Origin: Pannonibacter indicus
Lineage (GTDB): Bacteria; Pseudomonadota; Alphaproteobacteria; Rhizobiales; Stappiaceae
Assembly (NCBI RefSeq): GCF_001418225.1
Contig: NZ_LIPT01000010.1
Location: 1 to 64,000 of the forward strand
Length of the DNA: 64,000 nt
Direction of reading: 5' to 3'
The notes under the pieces were generated by a model, which saw only the letters and a list, made by a program, of their open reading frames with translations, was not told where the DNA came from and searched no databases. Made by a program: the position numbers and the translations under genes. Below are positions 1 through 64,000 of this stretch, in pieces; within the stretch, counting starts at the first letter, position 1; each line of letters begins with the position of its first letter.

Positions 1-327
1 GCCCTGCAACCCCAACCAGCAATGCCGCCCGCGCTGGCGCCACGACCATCATTGCACTAACAATCAAATTGGACCCGTCCGTGGGGGCCGATCAGAGCCA
101 CTGTCAGAATTTCTTGCAAGCGGGATCAAGTGAATTGTCCGGCGGATCGGCGGCCGGAAGAGCCACCCGGAATTGCACCGGGTCCTGATGACTTATGGGG
201 TTTTACCTAACCTGTTTGATACTGCGGCGCAATATCGCAGGCGCACAAAAACGCGGTGCGATACAGGTCTGTCTGCGCGATCCGGCACACGCTCGCTGCA
301 CATGCCGGATCACGGGATGTCAATGGT
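1..327. other. Left-edge non-coding region
   Basis: No convincing gene. On the minus strand two ATG codons at 52 and 49 open a frame that runs off the left edge with a hydrophobic start, so the first codons of a leftward gene are possible, but I see no ribosome binding site. ACCCGG and CCGGGT at about 165-183 form a short hairpin downstream of glpK that could help end its transcript; no T-run follows. Confidence in any single element is low. Confidence 0.3.
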
Positions 328-1815
328 TCAAAGGCTCATGGTCGCGGCAACGGCGGATTTCCAGGCGCCGTATTTGCGCTGGCGCTCGTCTTCGCCGATG
401 GCAGGCTCGAAGCGCTTTTCGATGGCCCAGCTTTCGGCAAAGCCCTCCATGTCCGGATAGACGCCAGCCGCCATCCCCGCGAGCCAGGCAGCGCCCAGCG
501 CCGTTGTTTCCAGCACCTGCGGCCGGTCAACCGGGGCGCCGAGGATGTCGGAAAGGAACTGCATGGCCCAGTCGCTGGCGCTCATGCCGCCATCGACGCG
601 CAGCACGGGCTTCCCGGCTGCATCCGTCCAGTCCACCTGCATGGCTTCCAGCAGGTCCCGGGTCTGGTAGCCGACGCTTTCCAGCGCCGCCTTGGCGAAC
701 TCGGCGGGACCGGAGTTGCGGGTGAGGCCAAAGATCGCGCCGCGGCAATCCGGGCGCCAGTAAGGCGCGCCGAGGCCGGTGAAGGCGGGCACCATGATCA
801 CGTGCTGGCCGGGATCGGCCTGTTCGGCCAGAGGCTGGGTTTCCTTGGCTTCGCGGATGATCTTCAGCCCGTCGCGCAGCCACTGCACCACGGCACCGGC
901 GATGAAGATGGAGCCTTCCAGCGCATAGGTGCGCTTGCCGCCGATCTGATAGGCGACAGTGGTGAGCAGCCGGCTCTGCGAAACAACTGGTTTGTCACCG
1001 GTGTTGAGCAGGGCAAAGCAGCCGGTGCCATAGGTGGACTTCAGCATACCCGGCTTGAAGCACGCCTGCCCCACGGTCGCGGCCTGCTGATCACCGGCCA
1101 CACCCATGATCGGGATTTCGTGGCCGAATAGATCGGCGCGGGCATTGCCGTAATTGGCAGCACAGTCCTTCACTTCCGGCAGCATTCCCATGGGAATATC
1201 GAGAAGCTTGCAGATTTCTGCGCTCCACTCCCCCTTGTGAATGTCGAACAGCAAGGTGCGGGCGGCGTTGGTGGCGTCCGTTGCATGAACGGCGCCTGCC
1301 GTCAGCTTCCAGATGAGGAAGCTGTCGACCGTGCCGAACAGCAGATCGCCCTTTTCAGCGCGGGCGCGTGCCCCCTCCACGTTGTCGAGGATCCACTTCA
1401 GTTTGGTGCCGGAGAAATAGGGGTCGAGCAGCAGGCCGGTGCGGGCGCTGACCATGGCTTCATGGCCTTCGTCCTTCAGCTGGCGGCACAGGTCTGCCGT
1501 GCGGCGGTCCTGCCAGACGATGGCGTTATAAACCGGCTGGCCGGTGCTCCGGTCCCAGACCAGCGTCGTTTCACGCTGGTTGGTGATGCCGATGGCGGCA
1601 ATATCGCGGCCCGTGCGCCCGGCGCGCTCAATCGCAGCGCGGCAGGAACCGGCCGTCGTCGACCACAGATCCGCCGGATCATGCTCCACCCAGCCGGACT
1701 GGGGATAGATCTGCGGAAATTCCTCCTGCGCGCTCGCAACCACCTTCATGTGCTTGTCGAAGAGGATCGCGCGGCTCGAAGTCGTGCCCTGGTCAATGGC
1801 AAGAATATGGGTCAA
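328..1815 (-). CDS. glpK: Glycerol kinase, TTG start
   Basis: Phosphorylates glycerol with ATP to glycerol-3-phosphate in the cytoplasm, the first catabolic step after uptake. It belongs to the FGGY kinase family: the N-terminal phosphate-binding motif DQGTTSSR is at residues 8-15, and a C-terminal [18 protein letters not shown] segment is typical of GlpK. The 495-residue length matches the family. I chose the TTG at 1815 because GAGGAGG lies a few bases upstream and the product then begins directly with the kinase fold; an upstream ATG at 1860 would put that Shine-Dalgarno sequence inside the gene. It is the last gene of the leftward glp cluster, about 170 bp after glpV. Confidence 0.95.
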
Positions 1816-1940
1816 GTCAGCCTCCTCGATTGCACCAGCCGCAGAAGCCCCCTCCGCCATGGCGTGTGAGACGGGAGCATCTTGTTGTTCGATGAAACCG
1901 GGCTCCGCGGCGGTTTCCGCCAGGATCCGGTCAGCCCAGA

Positions 1941-1962
1941 GGCGGGACCTTACGGCCCCGCC
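1941..1962 (-). terminator. Hairpin between glpV and glpK
   Basis: GGCGGG at 1941-1946 pairs with CCCGCC at 1957-1962 around a 10-base loop. No T-run follows on the minus strand, so this may be a partial terminator or an RNA-stabilising stem setting the level of glpK relative to the transporter genes. The function is inferred. Confidence 0.35.
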
Positions 1963-1985
1963 CCTGATTGTCGATAGCTAATTAC

Positions 1986-3692
1986 TTATTTCCACGAGGC
2001 AATCAGCTCATCATAGGAAACGGTAATCGGCTGCTCCTTCTCGTCCGGGATCTTGCGCTTGGGCGCACCCGGCTGGTCGAACCAGAACTCGGCGCTTTGC
2101 TCCTCGTTCAGCTTCGGGCCGATATCGCCCTGCACGCCTGCACGCTCCAGGCGCTCAAGCACCTTTTCCTGCTCGGCGCAAAGCGCATCCATGGCTTCCT
2201 GCGGGGACTTTGCACCGGAGGATGCATCACCGATGTTCTGCCACCACAGCTGAGCCAGCTTCGGGTAGTCCGGAACGTTGGTGCCGGTCGGCGACCACTG
2301 CAGGCGGGCGGGCGAGCGGTAGAACTCGATCAGACCACCAAGCTTCGGAGCGCGTTCGGTGAAGCTGTCATGCGCAAGAGTGGATTCGCGGATGAAAGTC
2401 AGGCCGACATGGCTCTTCTTCACATCCACGGTCTTGGAGGTGACGAACTGGGCATAGAGCCAGGCCGCCTTGGCACGGTCAACCGGAGTGGACTTCATCA
2501 GCGTCCAGGAGCCAGCGTCCTGATAGCCCACCTTCATGCCCTCTTCCCAGTACACGCCATGCGGCGAGGGAGCCATGCGCCACTTCGGCGTGCCGTCCTC
2601 GTTCATGACCGGCAAGCCCGGCTTGACCATGTCGGCGGTAAAGGCGGTGTACCAGAAGATCTGCTGAGCAATCTCGCCTTGGGCAGGCACCGGGCCGGCT
2701 TCGCCGAACACCATGCCGGCAGCGGCCGGAGGCGCATACTTGTTCAGCCACTCGATGTATTTGGCGATCGAGTAGACCGCAGCCGGGCCGTTGGTGTCGC
2801 CACCACGGGCCACGCACGAGCCGACCGGCTGGAAGTTCTCGTTGACGCGGATGCCCCATTCATCGACCGGAAGGCCATTCGGCTCGCCCTTGTCGCCGGC
2901 ACCGGCCATCGACAGCCAGGCATCGGTGAAGCGCCAGCCGAGAGACGGGTCCTTCTTGCCGTAGTCCATGTGGCCATAGACTTTCTTGCCGTCGATTTCC
3001 CGGCCGGTGAAGAACTCGGCGATATCCTCATAAGCCGACCAGTTCACCGGCACGCCGAGCTCGTAGCCGTACTTTTCCTTGAAGTCCGCCTTGTTCTTCT
3101 CGTCGTTGAACCAGTCATACCGGAACCAATAGAGGTTCGCGAACTGCTGGTCGGGCAGCTGGTAGAGCTTGCCATCCGGGCCGGTCGTGAACTTGAGGCC
3201 GATGAAGTCATTGAGATCGAGGCCCGGATTGGTGACATCCTTGCCTTCGTTCGCCATCCAGTCGGTCAGGTTGCGGGCCTGCTGGTAGCGCCAGTGGGTG
3301 CCGATCAGATCCGAGTCATTGATGTAGGCGTCGTAGATGTTCTCGCCCGACTGCATCTGGGTCTGCAGCTTCTCCACCACATCGCCTTCACCGATCAGAT
3401 CATGGGTGACCTTGATGCCGGTGATCGCAGTGAAGGCCGGGGCCAGCACCTTGGCTTCGTATTCATGGGTGGTAATCGTTTCGGAAACGACCTTGATGTC
3501 CATACCCTTGAACGGAGCGGCAGCGTCAATGAACCACTGCATCTCGGCTTCCTGTTCGGCGCGTGACAGCGCCGACATGCCGCCGATTTCCGCGTCGAGG
3601 AATTTCTTTGCTGCCTCCATGTCAGCAAAGGCGCTTCCGCTTCCAACCAGCATGGCGAGCGCCATAGCGGTGGAGGTGTAAAACACTCTCAT
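1986..3692 (-). CDS. glpV: Glycerol ABC transporter substrate-binding protein
   Basis: Periplasmic solute receptor that would deliver glycerol to the GlpPQ-GlpST importer. The first about 23 residues form a Sec signal peptide (hydrophobic MALAMLVGSG core, cut near SAFA-D). At 568 residues it is long for a family-1 sugar-type binding protein, as is usual for GlpV of the rhizobial GlpSTPQV system. It is encoded after the permeases rather than before them. Assignment rests on overall resemblance plus the glpK/glpD context. A related carbohydrate or polyol substrate cannot be excluded from sequence alone. Confidence 0.9.
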   Translation of the reverse strand: MRVFYTSTAMALAMLVGSGSAFADMEAAKKFLDAEIGGMSALSRAEQEAEMQWFIDAAAPFKGMDIKVVSETITTHEYEAKVLAPAFTAITGIKVTHDLIGEGDVVEKLQTQMQSGENIYDAYINDSDLIGTHWRYQQARNLTDWMANEGKDVTNPGLDLNDFIGLKFTTGPDGKLYQLPDQQFANLYWFRYDWFNDEKNKADFKEKYGYELGVPVNWSAYEDIAEFFTGREIDGKKVYGHMDYGKKDPSLGWRFTDAWLSMAGAGDKGEPNGLPVDEWGIRVNENFQPVGSCVARGGDTNGPAAVYSIAKYIEWLNKYAPPAAAGMVFGEAGPVPAQGEIAQQIFWYTAFTADMVKPGLPVMNEDGTPKWRMAPSPHGVYWEEGMKVGYQDAGSWTLMKSTPVDRAKAAWLYAQFVTSKTVDVKKSHVGLTFIRESTLAHDSFTERAPKLGGLIEFYRSPARLQWSPTGTNVPDYPKLAQLWWQNIGDASSGAKSPQEAMDALCAEQEKVLERLERAGVQGDIGPKLNEEQSAEFWFDQPGAPKRKIPDEKEQPITVSYDELIASWK

Positions 3693-3741
3693 TCCATTTC
3701 CTCCCGAAGTTTCATGATCGTGAGATCAGGTTACCTGCCCG

Positions 3742-4014
3742 TCAAACCCAGCGGAAAACCGCAAGGGCATAGACGAGACAGGCGATCAGAGCCCCCCACA
3801 GGGGAGCGCCGAAGGCGGCGAGCCAGCCAAGCGTGATGAAGGCTGAGCCCAGAAGGGTTATGAAGAGACGGTCTCCCCGGGTCGTCTCGATCCGCAGCAC
3901 ACCGGTGCGCGGCGTCTCCGGAAAGCGGATCGCCAGCACGGTGAAGATCACCAGCAGCGCCGCTATCGTCGCGAAGAAAATCGCGGTCGGAGCAGTCCAG
4001 GCCATCCAGTCCAT
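3742..4014 (-). CDS. Small DUF2160-type membrane protein of the glycerol operon
   Basis: A 90-residue protein with two or three hydrophobic spans (about residues 7-28, 50-66 and 68-88), separated by a short charged segment with RIETTRGDR. It resembles the DUF2160 family, which recurs in glycerol ABC operons. The biochemical role is not known to me; an accessory subunit or assembly factor of the permease is a reasonable guess. It lies 17 bp after glpQ and 49 bp before glpV, with AGGGAGA upstream of its ATG, so it is very likely co-translated with the transporter. Confidence 0.8.
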   Translation of the reverse strand: MDWMAWTAPTAIFFATIAALLVIFTVLAIRFPETPRTGVLRIETTRGDRLFITLLGSAFITLGWLAAFGAPLWGALIACLVYALAVFRWV

Positions 4015-4031
4015 ATCTGTTCTCCCTCAGA

Positions 4032-5763
<1,732 letters not shown>

Positions 5764-5764
<1 letters not shown>

Positions 5765-6840
5765 CAGGCCACCTCCCCCGTAACGCGCCAGCTGTTGGCA
5801 TAGACATTGACATGCGCGGGATCGAACACCACGCGGGTCATGCCGGATGTGACGGGGTCGCTTTCGCCCGCAATGATGTTGATGTCAGCGCCGAAGAACT
5901 CGGCCCGGACGATCTTGTGCCGCCCCACATCCTCGACGCGGCGCACCTTCACCGGCAGGCCTTCGCTTTCCGACAGGCGCACGAACTCGGGCCGCACACC
6001 GATCTGGATCTTGCCGTCCAGACCGGAATAGCCGTGGCCAAGCGGAATGGTTGCCCCGTTCACATAGGCCGAGTTGCCCTCGACCTTGGCATCCATCAGG
6101 TTCATGCCCGGCGAGCCGATGAAATAGCCGACGAATGTGTGGGCCGGCCGTTCGAACAGTTCCTGCGGCGTGCCGATCTGCACCACCCGGCCGTCATACA
6201 TCACCACCACCTTGTCGGCGAAAGTCAGCGCCTCGGTCTGGTCATGCGTCACATAGATCATCGTGTGGCCGAACTCGTGATGCAGCGACTTCAGCTGCGT
6301 TCTGAGTTCCCACTTCATGTGCGGGTCGATCACGGTCAGCGGCTCGTCGAAGAGCAGCGCGTTGACGTCCTCCCGTACCATGCCGCGGCCGAGGGAAATC
6401 TTCTGCTTGGCATCGGCGGTCAACCCGCGGGCCTTGCGGTCCAGCACCTCTTCCATGCCGATCATCCGGGCAATCTTCTGCACGCGCTCGGCGACATAGG
6501 CAGCGCCCGCCCCCCGGTTCTTCAGCGGAAACGCCAGGTTTCCGCGCACCGTCATCGTGTCGTAGACGACCGGGAACTGGAACACCTGCGCAATGTTGCG
6601 TTCCGCCGTCGCCTTCCCGGTGACATCGGTGTCATTGAACAGGATGCGGCCCTGGCTCGGCACCAGCAGGCCGGAGATGATGTTGAGGAGCGTGGACTTG
6701 CCGCAGCCGGACGAACCGAGCAGCGCATAGGCCTCACCATCGTTCCAGACGTGATTCAGCTCCTTGAGCGCAAAGTCGTTCTCGTTCTTCGGGCGCGGAT
6801 TGTAGGAATGGGCGAGATTGTCGAGTGTGATCTTGGCCAT
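5764..6840 (-). CDS. glpT: Glycerol ABC transporter ATPase with degenerate signature motif
   Basis: ATP-binding subunit of 358 residues. Walker A GSSGCGKS is at residues 42-49, Walker B with catalytic Glu (LLFDEP) near 162-167, and the switch His in YVTHD at 199. The C-terminal third is a regulatory OB-type domain as in MalK-like ATPases. The expected LSGGQ signature is replaced by LTADAKQKI at about 140-148, so this subunit probably cannot complete the ATP site of its partner in the usual way; its partner GlpS shows the complementary defect. The start at 6840 follows GGAGGGACCC; a longer frame upstream lies inside glpS and was rejected. Confidence 0.92.
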
Positions 6841-6850
6841 GGGTCCCTCC

Positions 6851-7939
6851 TCACGCCGCCAGCGCATAGGCGGCCGGAGCCACCAGCGAACCGTCCCGTC
6901 CGAAGACATAGACATGGGAAGGATCGAGATAGACCTTGAGCGCCGTTCCCAGGGCCAGGTCATGCACGCCATGCACAAGCCCCACCCAGCGCTCGCCATG
7001 GTGCTCCAGATGCACGAAGGTCTCCGACCCGGTGATCTCCGTGACCATCAGATGCGCCGTGAATTCCATGGCATCGGCGCTGTGCCGGTGCAGTTCCAGA
7101 TGATTGGGGCGGAAGCCCGCGATATAGCGGCCATCGCTCAGATCCGACAGCTTTCCGGCGGCCGGGATCGACTGGCCGTCACCGAACATCAGCCGGGCCC
7201 CGGCCTTGGCGATCTGAAGGAAGTTCATCGGAGGATCGGAGAAAACGCGCGCCGTCGTTGCGTCAACCGGGCGCCGGTAGACCTCCGGCGTCGGGCCGAA
7301 CTGGGTCACCCGGCCCTGCCAGAGCGCCGCCGTGTTTCCGCCAAGCAGCAGTGCCTCTTCCGGCTCCGTCGTCGCATAGACGAAGATCGAACCGGATGCC
7401 TCGAAGATCTTCGGGATTTCGACGCGCAATTCCTCGCGCAGCTTGTAGTCGAGGTTGGCGAGCGGCTCATCGAGCAGCACCAGACCTGCATTCTTAACAA
7501 GCGCACGTGCCAGCGCACAGCGCTGCTGCTGGCCGCCCGAGAGCTCGAGCGGCTTGCGCTGCAGCATCGGGGTGAGCTTCATCATCTCGGCGGTCTGACG
7601 CACCGCCCTGTCAATGTCCGCAGCGGGCTTGCCCATCAGCCGCAGCGGGCTGGCAATGTTGTCATAGACGGTCATTGCCGGATAGTTGATGAACTGCTGA
7701 TAGACCATGGCGATGGCGCGATCCTGCACCCGCACACCGGTCACGTCCGTGCCGTTCCAGAAGATCCTGCCCGAAGACGGCTGATCAAGGCCGGCCATCA
7801 GGCGCATGAGTGACGTCTTGCCGGCCGAAGTCGGTCCAAGCAGGACGTTCATGCTGCCCTCACGCAAGGTAAGGTTCGTTGTGTGGATGTGCGTCTGCCC
7901 ACCCACGACCTTGGAGACATTCTCCAGGACCAGGGTCAT
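6851..7939 (-). CDS. glpS: Glycerol ABC transporter ATPase lacking the switch histidine
   Basis: ATP-binding subunit of 362 residues. Walker A GPTSAGKT is at residues 35-42, an intact LSGGQ signature at 133-137 and Walker B LVLLDEP at 153-159. Where most transporters have a THD switch motif this protein has TTE (residues 190-192), so the catalytic His is replaced by Thr. A C-terminal regulatory domain follows from about residue 240. Start chosen at 7939 because GGGAGGAAT precedes the ATG. It lies 23 bp after glpD and 10 bp before glpT. Confidence 0.92.
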   Translation of the reverse strand: MTLVLENVSKVVGGQTHIHTTNLTLREGSMNVLLGPTSAGKTSLMRLMAGLDQPSSGRIFWNGTDVTGVRVQDRAIAMVYQQFINYPAMTVYDNIASPLRLMGKPAADIDRAVRQTAEMMKLTPMLQRKPLELSGGQQQRCALARALVKNAGLVLLDEPLANLDYKLREELRVEIPKIFEASGSIFVYATTEPEEALLLGGNTAALWQGRVTQFGPTPEVYRRPVDATTARVFSDPPMNFLQIAKAGARLMFGDGQSIPAAGKLSDLSDGRYIAGFRPNHLELHRHSADAMEFTAHLMVTEITGSETFVHLEHHGERWVGLVHGVHDLALGTALKVYLDPSHVYVFGRDGSLVAPAAYALAA

Positions 7940-7962
7940 GTATTCCCTCCTCCCAATTCCTC

Positions 7963-9564
7963 CTACTGAGCTGCAGCCTCCCCAAGCCGCAGCGCACAGG
8001 TACTCTTCATCCACGCATCCAGAGCCGCCACCTCGGCAGCACTCAGACGCAGGCCCAGTTTCGACCGGCGCCACACCACATCCTCGGCGGTGCGCGCATA
8101 TTCCTTTTCAATCAGCCAGTTGACTTCCCGCTCGGTCAGGTTCCATCCGAAGTGACGGCCAAGGTCCTCCACCTTTGCCGCTCCAGCCAGAATACCCGCC
8201 GCCTCGGTGCCATATGCCTTCACCAGGCGCGTGGCCCAGCGCTCGTCGAGGAACGGATACTCGGCGCGCAGGTCCGCAATCAGCTTCGCAACGCCCAGCA
8301 CCGGAAAGTCACCGCCCGGAAGCGGCACACCGGCTGTCCATGCCCCGGCCGTGCCGGGGAAATAGGGCACGATCTTTTCCAGCGCATGCTCGGCGAGCTT
8401 GCGGTAGGTGGTGATCTTGCCGCCGAAGACATTGAGCAGCGGCGCACCGCCTGTCTCTTCCACCTTCAGCACGTAATCGCGGGTCGCCGCCGTCGCCGAC
8501 TTGGCGCCGTCATTGTAGAGCGGGCGCACACCGGAATAGCTCCAGACGATATCATCAACCGTCACCGGGCGCTTGAAATAGCCGGAAGCGAATTTCAGCA
8601 GATAGTCGCGCTCCTTCTCGGTACAGACCGGCTTGACGCCCGGATCCGGATGGTCGGCATCCGTGGTGCCGATCAGCGTGAAATCCGTCTCGTAGGGAAT
8701 GGCGAAAATGATGCGGCCATCTTCGCCCTGGAAGAAGTAACACTTGCCGTGGTCGAAGAGCTTCTTCGTGACGATGTGGCTGCCACGCACGAGGCGCACG
8801 CTTTCCTGCGAATTGGAGTGCACCGTGTTGCGGATCACATCCCCGACCCAGGGGCCACCGGCATTGATCAGCATCTTTGCCTTGCGGCTGGTGCGGGCGC
8901 CGGTGCCGCGGTCTTCCAGCACGATCGACCACAGGCCATCCACGCGCTCGGCGGAGACCACACGGGTACGCACCATCACCTCGGCGCCGCGCGCCTCAGC
9001 GTCACGGGCATTCAGCACCACAAGGCGCGAGTCCTCGATCCAGCAGTCGGAATATTCATAGGCCTTGGCGAAGCGGTCCTGCAGCGGCTCCCCCTCGGGA
9101 GCGGACGTCAGATCGACCGTCGTGGTGCCGGGCAGGATCTTGCGGCCGCCCAGATTGTCATAAAGGAACAGGCCGAAGCGGATCAGCCACGCCGGGCGGC
9201 GGCCCTTCATCCAGGGCATTACCATGTTCAGCAGCTTCGAGGTCGGCGTTTCGCCCTCGAAGCGCATATCCTTGTGATAGGGCAGCACGAAGCGCATCGG
9301 CCAGCTGATATGCGGCATCGCCTCCAACAGCGTTTCCCGCTCGATGAGCGCCTCGCGCACCAGCCTGATCTCGAAATATTCGAGATAGCGCAACCCGCCA
9401 TGGAACAGCTTGGTGGAGGCCGAAGAGGTGGCAGATGCCAGGTCGTTCATCTCGGCCAGCGCCACGGACAGGCCGCGCCCCGCCGCATCACGGGCAATGC
9501 CGCAGCCATTGATGCCACCGCCGATGATAAAGAGATCGACCACCTGGTCTTGCTGCGACGTCAC
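7963..9564 (-). CDS. glpD: Glycerol-3-phosphate dehydrogenase, GTG start
   Basis: Membrane-associated FAD enzyme that oxidises glycerol-3-phosphate to dihydroxyacetone phosphate and passes electrons to quinone. The dinucleotide-binding motif GGGINGCG is at about residues 14-21, and the family segment STKLFHGGLRYLE follows. Length of about 533 residues is typical. The GTG at 9564 is preferred because AGGAGG ends nine bases upstream; ATG at 9591 is possible but would place that site within the gene. First gene of the leftward glp operon, divergent from glpR. Confidence 0.94.
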   Translation of the reverse strand: MTSQQDQVVDLFIIGGGINGCGIARDAAGRGLSVALAEMNDLASATSSASTKLFHGGLRYLEYFEIRLVREALIERETLLEAMPHISWPMRFVLPYHKDMRFEGETPTSKLLNMVMPWMKGRRPAWLIRFGLFLYDNLGGRKILPGTTTVDLTSAPEGEPLQDRFAKAYEYSDCWIEDSRLVVLNARDAEARGAEVMVRTRVVSAERVDGLWSIVLEDRGTGARTSRKAKMLINAGGPWVGDVIRNTVHSNSQESVRLVRGSHIVTKKLFDHGKCYFFQGEDGRIIFAIPYETDFTLIGTTDADHPDPGVKPVCTEKERDYLLKFASGYFKRPVTVDDIVWSYSGVRPLYNDGAKSATAATRDYVLKVEETGGAPLLNVFGGKITTYRKLAEHALEKIVPYFPGTAGAWTAGVPLPGGDFPVLGVAKLIADLRAEYPFLDERWATRLVKAYGTEAAGILAGAAKVEDLGRHFGWNLTEREVNWLIEKEYARTAEDVVWRRSKLGLRLSAAEVAALDAWMKSTCALRLGEAAAQ

Positions 9565-9595
9565 GGGCACGTGCCTCCTGAAACCGGACATTTGT

Positions 9596-9666
9596 GAAAA
9601 CAAACGAACCACAAGACGTAGGCTTTCGTCAATCGCTGATTTTCGTTTCTGTTCGTTTTTGTTTTC
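9596..9666. promoter_or_regulatory. Candidate GlpR operator region (repeated TTCGTTT)
   Basis: Between glpD and glpR lie GAAAACAAACGAAC at 9596-9609 and, on the other side, TTTTCGTTTCTGTTCGTTTT from 9640, continuing to GTTTTC at 9666. The first is close to the reverse complement of the second. DeoR-family repressors often bind direct repeats of short T/C/G words of this kind, so this is the likely site for repression of glpD and autoregulation. The repeats are seen directly; binding is inferred. Confidence 0.6.
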
Positions 9667-9878
9667 TCACGCTGCGGCAAACACTTGACCGGCGCCAGCC
9701 AGCCAAAACGCTCCACGGAAGAGCCACGCTGCAGAACAGCATGAATTTCTTGTGCATTGCACATCCGTTCCCGCACTGCAGAAAGCCCCGCACATTTCCG
9801 GCAAGCATTCGCCCCGCGCCTGAAACTTGAAAAAGGGAACCAAACCGAACATATTGCGCATCCCAAAAGGAATATGCC

Positions 9879-10643
9879 GTGTCCCAGAGCTTCCGCCAGC
9901 CCGAGATTCTCGAACTCGCCCGCCAGCAGGGGAAAGTCACCGTCGAAGGGCTTGCCGCCCATTTCGGCGTGACCGTGCAAACCATCCGCCGGGATCTGGC
10001 CGATCTCGCCGACAGCGGCCGGCTTGAGCGGGTGCATGGCGGCGCGATCCTGCCCTCCGGCGTCTCCAACATCGGCTATGAGGACCGGCGCAGCCTGAAC
10101 CGTGAGGCAAAGGCCGCCATTGCAGAGGCCTGCGCGAAGGCCATTCCGGAAAACACGTCGGTGTTTCTCAACATCGGCACCAGCACGGAAGCTGTTGCCC
10201 GCGCCCTGCTGCATCACCGCAATCTCATGGCTGTGACCAACAACATGAATGTCGCCAATATCCTTGCCGCCAACCCGGACTGTCAGGTCATTGTGGCAGG
10301 CGGGGCCTTGCGGCGCACCGATGGGGGCCTGGTCGGCACGTTGACCATGCGCACCATCGAACAGTTCCGCTTCGACTTTGCCGTCATCGGCTGCTCGGCG
10401 CTGGACGAGGACGGCGACCTGCTGGACTTCGACATTCAGGAAGTCGGCGTCAGCCAGACCATCATCCGGCAGGCGCGCAAGACATTTCTGGTCAGCGATC
10501 ACTCCAAGTTCCTGCGCGGCGCGCCCGTGCGGATTGCCTCGCTGAGCGAGATCGACACCTTTTTCACCGACCGGCCGCTCTCTCCTGCCCTCAGCACACG
10601 CTGCCGGGAATGGGGTACGAAGACGGTGATCTGTGGCGGATAA
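9879..10643 (+). CDS. glpR: DeoR-family glycerol-3-phosphate repressor, GTG start
   Basis: Transcriptional repressor of glycerol use, 254 residues. The N-terminal DeoR helix-turn-helix spans residues 18-45 ([20 protein letters not shown]), followed by the RVHGGA linker typical of the family. The C-terminal sugar-phosphate sensing domain (DeoRC) contains [14 protein letters not shown] and [19 protein letters not shown]. Glycerol-3-phosphate is the expected inducer. The GTG at 9879 follows AAAAGGA. It is transcribed away from glpD, and the repeated TTCGTTT words between the two genes are the probable operator. Confidence 0.93.
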
Positions 10644-10679
10644 ACCGCCGCTAAGGCTTTTCGCAAGAAAGAGGGTGAC

Positions 10680-10726
10680 AGCCGCCGCTGCTGCGGCTAC
10701 CTCCTCGCTTATGCCGCGGTGCGGCA
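10680..10726 (+). other. Two tandem hairpins before rpe
   Basis: AGCCGC (10680-10685) pairs with GCGGCT (10693-10698), and TGCCGC (10712-10717) pairs with GCGGCA (10721-10726). They sit in the 154-bp gap between glpR and rpe and may end the glpR transcript or shape the rpe leader. No T-run follows. Confidence 0.35.
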
Positions 10727-10797
10727 ATCCTTTCGCCAAGGGCATCAGCCCCGGAACAGGCCGGCAGAAGTGCCGTCCATCCTTGTGGAGTGACACC

Positions 10798-11484
10798 ATG
10801 AGCCACACCCTGATTGCACCCTCCATGCTGGCCAGCGATTTCTCGCGCCTGCGTGACGAGATCCGCGCCATCGACGGCGCCGGTGCCGACTGGATCCACC
10901 TGGACGTGATGGATGGCCATTTCGTGCCCAACATCACCTTTGGCCCGGACATCATCGCCGCCATGCGCCCGCACACCGCCAAGGTGTTCGATACGCATCT
11001 GATGATCGCCCCTTGCGATGCCTATCTGGAGGCCTTCGCCAAGGCGGGCTCCGACATCATCACCGTGCATGCAGAGGCAGGTCCCCATCTCGACCGCTCC
11101 CTGCAGGCCATCCGCAATCTGGGCAAGAAGGCCGGCGTCTCGCTGAACCCGGCAACGCCCGAAAGCGTCATCGAATATGTGCTCGACCGGCTGGATCTGG
11201 TGCTGGTGATGAGCGTCAATCCCGGCTTCGGCGGACAAAAGTTCATTCCTGCCGTGGTGGACAAGATCGCCCGGATCAAGGCCATGATCGGCAGCCGCCC
11301 GATCGATATCGAGGTGGATGGCGGCGTCACCCCCGAAACCGCGCCTCTTGTGACGGCGGCCGGCGCCAACGTTCTGGTGGCCGGTTCCGCCGTGTTCAAG
11401 GGCGGCACGCCCGAGACGGCCTCCCAATATGCTGCGCAGATCGAGGCCATCCGCAGCGCGGGCAACGCGGCAGCCAAGGCATGA
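10798..11484 (+). CDS. rpe: Ribulose-phosphate 3-epimerase
   Basis: Interconverts ribulose-5-phosphate and xylulose-5-phosphate in the pentose phosphate (and, where present, Calvin) pathway. A TIM-barrel enzyme of 228 residues with the metal/catalytic motif [12 protein letters not shown] (34-45), the flexible loop [12 protein letters not shown] and the catalytic Asp in EVDGGV. Start at 10798 follows GTGGAG; an upstream in-frame extension has no family similarity. Its stop overlaps the gph start (ATGA), so the two genes are co-translated. Confidence 0.96.
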
Positions 11485-12140
11485 AGGCGGTCATCTTCGA
11501 TCTGGACGGCACGCTGGTCGACAGTGTGCAGGCCGTCACGGACATCGGCAATGCGCTAATGGCCGAACTGGATCTCGCCCCCCTCTCCGTTACCGAGACC
11601 CGCAGCTATATCGGCAACGGCGCAGCACGCTTCATCGAGCGGGCGCTGGCCGCCCGCGGCATCAGCGGCGACGCAAGCCTGCTGGCGGCGCGGGTGGAGC
11701 GCTTTGAAGAGCTTTATGCGCAGGCCCCCGGCAGCGCCAACCCGCCTTTCCCCGGCGTGGAAGCGGCCCTTCACGCGCTGAAGGCGCGCGGCATCCGTCT
11801 GGGGCTTTGCACCAACAAGCCCGGCGCGCCAACGCACAATCTGGTCGCGGCCCTCGGCTGGAGCGACTTCTTCGACGTGGTGGTGACGGGTGACACCCTG
11901 AGCACCCGCAAGCCGGATCCGGCCCCCCTCGCCTATGCGGCCAAGGTGCTGGCCCTTTCGCCGGAAGATCCGGGCTTTGCCTATGTGGGCGACAGCGAAG
12001 TGGACGCGGAAACCGCCGTGGCGGCCAAGGCGCGCTTCTTCCTCTTCACCGAAGGCTACCGCAAGAGCCCGGTGACGGCCTTGCCGCATGAAGCCGCCTT
12101 CAGCGACTTCGCAGACCTGGAAGCTCTGCTGAACGGCTGA
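11481..12140 (+). CDS. gph: Phosphoglycolate phosphatase (HAD family)
   Basis: Removes phosphate from 2-phosphoglycolate, a product of oxidative DNA repair or of Rubisco oxygenation, giving glycolate. HAD superfamily, 219 residues: motif [10 protein letters not shown] (7-15) with the nucleophilic Asp, motif II LCTNKP, and motif [16 protein letters not shown] and [10 protein letters not shown]. It overlaps rpe by four bases, a pairing also seen in other proteobacteria. It ends exactly where the convergent reductase gene ends, leaving no room for a conventional terminator. Confidence 0.92.
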
Positions 12141-13085
12141 TCAGTAGCCCCGCTGGCGGTCCACCGCCGGCGGTATTTCTCCCCGCTCGAAATAAGCCGA
12201 CAGATTGGCCGCCACGATCCGTGCAGCCGTCGCCGGTGTTGTCGGGGCGCTGATGTGCGGCAGCACTGTGACCGACGGATGGCTCCAGCAGGGATTGTCC
12301 ACCGGCAGCGGCTCCTGCGCAAAGACATCCAGCACCGCATGGGACAGATGCCCCTCATCAAGGGCAGCCAGCAGCGCAGGCTGGTCCACAATCGGCCCCC
12401 GGCCAAAATTGATGAGTCCAGCACCGCGCGGCAGCATGGCAAGACGAGCCGTGTTGAGCAGGCCGCGCGTATCCGGCGTCAGCGGCAGCAAGACGACAAC
12501 GATATCCGAGCGCGACAGCACCCGCTGCAGCCCCTCCTCACCGCTGAAACACTCCGCCCCCTCCACTTCGGCAGGCGTGCGGCTCCAGCCGCTGACCGGA
12601 AAGCCATTGGCCAGCAGGCGCCGCGCCGCAGCCTTGCCGAGGTTCCCCAGCCCGAGAATGCCGATATGCCGGTCAGCGGCAAGGCGCGGCAAGGCTTCGG
12701 CCCAGATCTTCTCGCGCTGCTGCGCCAGATAGAGCGGAATGTCCCGGTGAAGATAAAGCGAAAAGGCCAGCACCGCCTCGGCCATGGTTTCCGCCAGCTG
12801 CGGATCGGTCATGCGGACGATGGCAAAGTCCGTATCGATCAGCTCGCCCAGCAACCGCTCCACCCCGGCCCACAGGCTCTGCACCCAGACAAGGCCCGGC
12901 AGCTCATGCAGATGCGCCGGATCCGGATTGGCGACAATGGCCACGCGTGCCGACAGGCGCTCTGCGGCGTCCATGGTGGCCAGCGGGCGCACATCGATCT
13001 GCGGCATCAGCCTTTCAAACTGCGCCATCCACTCCGCACGTTCCTCGGCAGACATCCGGGCAATGAAGGGAACGACGGGTTTCAT
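12141..13085 (-). CDS. D-2-hydroxyacid dehydrogenase, GhrA-like
   Basis: NAD(P)H-dependent reductase of 314 residues, probably acting on glyoxylate or hydroxypyruvate. The Rossmann motif GLGNLG is at 145-150. The C-terminal catalytic region contains INFGRGPIVDQPAL, the Glu in FAQEPLP and the catalytic His in LPHISAPT. Start at 13085 follows AAGGTG. Substrate cannot be read from sequence. Convergent placement against gph fits a glycolate/glyoxylate theme but is not proof. Confidence 0.85.
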   Translation of the reverse strand: MKPVVPFIARMSAEERAEWMAQFERLMPQIDVRPLATMDAAERLSARVAIVANPDPAHLHELPGLVWVQSLWAGVERLLGELIDTDFAIVRMTDPQLAETMAEAVLAFSLYLHRDIPLYLAQQREKIWAEALPRLAADRHIGILGLGNLGKAAARRLLANGFPVSGWSRTPAEVEGAECFSGEEGLQRVLSRSDIVVVLLPLTPDTRGLLNTARLAMLPRGAGLINFGRGPIVDQPALLAALDEGHLSHAVLDVFAQEPLPVDNPCWSHPSVTVLPHISAPTTPATAARIVAANLSAYFERGEIPPAVDRQRGY

Positions 13086-13176
13086 GACGGTGGCACCTTG
13101 CGCTTTCAGATTTGCGCCGGATCATGCCTTGCCACAATGCTGCCGCAAAGTGGAAAGTGCCCGCCGGCCGCAAAAA

Positions 13177-15285
13177 TCAGCTGGCCAACCGCCCTGCTCC
13201 GGGCATTTCCGCCCTGCCATCAGTGTCACCGGCGGCCGCGCCCGGAGACGCCGCGCGCAACTGCTCCCGCAGCATGAGAGTCTGGACCGAAGACAGCGGC
13301 ATTGGCCGCCCGAAGAGGAACCCCTGCACGGCGGGGCATCCCGCCTCCCGCAGATAGGCAAACTCCTCCTCGCTCTCCACCCCCTCGGCCAGCACCGGGA
13401 TATTCATGCTTTCGGCAATCAGCAAGGCGGCACGCACGATGGCGGCAGCCCGGGGCCGGTTGGCCACATCGGTGATGAAGCTGCGGTCGATCTTGATCTT
13501 GTCGAAGGGGAAATGCTGCAGCAGCGCCAGCGAGGAATAGCCCGTGCCGAAGTCATCCATGGCGATGGAAACACCCAGCGTCTTGAGCCGGGTGATGGTC
13601 GCCAGCGCCCGGGCGTGATCGGCGATCAAGCCGCTCTCGGTCAGCTCGATTTCGAGACGCTCCGGCGCGAGCCCCGTCTCCTTCAGCACTTCATCCACCA
13701 AGGCCGGCAGATCGAGACGCGTCAGCTGATAGGCCGCGACATTGACCGCAACCTTGTAGCCCCCCGGCCAGGCGGCCGCATCGGCACAGGCACGGCGCAG
13801 GACATAGTCGCCGATTTCCGCAATCAGCCCGGTGCGCTCGGCAACCGGGATGAAATCGCCCGGAGACACCATGCCAAGGGTGGGATGGTGCCAGCGCACC
13901 AGCGCCTCGAAGCCGACGAGGGACCGGGTGCTGGTGCAGTTCTGGGGCTGGTAGTAAAGCTCCAGCTGGTTGCCCGAAACGGCGCTCCGCAGATCAATGG
14001 CCAGCCGGGCCTGATGGCGCACATCGTCATCAAGACCCGCCTGATAGCGGCGGACCTCTCCGCTGCCGCCACGCCGGGCATCCTGCGCGGCAAGGCTCGC
14101 CCTTGTCATCAGCGTCGAGGCATCCAGCCCGTCGTCCGGAAAGACGGCATAGCCGACAGCACTGCGCAGGGTGAGCGTGCCTGCCGGTGTCATGTGTGGT
14201 CCGGCCACCAGCTTCTGCAGCCGGGCGGCAGAGGCGCTGGTTTCATGACGGCCAAAGACCCGCGTCTTGATGAACAGAAACTGCGCCCCCGGCAGACGGG
14301 CGGTATATTCATCGGCCATCAGGGCATCGTTGAGATGCAAGCCCACTTCCCGCAGCACCGCATCTCCGGTGACCTCACCATGGGCGGCGTTGATCATGGC
14401 GAATTCTTCCAGATCAATGGTGTAGACCGCCACCCTGTCGTTGCTCCGGATGGCGCTGTCCAGAAGCTCCGCCAGCTTGCCTTCCGCCCAGGCCTTGTTG
14501 GGCAGACCGGTGAGAGCATCGAACAGGGTCAGCTGCTGATAGCGCTCCGTTGCCTCCTGCAAGGAGAAACGGTCGATGGTGTAGGACGACCCGACGGTCA
14601 CCAGCAGGACAGTGGTGATGCCGGTCACCGCAGCCAGCATATACTCGTCCGGCATCGCCTGAGGCGGAATATCAATGCCTGCCAGCGGCGTGATTGTCAT
14701 CGCCTCCATACCGGTGAAATGCATGGAGACAATCGCCAGGATCATCGCCACCATCGACCCGAAGCGGCAGAACCGCGTGACCGGCCGGGAGGCTCGGTTG
14801 AAGGCAAGCCCTCCGAACAAGGCACCGAGCAGCACGGATGCCAGCACGTAGGACGGCTCCCAGGTGATGATACCCGGCACCAGAAATGCGGCCATGCCGG
14901 TGTAATGCATGATCGCGATGCCAAATCCAAAGAGCACTCCGCCCAGTTCGATCGTCAGCCCCGCGTGTGAGCGCAAGGACACGCCGAAGGCAAAGCAGGT
15001 GCAGAGGAACAGGATCGCAAAGCTGGCTGCCGTCAATCCGGGTGCAAATGAGCGGTCGAACGGGACGAGATAGCCCAGCATGGCCGCAAAATGAGTGGTC
15101 CAGATCGTACAGGTCGCAACGAGCGCACCAAGGAACAGCCAGAGCCACCGGCGCGAGCCGTCACTCCTGCGCATGCGCGTGTAAATGCGCATCGACAGGA
15201 AAGACCCGAAAACACAGACGACTGCGGCAAGAGCGACGTAGCGCAGGTCGTGTTCGACCGCGATACAGGACAAGACGTTCAGCAT
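13177..15285 (-). CDS. MHYT-GGDEF-EAL membrane signalling protein, likely c-di-GMP phosphodiesterase
   Basis: A 702-residue inner-membrane protein. Residues 1-240 carry about seven hydrophobic spans with three MHYT-type motifs (THFAAM near 65, MHYTGM near 127, MHFTGM near 189), a sensor proposed to bind copper and respond to gases. Residues 250-420 form a GGDEF-like domain whose active motif is degenerate (PGAQF at 332-336), so cyclase activity is unlikely. Residues 435-690 form an EAL domain with the key residues intact: EALVRW (460), IELTES, DDFGTGYSS, KIDRSF and AEGVES. Expected to hydrolyse c-di-GMP and so influence motility or attachment. Start at 15285 gives the classic MHYT beginning and has AAGGGG upstream. 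Confidence 0.9.
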   Translation of the reverse strand: MLNVLSCIAVEHDLRYVALAAVVCVFGSFLSMRIYTRMRRSDGSRRWLWLFLGALVATCTIWTTHFAAMLGYLVPFDRSFAPGLTAASFAILFLCTCFAFGVSLRSHAGLTIELGGVLFGFGIAIMHYTGMAAFLVPGIITWEPSYVLASVLLGALFGGLAFNRASRPVTRFCRFGSMVAMILAIVSMHFTGMEAMTITPLAGIDIPPQAMPDEYMLAAVTGITTVLLVTVGSSYTIDRFSLQEATERYQQLTLFDALTGLPNKAWAEGKLAELLDSAIRSNDRVAVYTIDLEEFAMINAAHGEVTGDAVLREVGLHLNDALMADEYTARLPGAQFLFIKTRVFGRHETSASAARLQKLVAGPHMTPAGTLTLRSAVGYAVFPDDGLDASTLMTRASLAAQDARRGGSGEVRRYQAGLDDDVRHQARLAIDLRSAVSGNQLELYYQPQNCTSTRSLVGFEALVRWHHPTLGMVSPGDFIPVAERTGLIAEIGDYVLRRACADAAAWPGGYKVAVNVAAYQLTRLDLPALVDEVLKETGLAPERLEIELTESGLIADHARALATITRLKTLGVSIAMDDFGTGYSSLALLQHFPFDKIKIDRSFITDVANRPRAAAIVRAALLIAESMNIPVLAEGVESEEEFAYLREAGCPAVQGFLFGRPMPLSSVQTLMLREQLRAASPGAAAGDTDGRAEMPGAGRLAS

Positions 15286-15485
15286 GCATTGCACCCCTTC
15301 ACAGGGGAAAATACGTAGCAGTGGCGTAAAGTCTCTTAACGCAGCGGGAATTCCGCTTTTAACGTCACCAATTCCTTGATCCGGACAACCGGATATTGAA
15401 GCAGATCGCACAGCACACGAGCCGCTCGCCGCCCCGAAAAGGCAAGGCAAGCGGCGCATGGGTGGGGCAAAACATCCAGGACGGA

Positions 15486-15690
15486 ATAAAATTTCAGAAA
15501 CCCTAAAAATAACACCACCACAAAGAAACAGAAACTTCACAAACAAAACAATTCGACCTTGAATAGTATATATCGAAAGTAAAAAGGCAAAAAATTCCTT
15601 TTGTAATCAAAATATAATTTAGAAAAAAATACACAGAATAAAAATCCGGAAACCCCTCTCAGAACAGGCATATTTTAAAATATGTCAGAA
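15486..15690. promoter_or_regulatory. AT-rich control region with 16-bp palindrome
   Basis: The 605-bp gap between the MHYT gene and the choline operon contains a stretch that is strikingly AT-rich for this GC-rich window. At 15669-15684 is the perfect palindrome CATATTTTAAAATATG. No gene is evident. It probably carries divergent promoter elements and may be a site for a nucleoid protein; that is inference. Confidence 0.5.
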
Positions 15691-15692
15691 CC

Positions 15693-15720
15693 TTGACACA
15701 GATATCCAGAAGACTATGTT
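15693..15720 (+). promoter_or_regulatory. Sigma-70-type promoter of the choline ABC operon
   Basis: TTGACA at 15693-15698 and TATGTT at 15715-15720 are separated by 16 bp, a near-consensus housekeeping promoter. Transcription would begin near 15727, giving a leader of about 160 bases before the substrate-binding protein gene. Confidence 0.6.
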
Positions 15721-15729
15721 AAGCGTCAT

Positions 15730-15747
15730 TACCCTGAATGCAGGGTA
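15730..15747 (+). promoter_or_regulatory. Palindromic operator candidate
   Basis: TACCCTGAATGCAGGGTA has 7-bp perfect arms and a 4-bp centre, placed just downstream of the predicted -10 box and over or next to the expected start site. That is a typical repressor position. In RNA it could also form a small 5' hairpin. The regulator is unknown; BetI-type or GntR-type repressors are possibilities only. Confidence 0.5.
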
Positions 15748-15890
15748 GATATTTTAGAATGCCGGCGATTTTCGATCGCAGGAGGACTCCCTCCGTCCGG
15801 CATTACATTTTGCCACCACGTGATCCTGGATCGTGCTGGCTTTCGCTCCGCAGGCCTCGCCAGCGGATGACGACCAACAGGAGACTGACA

Positions 15891-16886
15891 ATGACAAAGA
15901 CACTTCTGCTGACGGGCGCCGCCCTGATTGGCCTTGGCATGTCCGGCGCTTCGGCCGCCGACGAATGCGGGCGGGTGACGCTGGCCGAAATGAACTGGCC
16001 CTCAGCGGGTGCCATTGCCCATATCGACAAGATCATTCTCGAGGAGGGCTTCGGCTGCGAGGTGGAACTGGTGATTGGCGACACGGTGCCGACCTTCACC
16101 TCCATGACCGAGAAGGCTGAACCGGACATGGCTCCCGAGTTGTGGGTGAACACCATCCAGGATCCGCTCGACAAGGCCGTTGCAGAAGACAAGCTGATCA
16201 TCGGCAGCGAGGTCCTGCCGGAAGGCGGCGTGGAGGGCTTCTGGGTCCCGACCTACCTTGCCGAGGAACATGGCCTGAAGACGCTGGCCGACGCGCTGGC
16301 AAAGCCGGAGCTGTTCCCCGGCGCGGAAGACCGCAGCAAGGGCGCTTTCTTCAACTGCCCCTCGGGCTGGGCCTGCCAGACCCTGACCACCAATCTGTTT
16401 GCCGCCTTCGATGCGGAAAGCAAAGGCTTCGAACTGGTCGACACCGGCTCGGCGGCCGGGCTCGATGGCTCCATCTCCCGTGCCTTTTCCCGCAACGAAG
16501 GCTGGCTCGGCTACTACTGGGCGCCGACGCCTATCCTTGGCAAATACGAGATGACCCGGCTTGAACTGGGCGTCGAGCATGATGCGGCCGAATGGGAGCG
16601 CTGCACCGCCGTCTCCGGCTGCCTCGACCCTAAGCCCAACGACTGGGACAAGTCGCCGGTCTACACCGTCGTGACCAAGGAATTTGCGGAGAAAGCGGGC
16701 GTTGCCATGGATTACGTCAAGAGCCGCTCCTGGGACAACGCAACCGCTGGCGAAGTGCTGGCCTGGATGACGGACAATCAGGCCTCCAATGAGGATGGCG
16801 CCTTCTGGTTCCTCGAGAACAAGCCGGAGGTCTGGGAGGCCTGGGTCTCCCCGGAAGTGGCGGAAAAGGTGAAATCCGCTCTCTGA
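15891..16886 (+). CDS. Choline/glycine-betaine-type ABC substrate-binding protein
   Basis: Periplasmic receptor of the OpuAC/ProX family, 331 residues, with a Sec signal peptide of about 22 residues (cut near ASA-A). It resembles the choline/betaine receptors of rhizobia; aromatic residues suited to binding a quaternary ammonium group are present (NWPSAG near 31, FWVPTY, YYWAPTP). Several Cys (in CGR, GFGCEV, NCPSGWACQ and RCTAVSGCL) suggest disulfides. Start at 15891 follows AGGAG; an earlier in-frame ATG lacks a signal peptide. First gene of a three-gene operon. Substrate choice between choline, glycine betaine and proline betaine is not resolved. Confidence 0.88.
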   Translation: MTKTLLLTGAALIGLGMSGASAADECGRVTLAEMNWPSAGAIAHIDKIILEEGFGCEVELVIGDTVPTFTSMTEKAEPDMAPELWVNTIQDPLDKAVAEDKLIIGSEVLPEGGVEGFWVPTYLAEEHGLKTLADALAKPELFPGAEDRSKGAFFNCPSGWACQTLTTNLFAAFDAESKGFELVDTGSAAGLDGSISRAFSRNEGWLGYYWAPTPILGKYEMTRLELGVEHDAAEWERCTAVSGCLDPKPNDWDKSPVYTVVTKEFAEKAGVAMDYVKSRSWDNATAGEVLAWMTDNQASNEDGAFWFLENKPEVWEAWVSPEVAEKVKSAL

Positions 16887-17029
16887 GCCGGTGATTGACA
16901 GGCGGCCGGACGCGCTTGGCAGCACAGCCTGCGGAGCGCGTCCGGCCCGTCCCCTTCCGGCTTGCGCTTTTCATCCTCAGGCGCCCGCCTCCACGCAAAG
17001 CAGCGGGCAGGCGCAACAAGGACACTTCA

Positions 17030-17914
17030 ATGGATCTTTTCGACTTTCCCTCGCTCAGCCGCGGCACGTTGCGTGCCATGCGGCAGACGATCGATGCGGG
17101 GTTTCTTGAGTTTACCCGCGCCTATGGCGACGCGCTGTCCCGGGCCTTCGAACCGCTGCGCCTGCTGCTGAACGGTATCGAGAACCTGCTGCTCAACTCC
17201 CCCTGGCCGCTGGTTCTGGCCGGCATTCTCGCCATTGTCTTCCTCATCAGCCGCAGCGGGCGCATCACGGCAGGCAGCCTCGTGGCACTTGTGCTGATCG
17301 GCGTGCTCGGCATGTGGGATGACACCATGCGCACCATTGCGATGGTGGCAGTGTGTACCCTCACAGCGGTCGTGCTCGGCATTCCCATCGGCATCGCCAT
17401 GGCCCGGTCCGACAGGCTTCAGGGCGCCATCAATCCGGTGCTCGACCTGATGCAGACCATGCCAGTCTTCGTCTATCTGATCCCGGTGGTGATGATCTTC
17501 GGCCTCGGCAAGGTGCCGGGCGTCATTGCCGTGGTCATCTATGCCATTCCCCCGATGATCCGCCTCACCAACCTCGGCATCCGCCTGGTCAGCGCCGATG
17601 TGCTGGAAGCGGCCGATGCCTTCGGCTCCTCCTCCTGGCAGAAGCTGAAAGACGTGCAGCTGCCGCTGGCGCTGCCCACCATCATGGCCGGCATCAACCA
17701 GTGCATCATGATGTCCCTGTCGATGGTTGTCGTCGCCTCCATGATCGGCGTGCGCGGCCTTGGCCAGCCGGTGCTGCAGGCGATCAACAACCAGTTCTTC
17801 ACAATGGGCATTCTCAACGGCCTCGCCATTGTCGCCATCGCCATCATCTTCGACCGCTCTACCCAGGCCTATGGCAGGCGCATGCAGAAACATTCGGAGG
17901 CCGCCCATGGCTGA
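17030..17914 (+). CDS. Choline/betaine ABC transporter permease (ProW/OpuAB type)
   Basis: Inner-membrane permease of 294 residues. After an amphipathic N-terminal about 55 residues come six or so hydrophobic spans, with the docking loop around SADVLEAADAFGSSSWQKLKD. It forms the translocation pore, probably as a homodimer, for the upstream receptor. Start at 17030 follows AAGGACA. Its stop lies inside the start of the ATPase gene (8-base overlap), indicating coupled translation. Confidence 0.88.
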   Translation: MDLFDFPSLSRGTLRAMRQTIDAGFLEFTRAYGDALSRAFEPLRLLLNGIENLLLNSPWPLVLAGILAIVFLISRSGRITAGSLVALVLIGVLGMWDDTMRTIAMVAVCTLTAVVLGIPIGIAMARSDRLQGAINPVLDLMQTMPVFVYLIPVVMIFGLGKVPGVIAVVIYAIPPMIRLTNLGIRLVSADVLEAADAFGSSSWQKLKDVQLPLALPTIMAGINQCIMMSLSMVVVASMIGVRGLGQPVLQAINNQFFTMGILNGLAIVAIAIIFDRSTQAYGRRMQKHSEAAHG

Positions 17915-18983
17915 ACATCTGACTACCGCCCCCACTCCCGCAGACGATCCGGACGAAGAGGCAAGCGTTGCCGGCATCGAGCTGCGCGGCCTTTACAAGG
18001 TCTTCGGCCCCAATCCGGCCGGCGTCATGGATCTCGTGCGCGAGGGCATCTCCAAGACGGAGCTGAACGACAGGCACAACCACATCCTCGGCCTCAAGGA
18101 CATCAACCTCACCATGCCTGCCGGGCGCATTCAGGTGGTGATGGGCCTGTCCGGCTCGGGCAAATCCACCCTCATCCGCCACATCAACCGGCTGATCGAG
18201 CCGACGGCAGGTGAGGTGCTGTTCGAGGGGCAGGATGTGTGCTCCATGTCTGCCCAGCAGCTGCGCGATTTCCGCCGCCACAAGACGGCGATGGTGTTCC
18301 AGAAATTCGCCCTGCTGCCGCACCGGACCGTGCTGCGCAACACCATCTACGGCCTCGAAATTCAAGGCATTCCCGAACACGAGGCCAAGGAACGCGCCGC
18401 CCGCTGGCTGACCCGCGTCGGGCTGGAAGGTTATGAGGATTACTACCCCAACCAGCTCTCCGGCGGCATGCAGCAGCGCGTCGGCCTTGCCCGGGCGCTG
18501 GCCAATGACGCGGGCATCCTGCTGATGGACGAGGCCTATTCAGCCCTCGACCCGCTGATCCGCATGGACATGCAGAAGGTGCTTCTGGACCTGCAGCAGG
18601 AGTTGAACAAGACCATCGTCTTCATCACCCACGACCTGGACGAGGCCCTGCGCCTTGGCGACCGCATCGCCATCCTGCGGGATGGCGAGATCGTGCAGGA
18701 TGGCACGGGCCAGGAGATCGTGCTGCGCCCGGCGGACAGCTACATCGCCGATTTCGTGCGCGAGGTGAACCGGGGCCGGGTGCTGAAGGTCAACACCATC
18801 ATGCGCAAGGGCGAACTGGCCGAAACGGATCTGACGATCCCCAGCGGCAGCCTGCTGGAAGATGCCGCAAGACTCTTCTCTGAAACCAGCGAGACTTCAG
18901 CAATTGTGGTGCGTCCTGATGGCCGGAGACTCGGCACCATCCAGCTGCATGACATGATCGCAGCCATGGTGTCGCCGGGCTGA
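17907..18983 (+). CDS. Choline/betaine ABC transporter ATPase (ProV type)
   Basis: ATP-binding subunit of 358 residues. An N-terminal ProV-like extension (IELRGLYKVFGPNP) precedes Walker A GLSGSGKST (about 81-89); the signature LSGGMQQR and Walker B LLMDEAYSALD follow. Note Ala after DE where Pro is common, which is usual in ProV. The last about 75 residues (VLKVNTIMRKGELAET onward) look like a single CBS-type half-domain, the element that senses ionic strength in OpuA relatives. It ends 9 bp from the convergent metal permease gene. Confidence 0.88.
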   Translation: MAEHLTTAPTPADDPDEEASVAGIELRGLYKVFGPNPAGVMDLVREGISKTELNDRHNHILGLKDINLTMPAGRIQVVMGLSGSGKSTLIRHINRLIEPTAGEVLFEGQDVCSMSAQQLRDFRRHKTAMVFQKFALLPHRTVLRNTIYGLEIQGIPEHEAKERAARWLTRVGLEGYEDYYPNQLSGGMQQRVGLARALANDAGILLMDEAYSALDPLIRMDMQKVLLDLQQELNKTIVFITHDLDEALRLGDRIAILRDGEIVQDGTGQEIVLRPADSYIADFVREVNRGRVLKVNTIMRKGELAETDLTIPSGSLLEDAARLFSETSETSAIVVRPDGRRLGTIQLHDMIAAMVSPG

Positions 18984-18992
18984 GGCACGCAT

Positions 18993-19925
18993 TCACCCCT
19001 GCGCAAGCCCCTTGCGGTGGCGGCCCCAAACGGCGGCCACCGCAAGGAAAAGCCCGCTGACCGTGGCGATCATGCCCGCTGCGCTCACCGAGTTATCCGC
19101 CCCCAGCCACAGCGGGCCATAGCCAGCCAGCACATAGCCGGAGATAGCCGCCAGCGCCGCGATCACAAGGCTCAGTCCCACCTGGGCTGTGAGCCGGTTC
19201 GTCATCAGCCGCGCCGTCGCGGGCGGGCAGATGAACATGGCAATGACGATGATCGAGCCCACCGCATCAAAGGCCGCAACAGCCGCCACGGCCGAAAGCG
19301 TGACCAGCCCGAGGCTGAGCAGCGTCACCGGCAGCCCGCGCGCTGCGGCATAGCCTTCGTCGAAGGTCATCAGCACCAGCGGCCGCCAGAACAGCCCCAT
19401 CAGCAGGAACACAGCAACCGTGACACCCGCCATGCGCGGGAGTTCCGGCGGCAGCCCGGCCAGCGCCTGTGGATCGGCGAGCGAGCCCCAGCCATCCGCA
19501 TCCAGCCAGATCAGGCTTTCCAGATTGCCATAGAGCGCGTGCTCCACATCCAGATGCACCGTGCTGGTGTTGCTCTGTTCCAGAAGCAGCACACCGGTGG
19601 CAAAAAGCGTGGTGAAGACCACTCCCATCGCCGCCCCCGGCTCCATCCGGGCGTAGCGGCGCAGCAGTTCGATCAGCACCACGGCAATAAGCGCCGCCCC
19701 ACCCGCACCCAGCATCATCGGCCAGGTGGAAATCTGGCCGGTGAACAGAAAGGCAACAACAATGCCCGGCAGCACCACATGCGAAATGGCGTCGCCGATC
19801 ATCGCTTCGCGCCGCAGGATGAGGAAATTGCCTGGCAGGGCACAGGCCAACGCGGCCAGCGTGCCTATCAGCAGCGGCGTCAGGCTGAATTGCACGAACT
19901 CCGCGCCGGACATCTCAGCCCCCAT
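18993..19925 (-). CDS. Metal ABC transporter permease (ABC-3 family)
   Basis: A 310-residue inner-membrane protein of the ZnuB/TroD/MntB (ABC-3) family with eight or nine hydrophobic spans; the conserved DAISHVVLPG segment at about 44-53 and the later TFDEGYAAARGLP loop are typical. It should pair with the neighbouring permease as a heterodimer for Mn, Zn or Fe. Start at 19925 has GGGGAG nine bases upstream; 19913 is an alternative. It overlaps the preceding permease gene by 11 bases. Confidence 0.87.
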   Translation of the reverse strand: MGAEMSGAEFVQFSLTPLLIGTLAALACALPGNFLILRREAMIGDAISHVVLPGIVVAFLFTGQISTWPMMLGAGGAALIAVVLIELLRRYARMEPGAAMGVVFTTLFATGVLLLEQSNTSTVHLDVEHALYGNLESLIWLDADGWGSLADPQALAGLPPELPRMAGVTVAVFLLMGLFWRPLVLMTFDEGYAAARGLPVTLLSLGLVTLSAVAAVAAFDAVGSIIVIAMFICPPATARLMTNRLTAQVGLSLVIAALAAISGYVLAGYGPLWLGADNSVSAAGMIATVSGLFLAVAAVWGRHRKGLAQG

Positions 19926-21147
19926 GGCGCAGCTCCCCGGATGAGGCGGCAGCGTGCCTGTCCAGCTGCACGAGTTCGCCTGCGGACAGAAGACTGCTGA
20001 TCAGACGCACGCCGTCATAGCGCGACATCACATCCTCACTGGCACCACCTGCCTGCAGCGCGGCCCAGCGCGCTTCGTCCTGAGCCAGCATCTGTGCCAG
20101 CGCCTGGCCCTCGTCATTGAGGTTGCGGTCAGCCGCCAGAAGACCTGCGCGGGACAGCGCCTGCAGAAGACGCGGATCATGAATGACGCCCTGTTGCGCA
20201 AGCGTCAGAACCCCTTGCCGCAGCAGCAGGCGGCGGCGCTGCCGCTCCCGTGCCAGAACGGCCGCCACAAGTCCCCTGCGCGGCGCGGCAAGCAGGGAAA
20301 CCGTGAAGAGGACCGCAGCCGTCAGCACGATCACCGGCCCGGCAGGCACATTGGGCGCCGCCGCCGACAGCGCCGAGCCAACATATCCGGCCAGCGCGCC
20401 GAACAGGGCGGCAAGCGCAAGAATGACGGTGGCACGTTCGCTCCAGAACCGGGCGGTCGCGGCGGGAATGATCAGCAGCGCGACGATGAGCACCAGCCCG
20501 ACCAGCTTCAGCCCGGTGACGGTGACGGCCAGCATCAGCCCCAGCATCACCCCGTCGGCAAGGCCGGTGCGGATGCCGATGGTTTCCGCATGCCCCGGAT
20601 CAAAGCAGACATGCAGCATGGGCCTGCGGAAAATCAGCATCACCAGCACGCAGATGGCCCCGCCGCAGGCAATCAGCACCGCATCGCTGAACAGCATGCC
20701 CGCCGTGGAGCCGAGCAGAAAGCCTTCCAGCCCCGCCTGCCGCCCGGTGCCCATCACCTGAATGACCGTCAGCAGCACGATGCCGAAGCCGAAGAACACC
20801 GACAGCACGGCGCCAATTGCCGTGTCCTCGGCCAGCCGGGTGTAGCGGGTGAGCAAGGTCACCGCCAGCAGCCCCAGCCCGGCAGACAGGGCCGAGCCCA
20901 GCAGCAGCCCCGGCAGGGAACGGCCATCGCCGCCCAGCGACACCATCACCATGAAAGCCAGCGCAATGCCCGGCAGCGTCGCATGGGCGCTGGCATCGCT
21001 GATCAGCGAGCGCTTGCGCAGGAACAGGAACGTCCCCGTACTCCCCGCTGCCGCCCCCAGCAGGCTCGCCCCAACACCTACCAAAGCGGCGTTATATCCC
21101 GCCTGCATCATCAGCGCAGAGAGGAAGCTGGACAGAACCTCAGTCAT
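19915..21147 (-). CDS. Metal ABC transporter permease with C-terminal cytoplasmic domain
   Basis: A 410-residue ABC-3 permease. Residues 1-290 hold about eight membrane spans with the family motif DASAHATLPGIAL; residues 295-410 are a soluble helical extension rich in Gln, Arg and Ala that may adopt a winged-helix-like fold. Long permeases of this kind occur in two-permease Mn/Fe/Zn transporters. Start at 21147 gives the expected N-terminus, with GGAGGCC just upstream. The gene is separated from its ATPase gene by a 367-bp gap containing a palindromic repeat. Confidence 0.86.
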   Translation of the reverse strand: MTEVLSSFLSALMMQAGYNAALVGVGASLLGAAAGSTGTFLFLRKRSLISDASAHATLPGIALAFMVMVSLGGDGRSLPGLLLGSALSAGLGLLAVTLLTRYTRLAEDTAIGAVLSVFFGFGIVLLTVIQVMGTGRQAGLEGFLLGSTAGMLFSDAVLIACGGAICVLVMLIFRRPMLHVCFDPGHAETIGIRTGLADGVMLGLMLAVTVTGLKLVGLVLIVALLIIPAATARFWSERATVILALAALFGALAGYVGSALSAAAPNVPAGPVIVLTAAVLFTVSLLAAPRRGLVAAVLARERQRRRLLLRQGVLTLAQQGVIHDPRLLQALSRAGLLAADRNLNDEGQALAQMLAQDEARWAALQAGGASEDVMSRYDGVRLISSLLSAGELVQLDRHAAASSGELRHGG

Positions 21148-21262
21148 GAGAGGCCTCCGGCGGGTATGCCGCTGCCCTTTTTGTCCGTCAGGCAAGGCTC
21201 ATCCGCCCCCCTCCCCCTTGAGGAGGCAGTGTTTGCAACGGACTGCCAGTCAGGCTCCAACT

Positions 21263-21409
21263 CGTCTCCCCCATTGAGGGGGAGATGCCCCCGGCAGGGG
21301 GCAGAAGGGGGGGACGGACTATCCGATTGAGAGAGATCCTGCCGTCTTGAGGCGCGGCTCCCCCCCTCTGTCAGCTTACGCTGACATCTCCCCCTCAAGG
21401 GGGGAGAGG
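21263..21409 (-). repeat. Palindromic MITE-like element, copy 1
   Basis: An element of about 147 bp bounded by imperfect inverted repeats of about 25 bp (left end CTCCCCCATTGAGGGGGAG, right end CTCCCCCTCAAGGGGGGAG) with an inner hairpin GTCAGCTTACGCTGAC. Read on the minus strand it matches the element at 32402-32554 along its whole length with scattered differences. No coding capacity. A further end fragment (CTCCCCCTTGAGGAGG) lies near 21210. It fills most of the gap between two genes of the metal transporter operon. Confidence 0.8.
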
Positions 21410-21514
21410 GGTGGGGGCCAAAGCCACTGCCTGCAATACCTCTCCACTCCCGAGGCAGGAAGGAGAGCTGAGAGGCTGTGCCATATGCTGAAAGACTGGA
21501 GCAGGCGGCCAACT

Positions 21515-22351
21515 TCACCTCCCCGTTTCCAGCGCAAGGTCCAGCTCCGGCGCAGCGAAGGGACCGGCGGGGGCAAGGGATGCGGTGTCGAGGCGCCCGC
21601 CATAGGCGCGCTGGAGGAGGGCGGGGGTGAAGGCTTCGTCCACCGGCCCTTGCGCGATGAGGCGCATGTTGATGACGAGCACGTGGGAGAAATAGGCCGG
21701 GACGGTGGAGAGGTCGTGATGCACGCAGACCACCGTCCGGCCCTCGTCCCGGAGCGCCTTCAGCACCCCGATGATCGCCCGCTCCGTCGCTGCATCAACG
21801 CCGGCAAAGGGTTCGTCCAGCAGATAGAGATCCGCCTTCTGCGCCAGCGCCCGGGCAAGGAACACGCGCTGCTGCTGGCCGCCGGACAACTGGCCGATCT
21901 GCCGGTCCGCAAAGCCAGCCATGCCCACCCGTTCGAGGCAGTGCATGACGAACTCCCGGTGATGCTGGCGGATGCGGCCGAGAAGGCCGAGCTCGCGCGA
22001 GAGCCCCATCATCACCACGTCTTCGGCCCGGGCCGGAAAGTCCCAGTCGACGGACGCGCGCTGCGGAACATAGGCAACACGCTGGCGGACCTTCACAAAG
22101 GGCTGACCGAACATGTCCACCGTGCCGGACAAGCGTGGCACGATGCCCAGCGCCGCCTTGAGCAAGGTCGACTTGCCCGCCCCGTTCGGGCCGATGATGG
22201 CCGTCATGGACGCAGCCCCGACATCCGCCGAGATGCCCAGAAGGGCAGGCTTTCCGCCATAGGAGACGGAAAGGTCCCGGATCGTCACAGCCGGTTGCTC
22301 CCGCGGTTGCAGGACGCTGCTTGCCGTCTGTTTGAAATGCACCGGGGTCAT
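21515..22351 (-). CDS. Metal ABC transporter ATPase
   Basis: ATP-binding subunit of 278 residues for Mn/Zn/Fe uptake. Walker A GPNGAGKST is at about 54-62; the segment RVAYVPQRASVDWDFPARAEDVV is diagnostic of the MntB/TroB/ZnuC group; the signature LSGGQQQR and Walker B LYLLDEPFAGVD follow, and the switch His is in CVHHDL. It starts 19 bp after the substrate-binding protein gene. The expected next genes, the permeases, follow only after the palindromic repeat. Confidence 0.9.
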   Translation of the reverse strand: MTPVHFKQTASSVLQPREQPAVTIRDLSVSYGGKPALLGISADVGAASMTAIIGPNGAGKSTLLKAALGIVPRLSGTVDMFGQPFVKVRQRVAYVPQRASVDWDFPARAEDVVMMGLSRELGLLGRIRQHHREFVMHCLERVGMAGFADRQIGQLSGGQQQRVFLARALAQKADLYLLDEPFAGVDAATERAIIGVLKALRDEGRTVVCVHHDLSTVPAYFSHVLVINMRLIAQGPVDEAFTPALLQRAYGGRLDTASLAPAGPFAAPELDLALETGR

Positions 22352-22370
22352 CCTGATATTGCCCTTCTAC

Positions 22371-23363
22371 TCAGCCCGCAGCCTGCAATTGCCCAAGACG
22401 GCCCCGGTCCGGCACCGTGCCGCCGAGGGCGGCGGCGATGGTGGTCACGTTATGGTCGATCATGCCCAGATACGTGCCTTCGTAGGTGCCGGATTGACCC
22501 ATGGCGTCGGAGAAGAGTTCACCGCCGATGGCCACCTTGTGCCCCTTCGCCGCAGCCCCCTCGATCAGCGCCTTCATGTTGCGGTCGGGCACGGAGCTTT
22601 CCACAAAGACGGCACCGATCTTGCGCTCGACCAGCGTGCCGACCAGTTCGGCAATGCGGGCAAGGCCTGCTTCGCTCTCCGTGGAGATGCCCTGAATGCC
22701 CAGCACCTCGAAACCATAAGCGCGGCCGAAATAGCTGAAGGCATCATGCGCCGTCACCAGCACCCGGGCATTTTCCGGCACGCTGCCCAGCACCTGCCTG
22801 GAATAGGCATCCAGCGCATCCAGTTCGCCCGTGAAGGCCGCAAGCCGCTCCTCAATGCCCTCCGCCTGATCCGGCTGCGCCGTCTTCAGCGCCGAAGCGA
22901 TGGTGGTAGACACGGTCTTCCAGAGTTCCGGGTCCATCCAGACATGCGGGTCATAGCGGCCGGGATAGTCTTCATGCGACAGCAGCAGCGACGGGTCGAT
23001 GGTATCGGCAACCGCCACCACCTTGCCCTTGCGGGAAAGATCCTCGAAGAAAGCCTCCATCTGCGCTTCCAGATAGAGCCCGTGGCGCAGCACCAGATCC
23101 GCCCGGGCCATGGCGACAATGTCGCTGCGCGTCTGGCGGTAGCCGTGCGGATCCACCCCTGGCCCCATCAGCGAGGAGACCGAGACAAGATTGCCGCCGA
23201 TCACGGATGCGGTGTCGGCAATCATGCCGGTCGTCGCGCTCACCGTCAGCTGCGTTGCCGCCCTTGCGGTGCCGGAGAAGCCTGCCACTCCGCCCCCCCC
23301 GGCCATCAAGCCACCGGCCGCCATGGCTGCTTGCTGGATAAATCCACGTCTCGTCAGAAACAT
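22371..23363 (-). CDS. TroA-type metal-binding receptor with Tat-like signal
   Basis: Periplasmic metal receptor of cluster A-I, 330 residues. The N-terminus MFLTRRGFIQQAA has a twin-arginine motif and a Gly/Ala-rich hydrophobic stretch, so Tat export is likely. Predicted ligands follow the TroA pattern: His73 in DPHGYRQT, His140 in YDPHVWMDP, a third His in TAHDAFSYFGRAYG, and an acidic C-terminal ligand. Three His plus Asp/Glu is compatible with zinc or manganese, so the metal is unresolved. Start at 23363 has AAAGGAAC upstream. Confidence 0.88.
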   Translation of the reverse strand: MFLTRRGFIQQAAMAAGGLMAGGGGVAGFSGTARAATQLTVSATTGMIADTASVIGGNLVSVSSLMGPGVDPHGYRQTRSDIVAMARADLVLRHGLYLEAQMEAFFEDLSRKGKVVAVADTIDPSLLLSHEDYPGRYDPHVWMDPELWKTVSTTIASALKTAQPDQAEGIEERLAAFTGELDALDAYSRQVLGSVPENARVLVTAHDAFSYFGRAYGFEVLGIQGISTESEAGLARIAELVGTLVERKIGAVFVESSVPDRNMKALIEGAAAKGHKVAIGGELFSDAMGQSGTYEGTYLGMIDHNVTTIAAALGGTVPDRGRLGQLQAAG

Positions 23364-23399
23364 CGGGGTTCCTTTCTATTCCAGCCTACGCGCTGCACT

Positions 23400-23465
23400 G
23401 CAAAAGGCAAATGCTTTTAAGAACGACTTGCATTTAAGATATGAAATTGCGAATGAGTTGCAAGA
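23400..23465. promoter_or_regulatory. Possible metal-responsive operator region
   Basis: Upstream of the metal receptor gene are GCAAAAGGCAAATGCTTTT (about 23398-23416) and, further on, CTTGCATTT and GAGTTGCAAG, words that partly invert onto each other. TGCAA-rich inverted sequences are characteristic of Mur-type manganese boxes in alphaproteobacteria, and no GTTAT-type Zur palindrome is present here. This is a weak, consensus-level impression. Confidence 0.3.
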
Positions 23466-23556
23466 GCAAAAATGAAAATGGCTTTTCCGGTTGCCAAAGC
23501 GGGCAGCCTGGCGCAGGACTGGTAAAGGACGCGAACCCCCTTGGATGGAGCAGAGA

Positions 23557-24939
23557 ATGCGCCGGGAAACTGACAGCATGGGCGAGATCAGCGTCGAGAG
23601 CGACCGCTACTGGGGCGCGCAGACGCAGAGATCGCTGACCTATTTCAACATCAGCTCCGAGCTGATGCCCATCGAGATCATCCACGCCTATGGCATCCTC
23701 AAGCAGGCTGCCGCCGAGACAAACCGGGATCTGGGCCACCTCAGCCCGGACCTTGCCGCCCTCATCATTGCCGCAGCGCGGGAGGTGAGCGAAGGCAAGC
23801 TGGACGAGCATTTCCCCTTGCATGTCTGGATGACCGGCAGCGGCACCCAGACCAACATGAATGTCAACGAGGTCATCTCCAACCGCGCCATCGAGGTGGC
23901 TGGCGGGGCGCTCGGCTCCAAGAAGCCGGTGCACCCCAATGACCACGTCAACATGTCCCAGTCCTCCAACGACACCTTCCCCGCCGCCATGCATATGGCG
24001 GCGGCCATCGCGGTGAAGACCCGCGTTCTGCCCGCGGTGAAGGCACTGCGCGATGCGCTGGACAAGAAGGCCAAGGCCTGGGACCACATCATCAAGATCG
24101 GCCGCACCCACCTGCAGGATGCGGTGCCGCTGACCCTTGGCCAGGAATTCTCCGGCTATGTGGCGATGCTGGACGAGAACCTTGACCGCATCGCCGGCGC
24201 TCTGCCCGATGTCTACAAGCTGGCGCTTGGCGGCACCGCCGTCGGCACCGGCCTCAACGCCCCCAAGGGTTTTGCCGAAGGGGCCGCGGCTCGTATTGCG
24301 GCACTGACCGGCCTGCCCTTCATCACCGCGCCCAACAAGTTTGCCGCGCAAGGCGCCCATGACGGGCTGGTGATGCTGCATGGCGCGCTGAAGACCACGG
24401 CCGGCTCGCTCTTCAAGATCGCCAACGACATCCGCCTGCTCGCCTGTGGCCCGCGCTGCGGCCTGTTCGAGCTGATCCTGCCGGCCAACGAGCCGGGCTC
24501 TTCCATCATGCCAGGCAAGGTCAACCCCACCCAGTGCGAGGCCATGGCCATGCTCTGCATTCAGGTGATGGCCAATGACGTGGCGGTAGGCATGGGCGGG
24601 GCCAGCGGCCATCTGGAAATGAATGTCTACAAGCCGCTGATGATCAACGCCGTGCTCCAGTCCACCCGGATGCTGGCCGATGGCTGCACCAGCTTCCGCA
24701 AGTTCATGGTGGAGGGCATGGAGGCGAACGAGGCCCGCATCGCCGGCTATGTCGAAAACTCGCTGATGCTGGTGACCGCCCTCAGCCCGCACATCGGCTA
24801 CGACAAGGCGTCCAAAGCCGCCCATCACGCCTATGAGCACGACATGACCCTGAAAGCCGCCTGCCTCGACCTCGGCTACATTTCCGCCGAAGACTTCGAC
24901 CGGCTGGTGGACCCCAGGCTGATGCTCAGCGAGGGGTGA
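23557..24939 (+). CDS. fumC: Class II fumarase
   Basis: Iron-independent fumarate hydratase of the citric acid cycle, converting fumarate to malate; about 460 residues, homotetrameric in the family. Signature segments present: [12 protein letters not shown] near the start, [46 protein letters not shown] and the SS loop [13 protein letters not shown] with the catalytic Ser. Start taken at 23557 because GGAG lies six bases upstream; ATG at 23545 would add four residues and cannot be ruled out. Divergent from the metal receptor gene; an oxidation-resistant fumarase beside a Mn/Zn importer is suggestive only. Confidence 0.95.
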
Positions 24940-24943
24940 TGCC

Positions 24944-24972
24944 GGAAGGTGCCCGTCTGCTGGGCACCTTCC
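24944..24972. terminator. Bidirectional hairpin between fumC and the autotransporter gene
   Basis: GGAAGGTGCCC at 24944-24954 pairs perfectly with GGGCACCTTCC at 24962-24972 around a 7-base loop. It sits in the 56-bp gap between two convergent genes, so it can serve both. No long T-run follows on either side. Confidence 0.7.
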
Positions 24973-24995
24973 CAACATATCTGTTCACGACCCCG

Positions 24996-27900
24996 TCAGA
25001 ATTTCAGGCCCAGCTTCAGGCCAGCCGAATGGCCGAGCGTGTTGCGCCCTGCGGTTGCCTCATAATGCAGCCGGGCTTCCATGTTGTTGCCCCACAGAAG
25101 AGAGCCGCCAAGCCCGAGTGTCGCAACGGCCGGATCCCGTTTGAGCTCAAGACGCAGCCGCTCACCCGGCGCAGGAGAGCCCGGTAGCGAGACAGTGTGC
25201 TGCAGGCCATTGAGCGCAATCCGAGCTCCCGCTTCCACATAGCCGCGCACAATCCAACCCGCAAAAGGATGGTCGGTGGACAGGCGCAAGACCGGGCGGA
25301 CATCGGCAAGGAAATGGGTCGCTCGGTGGACCTTCAGATTGAGCGAGCCCGCGCCCGACTCCGTGAAGCCTCCGTCCTGCAGGACTGCCAGATCCAGTTC
25401 AACGCTGGGGATCACATCGATCTGCCCGGCCTTGGCCAGCACACCAGCCCGCAACCGCGAGGCAAGCGCCAGCGTGGAAGGACGCGACCTGGCAACATAG
25501 GCTGTCCCCGCAGACGAAATGAGCCGTTCCGCCTTGCCGCTGCCATAGCTGCCGTTGAGCGACACAGAGCCATAGACCGGTCCCTGTGACACCTTGGCAA
25601 TAGCACCAAGATACAGCCGGTAGCCCGAGGCAGATCTGCCGCTGGCGCGGAACCGGGAGCCCTCATATGCAGTGCTGAGGCCAATGACCAGATCATCGCT
25701 CACGCGCTGCTGACGGCCGAGGCTGACCATGACCGTGTCAACATCACTTGACCAGTCATAGCGCGTGGTGCTGCCGGTCACCTTGGCCCAGTTGCACGCC
25801 TCCTCGGCAATGGCCGCATAGGGCCCCACCGTGCCGCCGCAGCTCTGCATGTTCGACAAGTGTGTCCCGGAAGAGGCAAGCGTTGTCTCGCTGGCTTTGC
25901 TGAAGTCAGCCGCGTCAAAAACGGCCAGACTGGACTCCAGAGCCTTCGGATCAACCGCATTGGCTGCAGACAGCAGCAGGGCCTCCAGCTCGGGATAGGC
26001 GCCGGGCACATTGCTGCCGAGCGCTGTGACCATGTCATTGGCGAAGGTGGCGGCCTTGCCGGAATTGCCGCTAAGCCCGGCCCGTCCGAAGTCGACGGAG
26101 GCCCCGGTGACAAGCGCCCGGTCATGGTAGAAATCATAGACGAAACGGGTTGCCACGGTGCCGGAGGCGAACCCGAACGGCAAAGGCTCCCCCGGACTCT
26201 GAACGATGGGCGACGTGTCGGTCGCCCCCGCAAAGCTCAGGACGGTGCTCGGTTGCGCAAATGCAGACGCAAATGTGGTCAGCTGCGGAATGATCTGATC
26301 CCGGCCCGTCTCGAGTGACAGCAGGTCGATGCGGTCACTGGCAAGCCCCGCAGGATCAAGTGCCAGGAAATGCTTTCCCCCATCGACAATCGTATAACTG
26401 CCGCCATTGAGGATCGAGCCAAAGATCAGTCCAGCATTGCTGATCAGCAGGTCCCGGGTGGCTGGACCTGAGATATCCCCTTCCAGAATACCGCCGCTCC
26501 GCACGTTCAGCGCACCGCCGGCTTCGGACCAAAGGGCAGTTCCGCCGGGCGCCCGCAGAGCGCCTTCCACATCAAGCATCAGGTTGCTCACCTGCGCGCC
26601 CACCCGGATACCGCCCGCACTGCCCTTTGCAGCACTTACGGTACCGGTCCGGCCGATCTCAAGCTGCGCAATCTGCCCAAGAGCCGTGCTACCGCTGGTC
26701 AAGCCGTCGGAAATGTTCACCGCCCAGGCATCGGGACCTTGCACGGCAAGCATGCCGTCGAGGCGGGCGGTAAGCGCAGTGCTGCCATTATAGTCCGCAT
26801 TGCTCACCACGTAGATGCCATGCGCCCCGCGTCCCCAGGTGCTGACGGTGCTGGTGCGGTGAAGCCAGATATTGATCCCGGTCCCAGAACCGGAGCTGGT
26901 GGCCGATTGCGGTATCCGAAGGCCATCCGTGCCCAGCAGCGCGACGGTTTGCGGAAGGTCCATCGCCAGAATGCCATAAGCGGAGGCACCCACAGTGTAG
27001 ATGCCGCCACGCAGATTCACGTCGATGCCGCCGAACTCCAAAGGCAGCGAGGATGGCAGAGTGGGATCTGCCGTAATATCGAGAGGCAGAACAGCGGTGT
27101 CCATCAGCACCAGGCCGCCTCCACCGCTTGCCACGTGGGCAATGATGCCCGCCGAGCCGTGGCCCCGGGTTTCAACAAGAAGCGGAGCGGGTGCCTGGGT
27201 GTCGTCAATAGCAACCTGCCCTGCGAACCCGAACGCCCCTCTGGAGGTCACCGTGATCGGAAAGGCGCCACCGGCAATTGTGCCTCGAACAACGCCCAAG
27301 GCACCGCCGCTGCCGCCGATCGACTGGGCCAGGATGGCAGGGGCGACGGCACCATAGGTACCGATGCCGCCGCCGAAGTTCACCGACACATCGCCGCCCC
27401 AACCCCCGTTGCCGCCACCGCCGCCAATGGTGAGCGCAAGCCCGTAGTTGGTGTCCGGCAGAAACGGAAGGGAGCCTTCATGCGCCAGAGAACCTGCCCC
27501 GCCGCCGCCGCCGACCGACTGGGCAAAGATGCCGGCAGCGCCAGCCCCCAGCGTGACAATGGCGCCCTGCCCTTCAACGGCCACGCCGCCGCCGCTGCCG
27601 CCGCCTGACCCCGCACGCCCGATGGCCAGCTTCATAAGGCCTCCGGCAGTGGTATCGCCCCCGTAGCCGCCACCGCCACCCACGGACTGGGCAAAGATGC
27701 CATGAGCGCCCGCTCCAGCGGTTTGCACACGCCCGGGATTGCTCACCAGAACGCTGCCACCCGCGCCGGAGCTGCCGCTCGCGCCGCCGATCGCCATCTC
27801 AAAACCCTGACCACTCAGAACAGGGATGCTCTTGATGGCGGAAGCAGCCGCTCCGCCATCACCGCCGCCGCCGCCAATGGACTGGGCGAAAATGCCATGT

Positions 27901-30900
27901 GCGTTGGCACCCTGCGTCGAAATGAGGCTCCAGCTGGTTTCAGGACCTGCTGCGCTGCCGGCCAGACTGACGGATCCGCCGTCCCCGGCAGAAGAACCGG
28001 AGCCACCGACAGACACCCCAAGGGCGTAGGTATCAAAGCCGATGAAACCGTTGGAAATGGCGTGACCGCCGGAGCCGCCGCCACCGCCAACCGACTGGCC
28101 ATGGACACCATAGGCCATGACACCGGATGTCGCGACGGTTGCGCCCGGCCCCGCAGTGAAGGTGACGCTGCCACCATTACCGCCTGCACCGCCCCAGCCA
28201 CCGACGGAAACGGCAATGTCGGCACCGTTCTTCTTGTCTGTCTCGCGCGAGGGCAGCCCCCTCACCTTGTTGACCAGTCTGAGCAGAAGCGGCTGCGGTG
28301 GATAGAAGCGGTTCCAGCTTGGCACCGATGTCGACACGGCAAAGCTGTGCGCCACGCCGCCCGTGCCGCCGCCGCCGCCAACCGACTGGAGTTTGACACC
28401 CGTCGCCATGACACCCGAGGTGGCAATGGAGCTGCCCGCCGCCGCATTGACCACAACGCTGCCGCCATGGTTCCCAACGCCGCCATGCCCGCCAACGGTC
28501 ACCGCCGTACTGACAGCCCTGCCGCCCTTGTCCTTGTTTTCTCCGCTCTGGCTGTCCAGCGTTGCGGCAATCGACAAGGCCAGCACGGAGCCGCCATCCC
28601 CGCCGCCGCCGCCGACAGACTGGCCAAACAGGCCATGGGCCTGATCGCCAAATGTCAGGATGCTGCCGGCATGGCTGACCGTCACACTGCCCCCGGTACC
28701 GCCGCTGCCCCCGTGACCGCCAACGGCGATGGGCACTGCCACAGCATGACCGTTTCCGTAAATGGCAGAGATCGCATAGGTGTGAACGTCGCCGCCATGC
28801 CCGCCGCCGCCGCCCACTGATTGTGCGAGAAGTCCGTGCGACTGATGCCCCAGTGTCTGAATGGTGCTGGAGATGGAGGTTGTCGCATTGGCCGCACCGC
28901 CCTGCCCGCCGCTGCCGCCGGTCATGCCGAGGGCAACATTCAAACTGAGCGCGTTCTTGCCAATGTCCGTATCAACCGCGACAACGCTGCCTCCACTGCC
29001 GCCGCCGCCGCCCACGGACTGGGCGAACACTGCGGGCGACCTGGAAGATGCTGTGGCGGCAGATCCTTCATTGTAGACCGAAGCCGTTCCGCCATTGCCG
29101 CCACTGCCGCCCGTGCCACCCACCACGGCCGAAAGGCTGACGGCTGCTTCTCCCACCGCAGCGCCGACGCCGATCGCATGGCCGCCGGTGCCGCCGCCAC
29201 CGCCGACAGACTGAGCATAGACTGCAGGAGCCAGCCGTCCATAAGTGACGACGGAGCCACCGCTCAGGACAAATACGGCGGCATCCGAACCGTCGCCGCC
29301 CGAGCCGCCACTACCGCCCAGCGCGACCGAAACATCAACGGCGCCACTGCCGCTGGCAGCTGCCGTGACCGAGATCACCGCCCCGCCGTTACCTCCACCG
29401 CCACCAACGGATTGTGCCAGCATGCCTGCTGCATGATCGCCCGGCAATTGCACATTGCGCGGCTCAACCGCGTCCAGGGGATCGATATATCCGGTGGCAA
29501 CCCGTCCGGAGCTGGTGAGCGTTACCATGCCGCCATCGCCGCCCGAACCGCCCAGACCGCCCATCGTCAGCGACACCGCAGCCTGATATCCCAGAACCAC
29601 GCTTTGAGCAGAGCCGCCCTCACCGCCACCGCCGCCAATCGACCGCCCAACCATGCCAGTTGCGTAGCGCCCAGCTGTGAGAATGGTTCCGGAATTGTCG
29701 ATCGTCACCATGCCGGCGTCGCCGCCGCCGCCGGCATTTCCACCGATTGCAACTCCGTAAAAGGAGCTGTAGTCGAAGGCCTGCCCGCCATCGCCGCCAC
29801 CGCCGCCAATGCTCAGGCCCGACAGGCCACGCGCATGATCCCCGGCCGTTGTAATACGGCCCAGGTTCATCATCGCGACACGCTCTCCGTTGCCGCCTGC
29901 ACCGCCATTGCCGCCCAGAACGAGGATTGTGCCGGTGGTGACCCCGCCTTCTCCGCCATTGCCGCCGACACTGCGGGCGAGAGCGCCATGCGACATGACG
30001 CCAAGCGTTGAAAGCGTGCCGGAATTGCCAACACTGACCGATGACCCGGAGTTTCCGGCCTGTCCGCCCGAGCCGCCACGGCCGAAGAAGAAGCCGCCGC
30101 TCCCACCCGCTCCGCCATAGCCCCCTTCACTGAGAGCAGATACCGCAGCTGCATAGTTGCCGGCGGTTGAGATGCTCGAGCCGGCACTGGTGATGACAGA
30201 GACAGAACCGCCATTGCCGCCGAGGCCACCGGTGCCGCCATCTGACGCGCCATGGCCCTCGCCACCGTCACCGCCCTGGCCACCCTTGCCGACCGCAAGG
30301 ATGCCGATGGTTCCCATGGTCCCGGTTTCGATGCTGCCGGAGGGCTCCAGCATGAAGATCACCGATCCGCCATCACCTCCTTGGCCGCCGGACGCCCCGT
30401 CATGAATGATGTTGCCATCGCCGCCATGACCGCCCCTGCCGCCCATGCTCAGAAGCGAGAAGGCTGCTGGCCCGCCATTGTACTGGACATAGTCGAAAGC
30501 ATTGGAGATCCGCAGCGAAAGCCCGCCGCCGCCAGCCCCGCCACCTGAAGCTTCGCCCCAGCCGGCACCGCCCCCGTGCTGTCCGTCAAAGCCGGTTGAA
30601 GTGACGCCAAGCCCGGGGTTGCCCGATGTGTCTCCATAACAATCAGCAACCGTGGCAAAGACACCGAGGGCCGCCATGGACGGCGCATCACATCCGGCAA
30701 CCGTAACCACCGGGAAAAAGGCCCCCTGCGCACTTGCGGATGTAGCAGCCAGAGGCAACAGCAACACGGGAAGAGCCGCGGCGGGAATGGCAAGATCCAG
30801 TCTCAGGGGCTTCCGCCATTTGCAGGAACCGGCCTCAATGCGCCCCGCTGGATGGATTTTGGAACAGGCAGCACCGCGCAACGCGCTCCCTTGCCGGGAA

Positions 30901-30932
30901 ACAGTGCCTTCCGGCGCCAGAATTTCATCCAT
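24996..30932 (-). CDS. Giant glycine-rich autotransporter
   Basis: Surface protein of about 1978 residues secreted by the type Va route. A long signal region ends near LPLAATSASAQ (about residue 70). The passenger consists of many imperfect repeats, each built around a GGxGGxGG core and often the phrase AQSVGGGGG; I count at least eleven QS(V/I)GG units, about 60-85 residues apart, consistent with a beta-helix. The last about 280 residues, from WAKVTGSTTRYDWSS to a final Phe, form the beta-barrel translocator. Likely adhesion or biofilm role; no catalytic motif seen. Start at 30932 has AGAGGGGG upstream; a TTG at 30968 is less likely. Confidence 0.88.
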   Translation of the reverse strand: MDEILAPEGTVSRQGSALRGAACSKIHPAGRIEAGSCKWRKPLRLDLAIPAAALPVLLLPLAATSASAQGAFFPVVTVAGCDAPSMAALGVFATVADCYGDTSGNPGLGVTSTGFDGQHGGGAGWGEASGGGAGGGGLSLRISNAFDYVQYNGGPAAFSLLSMGGRGGHGGDGNIIHDGASGGQGGDGGSVIFMLEPSGSIETGTMGTIGILAVGKGGQGGDGGEGHGASDGGTGGLGGNGGSVSVITSAGSSISTAGNYAAAVSALSEGGYGGAGGSGGFFFGRGGSGGQAGNSGSSVSVGNSGTLSTLGVMSHGALARSVGGNGGEGGVTTGTILVLGGNGGAGGNGERVAMMNLGRITTAGDHARGLSGLSIGGGGGDGGQAFDYSSFYGVAIGGNAGGGGDAGMVTIDNSGTILTAGRYATGMVGRSIGGGGGEGGSAQSVVLGYQAAVSLTMGGLGGSGGDGGMVTLTSSGRVATGYIDPLDAVEPRNVQLPGDHAAGMLAQSVGGGGGNGGAVISVTAAASGSGAVDVSVALGGSGGSGGDGSDAAVFVLSGGSVVTYGRLAPAVYAQSVGGGGGTGGHAIGVGAAVGEAAVSLSAVVGGTGGSGGNGGTASVYNEGSAATASSRSPAVFAQSVGGGGGSGGSVVAVDTDIGKNALSLNVALGMTGGSGGQGGAANATTSISSTIQTLGHQSHGLLAQSVGGGGGHGGDVHTYAISAIYGNGHAVAVPIAVGGHGGSGGTGGSVTVSHAGSILTFGDQAHGLFGQSVGGGGGDGGSVLALSIAATLDSQSGENKDKGGRAVSTAVTVGGHGGVGNHGGSVVVNAAAGSSIATSGVMATGVKLQSVGGGGGTGGVAHSFAVSTSVPSWNRFYPPQPLLLRLVNKVRGLPSRETDKKNGADIAVSVGGWGGAGGNGGSVTFTAGPGATVATSGVMAYGVHGQSVGGGGGSGGHAISNGFIGFDTYALGVSVGGSGSSAGDGGSVSLAGSAAGPETSWSLISTQGANAHGIFAQSIGGGGGDGGAAASAIKSIPVLSGQGFEMAIGGASGSSGAGGSVLVSNPGRVQTAGAGAHGIFAQSVGGGGGYGGDTTAGGLMKLAIGRAGSGGGSGGGVAVEGQGAIVTLGAGAAGIFAQSVGGGGGAGSLAHEGSLPFLPDTNYGLALTIGGGGGNGGWGGDVSVNFGGGIGTYGAVAPAILAQSIGGSGGALGVVRGTIAGGAFPITVTSRGAFGFAGQVAIDDTQAPAPLLVETRGHGSAGIIAHVASGGGGLVLMDTAVLPLDITADPTLPSSLPLEFGGIDVNLRGGIYTVGASAYGILAMDLPQTVALLGTDGLRIPQSATSSGSGTGINIWLHRTSTVSTWGRGAHGIYVVSNADYNGSTALTARLDGMLAVQGPDAWAVNISDGLTSGSTALGQIAQLEIGRTGTVSAAKGSAGGIRVGAQVSNLMLDVEGALRAPGGTALWSEAGGALNVRSGGILEGDISGPATRDLLISNAGLIFGSILNGGSYTIVDGGKHFLALDPAGLASDRIDLLSLETGRDQIIPQLTTFASAFAQPSTVLSFAGATDTSPIVQSPGEPLPFGFASGTVATRFVYDFYHDRALVTGASVDFGRAGLSGNSGKAATFANDMVTALGSNVPGAYPELEALLLSAANAVDPKALESSLAVFDAADFSKASETTLASSGTHLSNMQSCGGTVGPYAAIAEEACNWAKVTGSTTRYDWSSDVDTVMVSLGRQQRVSDDLVIGLSTAYEGSRFRASGRSASGYRLYLGAIAKVSQGPVYGSVSLNGSYGSGKAERLISSAGTAYVARSRPSTLALASRLRAGVLAKAGQIDVIPSVELDLAVLQDGGFTESGAGSLNLKVHRATHFLADVRPVLRLSTDHPFAGWIVRGYVEAGARIALNGLQHTVSLPGSPAPGERLRLELKRDPAVATLGLGGSLLWGNNMEARLHYEATAGRNTLGHSAGLKLGLKF

Positions 30933-30967
30933 AGCAGCCCCCTCTGATCCCCTTACGTCATTTGGCA

Positions 30968-30975
30968 ATGGTTAA
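30968..30975 (-). promoter_or_regulatory. TTAACCAT word upstream of the autotransporter gene
   Basis: TTAACCAT on the minus strand, 36 bp upstream of the chosen start codon. This 8-mer matches the CtrA half-box described in Hyphomicrobiales/Caulobacterales and the one upstream of ctrA in this window. A single short match; could be chance. Confidence 0.35.
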
Positions 30976-31078
30976 TGAGTTCTTACCGGCCATGCATTTA
31001 AAAAAAATTCCGCGGGGGGCAGGCTGAGATTCAGGTCCAAAAAGGCTTGCCAGACAGGCGTGGCCTAGCTTAAGTAGC

Positions 31079-31097
31079 AATGTTATAAGATAACATT
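31079..31097 (+). promoter_or_regulatory. Zur box upstream of aztD
   Basis: AATGTTATAAGATAACATT has 8-bp perfect arms (AATGTTAT / ATAACATT) with a 3-base centre. The GTTAT...ATAAC core is that of alphaproteobacterial Zur operators. It ends 13 bp before the aztD start codon, just ahead of the AGGAG ribosome binding site, so a bound repressor would block transcription directly. Confidence 0.8.
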
Positions 31098-31110
31098 ACA
31101 GGAGTTTGAG

Positions 31111-32328
31111 ATGCTCAGGCAGACGACGGCCCTTGCGCTGGCGATGATGGCGCTGGCCGCTGGCGGGACGATGGTTCGGGCGGAGGAAAAAGCCCAGAGC
31201 CATTGGCGCGTTTTCGTTGGCGATCATTCCACAGGCAAGATCACGGCTCTGGATCTGGACAAGCCGGACCAGCGCTGGACCTTCGAAGTCAAAAGCCATG
31301 CCCGGCTTTATCCCTTCGGTGATGGGGCAGGCATTGCCGTGGTGCAGGCTGAAGCGGACCGTGCCGATTTCCTGAAGAGCGGCATCACCCTGGAAAGCCA
31401 CGGCGACCATGCCGACCTTGAGGTCAGCGACCCGGCCCTGCTCAGCACCTCCATGGAGGGCGGCAATCCGGTGCATGTGGTGGAGCACTCCGGCGTGCTG
31501 GCCATCAATTTCGACAAGGACGCCAAGGCCACGCTTGCCGATGTGAAGGGCCTGCTTGGCGGCGATCCGCAGATGCGTGACTTCCCGCAGGAGATTGCGC
31601 ACCATGGCTTTGTGGCCGTGTTCGGCGATTATGTGCTCTCGACCGTTTCGGCCAAGGAAAAGCCGGAAGGCGCGTCAAGCCTGCCACGCCTCGGGCTGCA
31701 GGCCTTCTCGGCCGATGGCAAGCCGGTGTCGGATCTGGCCTCCTGCCCCGGCATTCATGGCGAGGCCTTCTCCGGCGCCTATCTGGCGGCGGGCTGCGAA
31801 GACGGCATCCTGACGGTGAAGACGGATGGCGCAAAGCCCGAATTCTCGCTTCTGCCCTATCCTGCCGATTTCCCGAAGGGCAAGACCGGCACACTGCTGG
31901 GTGTGAAGGGCATGCAGGCCTTCCTTGGCAACTATGGCGCTGACGGTCTTGTCGTGGTGGACCCTTCGGATGCGCCCCACTTCACCCGCGTCACCCTGCC
32001 CTTCCGGCGGGTGGACTTCGTGCTTGATCCGGCCAAGCCCCAGAATGCCTATGTGCTGACCGAAGACGGCACCCTGCACCGTTTCAACATCCTGTCCGGT
32101 GACTTTGAGGTGTCCAGCAAAGTGACTGAGCCCTACAGCATGGACGGCCACTGGCGCGACCCGCGCCCGCGCCTTGCTGTGGCCGGTGATACCGTGGTGA
32201 TGACCGATCCGAACAAGGGCCTGCTGCGCCTCATCAGCACATCAGACCTGAAGCAGACCGGCGAAATCCCGGTGGAAGGCATGCCCTACACCATCGCCAT
32301 CACCGGCGGCAGCGGCATCAGCCACTGA
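31111..32328 (+). CDS. aztD: AztD-like periplasmic zinc metallochaperone
   Basis: A 405-residue secreted protein with a Sec signal peptide (cut near VRA-E, residue 24). The sequence has no recognised enzyme motif but reads as a beta-propeller with repeated short blades and an early histidine-rich segment: HWRVFVGDH (31-39), KSHARLYPF, and SHGDHADLEV with His97 and His100, plus HVVEHSG. This matches AztD, which hands zinc to the AztC receptor of an ABC importer. A near-perfect Zur box immediately upstream supports a zinc role. No aztABC genes are adjacent. AGGAG precedes the ATG. Confidence 0.82.
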   Translation: MLRQTTALALAMMALAAGGTMVRAEEKAQSHWRVFVGDHSTGKITALDLDKPDQRWTFEVKSHARLYPFGDGAGIAVVQAEADRADFLKSGITLESHGDHADLEVSDPALLSTSMEGGNPVHVVEHSGVLAINFDKDAKATLADVKGLLGGDPQMRDFPQEIAHHGFVAVFGDYVLSTVSAKEKPEGASSLPRLGLQAFSADGKPVSDLASCPGIHGEAFSGAYLAAGCEDGILTVKTDGAKPEFSLLPYPADFPKGKTGTLLGVKGMQAFLGNYGADGLVVVDPSDAPHFTRVTLPFRRVDFVLDPAKPQNAYVLTEDGTLHRFNILSGDFEVSSKVTEPYSMDGHWRDPRPRLAVAGDTVVMTDPNKGLLRLISTSDLKQTGEIPVEGMPYTIAITGGSGISH

Positions 32329-32343
32329 CAAGGCAGACAATCT

Positions 32344-32377
32344 CTCCGCCCCGTTCAGCGTGAGAGCCGGGGCGGAG
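32344..32377 (+). terminator. Hairpin after aztD
   Basis: CTCCGCCCC (32344-32352) pairs perfectly with GGGGCGGAG (32369-32377), loop 16 bases, 16 bp after the aztD stop. A short T-stretch (CTCCTTTT) follows about ten bases later. Probable end of the aztD transcript. Confidence 0.55.
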
Positions 32378-32401
32378 GGCACTCTCCTTTTGCCGCAGTA
32401 T

Positions 32402-32554
32402 CCCTCTCCCTCCTTGAGGGGGAGATGTCAGCGCAAGCTGACAGAGGTGGGTATCAGCGCCTCAACACGGCAGAACGTCTCTCACAAGCGGACAGTCCGT
32501 TACCCCCCCTCTGCCCCTGCCGGGGGGCATCTCCCCCTCAAGGGGCGGGAGAGG
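32402..32554 (+). repeat. Palindromic MITE-like element, copy 2
   Basis: About 153 bp with terminal inverted repeats at 32403-32427 and 32528-32554 (core TTGAGGGGGAGATG / CATCTCCCCCTCAA) and an inner hairpin GTCAGCGCAAGCTGAC at 32427-32442. It matches the reverse complement of the element at 21263-21409 along its whole length. Non-coding, lying between the convergent genes aztD and tex. Confidence 0.8.
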
Positions 32555-32618
32555 AGTTGCTACCTGACCCAAAGCCCTGAAGCCTCCTCAAGCTGGCCCC
32601 TCCGGAAGCAGCCCCCGC

Positions 32619-35063
32619 TCACTTACCCTTTCGGTTCATCGCGGCGGCAAGGGCTGCGGCCATGGCGCTGTTGCCGCCGATGGCCGGGGCCGGAGCGCCG
32701 CCGCCACGGGGGGCACCGCCACCACGCGGGGCGCCACCGCCGGGACGGGGACCACGCGGATCACGAGGGCCATCCTGGCTGGTCCGCTCGCGCGCGGCCT
32801 GATAGTCGGCGGCCTTCTTCATGGTCAGGGAGATGCGCTTGCGCTTGGCATCCACCTCCAGCACCGTCACCGGCACGATATCGCCCGCCTTGACCACCTT
32901 GTGCGGATCATCGACGAACTTGTCGGCCAGCTGCGACACGTGGACAAGGCCGTCCTGATGCACCCCGATATCGACGAAGGCGCCGAAATTGGTGACGTTG
33001 GTGACTGTGCCTTCCAGCTTCATGCCGACGCGCAGGTCTGAAATCTCTTCCACGCCATCAAGCAGCGTTGCGGTCTTGAATTCGGGGCGCGGGTCGCGGC
33101 CCGGCTTTTCCAGCTCGGCGATGATGTCGCGCACGGTCGGCAGGCCGAACCGCTCATCGGTGAACTGGGCCGCATTCAGCGTCTTCAGGAAGGCGCTGTC
33201 GCCCATGATCTGTCGCACGTCCCGGCCACAGGCCTTCACGATGCGCTCGGCCAGCGGATAGGCTTCCGGGTGCACGGAGGACGAATCCAGCGGATTGTCA
33301 CCGTCGCGGATGCGCAGGAAGCCGGCGCAAAGCTCGAAGGCCTTGGCGCCAAGGCGCGGCACATCCATCAGCTGCTTGCGGCTGGTGAAGCGGCCGATAC
33401 TGTCGCGGTGTTCCACCACGGCCTTGGCAAGACTTTCGCCAAGGCCTGAAATGCGGGCGAGCAGCGCAGGCGAGGCGGTGTTGAGATCGACGCCCACCGC
33501 GTTCACCGCATCTTCCACAACGGCATCGAGCGCACGGGCCAGACGGGTCTGGTTCACGTCATGCTGATACTGGCCGACGCCGATGGACCTGGGCTCGATC
33601 TTGACGAGCTCGGCCAGCGGGTCCTGCAGGCGGCGGGCGATGGATGCCGCCCCGCGCAGGGATACGTCCACATCCGGCATTTCCTTGGCTGCGAGTTCCG
33701 AGGCAGAATAGACCGAAGCCCCCGCCTCGTTGACCATGACCTTGATGGGCCGCGCGGCCACGGGAATTTCTGCCAGAACCTCTGCGGCCAGACGGTCGGT
33801 CTCGCGGCTTGCCGTGCCGTTGCCGATGGCGATCAGCTCCACCTTGTGGCGGGCGATCAGCGCCAGCAGCGTGTTGCGGGCACCGGCCATGTCGTTCTTT
33901 GGCTGGAAGGGATAGATGGTGGCCGTCTCCACCAGCTTGCCGGTGGCATCCACCACCGCCACCTTCACGCCCGTGCGGATGCCCGGATCCAGCCCCAGCG
34001 TGGCGCGGGCACCGGCGGGAGCGGCGAGCAGCAGGTCCTTGAGGTTGCGGGCAAACACCTGAATGGCCTCTTCCTCGGCCCGGTCGCGCAGGTCGCCCAT
34101 CAGGTCAAGCTCAAGGTGCAGCGCCAGCTTTACCTTCCAGGCCCAGCGGGCCACATCCATCAGCCACTTGTCCGCCGGGCGGCCCTGCTCGGAGATACCG
34201 GCGGCATGAGCCACCATGCGCTCGACAGGCTTCAGGCCCTCGGTCACATCGGTGTCCACCGTCAGCTCGACGGAAAGCACACCCTCGTTGCGGCCCCGGA
34301 ACAGCGCCAGCGCCCGGTGGCTGGGGATCTTCGCCCAGCTCTCGGAATAATCGAAATAGTCGGCGAACTTGGCGCCCGGCTCCTGCTGGCCGTCGATGAC
34401 CTTGGAGACGACAACACCCTTGGCGGTCAGATACTCGCGCAGGCGGCCGACCAGTTCGGCGTTTTCGGAGAAGCGCTCCATCAGGATCTGGCGTGCGCCA
34501 TCCAGCGCGTCCTTCACCGTGGCCACGCCCTTTTCCTCGCTGACAAAGGCAGCAGCTTCCGTCTCCGGCACCTTGCGCGGATCGGTGAGCAGCGCATCGG
34601 CCAGCGGCTCCAGCCCCGCCTCGCGGGCGATCTGCGCCTTGGTGCGGCGCTTCTTCTTGAAGGGTAGATACAGATCTTCCAGCACCGCCTTGGTGCCGGC
34701 CTGCGCGATCTTCAGCGCCAGCTCGTCCGTCAGCTTGCCCTGCTCATCAATCGACTTCACGATGGCGGCGCGCCGGTCTTCCATCTCGCGCAGATAGATC
34801 AGCCGCTCTTCCAGCTTGCGCAGCTGGGTGTCATCCAGCCCGCCGGTCGCTTCCTTGCGGTAGCGGGCAATGAAGGGCACCGTCGAGCCCTCATCCAGCA
34901 TCTGCACCGTGGCATTGACCTGGTTCGGCTGACAGCCGATCTCCTCCGCAATCCGCCGCGCAATCCTGAGCGCCACTTCGGGGGAGACCTGCACCTTCTT
35001 GCCGGTGGCGGGCGTCGCGGCAAAGCCGGGGGTCTCGGGGCTCAGGTCGGAAAGATCGGACAT
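32619..35063 (-). CDS. tex: Tex-family RNA-binding transcription accessory protein
   Basis: A cytoplasmic nucleic-acid-binding protein of 814 residues, related to eukaryotic Spt6, thought to affect transcription and RNA turnover. Order of domains: helical Tex N-terminal region ([21 protein letters not shown] near 40), a YqgF/RNase H-like core ([17 protein letters not shown]), helix-hairpin-helix motifs ([18 protein letters not shown]), and an S1 domain ([20 protein letters not shown]). The last about 60 residues are an unusual Arg-Gly-Gly/Pro tail with repeated APRGGG. Start at 35063 gives the normal Tex N-terminus; upstream codons in frame lack family resemblance. Confidence 0.95.
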
Positions 35064-35230
35064 GGGGTCGTTCCATCGCAAATTGATCGGATAGGCCCCT
35101 GCCTTCCGCAGGCCGGCAAGGGAGCGCGGACGATAGAGCCCGCAAAGGCGGCGATAAAGAGACACCCCGCCACAGTCCACGGAAATGCAGGGTTTCACAC
35201 AGGGAGTGGCACTTACGGATTGCCGCCCCT

Positions 35231-36349
35231 TCACCGCACTACGGTAATGCTCTCCGCCGCACGGGTGACGGCGGTGTAGAGCCAGCGGTCGCGGTGTTCG
35301 CGGAAGGCGAAGCTTTCATCGAAGAGGACGACGCGGTCCCATTGCGAGCCCTGGGCCTTGTGCACGGTGAGGGCATAGCCGAAATCGAATTCGTCGGACT
35401 TGCGCCGCAGGGCGTAGGGGATCTGCTCTGCGCCGTCCTCGAACAGCGCCGGCATGACCTTGATTTCCACCGACTGCTTGCCCGGCTCGTCCTCGGGCAT
35501 GATGTCATAGCGCAGGGTGTTGCCCTTGGACTGTTTCTGCCGCTTCACGTGCCACAACCCGCCATTGAGCAAACCTCGGGCCTTGTCATTTCTGAGGCAC
35601 ACCAGCTTGTCGCCAACGGCGGGCATGGGCGACAGGAAGCCCTTCAGCTCGCGGATGCGGTTATTGTAGAGGCGGCGGGTGCGGTTGGTGCCGACCAGCA
35701 CCTGATCGGCGGCCAGGATCTGCTCCTTGTCGATCTCCCGGCGGGAGATGATGCGGCTGGCGCCGAAGGTGCCGTAATCAAGGCTGCCCCCCTCGCGGAT
35801 GGTCATGGACATGCGCACGATCGGATTGTCCTGCGCCTGCCTGTGCACCTCGGTCAGCATCACGTCCGGCTCGGCCTCGGTGAAATAGCCACCACCCTTC
35901 ACCGGCGGCAGCTGCGCCGGATCGCCCAGCACCAGCACCGGCGTGCCGAAGGAGAGAAGATCGCGGCCAAGATCCTCATCCACCATGGAACATTCGTCGA
36001 TGACGATGAGGGATGCACGCGCTGCCTCGCTGTCGCGCTTCAGGGCAAACTGCGGTCCGGCGTCCTCGCCCTCCTCGACGATCTCCTCTTCCTTGGCTGC
36101 ACGGGGCCGGTAGATCAGCGAGTGGATGGTGCCCGCATCCGTGCAGCCCTTCTGGCGCAGCACATGCGCTGCCTTGCCGGTGAATGCGCCGAAACACACG
36201 TCGCCATCAATCCCTTCCGCCAGATGGCGGGCCAGCGTCGTCTTGCCCGTTCCGGCAAAGCCGAAAAGGCGGAACACCTGCTTGTCGCCGCGCTTCAGCC
36301 AGCGCGCGGCATCCGACAAGGCCTTTTCCTGCTGGGGCGACCAGAGCAT
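35231..36349 (-). CDS. RecD-like superfamily 1 DNA helicase
   Basis: A compact helicase of 372 residues. Walker [11 protein letters not shown] (about 29-38), Walker [12 protein letters not shown], motif [13 protein letters not shown], motif [16 protein letters not shown] and motif [11 protein letters not shown] place it with RecD/Dda-type 5'-3' helicases. It lacks the N-terminal domain of RecD2 and has no recB or recC neighbour, so it is not the RecBCD subunit. Probably a stand-alone repair or replication-fork helicase. It lies 167 bp upstream of tex on the same strand. Confidence 0.88.
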
Positions 36350-36411
36350 CCGTGCGATTCCCGTTTCGTTCGCTCAAGGCAATAGCGGGTTTTTACCCCA
36401 CGACCAAGGCT

Positions 36412-36455
36412 CGAAAACAAAATACCCCGCGAGACCGGCTGGCGGCCTCGCAGGG
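36412..36455 (-). terminator. Rho-independent terminator of the dpp operon
   Basis: On the minus strand CCCTGCGAG pairs with CTCGCGGGG (36425-36433 with 36447-36455) and is followed by TATTTTGTTTT. Strong stem plus T-tract, directly after dppF. Confidence 0.85.
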
Positions 36456-36477
36456 CATATCCTGAATGAGTTCGGCT

Positions 36478-37311
36478 TCAGGCCGCCGCAGCCTTGGCCG
36501 CGAGGCGGGCACGGATGCTGTCCACATCGGCCTTCGGCGTCGCCCCGAAGAGGGTGCGGGTATATTCGTGCTGCGGGTTGTCGAACACCTCGTCGCGGGT
36601 GCCGTATTCCACCACCTCGCCGTAATACATCACCATCACCTTGTCGGCGAGATAACGCACCACCGACAGATCGTGGCTGATGAACACGTATGTGAGGCCC
36701 ATCTCGTCCTGCAGATCCTTCAGCAGGTTGAGGATCTGCGCCTGAACGGAGAGGTCGAGCGCGGAGACCGGCTCGTCCAGCACCAGGAGCTTCGGCTTCA
36801 GCATGATCGCCCGGGCAATGGCCACGCGCTGGCGCTGGCCGCCGGAGAACATGTGCGGATAACGGCCGTAATGCTCCGGCTTCAGCCCCACCTTTTCCAG
36901 CATGGACAGCGCCGCATCGCGCCGCTCGGCAGCGGACATATCCGTGTTGAGCAGCAGCGGCTCTTCCAGAACGTGCCCGATCTTCTGGCGCGGGTTCAGC
37001 GAGCCATAGGGGTTCTGGAACACGATCTGCACCTTACGGCGCATTTCGCGGGAGATGCCGGTCCTGGCGATGTCGATGGGCAGTCCGTCGATCTCGATGG
37101 AGCCGGAGGTCTGAGGGTCGATCATGGTGAGGATGCGGGCAAGGGTGGACTTGCCGCAGCCGCTCTCGCCGACGATGGCAAGCGTAGTGCCGCGCTCCAC
37201 ATCGAAGCTGACGCCCTTCACCGCCTTCAGCACACGGGGCCTGGCAAACAGGCCGCCGCCGATGACATATTCGCGCGTGACATCGCGCACCTTGAGGATT
37301 GCGTCACTCAT
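36478..37311 (-). CDS. dppF: Dipeptide ABC transporter ATPase
   Basis: Second ATP-binding subunit of the dipeptide importer, 277 residues. Walker A GESGCGKST (about 47-55), the signature LSGGQ is varied to FSGGQRQR, Walker B LLVLDEPVSALD and switch His in FISHDL. The stretch RKVQIVFQNPYGSLNPRQ is the hallmark of DppF/OppF. It is a little shorter than many relatives, ending soon after the oligopeptide-type C-terminal region. Overlaps dppD by four bases; last gene of the operon. Confidence 0.93.
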   Translation of the reverse strand: MSDAILKVRDVTREYVIGGGLFARPRVLKAVKGVSFDVERGTTLAIVGESGCGKSTLARILTMIDPQTSGSIEIDGLPIDIARTGISREMRRKVQIVFQNPYGSLNPRQKIGHVLEEPLLLNTDMSAAERRDAALSMLEKVGLKPEHYGRYPHMFSGGQRQRVAIARAIMLKPKLLVLDEPVSALDLSVQAQILNLLKDLQDEMGLTYVFISHDLSVVRYLADKVMVMYYGEVVEYGTRDEVFDNPQHEYTRTLFGATPKADVDSIRARLAAKAAAA

Positions 37312-38159
37312 GCGCCGGCCTCCTGCGCTGCAAAGGTCTTGGCAAAGTCGCTCACGGTCGGCAGCCGGTCGCCGGTGGCGTTTTCCGGCAGCGCCGACAG
37401 CAGCGCACGGGTGTAGGGGTGCTTGGGCGTCTCGAAGAGGGAGAGCACATCGGACTCCTCCATCTTCCGGCCCTGATACTGCACAATCACCCGGTCGGCG
37501 GTTTCGGCCACGACCCCCATGTCATGGGTGATCATGATCAGCGCCATGCCGCTGTCCTTCTGCAGCTTCATGAGCAGATCAAGGATCTGCTTCTGGATCG
37601 TCACGTCGAGCGCTGTCGTCGGCTCGTCGGCGATCAGCAGCTTCGGGGCGCAGGCGATGGCCATGGCGATCATCACGCGCTGGCACTGGCCGCCCGACAT
37701 CTGGTGCGGGAAGGAATTGACCCGGCGCTCCGGCTCGGGAATGCCCACCGCCTTCATCAGTTCCAGCACGCGGGCCTTGCGGGCGCTGCCGGACAGACCG
37801 GTATGCACCTTCAGCGCTTCATTGAGCTGGAAGCCGACAGTGAAACACGGGTTGAGGCTCGCAATCGGCTCCTGGAAGATCATGGAGATGTCCTTGCCGA
37901 TGACCTTGCGCCGCTCTGCTGCCGAGAGCTTGCGCATATCACGGCCTTCAAACTCCATCTTGTCCGCCGTGATGGTGGCCGTATCGGGCAGGAGGCCCAT
38001 GGTGGCCAGCATGGCAACCGACTTGCCCGAACCGGACTCACCGACGATGGCCAGCACTTCACCGGCCTCGACCGTATAGTCCACGCCGTCCAGCGCACGG
38101 AACGGGCCCTTGGCGGTGTCGAACTCGACCCGGAGGTTGCGGATTTCAAGTAGCGGCAT
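37308..38159 (-). CDS. dppD: Dipeptide ABC transporter ATPase
   Basis: First ATP-binding subunit, 283 residues. Walker A GESGSGKSV (about 40-48), DppD-type segment DISMIFQEPIASLNPCFTVG, signature MSGGQCQR, Walker B LLIADEPTTALD and switch His in MITHDMG. It pairs with DppF to power uptake of di- and tripeptides (and haem or delta-aminolevulinate in some bacteria). It starts four bases before the dppC stop region ends (gap of 4 bp) and its stop overlaps the dppF start. Confidence 0.93.
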   Translation of the reverse strand: MPLLEIRNLRVEFDTAKGPFRALDGVDYTVEAGEVLAIVGESGSGKSVAMLATMGLLPDTATITADKMEFEGRDMRKLSAAERRKVIGKDISMIFQEPIASLNPCFTVGFQLNEALKVHTGLSGSARKARVLELMKAVGIPEPERRVNSFPHQMSGGQCQRVMIAMAIACAPKLLIADEPTTALDVTIQKQILDLLMKLQKDSGMALIMITHDMGVVAETADRVIVQYQGRKMEESDVLSLFETPKHPYTRALLSALPENATGDRLPTVSDFAKTFAAQEAGA

Positions 38160-38163
38160 GGGC

Positions 38164-39093
38164 TTAGCTCCGCTTCAGCTTGGGATCGAGCGCATCACGC
38201 AGGCCGTCGCCGACCAGGTTGATGGCCAGAACCGTGATGAGGATGGCAAGCCCCGGGAAGGTGACGACCCACCAGGCGCGCGTGACGAATTCCCGCGCTT
38301 CCGCCAGCATCGTGCCCCATTCCGGGGTGGGAGCCTGAGCGCCCATGCCGAGGAAGCCGAGAGCGGCTGCATCGAGAATGGCGTTGGAGAAGGAGAGCGT
38401 CGCCTGCACGATCAGCGGCGCAACGCAATTCGGCAGGATGGTCTTGAACATCAGCCGCAAGTGCCCAGCACCGGCCACACGCGCCGCCACCACATAATCG
38501 CGGTTGCGCTCGGCCATGACCGCCGCACGGGTGAGGCGGACGAAATGCGGCTGCAGCACCAGTGCAATGGCGATCATCGCATTGGTCAAGCTGGGACCAA
38601 GGATCGCGACCAGAACCAGCGCCAGCAGCAGGGACGGAAACGCCAGAATGATATCCATCACGCGCATGATGAACGTATCGACGGCACCACGGGCATAGCC
38701 AGCGACAAGGCCAAGCACGATCCCGCCCAGGGACGCGATGGTTACAACCAGCGCGCCAATAAACAGAGAATACCGCGCGCCAAAGATGAGCCTCGAAAGG
38801 ATGTCGCGGCCCACAGCATCGGTGCCGAGCAGAAAGCGCCAATCGCCGCCTTCAACCCAGGCCGGCGGGACGAGGAAGCTGTCACGGTACTGCACCTGCG
38901 GCGCATGCGGGGCGATGAGCGGCGCGAAAATGGCCATCAGCACCACGAGTGCGAACACAGCCAGACCGATAACGGCACCGCGGCTCTGGGAGAAATAGTA
39001 CCAGAATTCGGCCAGCATGGCGCGGGTGGCGTTGCGGCTTTCCTGGGCGAGCTTTTCGGCCGAAACGGGTGCGGCCTCTGAGGTTTTTGTCAT
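38164..39093 (-). CDS. dppC: Dipeptide ABC transporter permease
   Basis: Inner-membrane permease, 309 residues, with an N-terminal cytoplasmic helix, a first span near residues 40-60 (GAVIGLAVFALVVLMAIFAP) and five more after a periplasmic segment with FLLGTDAVGRDILSRLIFGAR, a DppC/OppC signature. The docking loop is around YVVAARVAGAGHLRLMF. Start at 39093 follows GGAGGAAA; a longer frame begins upstream without support. Confidence 0.93.
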   Translation of the reverse strand: MTKTSEAAPVSAEKLAQESRNATRAMLAEFWYYFSQSRGAVIGLAVFALVVLMAIFAPLIAPHAPQVQYRDSFLVPPAWVEGGDWRFLLGTDAVGRDILSRLIFGARYSLFIGALVVTIASLGGIVLGLVAGYARGAVDTFIMRVMDIILAFPSLLLALVLVAILGPSLTNAMIAIALVLQPHFVRLTRAAVMAERNRDYVVAARVAGAGHLRLMFKTILPNCVAPLIVQATLSFSNAILDAAALGFLGMGAQAPTPEWGTMLAEAREFVTRAWWVVTFPGLAILITVLAINLVGDGLRDALDPKLKRS

Positions 39094-39109
39094 GGTTTTT
39101 CCTCCGCGC

Positions 39110-40117
39110 TCAGTTGTGCCGGATACGCGGGTTGATGAGCCCGTAAAGCACGTCAACGATCAGGTTCACCAGCATGATGATACCAGAAACCAGCAGCAGC
39201 CCTCCCTGTACGGCGAAGTAGTCTCTTCGAAGAACGCTATCGAGGAGCCACTTGCCAATGCCGGGCCAGGAGAAGATCGTCTCGGTCAGGATCGCGCCTG
39301 CCAGCAGGACACCTACCTGCAGGCCGATGGTAGTGATGACGGGGATCAGGGCGTTGCGCAGCGCATGCAGGCCGATCACCCGCAGCGGCGGCAGCCCCTT
39401 GGCCCGGGCCGTGCGCACATAATCCTCACCCATGACTTCCAGCATGGCCGAGCGGGTCTGCCGGGCGATAACGGCCAGCGGAATGGTCGCCAGCACAATC
39501 GAGGGAAGAATCAGATGGCGGACAGCAGACACGAACGCGCCCTTTTGTCCGGACAGCAGACTGTCGATCAGCATGAAGCCGGTCACCTGCGGGAAGAAAT
39601 ACATCAGCGAGATGCGGCCAGAAACCGGTGTCCACTGCAGTGTCACCGAGAACAGGATGATCAGCAGCAGGCCCCACCAGAAGATCGGCATGGAATAGCC
39701 GACGAGCGCGGTGCCCATGATGGTCTGATCGGCCACCGTGCCGCGTTTGACTGCCGCGAAGATGCCAAGCGGGATGCCCAGCAGCACGGCAATGAGAATG
39801 GCGCAGAAGGCAAGTTCCACCGTCGCGGGGAAGAGTTGCAGAAACTCGGTCAGGATCGGCTTCTTGGTGGCGAAAGAGACGCCCAGATCGCCGTGAAAAA
39901 TCTTGACGAGGAAGTCGAGATATTGCTCCCACAGTGGCTTGTCGAAACCCAGCTGCTGGAAAATCAGCGCCTTGCGCTCGGGATCAATGCCGCGCTCCCC
40001 CGCCAGAAGCTCAACCGGATCACCCGGGAGCAGGCGGATGAAGCTGAAGGAGATCAGCGTCACACCGAGAAAGGTCGGAATGAGCAGGCCGAGACGGCTC
40101 AGGAGAAATCGTATCAT
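39110..40117 (-). CDS. dppB: Dipeptide ABC transporter permease
   Basis: Inner-membrane permease, 335 residues. N-terminal span at about 9-30 followed by the family segment FIRLLPGDPVELLAG, then a periplasmic loop and five further spans; docking loop around YVRTARAKGLPPLRVI. Pairs with DppC. It is separated from dppA by 115 bp holding a strong hairpin, which probably keeps permease levels below those of the binding protein. Confidence 0.93.
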   Translation of the reverse strand: MIRFLLSRLGLLIPTFLGVTLISFSFIRLLPGDPVELLAGERGIDPERKALIFQQLGFDKPLWEQYLDFLVKIFHGDLGVSFATKKPILTEFLQLFPATVELAFCAILIAVLLGIPLGIFAAVKRGTVADQTIMGTALVGYSMPIFWWGLLLIILFSVTLQWTPVSGRISLMYFFPQVTGFMLIDSLLSGQKGAFVSAVRHLILPSIVLATIPLAVIARQTRSAMLEVMGEDYVRTARAKGLPPLRVIGLHALRNALIPVITTIGLQVGVLLAGAILTETIFSWPGIGKWLLDSVLRRDYFAVQGGLLLVSGIIMLVNLIVDVLYGLINPRIRHN

Positions 40118-40187
40118 GGTCCGGTTCCGGATGAGGGGCAGCGGCACGCTTGGCTGAGCCAGCGCGCCGCCACCCGGGAACAGCAAA

Positions 40188-40217
40188 GGGCAGCGGCGCC
40201 AAGTGGCTCCGCTGCCC
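40188..40217 (-). terminator. Intercistronic hairpin between dppA and dppB
   Basis: GGGCAGCGG at 40188-40196 pairs perfectly with CCGCTGCCC at 40209-40217, loop 12 bases; on the minus strand TTTG follows. Typical of stems after a binding-protein gene that stabilise upstream mRNA or partly terminate. Confidence 0.6.
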
Positions 40218-40232
40218 CGCGAGTGTCACCGA

Positions 40233-41837
40233 TTATTCAGCGATGTCGACACCAACGAAGGAATGGCCGCCGAGCGGATCCATGACGTAGCCGGAGACAT
40301 TCTTCGACATTGGCATGAACACGACGGAGTGAGCGATGGTTGCCCACGGAGCCTGCTCCTTGAAGATGACCTGAGCTTCTTCATAAAGCTTGGTGCGCTC
40401 TTCCTTGGTGGAGACAGTCTTGGCCTTCTTCACGAGCGCGTCGAAGTCCTTGTTGCACCACTGGGCACGGTTTGCACCGCCCACGGCGTCACAGCCCAGC
40501 AGAACTGCCAGGAAGTTGTCCGGGTCGCCGTTGTCACCGGTCCACCCGAGGAGCACGGCGCCATCGCGCTGCACATCGCTCGAGCGCTTCAGGTACTCGG
40601 CCCACTCGTAGGAAACGATCTCGACCTTGACGCCGATCTTGTCGAAGTCAGCCTGGATCAGCTCGGCCATGCGGCGGGCATTCGGGTTGTAGGGACGCTG
40701 CACCGGCATCGCCCAGACCTTCATGCTCAGATCTGTAACACCTGCTTCTTCAAGCATCTTCTTGGCCGCTTCCGGATCGTACGGATCGTCCTGGATGGCG
40801 GTGTTGTAGGACCACATGGTCGGCGGGATCGGGTTGGTGGCCTTCTGGCCGGAGCCCTGGAACACACCGTAGATGATGGCATCCTTGTTGATCGCCATGT
40901 TGAGTGCCTTGCGCACTTCCGGCTTGTCGAACGGCGCCACCTGGGTGTTGTAGGCCAGGTAGCCGATGTTCAGGCCTTCCTGTTCCATCAACTGCAGGTT
41001 GGCATCTGCCTTGATGGCCTCAATGTCGGCCGGGGCCGGATAAGGCATCACATGGCACTCGCCGGCCTTCAGCTTCTGCAGGCGCACGGCCGCATCCGTG
41101 GTGATGGCGAAAACGAGGTTATCGACCGGCTGCTTGCCGTCCCAGTAGTCGGCGAAAGCCTGATAGCGGATCACCGCATCCTTCTGGTAGCCGGCGAAGG
41201 AGAACGGGCCGGTGCCGATCGGCTGCTGGTTCAGCTGCTCCCGGGTGCCTGCCTTGTCGAGCTGCTCGGCATATTCGGCGGAGAGGATCGAGGCGAAGTC
41301 CATGGCCAGATTCGCCATCATCGGCGCTTCAGGACGGGTCAGGACGAACTTCACGGTGTAATCGTCAACCTTGACGATTTCCTTGACCAGCTCCGGCATG
41401 GACATGCCATCATAATATTCCCAGGAAGCGCCAGCGGTGTACTGGTTCCAGGGGTTGTCCTTCTGACCCTGACGGTTGAAGGAGAACAGAACGTCGTCAG
41501 CGTTGAACTCACGCGTCGGGGTGAAATAGTCGGTGGTGTGGAACTTCACGCCCTTGCGCAGGTTGAACGTGTATTCCAGCCCATCGTCGGACACGGACCA
41601 GCTTTCGGCGAGGCCCGGAACAACTTCCGTGGTGCCCGGCTTGAACTGGACGAGACGGTTGTAGACGGTCTTGGAGGACGCATCGAACGTGGTGCCGGAC
41701 GTGTAGAGTGCCGGGTCGAAGCCTTCCGGAGAGCCCTCGGAGCAATAGACCAGCGTCTTTGCCTGCGCGCCGGTTGCAGCAACGCCAATGAGGGTTGCAC
41801 CCAGAAGCGCAGCCTTGAGGGTTTTACGCATCATCAT
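40233..41837 (-). CDS. dppA: Dipeptide-binding protein
   Basis: Periplasmic receptor of 534 residues, family 5 solute-binding proteins. Signal peptide about residues 1-26 (cut near AQA-K). The mature start KTLVYCSEGSPEGFDP and the run TSGTTFDASSKTVYNRL are almost those of enterobacterial DppA, as is the early Cys. Binds dipeptides and possibly haem. Three ATG codons in a row (41837, 41834, 41831) offer starts; AAGGGGAG lies eight bases before the first. First gene of dppABCDF. Confidence 0.95.
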   Translation of the reverse strand: MMMRKTLKAALLGATLIGVAATGAQAKTLVYCSEGSPEGFDPALYTSGTTFDASSKTVYNRLVQFKPGTTEVVPGLAESWSVSDDGLEYTFNLRKGVKFHTTDYFTPTREFNADDVLFSFNRQGQKDNPWNQYTAGASWEYYDGMSMPELVKEIVKVDDYTVKFVLTRPEAPMMANLAMDFASILSAEYAEQLDKAGTREQLNQQPIGTGPFSFAGYQKDAVIRYQAFADYWDGKQPVDNLVFAITTDAAVRLQKLKAGECHVMPYPAPADIEAIKADANLQLMEQEGLNIGYLAYNTQVAPFDKPEVRKALNMAINKDAIIYGVFQGSGQKATNPIPPTMWSYNTAIQDDPYDPEAAKKMLEEAGVTDLSMKVWAMPVQRPYNPNARRMAELIQADFDKIGVKVEIVSYEWAEYLKRSSDVQRDGAVLLGWTGDNGDPDNFLAVLLGCDAVGGANRAQWCNKDFDALVKKAKTVSTKEERTKLYEEAQVIFKEQAPWATIAHSVVFMPMSKNVSGYVMDPLGGHSFVGVDIAE

Positions 41838-42126
41838 CAAACTGTTCTCCCCTTTGATGAAAGGGCCGCGACCCCGCCGTTAATGTTTGGCGGGCTGGAA
41901 CACGGCCTTGAGCGAAATAAGGCCGCTTTTTGGCCTGAAATCAACCGCCAAATTATTTCTTCTTCTCCGCAGATCTGGAAGGATTTTTCCAATTCTCTCC
42001 GCAGAATAAAAAGACAAAGCTAAACTGAAGCCAATACATGAAAAACGGTCCCGATCTCTCTTCGGATCCGGAGGATAGCCAAGAGTAAAAAAGAACAAAA
42101 TGGAACACACACCAACATCAAGCCAC

Positions 42127-42148
42127 ACGAATAAGTCGTATTATTCGT
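42127..42148. promoter_or_regulatory. Inverted repeat upstream of dppA
   Basis: ACGAATAA and TTATTCGT form perfect 8-bp arms around GTCGTA. It lies about 290 bp upstream of dppA in a 432-bp, comparatively AT-rich gap that holds no gene. Possible operator for dpp; the regulator is unknown. Confidence 0.4.
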
Positions 42149-42213
42149 TAGTCTGACAGACCACGGTTGACCGCACACAGAAGACTTTGACCATTTGTAC
42201 AAAATTTATGGCC

Positions 42214-42231
42214 AGCCGGTTTTGCACCCGG
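42214..42231 (-). terminator. Small hairpin after the MscS-type gene
   Basis: GCCGG (42214-42218) pairs with CCGGC (42227-42231). On the minus strand an A/T-rich run (ATAAATTTTG) follows. Weak candidate terminator. Confidence 0.3.
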
Positions 42232-42269
42232 CACAGCACGGCAGGCCGGGGCAATCTTGTGCGAAGGCG

Positions 42270-44750
42270 TTACGTCGCAGAGGCAGATCCAGACCCGCTG
42301 CCCTTGGACTGATCCTCTTGCGTCAGCATCGGCGGGCGTCCCTCGGCCACATGACATGTGACCTGCGGGAACGGAATCTCGATGCCATGCTCGTCGAAGA
42401 CGATCTTGAGCTGCTCGTTATAGGCGCGTCCCGTAGCCCACTGGGCGCCGGGGAAGGTCTTGATGCGGGCACGCAATGTGATGGCGGAATCACCGAAGGC
42501 CGTGACACCGTGCATGTCGAGATCGCCGATGATGCTGCCGCCGGCCGGCAGACCTTTCAGCCGGTCGAACGCCTCCTTCATCGCCGCCTTCGCCTTGGCA
42601 ATATCCGTGTTGTAGGCAACGCCGATCTCCGCCACATGGAAGGAGAAGTCGCGCATGAAGTTCGACACCATGTCGACCGACGAGAACGGGATGATATGTG
42701 TGGTGCCGTTCACATCGCGCATGCGCAAGGATCGCACGGTCAGCCGTTCCACCGAACCCGTAATCCCGGCCACGGTGACCACATCGCCCTCGTTGATGGC
42801 ATTCTCGATCTGGATGAAGGCACCGGTGATGATGTCCTTCACCAGGGTCTGCGCACCGAAGGAAACAGCAAGGCCCAGAACACCGGCACCGGCGATCAGC
42901 GGGCCGATGTCGACGCCCAGTTCCGACAAGGCCAGCAGGGCAGCCATGATGATCACGATCACCGTGAAGGCATTGCGGAACAGCTGGAACAAGGTCCGCT
43001 CGCGCGACGAAATGATGGAATCATTCCGGCCCTTGAGGCGCAGATCCGTCCAGGACATGACTGCCAGCCAGATACCGAAGCAGACGAGCACAATCACCAA
43101 GGCCGAGGCAAGACGGCCCATCAGTCCGCCGCCGGCCCCTTCAAAGAGCCAGCCGGTCACATCCAGCACCGACCAGACCTGCAGCAGGATGGCACCCGCC
43201 AGCAGGCCAACCAGCACCCGCAGCACCTGCAGCACATGAGGAATGAACCGGTTCACACGGCCCTCCAGCTCGGGCAATGTCTCCTTCAGGTCGTCCGGCA
43301 GGCGGATGCCTCCGGAAATGGCCCTTGTCATCATCAGCGACAGCAGCATGGCGCCGAGCACCGTCAGCATGGTCAGGCCGGTGCCGGTCACCACCACACG
43401 GGTCGCCTCGAACGGCCGGGTGATCCAGATACCGAACACCACGAGGATGTAGAGCAGGGCCAGCGGCGCCCACACACGGGAGAGAGCGAGCAAGGCATGG
43501 CGCCCGATTTCCCCTTCCAGCGAATGGGCATAGGCCGCCATGGAGGTTTTGACATCATTGCGGTTGACCAGGACGATGATGGCCGCAATCGCCGTCGCCA
43601 GCAGCACAACCAGAACCCTCAAGGCATTGCCCACTGCGATCGAAATCGTCAGGTTGGCCACAGGCACCGCCAGCATCACCCCATAGCCAAGGAATGACAC
43701 CACAAACCCCAGCCGCCGCGACCAGTAGCGCGCATGCGTGTTTGACACAGGCAGAAGCCGCAGCTTTTCGCGCGCAGGCGAGAAGGTGATACGTACAGCT
43801 AGGCGGGCAAGTCCGGTGATCACAAAGGCATTGAGCGCAAGGGTCTCAAACAGCGAAAGACCGCCCTGCAACGGCCCGAAGTGGATCAGTGCCGCCGCAT
43901 AACCAGCCACAGCGCCCAACAGAAGCGCAATCACGTCTGCAAACGCAAGAAACAGCAACAGGCCTGCGCGCAGCAGCCAGCCGCGTTGCCCTGCCTGTTT
44001 TTCAAGCCTGTCGGCGACCGGACGGCCCATCTGCCGCAACAGCCAGTAGACGGCGAAAGCACAGCCAAAAACAACAAGCAATTCAAGGGCGGTATGGCGA
44101 ATCCGGTCCCATTTGACCGTCACTTCCCCCGTCGCCAGCAGCTGAAACCCGCGCAGGGAAACAGTCATCCGCTCGGCAACTTTTATGAAGTCGTCGATTA
44201 CATATTTGGTGTAGGCGCCCACCCTGACCGCAAATGTATCATCCTGCGGCACGGCTTCCGCAGGTGCTGCAACTGATGCTGCACCGTCTGCGGCCCCAGA
44301 AGCGCCGCCACCGGCCTGTTCCGCCTGTCCCAATCCTTCCAGAAGCCCGATGAGCGCCGCGCGGCCAGCGGGATCCTGCAGGACCTTGACCAGTGCATCG
44401 CGGGCCTCGGCCATGGATTGCCGTTCACCGGCTGCCATTGTGGCGGCTGCAGCACCCGCCTGCTGCACCCCTTGAGACGGATCCTGTGGCGCAGCCTGCG
44501 GCGCGGAAGGCTGGCTGGACTGCGCAGAAGTGCTGGCTGGTGTTTGCGCAGGCTCCGAAGCCGCGGACGCTGGCCGGGATTGCAACGGAGGCTGATCCTG
44601 CTGAGCTGCGGGCACACTCAGCGGAGCACCATTCTGGGCTGCGACGGGTGCAAGGACACCAGCGGTCAGCAGAACAGCCAACAAGGGACCGCAAAGGCGG
44701 CCGAGCGAAGCAGTGAATCGGGCAATCATGGAATTCATGCGGTAAGTCAT
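42270..44750 (-). CDS. Large MscS-family mechanosensitive channel
   Basis: Inner-membrane channel of about 826 residues, far longer than MscS itself. Residues 1-38 are a signal peptide or first helix; 40-200 is a low-complexity Ala/Gln/Pro/Ser periplasmic-type region; then about ten hydrophobic spans; then the MscS core with the pore-helix pattern LGLAVSFGAQTLVKDIITGAFIQIEN, and a C-terminal beta/cage domain. Releases solutes on hypo-osmotic shock in the family. The start is uncertain: ATGs at 44750, 44738 and 44728 all lack a clear ribosome binding site. Confidence 0.87.
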   Translation of the reverse strand: MTYRMNSMIARFTASLGRLCGPLLAVLLTAGVLAPVAAQNGAPLSVPAAQQDQPPLQSRPASAASEPAQTPASTSAQSSQPSAPQAAPQDPSQGVQQAGAAAATMAAGERQSMAEARDALVKVLQDPAGRAALIGLLEGLGQAEQAGGGASGAADGAASVAAPAEAVPQDDTFAVRVGAYTKYVIDDFIKVAERMTVSLRGFQLLATGEVTVKWDRIRHTALELLVVFGCAFAVYWLLRQMGRPVADRLEKQAGQRGWLLRAGLLLFLAFADVIALLLGAVAGYAAALIHFGPLQGGLSLFETLALNAFVITGLARLAVRITFSPAREKLRLLPVSNTHARYWSRRLGFVVSFLGYGVMLAVPVANLTISIAVGNALRVLVVLLATAIAAIIVLVNRNDVKTSMAAYAHSLEGEIGRHALLALSRVWAPLALLYILVVFGIWITRPFEATRVVVTGTGLTMLTVLGAMLLSLMMTRAISGGIRLPDDLKETLPELEGRVNRFIPHVLQVLRVLVGLLAGAILLQVWSVLDVTGWLFEGAGGGLMGRLASALVIVLVCFGIWLAVMSWTDLRLKGRNDSIISSRERTLFQLFRNAFTVIVIIMAALLALSELGVDIGPLIAGAGVLGLAVSFGAQTLVKDIITGAFIQIENAINEGDVVTVAGITGSVERLTVRSLRMRDVNGTTHIIPFSSVDMVSNFMRDFSFHVAEIGVAYNTDIAKAKAAMKEAFDRLKGLPAGGSIIGDLDMHGVTAFGDSAITLRARIKTFPGAQWATGRAYNEQLKIVFDEHGIEIPFPQVTCHVAEGRPPMLTQEDQSKGSGSGSASAT

Positions 44751-44960
44751 AGCAAACAATACGGCAATATCCAGACTGGCGGCGCACGCGAAGGTGGCTG
44801 ACGTAGCTTTTCGATGACGGCGGGGGGATATGGCGCGCCCCGGGAGCCCCACTTGAAACAGTCCGCCTGCCCGTAAAGGTGACAATCCTCAACGCAGGCT
44901 GATAACCCTTTGCTAACAGTAAGAACACTAGATTGCCCGCCGGATACAGACGGAAAAATC

Positions 44961-46049
44961 ATGGCCCAAGAGCTGATCAGTCTAGCCATGAACCCTTCAC
45001 CAGACGCTCGAAGCGAGCTGATGCAGAGGCTGGCAGATATTTTCCTGCTTCGCGCAGAACAAAACTCCGTCGAGGAACTGCAGCTGTTCGATCAGGTGAT
45101 TCAGCGGCTTCTTGATGACAGCCCGCTGGACGAGCGGATGCGGCTTGCAGAAAAAATTGCATCTTTCGCAGGTACGCCCACTGGCCTTGCAGTCCGGCTG
45201 GCGCAGGACGAGATCCTGGTCGCCCGGCCGGTTCTGGAGCAGTCTCCTGCCCTTGGCCCGCAGGAACTGGCTGCTCTTGCAGAGGATCTTGGAGAAGATC
45301 ACCTCGAGTGCATGACCCGTCGCAATGATCTGCCGGCCGAGGTGTCGGATACACTGATCAGGCGCGGTCAGGTGCGTGTCTGGCGCCGTCTGGCGGGCAA
45401 CCGCCGCATCAGACTCTCGGAAGGGGCACTGGCAACCCTTGCCCGTGCAGCCCAGGAAGATGCAGTCCTGCGGGAAGAGATAACCTTGCGCGCCGATCTG
45501 ACGCCCCGTATCTGCCGGGGTCTTATGCCCTTCGTGGGCACGGAGACCCAGGAGCGCCTCAAGGAACTGGCGGCGGGCAGGCTGACGGCCGAGGACCTGG
45601 AGGGCATCGCCCGCCGGCGCAAGATCCGGCGCAAGCTGGGAACGCTTCTGGACACATCCAACACCGGCCGGCTCTGGCGAGCCATCACTCTCGGCTCCGC
45701 CATGCTGGACGATGTCATTCAGCTCATGCTCGAAGATGACCGGTTGACCAATGCGGCCGATCTCATTGCCCTGGCCTGCAACACCCATAAGGCGCATGTG
45801 CGCTCCGCCGTCTTCAGCATCGAAGGCGACAGGCTGCTCAACTTTGCCCGCCTCGCCGGCCTCTCTCTCCCGAGCTTCGCTCAGCTGGTCCGTGCACGCA
45901 GCAAACACATGCAGATCCCGCCTGAACATGCCGAAGCTCTTATTGAACGCTTTGTAAGCGAAGCCGAGAGCGAGCTGGAACGCAAACGGATGCGCAGCGA
46001 CTTTGCAGCGCACCGCCACCGCCGGCCCTTGTCCGAATCCCCTTCATGA
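44961..46049 (+). CDS. DUF2336 protein next to flagellar genes
   Basis: A 362-residue soluble, mostly alpha-helical protein of the DUF2336 family, common in alphaproteobacteria and of unknown biochemical role. Helical repeats with Leu/Ala/Glu/Arg heptads run through the length (RLAEKIASFAG, LAALAEDLGEDHL, RIRLSEGALATLARAA), suggesting a HEAT-like scaffold. No catalytic motif. Start at 44961 gives MAQELISLA; an upstream in-frame ATG at 44910 is less likely. Convergent with fliJ-fliI, so a link to motility or cell cycle is plausible. Confidence 0.8.
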   Translation: MAQELISLAMNPSPDARSELMQRLADIFLLRAEQNSVEELQLFDQVIQRLLDDSPLDERMRLAEKIASFAGTPTGLAVRLAQDEILVARPVLEQSPALGPQELAALAEDLGEDHLECMTRRNDLPAEVSDTLIRRGQVRVWRRLAGNRRIRLSEGALATLARAAQEDAVLREEITLRADLTPRICRGLMPFVGTETQERLKELAAGRLTAEDLEGIARRRKIRRKLGTLLDTSNTGRLWRAITLGSAMLDDVIQLMLEDDRLTNAADLIALACNTHKAHVRSAVFSIEGDRLLNFARLAGLSLPSFAQLVRARSKHMQIPPEHAEALIERFVSEAESELERKRMRSDFAAHRHRRPLSESPS

Positions 46050-46078
46050 CCGGGCCCAGCCGGGAAGCCTCCTCCTGA

Positions 46079-46121
46079 AACGGCACGAGGCCCGCACATC
46101 CATGCGAGCCCCGTGTCCGTT
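46079..46121. terminator. Shared hairpin between DUF2336 and fliJ
   Basis: AACGGCACGAGG (46079-46090) pairs, with one bulge and one mismatch, to CCCCGTGTCCGTT (46109-46121). Placed between convergent stops, so probably bidirectional; TCTGAAAATT follows on the plus strand. Confidence 0.5.
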
Positions 46122-46134
46122 CTGAAAATTCCGA

Positions 46135-46542
46135 TCAGCGGGCGCGTACGCGTCCTGCGACTTCGTCCAGCTGATCCTGCTCTGCCTGCTCCTGTGCTTC
46201 CCGCTCCCGCTGATGGTCGCGCTCTTCAAGCTGTTCGAATTTCTTCAGCTCTTCAATCGCTTCGCTCAGCTCGTCGCGAGCCTTTTCAAGCTGGTCGTCC
46301 AGCTCATGCGCGGAGTTGCGCAGATTGTCGCGCCGCGTTGCCGCAGCCTTTGCAAAAGTCGGATAGGCAAAATGCGTGACGTCGGTGATGCCGACACGCT
46401 CCTGCTCAGTCCGGATCTGATCGTCGAGTTCATCCGCCATGCGGTGGAATTCGGCGATCATCGACTCAATCTGGGTCACCTGGCGGCGCTTTTCGTCCAC
46501 CTGGAACCGCTTCAGGCGAATGAGGCTTTCTCGGGACTTCAT
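46135..46542 (-). CDS. fliJ: Flagellar export chaperone
   Basis: A 135-residue, highly charged coiled-coil protein: two long amphipathic helices (about 5-55 and 70-125) rich in Glu, Gln, Arg and Lys. Size, fold and position directly after fliI identify FliJ, the stalk-like subunit that rotates within the FliI hexamer and aids export of flagellar proteins. Begins 29 bp after the fliI stop with AAGGGGAG upstream. Confidence 0.85.
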   Translation of the reverse strand: MKSRESLIRLKRFQVDEKRRQVTQIESMIAEFHRMADELDDQIRTEQERVGITDVTHFAYPTFAKAAATRRDNLRNSAHELDDQLEKARDELSEAIEELKKFEQLEERDHQREREAQEQAEQDQLDEVAGRVRAR

Positions 46543-46571
46543 TACTCGGTACTCCCCTTACAAGGCGCACT

Positions 46572-47897
46572 CTAACCCGGAGTCATTTCCAAAAGGTTGG
46601 CAAGCTGCATGTACCCGTCATCCAGAGGTGTCGCCTCGCCCTTGCCCTGTGTCAGAAATGTCTCAAGCGCATCATGACGTGAAATCGCCTCGTCCACCAA
46701 GGGGTCCGACCCGCGCCGGTAAGCACCAAGGCGAATGAGTTCTTCCATGTCCGCAAAAGTCGCCATCAGCGCCTTGGCCTTGCGCAGAACCGGGAGATAA
46801 TCCTGCGGAACACAGCGCGGCATGGTTCGTGAAACGGACTTTAGCACATTGATGGCCGGATACCGCCCTCTTTCGGCAATCGAGCGTTCCATCACCACGT
46901 GTCCATCCAGAATGCCGCGCACCGCATCGGCCACGGGCTCATTGTGGTTGTCGCCTTCCACAAGCACGGTGAACAGGCCAGTGATCGAACCGCTTCCGAC
47001 CTTCCCGGGACCGGCACGTTCCAGCAGGCGCGGCAATTCGGTAAAAACAGTCGGAGTATAGCCCTTGGATGTGGGCGGCTCGCCAATGGACAGGCCGATC
47101 TCGCGCTGTGCCATGGCAAAGCGGGTGATCGAATCCATCATGCACAGCACTTTCTTGCCCTCATCGCGGAAATATTCCGCAACCGTCATGGCCAGATAGG
47201 CGGCCTGACGTCGCATCAGTACGCTCTCATCCGACGTGGCAACGACAACGACAGAACGGGCCAGCCCCTCCTCGCCCAGATCATCCTCGATGAACTCCTG
47301 CACCTCGCGCCCACGCTCGCCAATGAGGCCGATGACCGACACATCGCAATCCGTGTTGCGCGCCAGCATCGACATCAGCACCGACTTGCCCACACCGGAA
47401 CCGGCAAAGATGCCGATACGCTGACCCTCACAGCAGGTGACAAAGGTGTTGAGCGCTCTCACCCCCAGATCCAGCGGCGGGCCGACGCGGGCCCGGTCAG
47501 CGGCAGGGGGTGGCGCAGTACGCAGACGTTTCGCCGCATCGCCGCCCTGAAGCGGCCCCTTGCCATCAATCGGCTCGCCCATGGCATTGATGACCCGGCC
47601 AAGCCAGCTGGCCGCCGGATGCACGACACTGTCGCGCGAGGCGACAAGGGCGCGGCATCCCATGCGCACGCCTTCGAGGCCCGAAAACGGCATGCACAGC
47701 GCATGACCGGAGCGGAAGCCCACGACCTCTGCAAAGACTGGAGGAATGCCATCGCCGATGTCGATGGCCAGCCGTGCGCCAACACTCATCTCATGAATGG
47801 GACCGGCAATTTCGACAAGGAGACCCTGCACCGCCACAACCCGGCCCCATATCTGAGCGGGCATCAACGATTCGATCTCTGCAAAAAGTGCCTTCAC
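46572..47897 (-). CDS. fliI: Flagellar export ATPase, GTG start
   Basis: Cytoplasmic ATPase of the flagellar type III export apparatus, 441 residues, related to the F1 beta subunit. P-loop GSGVGKS is at 166-172, followed by [14 protein letters not shown], Walker [18 protein letters not shown] and [16 protein letters not shown]. The GTG at 47897 has AGAGGA nine bases upstream. First gene of fliI-fliJ, divergent from ctrA; TTAA pairs just upstream (47953-47962) could be part of a CtrA-controlled promoter. Confidence 0.95.
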
Positions 47898-48017
47898 ACC
47901 AAACTTCCTCTCGATCCGTGGGCCGCTGGTAACCGAACGTTTACATCTCTGCTTAATGTTAATGAACGAAGCGTTGAGAGGCGAAAGCCATTTCAGGGCG
48001 TGATGGTAAGGTCAAAC

Positions 48018-48186
48018 GAGTCTGATTGGAATCAGCTAGCCTGGTTCCCTGATGTAAAACGTTAACGCATATGAAAGCCCCGGGTGCCCGGGCTCTCACG
48101 TGACTGGGCGTTTTTTCACAGTTTCGGACTATTGGTGCTTGCTGCGGGGAATCAGAATTTGTTAACCATAATTCACGAAGTGAGTC
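48018..48186 (+). promoter_or_regulatory. ctrA control region: four GANTC sites and a CtrA box
   Basis: GANTC methylation sites occur at 48018-48022, 48029-48033, 48149-48153 and 48182-48186. TTAACCAT, a CtrA half-box, is at 48162-48169, about 100 bp before ctrA. In Caulobacter, ctrA transcription is controlled by CcrM methylation of GANTC and by CtrA itself; the arrangement here fits that scheme. The 372-bp gap between fliI and ctrA holds no gene. Confidence 0.7.
48076..48116 (+). terminator. Terminator/attenuator-like fold upstream of ctrA
   Basis: GCCCGG (48086-48091) can pair with CTGGGC (48104-48109), directly followed by GTTTTTT (48110-48116): a terminator shape on the plus strand. An alternative stem AGCCC/GGGCT (48076-48080 with 48090-48094) uses the same bases and would exclude it. 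No plus-strand gene lies upstream, so it would act on a ctrA leader or a small RNA. Confidence 0.4.
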
Positions 48187-48269
48187 GGGGTTGACATCAG
48201 TCCTACGTAGCGCACGCACCGGCTGAACTGTTGCGATTTGCCCAGAATAGGCAGCACAAGGGGATTGAC

Positions 48270-48962
48270 ATGCGTGTATTGTTGATTGAGGACGATAGCG
48301 CCACTGCGCAGAGCATCGAATTGATGCTGAAGTCCGAGAATTTCAACGTCTACACGACAGATCTTGGCGAGGAAGGCATCGACCTCGGCAAGCTGTACGA
48401 CTACGACATCATTATGCTGGATCTTAACCTGCCGGATATGTCAGGTTACGAAGTCCTTCGGACACTGCGCGTTTCCAAGGTCAAGACGCCGATCCTGATC
48501 CTCTCCGGTCTTGCCGGTATCGAGGACAAGGTGCGCGGCCTCGGCTTCGGTGCAGACGACTACATGACCAAGCCGTTCCACAAGGACGAGCTGGTTGCCC
48601 GTATCCACGCCATTGTCCGCCGTTCGAAGGGTCACGCACAGTCCGTGATCGTCACCGGCGACCTGCGCGTCAACCTCGACACCAAGACGGTGGAAGTCGC
48701 TGGCCAGCGCGTCCACCTGACCGGCAAGGAGTACCAGATGCTGGAACTCCTGTCCCTGCGCAAGGGCACGACCCTGACCAAGGAAATGTTCCTGAATCAC
48801 CTTTATGGTGGCATGGACGAGCCGGAACTGAAGATCATCGACGTGTTCATCTGCAAGCTGCGCAAGAAGCTTGCGTCGGCCACCTCCGGCAAGAACTACA
48901 TCGAAACGGTCTGGGGCCGCGGCTATGTGCTGCGCGAGCCCGACATGGAAGTGGCGGCCTGA
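48270..48962 (+). CDS. ctrA: Cell-cycle master regulator
   Basis: OmpR-type response regulator of 230 residues that controls cell division, replication and flagellar genes in alphaproteobacteria. Receiver domain 1-115 with acidic pocket (EDD at 7-9), phospho-acceptor Asp51 in MLDLNLPD and Lys in MTKPF; winged-helix DNA-binding domain 125-225 ending WGRGYVLRE. The long identical-looking stretch [20 protein letters not shown] is highly characteristic of CtrA. Start at 48270 follows AAGGGG. Phosphate is expected via CckA and ChpT; chpT lies 8 kb away in this window. Confidence 0.97.
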
Positions 48963-48989
48963 TACGACCTCCCCGCTTCATCCGCTTCG

Positions 48990-49024
48990 GAAAACCTCCG
49001 TCCGCAAGGCCGGGGGTTTTTCTT
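48990..49024 (+). terminator. Rho-independent terminator of ctrA
   Basis: AAAACCTCCG (48991-49000) pairs with CGGGGGTTTT (49011-49020, one wobble), followed by TCTTT. Begins about 28 bp after the ctrA stop. Confidence 0.8.
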
Positions 49025-49047
49025 TATGATCCGCAGGCTTGCAATTT

Positions 49048-49082
49048 GCAAAAGCCCGCGCCCGGCTTCCCGGACGCGGGCT
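49048..49082 (-). terminator. Rho-independent terminator of the metallo-hydrolase gene
   Basis: On the minus strand AGCCCGCG and CGCGGGCT (49075-49082 with 49053-49060) form a stem enclosing a smaller CCGG/CCGG stem, then TTTTGC. Lies just past the stop at 49106. Confidence 0.7.
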
Positions 49083-49105
49083 AGCAGACATACGCCGCGC
49101 TTCGC

Positions 49106-50095
49106 TTAGAGATTCAGCTGATAGGCGGCCGGAACGTACCGGAAGCCATCGCCATTGGTCTCGACAAATCCAACGGCCGGGAACGGCATGTGATAGCCGG
49201 CGAAGGCCACACGGTCGGCCGCAATCATACCCAGCACCTTGCGGCGCGTGGCTGCTGCGGCGGCCTTGTCCATGTCGAAACGCACTTCCCAGTCCGGATG
49301 GGCCAGCGACCAGACAAAATGATTGGTCATGTCTGCGGTCAGCACCAGGCGCCGGCCTTCCGATTCCAGATTGTAGATCATGTGGCCCGGCGTATGCCCG
49401 GCAGCATCCATGCCGGTGATGCCGGAAACCACGGAGCCACCGTCACCAATGAAGGTCATCTTTTCGGCGAAAGGCTTGACGTGGGTTTCCATCAGCTTGG
49501 CCACGCCATTGCTGGCCGGATCCTGCGCGGCCCAGAAATCATACTCGGCCTGGCCCGCAACATAGACCGCATTCGGGAAAGCGGGATTGCCGCCCTCCAG
49601 CATGCCGCCGATGTGGTCCGGGTGCATATGGGTCAGCACCACAATATCCACCTGCTCTGGCGTATACCCGGCTGCCTGCAGTGCCGCCCGCATGTTGCCA
49701 CGGTCGGGGCGTCCGCCCTCACCCACACCGGTATCAAACAGCACCAGCTGCTCACCGGTATTGACGAGTATGGGCGTGAAGGAATTGCGGAACTTGTCGA
49801 CCGGCAGGAAATTTGCCTCGGACACAGCGTTGAACTGATCGGCAGGCACATTCATGCCGAAGGTCTTCTGCGGCTCCTCGCTCACCGCAGCCCCGTCCAG
49901 AAGGGCCGTCACCTCGAAGGCGCCCACCTTGAAGCGGGAGACGGACAGAAGCGCCTCCGTCTGCATTGGTGCTGCCGCCTGTGCCTGAAGCGGTGCAAGG
50001 CCCAGGCCAAGGCCTGCTGCCCCTGCAGCCGTCAGACCTGCAGCCCCTCCGGCCAGAATATGGCGGCGGTTGAATGAAACTGGCTGATCCATCAT
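49106..50095 (-). CDS. Tat-exported metallo-beta-lactamase-fold hydrolase
   Basis: A 329-residue periplasmic protein. The N-terminus contains NRRHILAGGAAG, a twin-arginine signal with Ala/Gly-rich core, cut near AQA-A (about 41). The fold's zinc motif HMHPDH is at 156-161, with further ligands in GHTPGH and AGYHMPFP. This group includes lactonases and other esterases; the substrate is unknown. Start at 50095 has GGAG upstream. It stands alone between ctrA and the che operon, bounded by terminators on both sides. Confidence 0.85.
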   Translation of the reverse strand: MMDQPVSFNRRHILAGGAAGLTAAGAAGLGLGLAPLQAQAAAPMQTEALLSVSRFKVGAFEVTALLDGAAVSEEPQKTFGMNVPADQFNAVSEANFLPVDKFRNSFTPILVNTGEQLVLFDTGVGEGGRPDRGNMRAALQAAGYTPEQVDIVVLTHMHPDHIGGMLEGGNPAFPNAVYVAGQAEYDFWAAQDPASNGVAKLMETHVKPFAEKMTFIGDGGSVVSGITGMDAAGHTPGHMIYNLESEGRRLVLTADMTNHFVWSLAHPDWEVRFDMDKAAAAATRRKVLGMIAADRVAFAGYHMPFPAVGFVETNGDGFRYVPAAYQLNL

Positions 50096-50220
50096 CCCGG
50101 TTCTCCACATGATCAGTCACTCATGGACTGAGGCAGAATGCCTCAGGTATCGGGATCGAAGGTGGAGCACGGCAGGTTGAGATCAAGCAGAAGCACGCGA
50201 TCTGACACGATCGTGAAGAC

Positions 50221-50254
50221 GAAAAGAAAATGGCCGCCCTGATTGGGCGGCCAT
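50221..50254 (-). terminator. Rho-independent terminator of the che operon
   Basis: On the minus strand ATGGCCGCCC and GGGCGGCCAT pair perfectly (10 bp, loop of 5 bases) and TTTTCTTTTC follows. Very strong; lies 25 bp after the cheR stop. Confidence 0.92.
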
Positions 50255-50278
50255 CAACACAAGAGATATCAGGGCAGC

Positions 50279-51154
50279 TTACTTCAGGCCAAAGGCAGAC
50301 GTTGCACCAGCGGCGGCAAAGCGGGACACGGGCTTTGCCGCCGCCTGCTTGAGCTGATACAGGCCACGCTGGCCAGGCACGGGCTGGAAGGCATCGGTCA
50401 GGCCCACCACGGTTTCAGCTGCGCCGAGCACCAGGTATCCGTCATCCGGCATCATCTTGGCGATGCGGTGAAGGATATCCACCTTGGTCTGCTGGTCGAA
50501 ATAGATCAGCACGTTCCGGCAGAACACGATGTCGAACTCGCCCAGGTGGCTGAAATTCTCCAAAAGGTTCAGCTTGCGCCACTCGATCATGGCGCGCAGG
50601 TCCGGGTTGATCTGCCACAGATCACCCTGCTGCGAGAAATACTTCAGCAGCATCTGGATCGGCAGGCCGCGCTGCACTTCGAACTGGCTGTAGATGCCGG
50701 TCTTGGCCTTCTCCAGCACTTCCGAGGACAGATCGGTGCCAAGGATCCGGAAGCGCCAGCCGGCAACCTTGGCCGCATTTTCCTTCAGACAGATGCCCAG
50801 AGAATAGGGCTCCTGGCCGGTGGAGGCCGCCGCACACCAGATGCGCACGTTGCGGCTGCTGGCGCGGCTTTGCAGCATTGCCGGCAGCATGATGTTGGTG
50901 AAATGATCGAACGGCGTCTTGTCGCGGAAGAAGAACGACTCGTTGGTCGTCATCGCTTCCACCACCGCATTGGCCAGCATGGCGTTGCCGCCGCGCTGCA
51001 GCGAGCCCACGAGCGCGGACAGGCCGTCAATGCCATTCTTGCGCGCCACCGGCACCAAGCGGCTCTCGACCAGATACTGCTTGTCGTCAGACAAGACCAG
51101 ACCGGACCGCTCCTTCAGGAAGCGTTTGAGAAATTCATATTCGGCCGGTGTCAT
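50279..51154 (-). CDS. cheR: Chemotaxis protein methyltransferase
   Basis: Transfers methyl groups from S-adenosylmethionine to glutamates of chemoreceptors, 291 residues. Helical N-terminal domain to about 75, then the SAM-binding fold with IWCAAASTGQEPYSLGI, LGTDLSSEVLEKA and FDIVFCRNVLIYF. Start chosen at 51154, overlapping the cheB stop by four bases and with AAGGGGA upstream. Last gene of the che operon; no receptor gene is in the window. Confidence 0.95.
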   Translation of the reverse strand: MTPAEYEFLKRFLKERSGLVLSDDKQYLVESRLVPVARKNGIDGLSALVGSLQRGGNAMLANAVVEAMTTNESFFFRDKTPFDHFTNIMLPAMLQSRASSRNVRIWCAAASTGQEPYSLGICLKENAAKVAGWRFRILGTDLSSEVLEKAKTGIYSQFEVQRGLPIQMLLKYFSQQGDLWQINPDLRAMIEWRKLNLLENFSHLGEFDIVFCRNVLIYFDQQTKVDILHRIAKMMPDDGYLVLGAAETVVGLTDAFQPVPGQRGLYQLKQAAAKPVSRFAAAGATSAFGLK

Positions 51155-52347
51155 CGGATAGTCCCCTTCAACACGCGCACAATTTTGGGTCCAATTTCCA
51201 TGAGCGGCAGAATGTCGCTGCACAGGCCCGTATTGGCAGCTGCACCAGGCATGCCCCAGACAACGCTGGAAGCCTCGTCCTGGGTGATAATGCTGCCTCC
51301 GCCAGCCGAAATGGTCTTCACACCATTCGCGCCGTCCGAGCCCATGCCCGTCAGGATGAGCGCCAGTGTTGCAGAGCCATAGGCCTTGGCAACGCTGTCA
51401 AACATCGGATCGACGGCAGGTTTGCAGAAGTTTACCGGAGGATCGTCCGTCAAGCGGATCTTGACCGCACCGCCGTCCTTTTCCAGGATCATGTGCTTGC
51501 CGCCTGGCGCCACGTAGATGTGTCCCGGCTGCAGCACGTCTCCCGTTTGCCCTTCCTTGGAGGGGCGCATCGCGGCCTTGCCGATATGCTCGGCCAGGAT
51601 CGCGGTGAAAGTGGGCGGCATATGCTGTGTGACAACGACCGGAATGTCGCCAATCACCGGCCCGATATCGCGCATGACCTGCTGCAGCGCCTGCGGACCG
51701 CCGGTCGAGCTGCCAATCGCCAGAATCCGCGGACGTGCCGACGAATAGGGCTTGGTCTGCAGGCCCTGCTTCGGCGCTTCGGCACGGGTTGCCAATGCCG
51801 GGCGGGTCGCCAGCGCGCCCACGGGCGCCTGCGAAGCCGTACGTCCAGCGGCCGTTTCTGCACGCATGACGCGGGCGCGGCTGTTGATACGGCGGGCACG
51901 CTCTCCGAGCGCCTTGACCTTGTCCAGAAGCTCCCGGCGGAAATCGACCGAAGTGGTCAGCTCCGAGGTGCTCTCCGGTTTGGGCACATAGTCCGCAGCA
52001 CCCAGCGACAGCGCCTTGAGAGAGATCTCGGCGTTGCGGCGCGTCAGCGTTGAGGACATGACCACGATGAGATCACGCTTCTTGGCCAGCATGAGCGGCA
52101 GCGCCGTCAGACCGTCCATTTCCGGCATTTCAATATCAAGCACAACAACGTCCGGGTTGCTGCGCAAAATATCATCAACAGCCAGCTTGCCGTTCCGGTG
52201 CGATGCGACCACGGCAAGCGCCGGGTCCGCATCCAGCCAACGGCCGAGAAGCCCACGGATGACCACCGCATCATCAACCACCATCACGCGGATGGGGTCG
52301 GTGTTTGGTGTGGATCCCGTGGTAATATTTGTCTGTGCAAATGCCAT
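51151..52347 (-). CDS. cheB: Chemoreceptor methylesterase/deamidase
   Basis: Removes receptor methyl groups when phosphorylated, 398 residues. Receiver domain 18-130 with phospho-acceptor Asp71 (VVLDIEMPEMDG) and Lys in YVPKP; an Ala/Arg-rich linker about 150-205, longer than in E. coli CheB; then the esterase domain with catalytic Ser in IGSSTGGPQAL, His in VTQHMP and Asp in LTGMGSDGA. Starts 21 bp after cheY and overlaps cheR. Confidence 0.95.
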   Translation of the reverse strand: MAFAQTNITTGSTPNTDPIRVMVVDDAVVIRGLLGRWLDADPALAVVASHRNGKLAVDDILRSNPDVVVLDIEMPEMDGLTALPLMLAKKRDLIVVMSSTLTRRNAEISLKALSLGAADYVPKPESTSELTTSVDFRRELLDKVKALGERARRINSRARVMRAETAAGRTASQAPVGALATRPALATRAEAPKQGLQTKPYSSARPRILAIGSSTGGPQALQQVMRDIGPVIGDIPVVVTQHMPPTFTAILAEHIGKAAMRPSKEGQTGDVLQPGHIYVAPGGKHMILEKDGGAVKIRLTDDPPVNFCKPAVDPMFDSVAKAYGSATLALILTGMGSDGANGVKTISAGGGSIITQDEASSVVWGMPGAAANTGLCSDILPLMEIGPKIVRVLKGTIR

Positions 52348-52368
52348 CCTGGCTGCCCTGTGAAAGGG

Positions 52369-52734
52369 TTAGATCAGACCGACTTCCTGGAATTTCGCCT
52401 CGACGATTTCCCGGTCGAAAGGTTTCATGATGTATTCGTTCGCACCCGCCCGGATGGCACGGGCAATGTGCGCTACATCGTTTTCCGTCGTGCAGAAGAC
52501 CACGACAGGCTTGTCGCCGCCGGGCTCGCGGCGAAGGCTGGTCAGAAACTCGAGGCCATCCATGACCGGCATGTTCCAGTCGAGCAGGATGGCATCAGGC
52601 ATCTGGTTGCGGCAGGCATCCAGTGCCTGCTGCCCATCCTCGGCTTCGGTGATCTCGAAATGGAGGTCCTCAAGAATCCGGCGTGCGACCTTGCGGATCA
52701 CGCTGGAATCGTCCACTACAAGACACTGTTTCAT
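52369..52734 (-). CDS. cheY: Single-domain chemotaxis response regulator
   Basis: A 121-residue stand-alone receiver. Acidic pocket VVDDS (6-10), phospho-acceptor Asp52 in LLDWNMPVMDG, Thr in FCTTE and Lys in IMKPF: all switch residues are present. Receives phosphate from CheA and would bind the flagellar motor, or act as a phosphate sink if another CheY exists elsewhere. Start at 52734 has GGAG nine bases upstream; 52749 would add five residues. Confidence 0.93.
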   Translation of the reverse strand: MKQCLVVDDSSVIRKVARRILEDLHFEITEAEDGQQALDACRNQMPDAILLDWNMPVMDGLEFLTSLRREPGGDKPVVVFCTTENDVAHIARAIRAGANEYIMKPFDREIVEAKFQEVGLI

Positions 52735-52777
52735 CTGCCTGTTCTCCATAGTACCCGGGTTCTGAGCATCCATGGCC

Positions 52778-53257
52778 TCAAGCGGCCATGGGCTCATTCA
52801 TCATCGCCCCGAGCAGGCGCTCTACATCAAGGATCACCATCAACTGGCCATCCAGGCGGTGCACACCGCCCGAGATTTCCGACCAGCGCTTGTCGAGGTT
52901 CTGCGGGTTAGGTTCCGCCGTCTTGGCCGACAGGGTCAGCACCTCACCCACCGTATCGATCACAAGCCCGTAGGATTCGTGCTTGTACTCGATGCCGACA
53001 GCCATCATCTGGCCGTCCTGACGGGGCGGCAGATGCAGGCGGCGGCGCATGTCGATGGCAGTGACGATACGGCCGCGCAGGTTCAGCACACCGGCCACTT
53101 CCGGAGCGGACAGCGGCACCCGGGTGACGCTCTCCGGCACGAACACGTCGTGCACCTGGGAAATCGGCAGACCGAACAGCTGGCCACCGATCACCACGGT
53201 GACGTACTGGATCATGTCGCTGCCGGAACCGGCGAGATTGTGATCAATGGCACTCAT
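52778..53257 (-). CDS. cheW: Chemotaxis coupling protein
   Basis: A 159-residue adaptor linking receptors to CheA. The CheW fold spans about 15-150, with VTVVIGGQLFGLPISQVHDVF, the conserved VLNLRGRIVTAIDMRRRL and GLVIDTVGEVL. Its ATG overlaps the cheA stop by four bases with GGGAG upstream, so receptor-coupling protein and kinase are made together. Confidence 0.94.
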   Translation of the reverse strand: MSAIDHNLAGSGSDMIQYVTVVIGGQLFGLPISQVHDVFVPESVTRVPLSAPEVAGVLNLRGRIVTAIDMRRRLHLPPRQDGQMMAVGIEYKHESYGLVIDTVGEVLTLSAKTAEPNPQNLDKRWSEISGGVHRLDGQLMVILDVERLLGAMMNEPMAA

Positions 53258-56007
53258 GCGGCCACTCCCATTTCACCAGAGAACACATCCTTGAGGGCTG
53301 CGATCAGGCCCGGACGGTCGAACTTTGCCACATAGTCATCAAAGCCTGCCTGACGGCCGCGCTCGATGGATGCCGGCGTGACCATGGCCGACAGGGCCAG
53401 GATCGGGATCTTGCGGAAGCGCGGATCGCGGCGCAGGGTTTCGCAGAACTCGAAGCCGTTGACGCGCGGCATCTCGATGTCGCTGACGATGGCCTGGAAC
53501 TCGACACCGCTCTCCAGCAGTTCGAACGCTTCGTCCGGACCGGTGCAGGTGGTGACGTCGTAGCCGGCAGCCTTGAGCACGGGCGTCAGCATGTTGCGGA
53601 AGAAGGCCGAGTCGTCGACGAAGAGGATCTTCTTGGTCAGTGAGCGGATGTCCATCTCCTTGCGCATGAACCAGTCCTCGAAGGCCTGCGGCAGGTAGTA
53701 GCCGAGGTCGAGAATTTCGGTTGCGCGCTCCTTGATGACGGCCGAACCCAGGATACCCGGACGCTCCGAGCCAACCTCGATGTTCAGGCGGTCTTCAACG
53801 ATGTCCACGATCTCGTCGACGACGAGGCCCATGGAGCGGCCGCTGTCGGAGAACACCAGCATCGGCTGGGTGCCTTCCGTCTTGTGGTGGTCGCCTTCGT
53901 TGACATAGACGAGCGGCATGAGGGCACCGCGGTACTGAACCAGATCGCGGCCGTTGGAGCGTTCGATCTTGGAGACCTCGAACTCTTCCAGACGCGTGAC
54001 CAGCGACAGCGGCACGGCCTTCGGCTCGGGCGCCCCGGCACGGAACAGCAGCAGCGAGATCGGCTTCTGGCCTTCACCGACGCGGTTGCGTGCGTCTTCG
54101 TTCTCTTCGTTCTGTTCGGCCACCGCACTGGAAGCATGGCTGGCCATCGCAGAAGCGATGCCGTTCGGATCGATGATCATGATCACCGAGCCATCACCCA
54201 GAATGGTGTTGCCGGAGAACATGTTGAGGTTGCGCAGCATCGAGGACATGGGCTTGACCACGATTTCCTCGGTGTGGAAGACACCATCCACCACGACGCC
54301 GAAGGTCTGGCTGCCGACCTGCATGACAACGATGAAGCCGTTGTCCTCGTCGATGGCCTTCTCTGCGTTTTCGCCCTCATAGATACCAAGCAGCTGCGAC
54401 AGATGCAGCAGCGGCAGCAGCTTGTTGCGCAGACGCAGAACCGGCGTGTCCTTGATGCGTTCGATACGGTGCTCGGAGTTGGTCTGCACGCGGACCAGTT
54501 CGACCACGGAAAGCTGCGGGATCGCGAAACGTTCACCGCTGGCCTCGACGATCAGGGTCGAGACGATGGCGAGCGTCAGCGGGATCTTGATGATGAAGCT
54601 GGAGCCCTTGCCCGGCGTGGAGCGAAGGTCAACCGTACCACCGATCAGCTCGATGTTGTTGCGCACCACGTCCATGCCCACACCGCGTCCGGAGACGCTG
54701 GTGACGGCGGCAGCGGTGGAGAAGCCGGCGGCAAAGATGAAGCGATGGATCTGCGCATCGGTCATCTTGTCGAGTTCGGCTTCGGTCGCCAGACCGCGCT
54801 CGATTGCCTTTGCCTTGATCTTTTCGACATCAAGACCGCGGCCGTCGTCCTTGACCTCAATGATGATGTGGCCGCCTTCATGGTAAGCGGACAGGGTGAT
54901 GATACCCTTTTCAGGCTTTCCGGCTGCACGGCGGGCCGCAGGCATTTCGAGGCCATGGTCGGCGGAGTTGCGAACCATATGGGTCAGCGGATCCTTGATC
55001 ATCTCAAGGACCTGACGGTCAAGTTCCGTCTCGGCGCCGATCATTTCCAGTTCGATCGGCTTTTCCAGTTCCTGGCTCAGGTCGCGCACGATGCGCGGCA
55101 GCTTCTGCCAGGCGTTGCCGATCGGCTGCATGCGGGTCTTCATGACGCCTTCCTGCAGCTCGGCCGTCACGTTGGACAGACGCTGCAGCGGCACCTTGAA
55201 TTCGCTGTCTTCGTGACGGCGGACGATTTCCAGCAGCTGGTTACGGGTCAGCACCAGCTCGGACACCATCGTCATCAGGTGCTCAAGAGTTTCAACCGCG
55301 ACACGGATGGACTGGTTGGATACACCGCCGCCGGCAGCAGCCTTCTTGTCAGCCTTGTCCTCGCCGTCGTCATCACGGGCAACAGACGCACGCGGGGCCT
55401 TGGCAGGCTTGGCTTCGGCAGCAGCCGGTGCAGCAGCGGGGGCCTTGGGTGCAGGGGCGGGCTCGGGTTCCACCGCAGCAATCTCGACCTCGGTCTCGCG
55501 GAATGCGCGCTCAAGTTCATCAAGCGAAACTTCACCGGGGCGCAGGGGGCGCTCAAGGACCTGCAGCGGCATATCCCCGGCAGCCGGTTCCGGTTCCGGC
55601 TCCGGAGCTGCTGCGGCCGCAGGTGTCTGCGCGCTCATCGACATCCGCTCCAGCTCGGAGATCAGATCGCTGTCATCGCCCTGCGGCTCTTCGCCTTCTG
55701 CAGCTTCCAGATCAGCCAGGATCTCCTTGATCCGGTCGATCGAGCTGAGAATGAGCGACACCGCCTCCGGTGTAACCGGCACGCCGTCACGGAACTTGCC
55801 CATGAGAGTTTCGGCGGCATGGGCAATCCCCTCAAGGCGCGGCAGCCCGAGGAAGCCGCACGTGCCCTTGATGGTATGAACCAGCCGGAAAATGTTGTCC
55901 AGAATGGTCGCGTTGTTTGGCTCTTGCTCGAACTTGACAAGCTCAACGTCCACAACATCGAGACTCTCACTGGTCTCGGTCAGAAATTCCCTGAGGAGGT
56001 CGTCCAT
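53254..56007 (-). CDS. cheA: Chemotaxis histidine kinase with extra CheW-like and receiver domains
   Basis: Hybrid CheA of about 917 residues. P1 phosphotransfer domain with His44 in LVHTIKGTCGFLGL; an Ala/Pro/Glu-rich linker (about 130-245) with no clear P2; dimerisation and ATPase domains with N box HMVRNSADHGLE, D box VKDDGRGLD and G box GRGVGMDVV; a CheW-like P5 domain; a second CheW-like domain (ISLLLFRAGAPEPKAVPL onward); and a C-terminal receiver from about 794 with Asp843 in VSDIEMP. Start at 56007 (ATG) or 56016 (GTG), neither with a strong ribosome site. Autophosphorylates and feeds CheY and CheB; the receiver may act as sink or brake. Confidence 0.95.
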   Translation of the reverse strand: MDDLLREFLTETSESLDVVDVELVKFEQEPNNATILDNIFRLVHTIKGTCGFLGLPRLEGIAHAAETLMGKFRDGVPVTPEAVSLILSSIDRIKEILADLEAAEGEEPQGDDSDLISELERMSMSAQTPAAAAAPEPEPEPAAGDMPLQVLERPLRPGEVSLDELERAFRETEVEIAAVEPEPAPAPKAPAAAPAAAEAKPAKAPRASVARDDDGEDKADKKAAAGGGVSNQSIRVAVETLEHLMTMVSELVLTRNQLLEIVRRHEDSEFKVPLQRLSNVTAELQEGVMKTRMQPIGNAWQKLPRIVRDLSQELEKPIELEMIGAETELDRQVLEMIKDPLTHMVRNSADHGLEMPAARRAAGKPEKGIITLSAYHEGGHIIIEVKDDGRGLDVEKIKAKAIERGLATEAELDKMTDAQIHRFIFAAGFSTAAAVTSVSGRGVGMDVVRNNIELIGGTVDLRSTPGKGSSFIIKIPLTLAIVSTLIVEASGERFAIPQLSVVELVRVQTNSEHRIERIKDTPVLRLRNKLLPLLHLSQLLGIYEGENAEKAIDEDNGFIVVMQVGSQTFGVVVDGVFHTEEIVVKPMSSMLRNLNMFSGNTILGDGSVIMIIDPNGIASAMASHASSAVAEQNEENEDARNRVGEGQKPISLLLFRAGAPEPKAVPLSLVTRLEEFEVSKIERSNGRDLVQYRGALMPLVYVNEGDHHKTEGTQPMLVFSDSGRSMGLVVDEIVDIVEDRLNIEVGSERPGILGSAVIKERATEILDLGYYLPQAFEDWFMRKEMDIRSLTKKILFVDDSAFFRNMLTPVLKAAGYDVTTCTGPDEAFELLESGVEFQAIVSDIEMPRVNGFEFCETLRRDPRFRKIPILALSAMVTPASIERGRQAGFDDYVAKFDRPGLIAALKDVFSGEMGVAA

Positions 56008-56140
56008 GGCCTGCACTCACCCGACTAGTTACTGGTTCCGCGCCCCCGAAGGGACGGCTGGACCGGGATGTCCATGTCGTGAGGTTGGCCCTAAACAGTT
56101 AAGATAGACTGAAGCGGGTTCAGCTTCCTGCCGGTGATTT

Positions 56141-56782
56141 CTATATCTGAGTTGCGGTAAGCCTTACGCCCTCGTCGTCTTTGACAATATCAATCTTCAT
56201 GCCGCATTCACGCGCCAGCAGAACAGTATAAATCGGCTGCACGGAGTGCGCATCGACGCGCTCGGGCTCTTCGCCCGACAGTGTCGCTTGCATGCCCAGC
56301 GGAATCCGCGGATTCACGCCCTTTGCGGTCAATTCGAAGGACGGGCTGGCAGGCTGGCCGGTCATCGATACGGTGATCTCGCCCCCGCGCGGCACGCATT
56401 GATTGGCGATCAGAAGCAAGTTTAGCAAAAGCTTAACCAAGTTCTTCGGCATCAACTGCCGGTCGATCTGCCAGTTGAGATTTGACTTCTCGTTCTCCAT
56501 GAGCGCGCCCGCCACGGACTGGGCATCGCCCAGATCAATTTCTGCCCCGGCAGAGCCAGCCGCGCCAAATGCAAGGCGGGCAAACTGCAGCTTTGCGGAG
56601 GCCTGACGCGCACTCTTGCGGATCAGCTCCATGGCGAATTCGCGCATGTCGCCGGAGCCGTCCTCGTCCAGCACCTCAAGCCCGTTGATGATGGCCCCCA
56701 CCGGCGAGATGATGTCGTGACAGATACGGCTGGACACCAGGGCCGAGAGGTCGAGGGAGGTGAGATCTTTCATTTCGGACAT
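56141..56782 (-). CDS. chpT: Histidine phosphotransferase of the CtrA phosphorelay
   Basis: A 213-residue ChpT: pseudo-histidine-kinase fold with the phosphorylated His22 in SSRICHDIISPVGAIINGLE, a dimerisation helix pair (about 1-80), and a degenerate ATPase-like domain (about 100-205) that lacks the N, G1 and G2 nucleotide boxes. It relays phosphate from CckA to CtrA and CpdR. It sits 133 bp upstream of cheA on the same strand, so it may share a transcript with the che genes. GATTC, a GANTC site, lies at about 56822, upstream of its start. Confidence 0.92.
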   Translation of the reverse strand: MSEMKDLTSLDLSALVSSRICHDIISPVGAIINGLEVLDEDGSGDMREFAMELIRKSARQASAKLQFARLAFGAAGSAGAEIDLGDAQSVAGALMENEKSNLNWQIDRQLMPKNLVKLLLNLLLIANQCVPRGGEITVSMTGQPASPSFELTAKGVNPRIPLGMQATLSGEEPERVDAHSVQPIYTVLLARECGMKIDIVKDDEGVRLTATQI

Positions 56783-56886
56783 GGACGGACAAAGCTCCAG
56801 ATCTGGCCAGCTGCAGACATGATTCGAGAAAAATGTACCAAAGCGTTACACAGGCAGGCAGGCCCTGCCAAGGGAATGCAGTCCTT

Positions 56887-57381
56887 TCAAGGCAGCAAAC
56901 AGCCAGTTTTAATCGCATTTGCCGCCGCTGCCTCGACGGAGGTCTCAAGAGAGGTCAGGAACAGGTAGCGGTTCACCGGCGTATGAAAGAAATAAAGCCG
57001 GCTATCAACCACCGCAAAGATGGCCGGATTGCCTGCCGTCGCGTAGCCTTCCACCAGCGCATAGGCGCCGCAGCCGCCATATTGCGGGGCATAGACCTCC
57101 GGATCGCGCTCGAAGGCAGCCTTGTTGCCCTCGTTGACGAACAGCCACCGCACGCCGCGCCAGGACAATTCGATCCGGCGGTCACCAAGCCGCGGATAGC
57201 CGTCGACAAAAAATGCGACGGGATCATAGCCGCCAATGGCATAGGCTGTGACCGGATCGGCCAGATAGAAATCCGGACGGGCAGACGCTCCGCAGGCACT
57301 GAGCGCAAAGAAAACGGCCGCCATGGCGAATTGCTTGGCTGGAAGCCATAACCTTGTCAGATTCAAGGTAAATTCTGACAT
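56887..57381 (-). CDS. YHS-domain lipoprotein of unknown function
   Basis: A 164-residue exported protein. The N-terminal hydrophobic stretch AMAAVFFALSACG carries a lipobox (LSAC), so lipid anchoring is likely. The body matches the YHS domain: AIGGYDPVAFFVDGYPRLGD, then AAFERDPEVYAPQYGG. In most relatives the motif ends GGYCAYA; here it reads GGCGAYA, so the conserved Cys is displaced by one. YHS domains are linked to metal binding but the role here is unknown. Start at 57381 has AGGA nine bases upstream. GATTC sites lie at 57383 and 57403. Confidence 0.75.
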   Translation of the reverse strand: MSEFTLNLTRLWLPAKQFAMAAVFFALSACGASARPDFYLADPVTAYAIGGYDPVAFFVDGYPRLGDRRIELSWRGVRWLFVNEGNKAAFERDPEVYAPQYGGCGAYALVEGYATAGNPAIFAVVDSRLYFFHTPVNRYLFLTSLETSVEAAAANAIKTGCLLP

Positions 57382-57664
57382 TGATTCGGGTCCTGCTGCC
57401 ATGATTCGAGCGCTTGGTCTTCATACTACGAAATGCCTGTTCCGTTCCAACTGGGACACGTCCGGGGTGAGGCAAAGCGAAAACAGTGACGGGCGGCACG
57501 GACAATGAACCTGGAACTGCAAAGGTGATTGCGCGTTTGTCCGGTATGGCGCCTGCCCCTCTCCCCCGCGCATGCCATGTGCGGCGCAAGCGTCAGGTCA
57601 GGCTTTGAAGAGAGAATAGCTTCAGCCGCATGGCTGTGAATTTCAAGTTTGGAGAAACACCAAG

Positions 57665-58297
57665 ATGGCAGACAGCAAGGCTTCCGGAACCAGCTCCAGC
57701 GAAGGCCGCCCGATCAGCCGGCGCGCGTTGATGGGCTTCATGCTCGGCTCGGTCGCGAGTGCTGCCCTCATGGGCCGCTCAGGGGCCGCTTTGGCCCAGG
57801 GCTCACCTCCGGGCGGCAGCTATAACCAGCAGGAAATTCTGGAAGCCGGCCATCGCTTCTTCGGTGAAATCTCCGGCGGCCTTGCCTCGGTCATCGAGAA
57901 GGCCGTCAGCCAGTATGGCGAGCCCAATGGCTACATTCTGGGCGAAGAAGGGTCTGGTGCGATCGTTGCCGGTGCGCGTTACGGCGAGGGCGACCTCTAC
58001 ACCCGCAATGCTGGCAATCACAAAATCTTCTGGCAGGGCCCGTCGATCGGCTGGGACTTCGGCGGCGACGGCGCCCGTGTCATGATGCTGATCTACAATC
58101 TGCCGGTGGTGGAGGACATTTACCGCCGCTATGTCGGCGTCAATGGCTCGGCCTATCTCGTCGGCGGCTTCGGTATGACGGTGCTTGCCTATAACAACAT
58201 CTATGTCGTGCCCGTACGGGCCGGCGTCGGCGCCCGCCTCGGCGTCAACATGGGCTACCTCAAATTCACCCAGCGCCCGACCTGGAATCCTTTCTGA
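57665..58297 (+). CDS. eipA: Envelope integrity protein EipA (DUF1134)
   Basis: A 210-residue periplasmic protein. The N-terminal ISRRALMGFMLGSVASAALM looks like a twin-arginine or Sec signal, cut near ALA-Q (about 45). The mature part has the DUF1134 pattern: SGGLASVIEKAVSQYGEPNGYILGEEGSGAIVAGARYGEG and FWQGPSIGWDFGGDGARVMMLIYNL. In Brucella EipA is a small beta-barrel needed for envelope integrity and is linked to the cell-cycle network. GGAG lies upstream of the ATG. I saw no CtrA box in its promoter. Confidence 0.9.
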   Translation: MADSKASGTSSSEGRPISRRALMGFMLGSVASAALMGRSGAALAQGSPPGGSYNQQEILEAGHRFFGEISGGLASVIEKAVSQYGEPNGYILGEEGSGAIVAGARYGEGDLYTRNAGNHKIFWQGPSIGWDFGGDGARVMMLIYNLPVVEDIYRRYVGVNGSAYLVGGFGMTVLAYNNIYVVPVRAGVGARLGVNMGYLKFTQRPTWNPF

Positions 58298-58417
58298 TCT
58301 GCGGAAGTTATCTGAACGGCAGCTTTTCAGGGCTGGCCTCTTGGCCTGCCCTTTCTGCTGCGGTATTGATGGAGGTAACTGGCAGCAGAACAGACTTCAG
58401 AACCAGCGAGACGGCGT

Positions 58418-59590
58418 GTGATCGAAGCGGCAATGTATGGACTTCTGGGGTTCCTGGCAGCCAGTCTGCTGGGCCTCGCTGTTCTGTCTGCCGTGTGGAA
58501 CCGCGCCGTGCGCCTGACACGTGAAGCGGTGCTGGCCACCACGCCAACCAGCTATCGCGAGATCATGGCCGCGCGTGACACGCTGCGCGCCGAACATGCC
58601 GTGGAGCTGCGCCGCCTGGAGCGGGAACTTTCAAGGCTCAAGGAAGAATGCACCCGGCTCCGTGCCGAGGCCGGACGCGCACTGCCCGCCCAGCTGGCGC
58701 TGGAGCGCGAGCATCACGCCCAGCTGCGCCAGGACAAGGCGCTGGAGGAGCAGCTTGAGGCCGAACGCCGCGATTCAGCCCGCCTGAAGGACGCCCTCTC
58801 CGAACTGGGCGCCCGTTACTCCGCCCTTCTGGAAAAAACCTTCGAGGCCGAAGCGCCCGAACTAGCCGACACGGCAGATACGGCAGCGCTCGCCACCATC
58901 ACTTCGCTGGAAGCGCAGATTGCCACGATGAAGCGCCAGCTTGAGGCCTTCCGGGGCAGCGCACTCGCCAGCCAGATGGAACCGGATGCCGACGGCAGTG
59001 CATTACGCAAGACGATTGCCCAGCTGGAAGCCCGCCTTCTCGACAGGGAAGCCGATCTGATTGCCGCTCAGGCCGACATTGCGCGCCTGAGCCTGCATCT
59101 GGACATGGCCGGCGCAAAGCCCGAGACGCTGATGACACGGCTCGACAGCGAACTTCAGGCGGCAGAAACGGAGAAAGCCAGGCTGGCGGCCCGCGCGGCA
59201 GCGCAGGAGCGCGCACTCACCCGCGTGCGCGGCGAGAACCTGCGCCTGCGCCGTGAACTGGCGTCCAGCACGACGGTCCAGGATCTTCGCAGCGAGCTTA
59301 AATCCATCACCAAGGCCATGACGGGCGGCACGGCTGCGGCGCCCGCATCGCGGCCAACCTCAGCTCCAGCCCCGGCCGCTCCCCAGCCGGCCAAGACGCG
59401 CAAGAAGGCAGCCGCCAAGCCGGCACAGCCAACGCAGCTCAGCCCGGCTCAGCTTGCCGGCAAGATCGTACGTGCCAGCGCTGCCGCCGCCAGCCAGCAG
59501 CAGGCGGCCCAGGCTGCAACGGCCCCTTCGGCCGTCACGGCAACGCCTGCATCTGCCCCGGCAGACCCGCAAAAGAAGGTCGTCGCCTGA
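58418..59590 (+). CDS. Membrane-anchored coiled-coil protein, unknown function
   Basis: Not recognised. About 390 residues from a GTG start (an ATG lies at 58433). One N-terminal membrane span (about 7-28, YGLLGFLAASLLGLAVLSAVW) is followed by about 260 residues of charged heptads (ELRRLERELSRLKEECTRL; LEREHHAQLRQDKALEEQLE), a coiled coil, then an Ala/Pro/Gln/Lys-rich tail with AKTRKKAAAKPAQPT. It resembles cytoskeletal or division-site scaffolds in shape only. It follows eipA by 120 bp on the same strand and could share its transcript. Confidence 0.75.
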   Translation: MIEAAMYGLLGFLAASLLGLAVLSAVWNRAVRLTREAVLATTPTSYREIMAARDTLRAEHAVELRRLERELSRLKEECTRLRAEAGRALPAQLALEREHHAQLRQDKALEEQLEAERRDSARLKDALSELGARYSALLEKTFEAEAPELADTADTAALATITSLEAQIATMKRQLEAFRGSALASQMEPDADGSALRKTIAQLEARLLDREADLIAAQADIARLSLHLDMAGAKPETLMTRLDSELQAAETEKARLAARAAAQERALTRVRGENLRLRRELASSTTVQDLRSELKSITKAMTGGTAAAPASRPTSAPAPAAPQPAKTRKKAAAKPAQPTQLSPAQLAGKIVRASAAAASQQQAAQAATAPSAVTATPASAPADPQKKVVA

Positions 59591-59729
59591 GGTACAGCTG
59601 AGGCAACTTGGCTCAGGCCTGCCTTGCTGTTGACGTCTGGAAACTGACTTCCCCGGATGAAACACGCCAAAGCCCAAACGCAGCGCGTAACGCTGTGTAG
59701 TCTCATATCCGTCATGTGAGGGAAGAGCT

Positions 59730-59804
59730 TGGTACTCCCAAGGGGAATCGAACCCCTGTTTCCGCCGTGAGAGGGCGGCGTCCTGACCGCTAGACGATGG
59801 GAGC
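59730..59804 (-). tRNA. tRNA-Glu (anticodon CTC)
   Basis: Read on the minus strand: acceptor GCTCCCA pairs with TGGGAGT (G-U at 1-72), D arm TCGTCTAGCGGTCAGGA, anticodon stem CCGCC/GGCGG with loop CTCTCAC giving anticodon CTC (codon GAG), T arm AGGGGTTCGATTCCCCT, and an encoded CCA end (59730-59732). All cloverleaf elements are present. Confidence 0.96.
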
Positions 59805-59919
59805 GCCAGCAGCAACCGTGCTGCGAGGCCGCTCATATAGGCTCAACAGCGGAGCCATGCAAGGGCAAAGTTCTGATCCGCCGGGGAAAACACCTTCCCC
59901 GGCTGCCGGACCGGAGCAT

Positions 59920-60297
59920 TCACTCCGCCAGCAGCTTCGTGCGGCCCAGGATTTCGCCAGATGAGGCGTCCAGATGCACCAGCTGGGGCGCGCCCTCCTG
60001 CCGCACCAGCAGGATGAGGCGACCATCCGCCCCCGGCGAAAGGCCCAGCACCTCGGCCCCTGCCCCCAGTTTCACCATCTCCGGCAGGGCAACGCCGCTG
60101 TTTTCCTTGCCCACGGAATTGACCTTGTACACGATTACTGCGAAGAGAGCGGCAAATCCGGCGAACATGATCAGCGTGGAGCCCGCCATGAGGCGGCGCA
60201 GGCGCGTCTGAACCCGCAGCACGGCGGGGTCCAGAGGAGCTTCCTCCTCATGTGTGCTGGTCTCCACATCCCGGTCTTTGAAGGCGGAATTGGTCAT
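59920..60297 (-). CDS. Small membrane protein divergent from rluD (DUF6476-like)
   Basis: A 125-residue protein: acidic cytoplasmic N-terminus, one membrane span at about 38-60 (GSTLIMFAGFAALFAVIVYKV), and a periplasmic beta-rich tail with VLGLSPGADGRLILLVRQEG and HLDASSGEILGR. Resembles small proteins often found beside rluD in alphaproteobacteria (DUF6476), though I could not check. Its ATG at 60297 overlaps the rluD ATG on the other strand within CATG; GAGGAG lies ten bases upstream. Confidence 0.75.
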   Translation of the reverse strand: MTNSAFKDRDVETSTHEEEAPLDPAVLRVQTRLRRLMAGSTLIMFAGFAALFAVIVYKVNSVGKENSGVALPEMVKLGAGAEVLGLSPGADGRLILLVRQEGAPQLVHLDASSGEILGRTKLLAE

Positions 60298-61321
60298 GAA
60301 CGATACTTCTCCTCAGGCGCCGCAGGGGCTGGATGGGGCATCCGGCTTTATCGCTTCTGAAGAAGATGCAGGCAAGCGCCTCGATGCCGTCATGGCCGCG
60401 AAGCTGGAAGGCCTCAGCCGCAACCGGGTACAGGCCCTTATCAAGGGCGGTGAGGTGCAGGTCAACGGCAAGACCGTCGAAGAGCCCAAGCACAAGGTGC
60501 AGGAGGGCGACCGCCTGAGCCTGACCATGCCTGAGCCGGAGGATCCCGAGCCACAGGGCGAGGACATCCCGCTCGACATCGTCTACGAGGATGATGCCCT
60601 CATCGTCATCGACAAGCCGGCGGGTCTCGTCGTGCATCCAGGGGCGGGCAACTGGACCGGCACGCTGGTGAACGCACTGATTGCCCATTGCGGCGACAGC
60701 CTGTCGGGCATCGGCGGCGTCAAGCGCCCCGGCATCGTCCACCGCCTCGACAAGGACACATCGGGACTTCTGGTTGTCGCCAAGACCGATAGTGCCCATC
60801 AGGGCCTGTCGGAGCAGTTTGCCGACCATGGCCGCACCGGGCCGCTGGAGCGCGCCTATCTGGCCCTGGTCTGGGGCGGACCAGGTGCCCTGCGCGGCAC
60901 CATCGAAGCCAATCTGGCCCGTTCGGAAAGCAACCGTCAGAAGATGACCGTGGTGCGCAAGGGCGGCCGTGAGGCCATCACCCACTGGCAGGTGATCGAG
61001 CGCTTCGGCCCGGTGGATCAGCCGCCGCTGGCCTCGCTGATGGAATGCCGGCTGGAGACGGGCCGCACCCACCAGATACGTGTGCACATGGCCCATATCG
61101 GCCTGCCGCTCATTGGCGATCAGGTTTACGGCGCCGGTTTCAAGACCAAGGCGAACCCGCTTCCCGAGCCCCTGCGCAGCGCTGTCGTTGAGTTTCCCCG
61201 TCAGGCGCTGCACGCCGGCGTCCTTGCCTTCGAACATCCGGTCAATGGCGAAACGCTGTATTTTGAAAGCGAGATCCCCGAGGATTTCGCCGCGCTTCTT
61301 GAAGCATTACGAAAATTTTAG
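60296..61321 (+). CDS. rluD: RluA-family pseudouridine synthase, RluD-like
   Basis: Converts uridines of 23S rRNA (helix 69 region in RluD) to pseudouridine. 341 residues: S4 RNA-binding domain at about 20-80 (AGKRLDAVMAAKLEGLSRNRVQALIKGG), then the synthase fold with catalytic Asp in HRLDKDTSGLLVVAK and RTHQIRVHMAHIGLPLIGD. Start at 60296 gives the normal N-terminus; an in-frame upstream ATG at 60254 would extend into the divergent gene. RluA or RluC specificity cannot be fully excluded. Confidence 0.92.
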   Translation: MNDTSPQAPQGLDGASGFIASEEDAGKRLDAVMAAKLEGLSRNRVQALIKGGEVQVNGKTVEEPKHKVQEGDRLSLTMPEPEDPEPQGEDIPLDIVYEDDALIVIDKPAGLVVHPGAGNWTGTLVNALIAHCGDSLSGIGGVKRPGIVHRLDKDTSGLLVVAKTDSAHQGLSEQFADHGRTGPLERAYLALVWGGPGALRGTIEANLARSESNRQKMTVVRKGGREAITHWQVIERFGPVDQPPLASLMECRLETGRTHQIRVHMAHIGLPLIGDQVYGAGFKTKANPLPEPLRSAVVEFPRQALHAGVLAFEHPVNGETLYFESEIPEDFAALLEALRKF

Positions 61322-61425
61322 GTCTCAGCCCCTTTACGGTCCTGTTTTCGGCAAGATCTTCCTTATATCTTGAGCCTGAGGGTGATCCAGGAACGGATGC
61401 CACATTGAAGCGTTTGCCCTGAGCA

Positions 61426-61444
61426 GCAGCACAAGCGGTGCTGC
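61426..61444 (+). other. Hairpin in the rpoH leader
   Basis: GCAGCAC (61426-61432) pairs perfectly with GTGCTGC (61438-61444), loop AAGCG, about 50 bases before the rpoH start codon. It could end the rluD transcript or be part of the rpoH leader; no T-run follows. Confidence 0.35.
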
Positions 61445-61495
61445 CAGACGTCCGGTAGGGGAACGCAGAAGGTTTTAGGAAAGGGGGCGCATTTC

Positions 61496-62386
61496 ATGGC
61501 CCAGAACATTCCGGTGCTGACGGCAGGCGAAGGCGGCCTCAGCCGCTATCTCGACGAAATCCGCCGGTTCCCCATGCTGGAACCGCAGGAAGAATACATG
61601 CTCGCCAAGCGCTACCGCGAGCATGAAGACCCTGCTGCCGCCGAAAAGCTCGTAACCTCACACCTGCGTCTCGTCGCCAAGATTGCCATGGGCTACCGTG
61701 GCTATGGCCTGCCGCTCGGCGAAGTCATATCCGAAGGCAACGTTGGCCTGATGCAGGCCGTCAAGCGCTTCGAGCCCGAAAAAGGCTTCCGCCTCGCCAC
61801 CTATGCCATGTGGTGGATCAAGGCCGCGATCCAGGAATATATCCTGCGGTCCTGGTCGCTGGTGAAAATGGGCACCACCGCCAATCAGAAGCGCCTGTTC
61901 TTCAACCTGCGCCGCCTCAAGGGCCGTATCCAGGCGCTGGACGAAGGTGATCTGAAGCCGGATCAGGTGCAGGCCATCGCCACCAAGCTGGGCGTGCCGG
62001 AAGAAGACGTGATCTCCATGAACCGCCGTCTGGCCGGTGACGCCTCGCTGAACGCGCCGATCCGGGCTGCGGAAGCCGATTCCGGCGAATGGCAGGACTG
62101 GCTGGTGGACGAAAGCGAAAGCCAGGAGACAATCCTCGCCGACCAGGAAGAACTGGACATGCGCCGCAAGCTGCTGGGCAATGCCATGTCGGTTCTCAAT
62201 GACCGCGAGCGCCGCATCTTCGAGGCCCGCCGCCTGTCGGAAGAACCGATCACGCTGGAAGACCTCTCCACCGAGTTCGGCGTGAGCCGCGAGCGCGTGC
62301 GCCAGATCGAGGTGCGCGCCTTTGAGAAGGTGCAGAAGGCGGTGCAGAAGAGCGCCCGCGAAATGGAGACGGCAGCTCTGGCCTGA
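61496..62386 (+). CDS. rpoH: Heat-shock sigma factor
   Basis: Sigma-32 type factor of 296 residues directing RNA polymerase to heat-shock promoters. Region 2 with NVGLMQAVKRFEPEKGFRLATYAMWWIKAAIQEYI, then the RpoH box QKRLFFNLRRLK (diagnostic), and region 4 helix-turn-helix LEDLSTEFGVSRERVRQIE. The start follows GGAAAGGGGG, a strong ribosome site. A perfect 7-bp hairpin lies in the leader. Many relatives encode two rpoH paralogues; only one is in this window. Confidence 0.96.
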   Translation: MAQNIPVLTAGEGGLSRYLDEIRRFPMLEPQEEYMLAKRYREHEDPAAAEKLVTSHLRLVAKIAMGYRGYGLPLGEVISEGNVGLMQAVKRFEPEKGFRLATYAMWWIKAAIQEYILRSWSLVKMGTTANQKRLFFNLRRLKGRIQALDEGDLKPDQVQAIATKLGVPEEDVISMNRRLAGDASLNAPIRAAEADSGEWQDWLVDESESQETILADQEELDMRRKLLGNAMSVLNDRERRIFEARRLSEEPITLEDLSTEFGVSRERVRQIEVRAFEKVQKAVQKSAREMETAALA

Positions 62387-62415
62387 TCCATTTCCAGCAT
62401 CAATGGCATTTGATG

Positions 62416-62446
62416 AAACGGGACTCGCACTTGCGTCCCGTTTTTT
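62416..62446 (+). terminator. Rho-independent terminator of rpoH
   Basis: AAACGGGAC (62416-62424) pairs perfectly with GTCCCGTTT (62435-62443), loop 10 bases, then TTT GCTTTT. Very strong. Confidence 0.93.
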
Positions 62447-62506
62447 GCTTTTCTAACGTGGCAGACTGCGGCTGGACGCGCCGCAAAGGGTGGAGGCTGC
62501 ATCAGC

Positions 62507-64000
62507 GTGGGGTTTGGGCACTTTATGGGCAAGCGGGCGCGGGTTGCGCTCGTCACGTTGGCGGCATTGGCCAGCCTTGCAGGTATTCGTGCCATCGACC
62601 CGCCGTTTCTGCAGGCCGTGCGCGAACTGAGCTTCGATTATTATCAGCGGCTGGCCCCTCGCGGCTATCAGGACAGCCCGGTGCGGGTGGTGGATATCGA
62701 CGATGCCTCTCTGGCACTCTACGGCCAATGGCCCTGGCCACGGGACCGGATGGCGGAAATCGTCAACACGCTCAACAGCATGGGTGCCGCCGCCATCGCC
62801 TTCGACGTGATCTTTGCCGAAGCCGACCGTTCGTCGCCGCGTCAGCTTGCCCTCAGCCTGCCGGAAAGCTCCATTGCCGCCTCGCCGGATCTGAAGGCCG
62901 CGCTCAAATCGCTGCCGGATACGGATGAGCTGTTTGCGCAGGCCCTCGCAGAAGCCCCCTCCATCCTGGGCTTCGCAATTTTGCCTTCCGCCACACCGCA
63001 GCAGCCGCAACTGAAGGCCGGCATGGCGCATGTAGGCCCCTCCCCCGCCGGCCTGCTCGCACCCTATGCCTCGGCTCTTGGCGCCATTCTTCCGTTGCAG
63101 GAGGCTGCGAGCGGCACCGGCAGCGTGTCGCTGAGCGCCGATGATACGGGCGGCATCGTCCGCCGCATTCCGCTGCTGGTGACTGACGGGACCGAAGTCT
63201 TCCCCAGCCTGGCGGTGGAGGCCCTTCGCGTGGCGCAAGGGGCAACCGGACTGATCACACGGGCGGATGAAACCGGCAAGGGCGGCGGGGCGATCAACGG
63301 GATCAGAGTGGGCAGCTTCTCGGTTCCGGTGACTGAAACCGGCGAGTTCTGGGTTTATTACGACTGGAACCGGCCCGAGCGCTATGTCTCCGTCGCCGAC
63401 CTTCTCGACCCGCAGAAGCGTCCAAAGGTGCAGCCGCTGATCGATGGCCAGATCATTTTCATCGGCACCTCTGCCGCCGGTCTGTTTGATATCCGCTCCA
63501 CGCCCCTTGGCGAGCAGGTGCCGGGCGTCTCGATCCACGCACAGGCTACAGAGCAGATCATCTCCGGCAACTTCCTCTCCCGGCCGGACTGGGCGGAGGG
63601 TGCGGAAATCATTGCCGTTCTGCTCGCCGGCCTCGTCCTTGTCGTGCTTCTGCCGCTGACCGGCGGGCTCATCACCGGCGCTGCTGCCGTTTGTCTCACC
63701 GTCCTGATGTTCGGCGGCTCCCTGCTGCTTTTCGTCCAGAACGGCCTTCTGATCGACGGGCTCTATCCCTCGATCACCGCCTTCGTCGTCTTCGCCATCG
63801 GCACCTCCATGCTCTATGTGATGACGGACCGGGAGAAACGCTTCGTGCGCCAGGCCTTCAGCCAGTATCTCTCGCCGGAGCTGGTCAGCCAGCTGGAACA
63901 GCAGCCGGACCAGCTGGTTCTGGGCGGGGAGCTGAGGCCCATGACCATCCTCTTCATGGATGTGCGCGGCTTTACCCCCATTTCCGAACAGCTGACGCCG
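62507..64000 (+). CDS. CHASE2-domain adenylate/guanylate cyclase, 3' end missing
   Basis: Open to the right edge, at least 498 codons. One N-terminal membrane span, then a periplasmic CHASE2 sensor (about 30-330; VRVVDIDDASLALYGQWPWPRD and PGVSIHAQATEQIISGNFL are typical), three membrane spans (about 365-440), and the beginning of a class III cyclase domain (TILFMDVRGFTPISEQ) where the window stops. The Asp in FMDVRGF is the first metal ligand. Start taken as GTG 62507 with GGAGG ten bases upstream; ATG 62525 is the alternative. The product would make cAMP or cGMP in response to an unknown periplasmic cue. Confidence 0.88.
   Translation, partial: MGFGHFMGKRARVALVTLAALASLAGIRAIDPPFLQAVRELSFDYYQRLAPRGYQDSPVRVVDIDDASLALYGQWPWPRDRMAEIVNTLNSMGAAAIAFDVIFAEADRSSPRQLALSLPESSIAASPDLKAALKSLPDTDELFAQALAEAPSILGFAILPSATPQQPQLKAGMAHVGPSPAGLLAPYASALGAILPLQEAASGTGSVSLSADDTGGIVRRIPLLVTDGTEVFPSLAVEALRVAQGATGLITRADETGKGGGAINGIRVGSFSVPVTETGEFWVYYDWNRPERYVSVADLLDPQKRPKVQPLIDGQIIFIGTSAAGLFDIRSTPLGEQVPGVSIHAQATEQIISGNFLSRPDWAEGAEIIAVLLAGLVLVVLLPLTGGLITGAAAVCLTVLMFGGSLLLFVQNGLLIDGLYPSITAFVVFAIGTSMLYVMTDREKRFVRQAFSQYLSPELVSQLEQQPDQLVLGGELRPMTILFMDVRGFTPISEQLTP

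Follow-up and report, generated by a model that had tools for sequence, protein, structure and literature searches.

Degenerate ATP sites in described transporters

Maltose-type importers are the standard example of a transporter whose two ATP sites are equivalent, with MalK, UgpC and SugC forming homodimers that carry two canonical sites. By sequence, MalK-like and SugC chains are the closest solved relatives of GlpS and GlpT, the two ATPases considered here, and an OB or TOBE C-terminal domain is common to them. A search of the PDB returned no solved orthologue of either GlpS or GlpT, the best matches being MalK-like chains at 213 and 222 bits. Both proteins differ from the UgpC family in scoring below the cut-off of its model (NF008653, 432 bits), at 251.1 bits for GlpS and 283.9 bits for GlpT.

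Degenerate ATP sites are common in exporters, according to the parts of an exporter-centred review drawn on here (PMC7756269). In Pdr5-type exporters, the same parts describe one composite site that combines an altered signature with the partner's altered H-loop, as we propose for GlpS and GlpT; in Pdr5 itself the signature reads LNVEQ and the His is replaced by Tyr. However, many degenerate-site exporters have a changed catalytic Glu, and Pdr5 has a changed Walker A Lys (PMC7756269, same parts), whereas both residues are intact in GlpS. Among importers, RbsA and NupO are fused type II ATPases reported to contain one degenerate site with a deviant signature (PMC11466899, in the sections drawn on). 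The claim of an earlier sequence-only reading, that asymmetric sites are unusual for solute importers, is therefore only partly right, since RbsA and NupO speak against it. These two carry two NBDs per chain and have lost the Walker A Lys in the second NBD (PMC11466899, same sections), whereas GlpS and GlpT are separate subunits that retain this Lys, and the residue missing there is the switch His. DppDF, like GlpS/GlpT, is an importer with two different ATPase subunits, but both are described as carrying functional motifs, and either catalytic Glu mutant alone keeps ATPase activity (PMC12136057, in part). Asymmetric nucleotide binding is also described for IrtAB, an importer of exporter fold (PMC10246721, in part).

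Searches of open-licence PubMed Central papers listed none in which the title, the opening of the abstract or the parts drawn on describe the GlpS/GlpT site asymmetry. Within that literature, a MalK-type importer whose two ATPases share one degenerate site appears to be new; degenerate sites themselves are already known. For type I importers, GlpST opens the questions of whether one hydrolysis per cycle suffices and of what a non-hydrolysing site does, and since GlpS and GlpT are encoded by separate genes, each ATP site can be mutated alone.

The glycerol importer operon and its two ATPases

The glpSTPQUV genes of Rhizobium leguminosarum encode a glycerol ABC importer (Ding et al. 2012, via the part of PMC7912956 drawn on here). 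Between that system and the operon found in the window (i.e., the whole 64,000-nucleotide stretch of DNA that was analysed) we see no difference in kind: common to both are the gene order, a DUF2160 gene, two ATPases, two permeases and a solute-binding protein, with glpD and glpK flanking in each case. The same part of PMC7912956 is silent on motif asymmetry. Gene calls and profile searches place a glpR-like gene on the plus strand of the window and glpD-S-T-P-Q-U-V-K on the opposite strand, as follows.

328..1860, minus strand: glpK, glycerol kinase (NCBIfam match over cut-off)
1986..3692, minus strand: glpV, 568-aa solute-binding protein (SBP_bac_1, 46 bits in Pfam against a cut-off of 26)
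3742..4014, minus strand: glpU, small membrane protein with a DUF2160 domain (PF09928, 117.5 bits in Pfam against a cut-off of 28)
4032..4892, minus strand: glpQ, permease subunit (GlcU, MalG and UgpE models matched, all below cut-offs)
4892..5764, minus strand: glpP, permease subunit (UgpA and other permease models matched, all below cut-offs)
5764..6840, minus strand: glpT, ABC ATPase subunit 2 of 358 aa (LTADAKQ as signature, His199 kept at the switch)
6851..7939, minus strand: glpS, ABC ATPase subunit 1 of 362 aa (LSGGQ as signature, Thr in place of the switch His)
7963..9612, minus strand: glpD, glycerol-3-phosphate dehydrogenase (NCBIfam match over cut-off)
9879..10643, plus strand: divergent glpR-like regulator of the DeoR family (DeoR/GlpR family model best, 254 bits, below its cut-off of 331)

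The order glpD-S-T-P-Q-U(DUF2160)-V-K with a glpR-like regulator agrees with that of two annotated R. leguminosarum plasmids, and judged by gene content and order the operon is the glycerol ABC importer operon known from that species. Transport of glycerol by the window's importer would follow by analogy with the published R. leguminosarum work cited in PMC7912956 (in the part drawn on). A PHA-producing strain has the same gene set, although glpU is not listed there, and transcript levels of that set differ between glycerol and glucose (PMC11223650, in part). GlpT here denotes an ABC ATPase and not the glycerol-3-phosphate antiporter so named. The domain content of both ATPases is that of the CUT1 type (PF00005 and TOBE_2 in GlpS, PF00005 and OB_MalK in GlpT), as is their setting, with glpP, glpQ and glpV supplying two permeases and a solute-binding protein beside glpST. 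GlpV, at 568 aa, is presumably long for a CUT1 solute-binding protein. The DUF2160 domain of GlpU served as the marker of 84 of the loci used below. Among the matches listed, the nearest genome record by GlpT was Pannonibacter carbonis (92% identity).

The ATPase motifs of the window's pair, with their frequencies across the homologues compared, are given below.

6691..6717, minus strand: GlpT Walker A GSSGCGKST (residues 42-50), canonical; Lys48 in 165/165
6403..6423, minus strand: GlpT degenerate signature LTADAKQ (140-146); Gly at positions 3 and 4 in 0/165
6325..6339, minus strand: GlpT D-loop LTVID (168-172), altered; Thr169 in 165/165, Val170 in 164/165, Ile171 in 165/165
6244..6246, minus strand: GlpT switch His199, canonical, in VTHDQ; 165/165
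7904..7906, minus strand: GlpS A-loop position Val12, non-aromatic; aromatic or His in 2/163 GlpS, 165/165 GlpT and 74/74 controls
7811..7837, minus strand: GlpS Walker A GPTSAGKTS (35-43); Lys in 163/163 readable, Gly at residue 38 in only 6/163
7529..7543, minus strand: GlpS signature LSGGQ (133-137), canonical; Ser-Gly-Gly-Gln 134-137 in 164/164, residue 133 Leu in 161 and Ile in 3
7361..7375, minus strand: GlpS switch region ATTEP (189-193), with Thr191 at the His position; Thr in 159 and Ser in 5 of 164

The Walker B regions read LFDEP (163-167) in GlpT and LLDEP (155-159) in GlpS. The sequence-only reading had described a GlpT with normal Walker A, Walker B and His199 and the signature LTADAKQ, next to a GlpS with a normal LSGGQ and its switch His changed to Thr (TTE, 190-192). 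Both genes are in place and their motifs read exactly so, Thr191 of ATTEP aligning with GlpT His199.

Conservation of the complementary pattern

Two sets of loci were compared with the window: GlpT relatives, taken as the best 80 of at least 594 genomes encoding one, and the loci of 84 other Pseudomonadota genomes with a full DUF2160 match (the search matched 85 of 398 Pseudomonadota genomes, one being the window's own). GlpS and GlpT were both present in 163 of these 164 loci, the contig of the other (L035) beginning too near GlpT, and 164 pairs were thus compared (GlpT n = 165, GlpS n = 164, window included). Short loci (L081-L110) that duplicate DUF2160 loci were left out of the counts, and some species may stand in both sets. 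The proteins form 136 GlpS and 130 GlpT clusters at 90% identity, and pairwise identity goes down to 39% in GlpS and to 46% in GlpT. Every DUF2160-marked locus (84/84) encodes both ATPases. For controls, we aligned 74 other CUT1-type ATPases, identical rows removed. Their sources were 16 loci in the genome of the window that matched GlpT strongly (GlpT and GlpS themselves excluded), genomes of the same class in which the UgpC model found a match, and the neighbours of partial DUF2160 matches. Choice by these models favours canonical proteins, and the set is a fair yardstick rather than a broad one.

We show that all 164 pairs fall in one class, in which GlpT has lost the signature and GlpS the switch His. 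Paired rather than random loss of these motifs had been set beforehand as the check on the pattern, and the loss is paired in 164/164 pairs as well as in the 7/7 plasmid pairs described below. The complementary pattern is real, conserved and not due to chance. GlpT never has Gly at signature positions 3 or 4 and always has the switch His, while in GlpS the signature Gly-Gly is universal (164/164) and His never occupies the switch position; in the controls, the switch His was present in all 73 readable rows (one was masked) and the signature Gly-Gly in 73 of 74. Further departures accompany the split. The A-loop aromatic is missing from GlpS in 161 of 163 readable rows and the fourth Walker A glycine in 157 of 163, and the GlpT D-loop reads TVID in 164/165, compared with an A-loop aromatic, a D-loop Leu-Asp and Leu at the position of GlpT Ile171 in 74/74 controls each. 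Residue 17 of GlpS, which is His or aromatic in 155/163 rows, might take over from the missing aromatic of the A-loop.

GlpS nevertheless retains Walker A Lys41 and Thr42 (163/163 readable), Q-loop Gln81 (163/163) and Walker B Asp157 and Glu158 (164/164). A replaced catalytic Glu, which is frequent in exporters with degenerate sites and is not required for that class, was found in neither protein (Glu in 164/164 GlpS and 165/165 GlpT). A deviant signature in one NBD together with a deviant catalytic residue in the partner, both assigned to one site by established geometry, was found in 164/164 pairs and in 7/7 plasmid pairs. Hydrolysis at one site only would be probable.

Several residues are off consensus at once, and position 5 of the GlpT signature is variable (among 165 rows, 105 have Ala, 24 have Glu, 21 have Gln and the remainder other residues), as would be seen if one site had lost selection and its residues had drifted. 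Such relaxed decay is hardly credible, because the replacements are near-invariant across all the clusters, down to the lowest identities in the sample. Asp143 occurs in 164/165 GlpT, Lys145 and Gln146 in 165/165, and Thr190 in 164/164 GlpS. Because these residues are near-invariant, the conservation of the altered motifs themselves argues for function and not for decay.

Wherever a locus encodes the two ATPases (163/163), GlpS and GlpT are adjacent, in that order, with a gap of -14 to 43 bp. A quick tree was built from 138 rows (32 GlpS, 32 GlpT and 74 controls) on an alignment without the A-loop, signature, D-loop and switch columns. GlpS and GlpT each formed one clade in it (SH-aLRT 100 each); their sister grouping, which would imply one duplication, had a support of only 83, on long branches. 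A handful of columns that mark clades dominated the interprotein mutual information across the 164 pairs, which gave no signal for or against coupling. Homodimers are the normal arrangement in MalK-type CUT1 importers, and on that precedent GlpS and GlpT could remain unpaired, each homodimeric, with the motif changes tuning or silencing one of them. We consider this very unlikely, since both sites of a GlpS homodimer would lack the switch His and both sites of a GlpT homodimer the signature, whereas a heterodimer restores exactly one full site, and since both genes are present and adjacent in 163/163 loci uncut by a contig end between them. The pattern across the 164 pairs and the conservation by column led us to hold both separate homodimers and simple decay unlikely.

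Plasmid records with a GlpT match at E <= 1e-80 numbered 258 (121 of them from Rhizobium, 51 predicted to be conjugative), which indicates that the importer is often plasmid-borne. Beyond the 164 pairs, we read seven named pairs from these 258 records, and all showed the same split. Two are R. leguminosarum plasmid pairs, chosen for their link to published work, with GlpS/GlpT motifs as in the window; the other five, from Streptomyces chartreusis, Photobacterium, Sphaerotilus, Thalassospira and Maritalea, are distant, and exceptions were likeliest there. The Streptomyces chartreusis (Actinomycetota) pair lies in a stretch without annotated genes on a 1.16 Mb linear plasmid (L279:4761-7077). 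The 164 pairs include those of two MAGs labelled Campylobacterota (L073 and L077, labels as given), and these show the pattern too; DUF2160 was found in 2 of 150 genomes of the phylum of L077, its own included. A lineage-specific oddity was rejected as an explanation, the same pattern being present in copies of betaproteobacterial, gammaproteobacterial, rhodospirillal and actinomycete origin. One record bears the title Enemella evansiae (L012), which we take to be an actinomycete name, and encodes a GlpT 82% identical to that of the window; its title looks mislabelled, because its phylum search shares many places with the Pseudomonadota search. A phage search gave 25 records, all with matches below 60% identity, and the best among the matches listed (39%) is at the level of paralogues.

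A proposed pair of unlike ATP sites and their mechanism

We placed the D-loop in the opposite site, as in MalK-type structures. In an ABC ATP site, the signature of one subunit meets Walker A, Walker B and the A-, Q- and H-loops of its partner, and both D-loops stabilise the middle of the interface (PMC7756269, in the parts drawn on). By this geometry, GlpS Thr191 and GlpT LTADAKQ would lie in one composite site, so that the two defects would be paired there. This agrees with the sequence-only reading, which had assigned both to the site of the GlpS Walker motifs and the GlpT signature and had expected one canonical site to be left; the latter, formed by the GlpT Walker motifs and the GlpS signature, is indeed unchanged in the window's pair. 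In that pair, all altered elements (the A-loop, fourth Walker A glycine and switch of GlpS, and the signature and D-loop of GlpT) map to the GlpS-Walker/GlpT-signature site. Across the whole family, the sole departure in the other site is Val at residue 161, the second residue of the GlpS D-loop (Val 36/164, Ala 128/164; Ser, Gly or Ala in 74/74 controls). A random throw of five altered elements over the 14 motif elements of the two sites would put all of them in one site with p = 0.02, and a throw of four with p = 0.07; since the list of elements was made after looking, this figure is weak on its own, and the strong evidence is the invariance across pairs.

Most likely, the ATPase of this type I (MalK-like, CUT1) glycerol importer is an obligate heterodimer of GlpS and GlpT whose two ATP sites differ, one being hydrolytic and the other degenerate. 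Site A would consist of the A-loop, Walker A, Q-loop, Walker B and His199 of GlpT together with LSGGQ and the D-loop of GlpS, a canonical arrangement expected to hydrolyse ATP. Site B would bring the GlpS Walker region, with Thr191, up against LTADAKQ and the TVID D-loop of GlpT. Given that Lys41, Gln81, Asp157 and Glu158 of GlpS are kept in every readable row, site B probably still binds Mg-ATP; with the signature glycines and the switch His gone, its turnover would be slow or nil, and it may serve as a clamp or hinge, at a cost of about one ATP per glycerol. Some hydrolysis in site B would still be possible, because GlpS keeps the catalytic Glu. We infer the assignment of motifs to composite sites by analogy with established ABC geometry, and on the motif evidence regard this assignment, heterodimer formation, retention of ATP in site B and single-site hydrolysis each as probable.

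The same residues bear on whether site B holds any ATP between the subunits. The second glycine of the signature is replaced by Asp in 164/165 GlpT, and 161/163 GlpS have lost the A-loop aromatic; Asp143 could repel the gamma-phosphate and leave the site empty or ADP-bound, with one sandwiched ATP per cycle. We find this possible but doubtful: GlpS keeps the Walker A Lys and Thr42, the Q-loop Gln and both acidic residues of Walker B (Asp and Glu), a larger set than a pocket out of use would require, and Pdr5, whose degenerate site has LNVEQ and lacks the His through replacement, works as a transporter (PMC7756269, in part). An ATP-binding site B thus remains our preferred reading. Taken further, GlpST would be a MalK-type importer that has permanently given up one hydrolysis site. 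Each cycle of glycerol import would spend one ATP, hydrolysed at the GlpT-Walker/GlpS-signature site, and the second site would act as a fixed clamp with a conserved motif of its own, in every copy examined; we give this full description an even chance. The motif of the putative clamp is ATTEP facing L-x-A-D-x-K-Q, and the pattern is present in every copy examined, from Pseudomonadota and the Streptomyces plasmid to the MAGs labelled Campylobacterota.

Four genomes of the window's class encode another adjacent pair of CUT1-type ATPases (L247:4514-6609, L248:4648-6757, L249:4543-6661 and L250:4492-7021). The first member has the signature LAGGD, LSSGD or LSGGD and the D-loop LGTLD or LGALD, the second has LSGGE, and the switch His is kept in both, making this pair possibly a milder heterodimeric importer. 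In six further genomes (L211-L216), a second, partial DUF2160-like match lies near one canonical CUT1-type ATPase, with no second ATPase in the stretch, suggesting that small membrane proteins of the DUF2160-like kind may also work with other importers.
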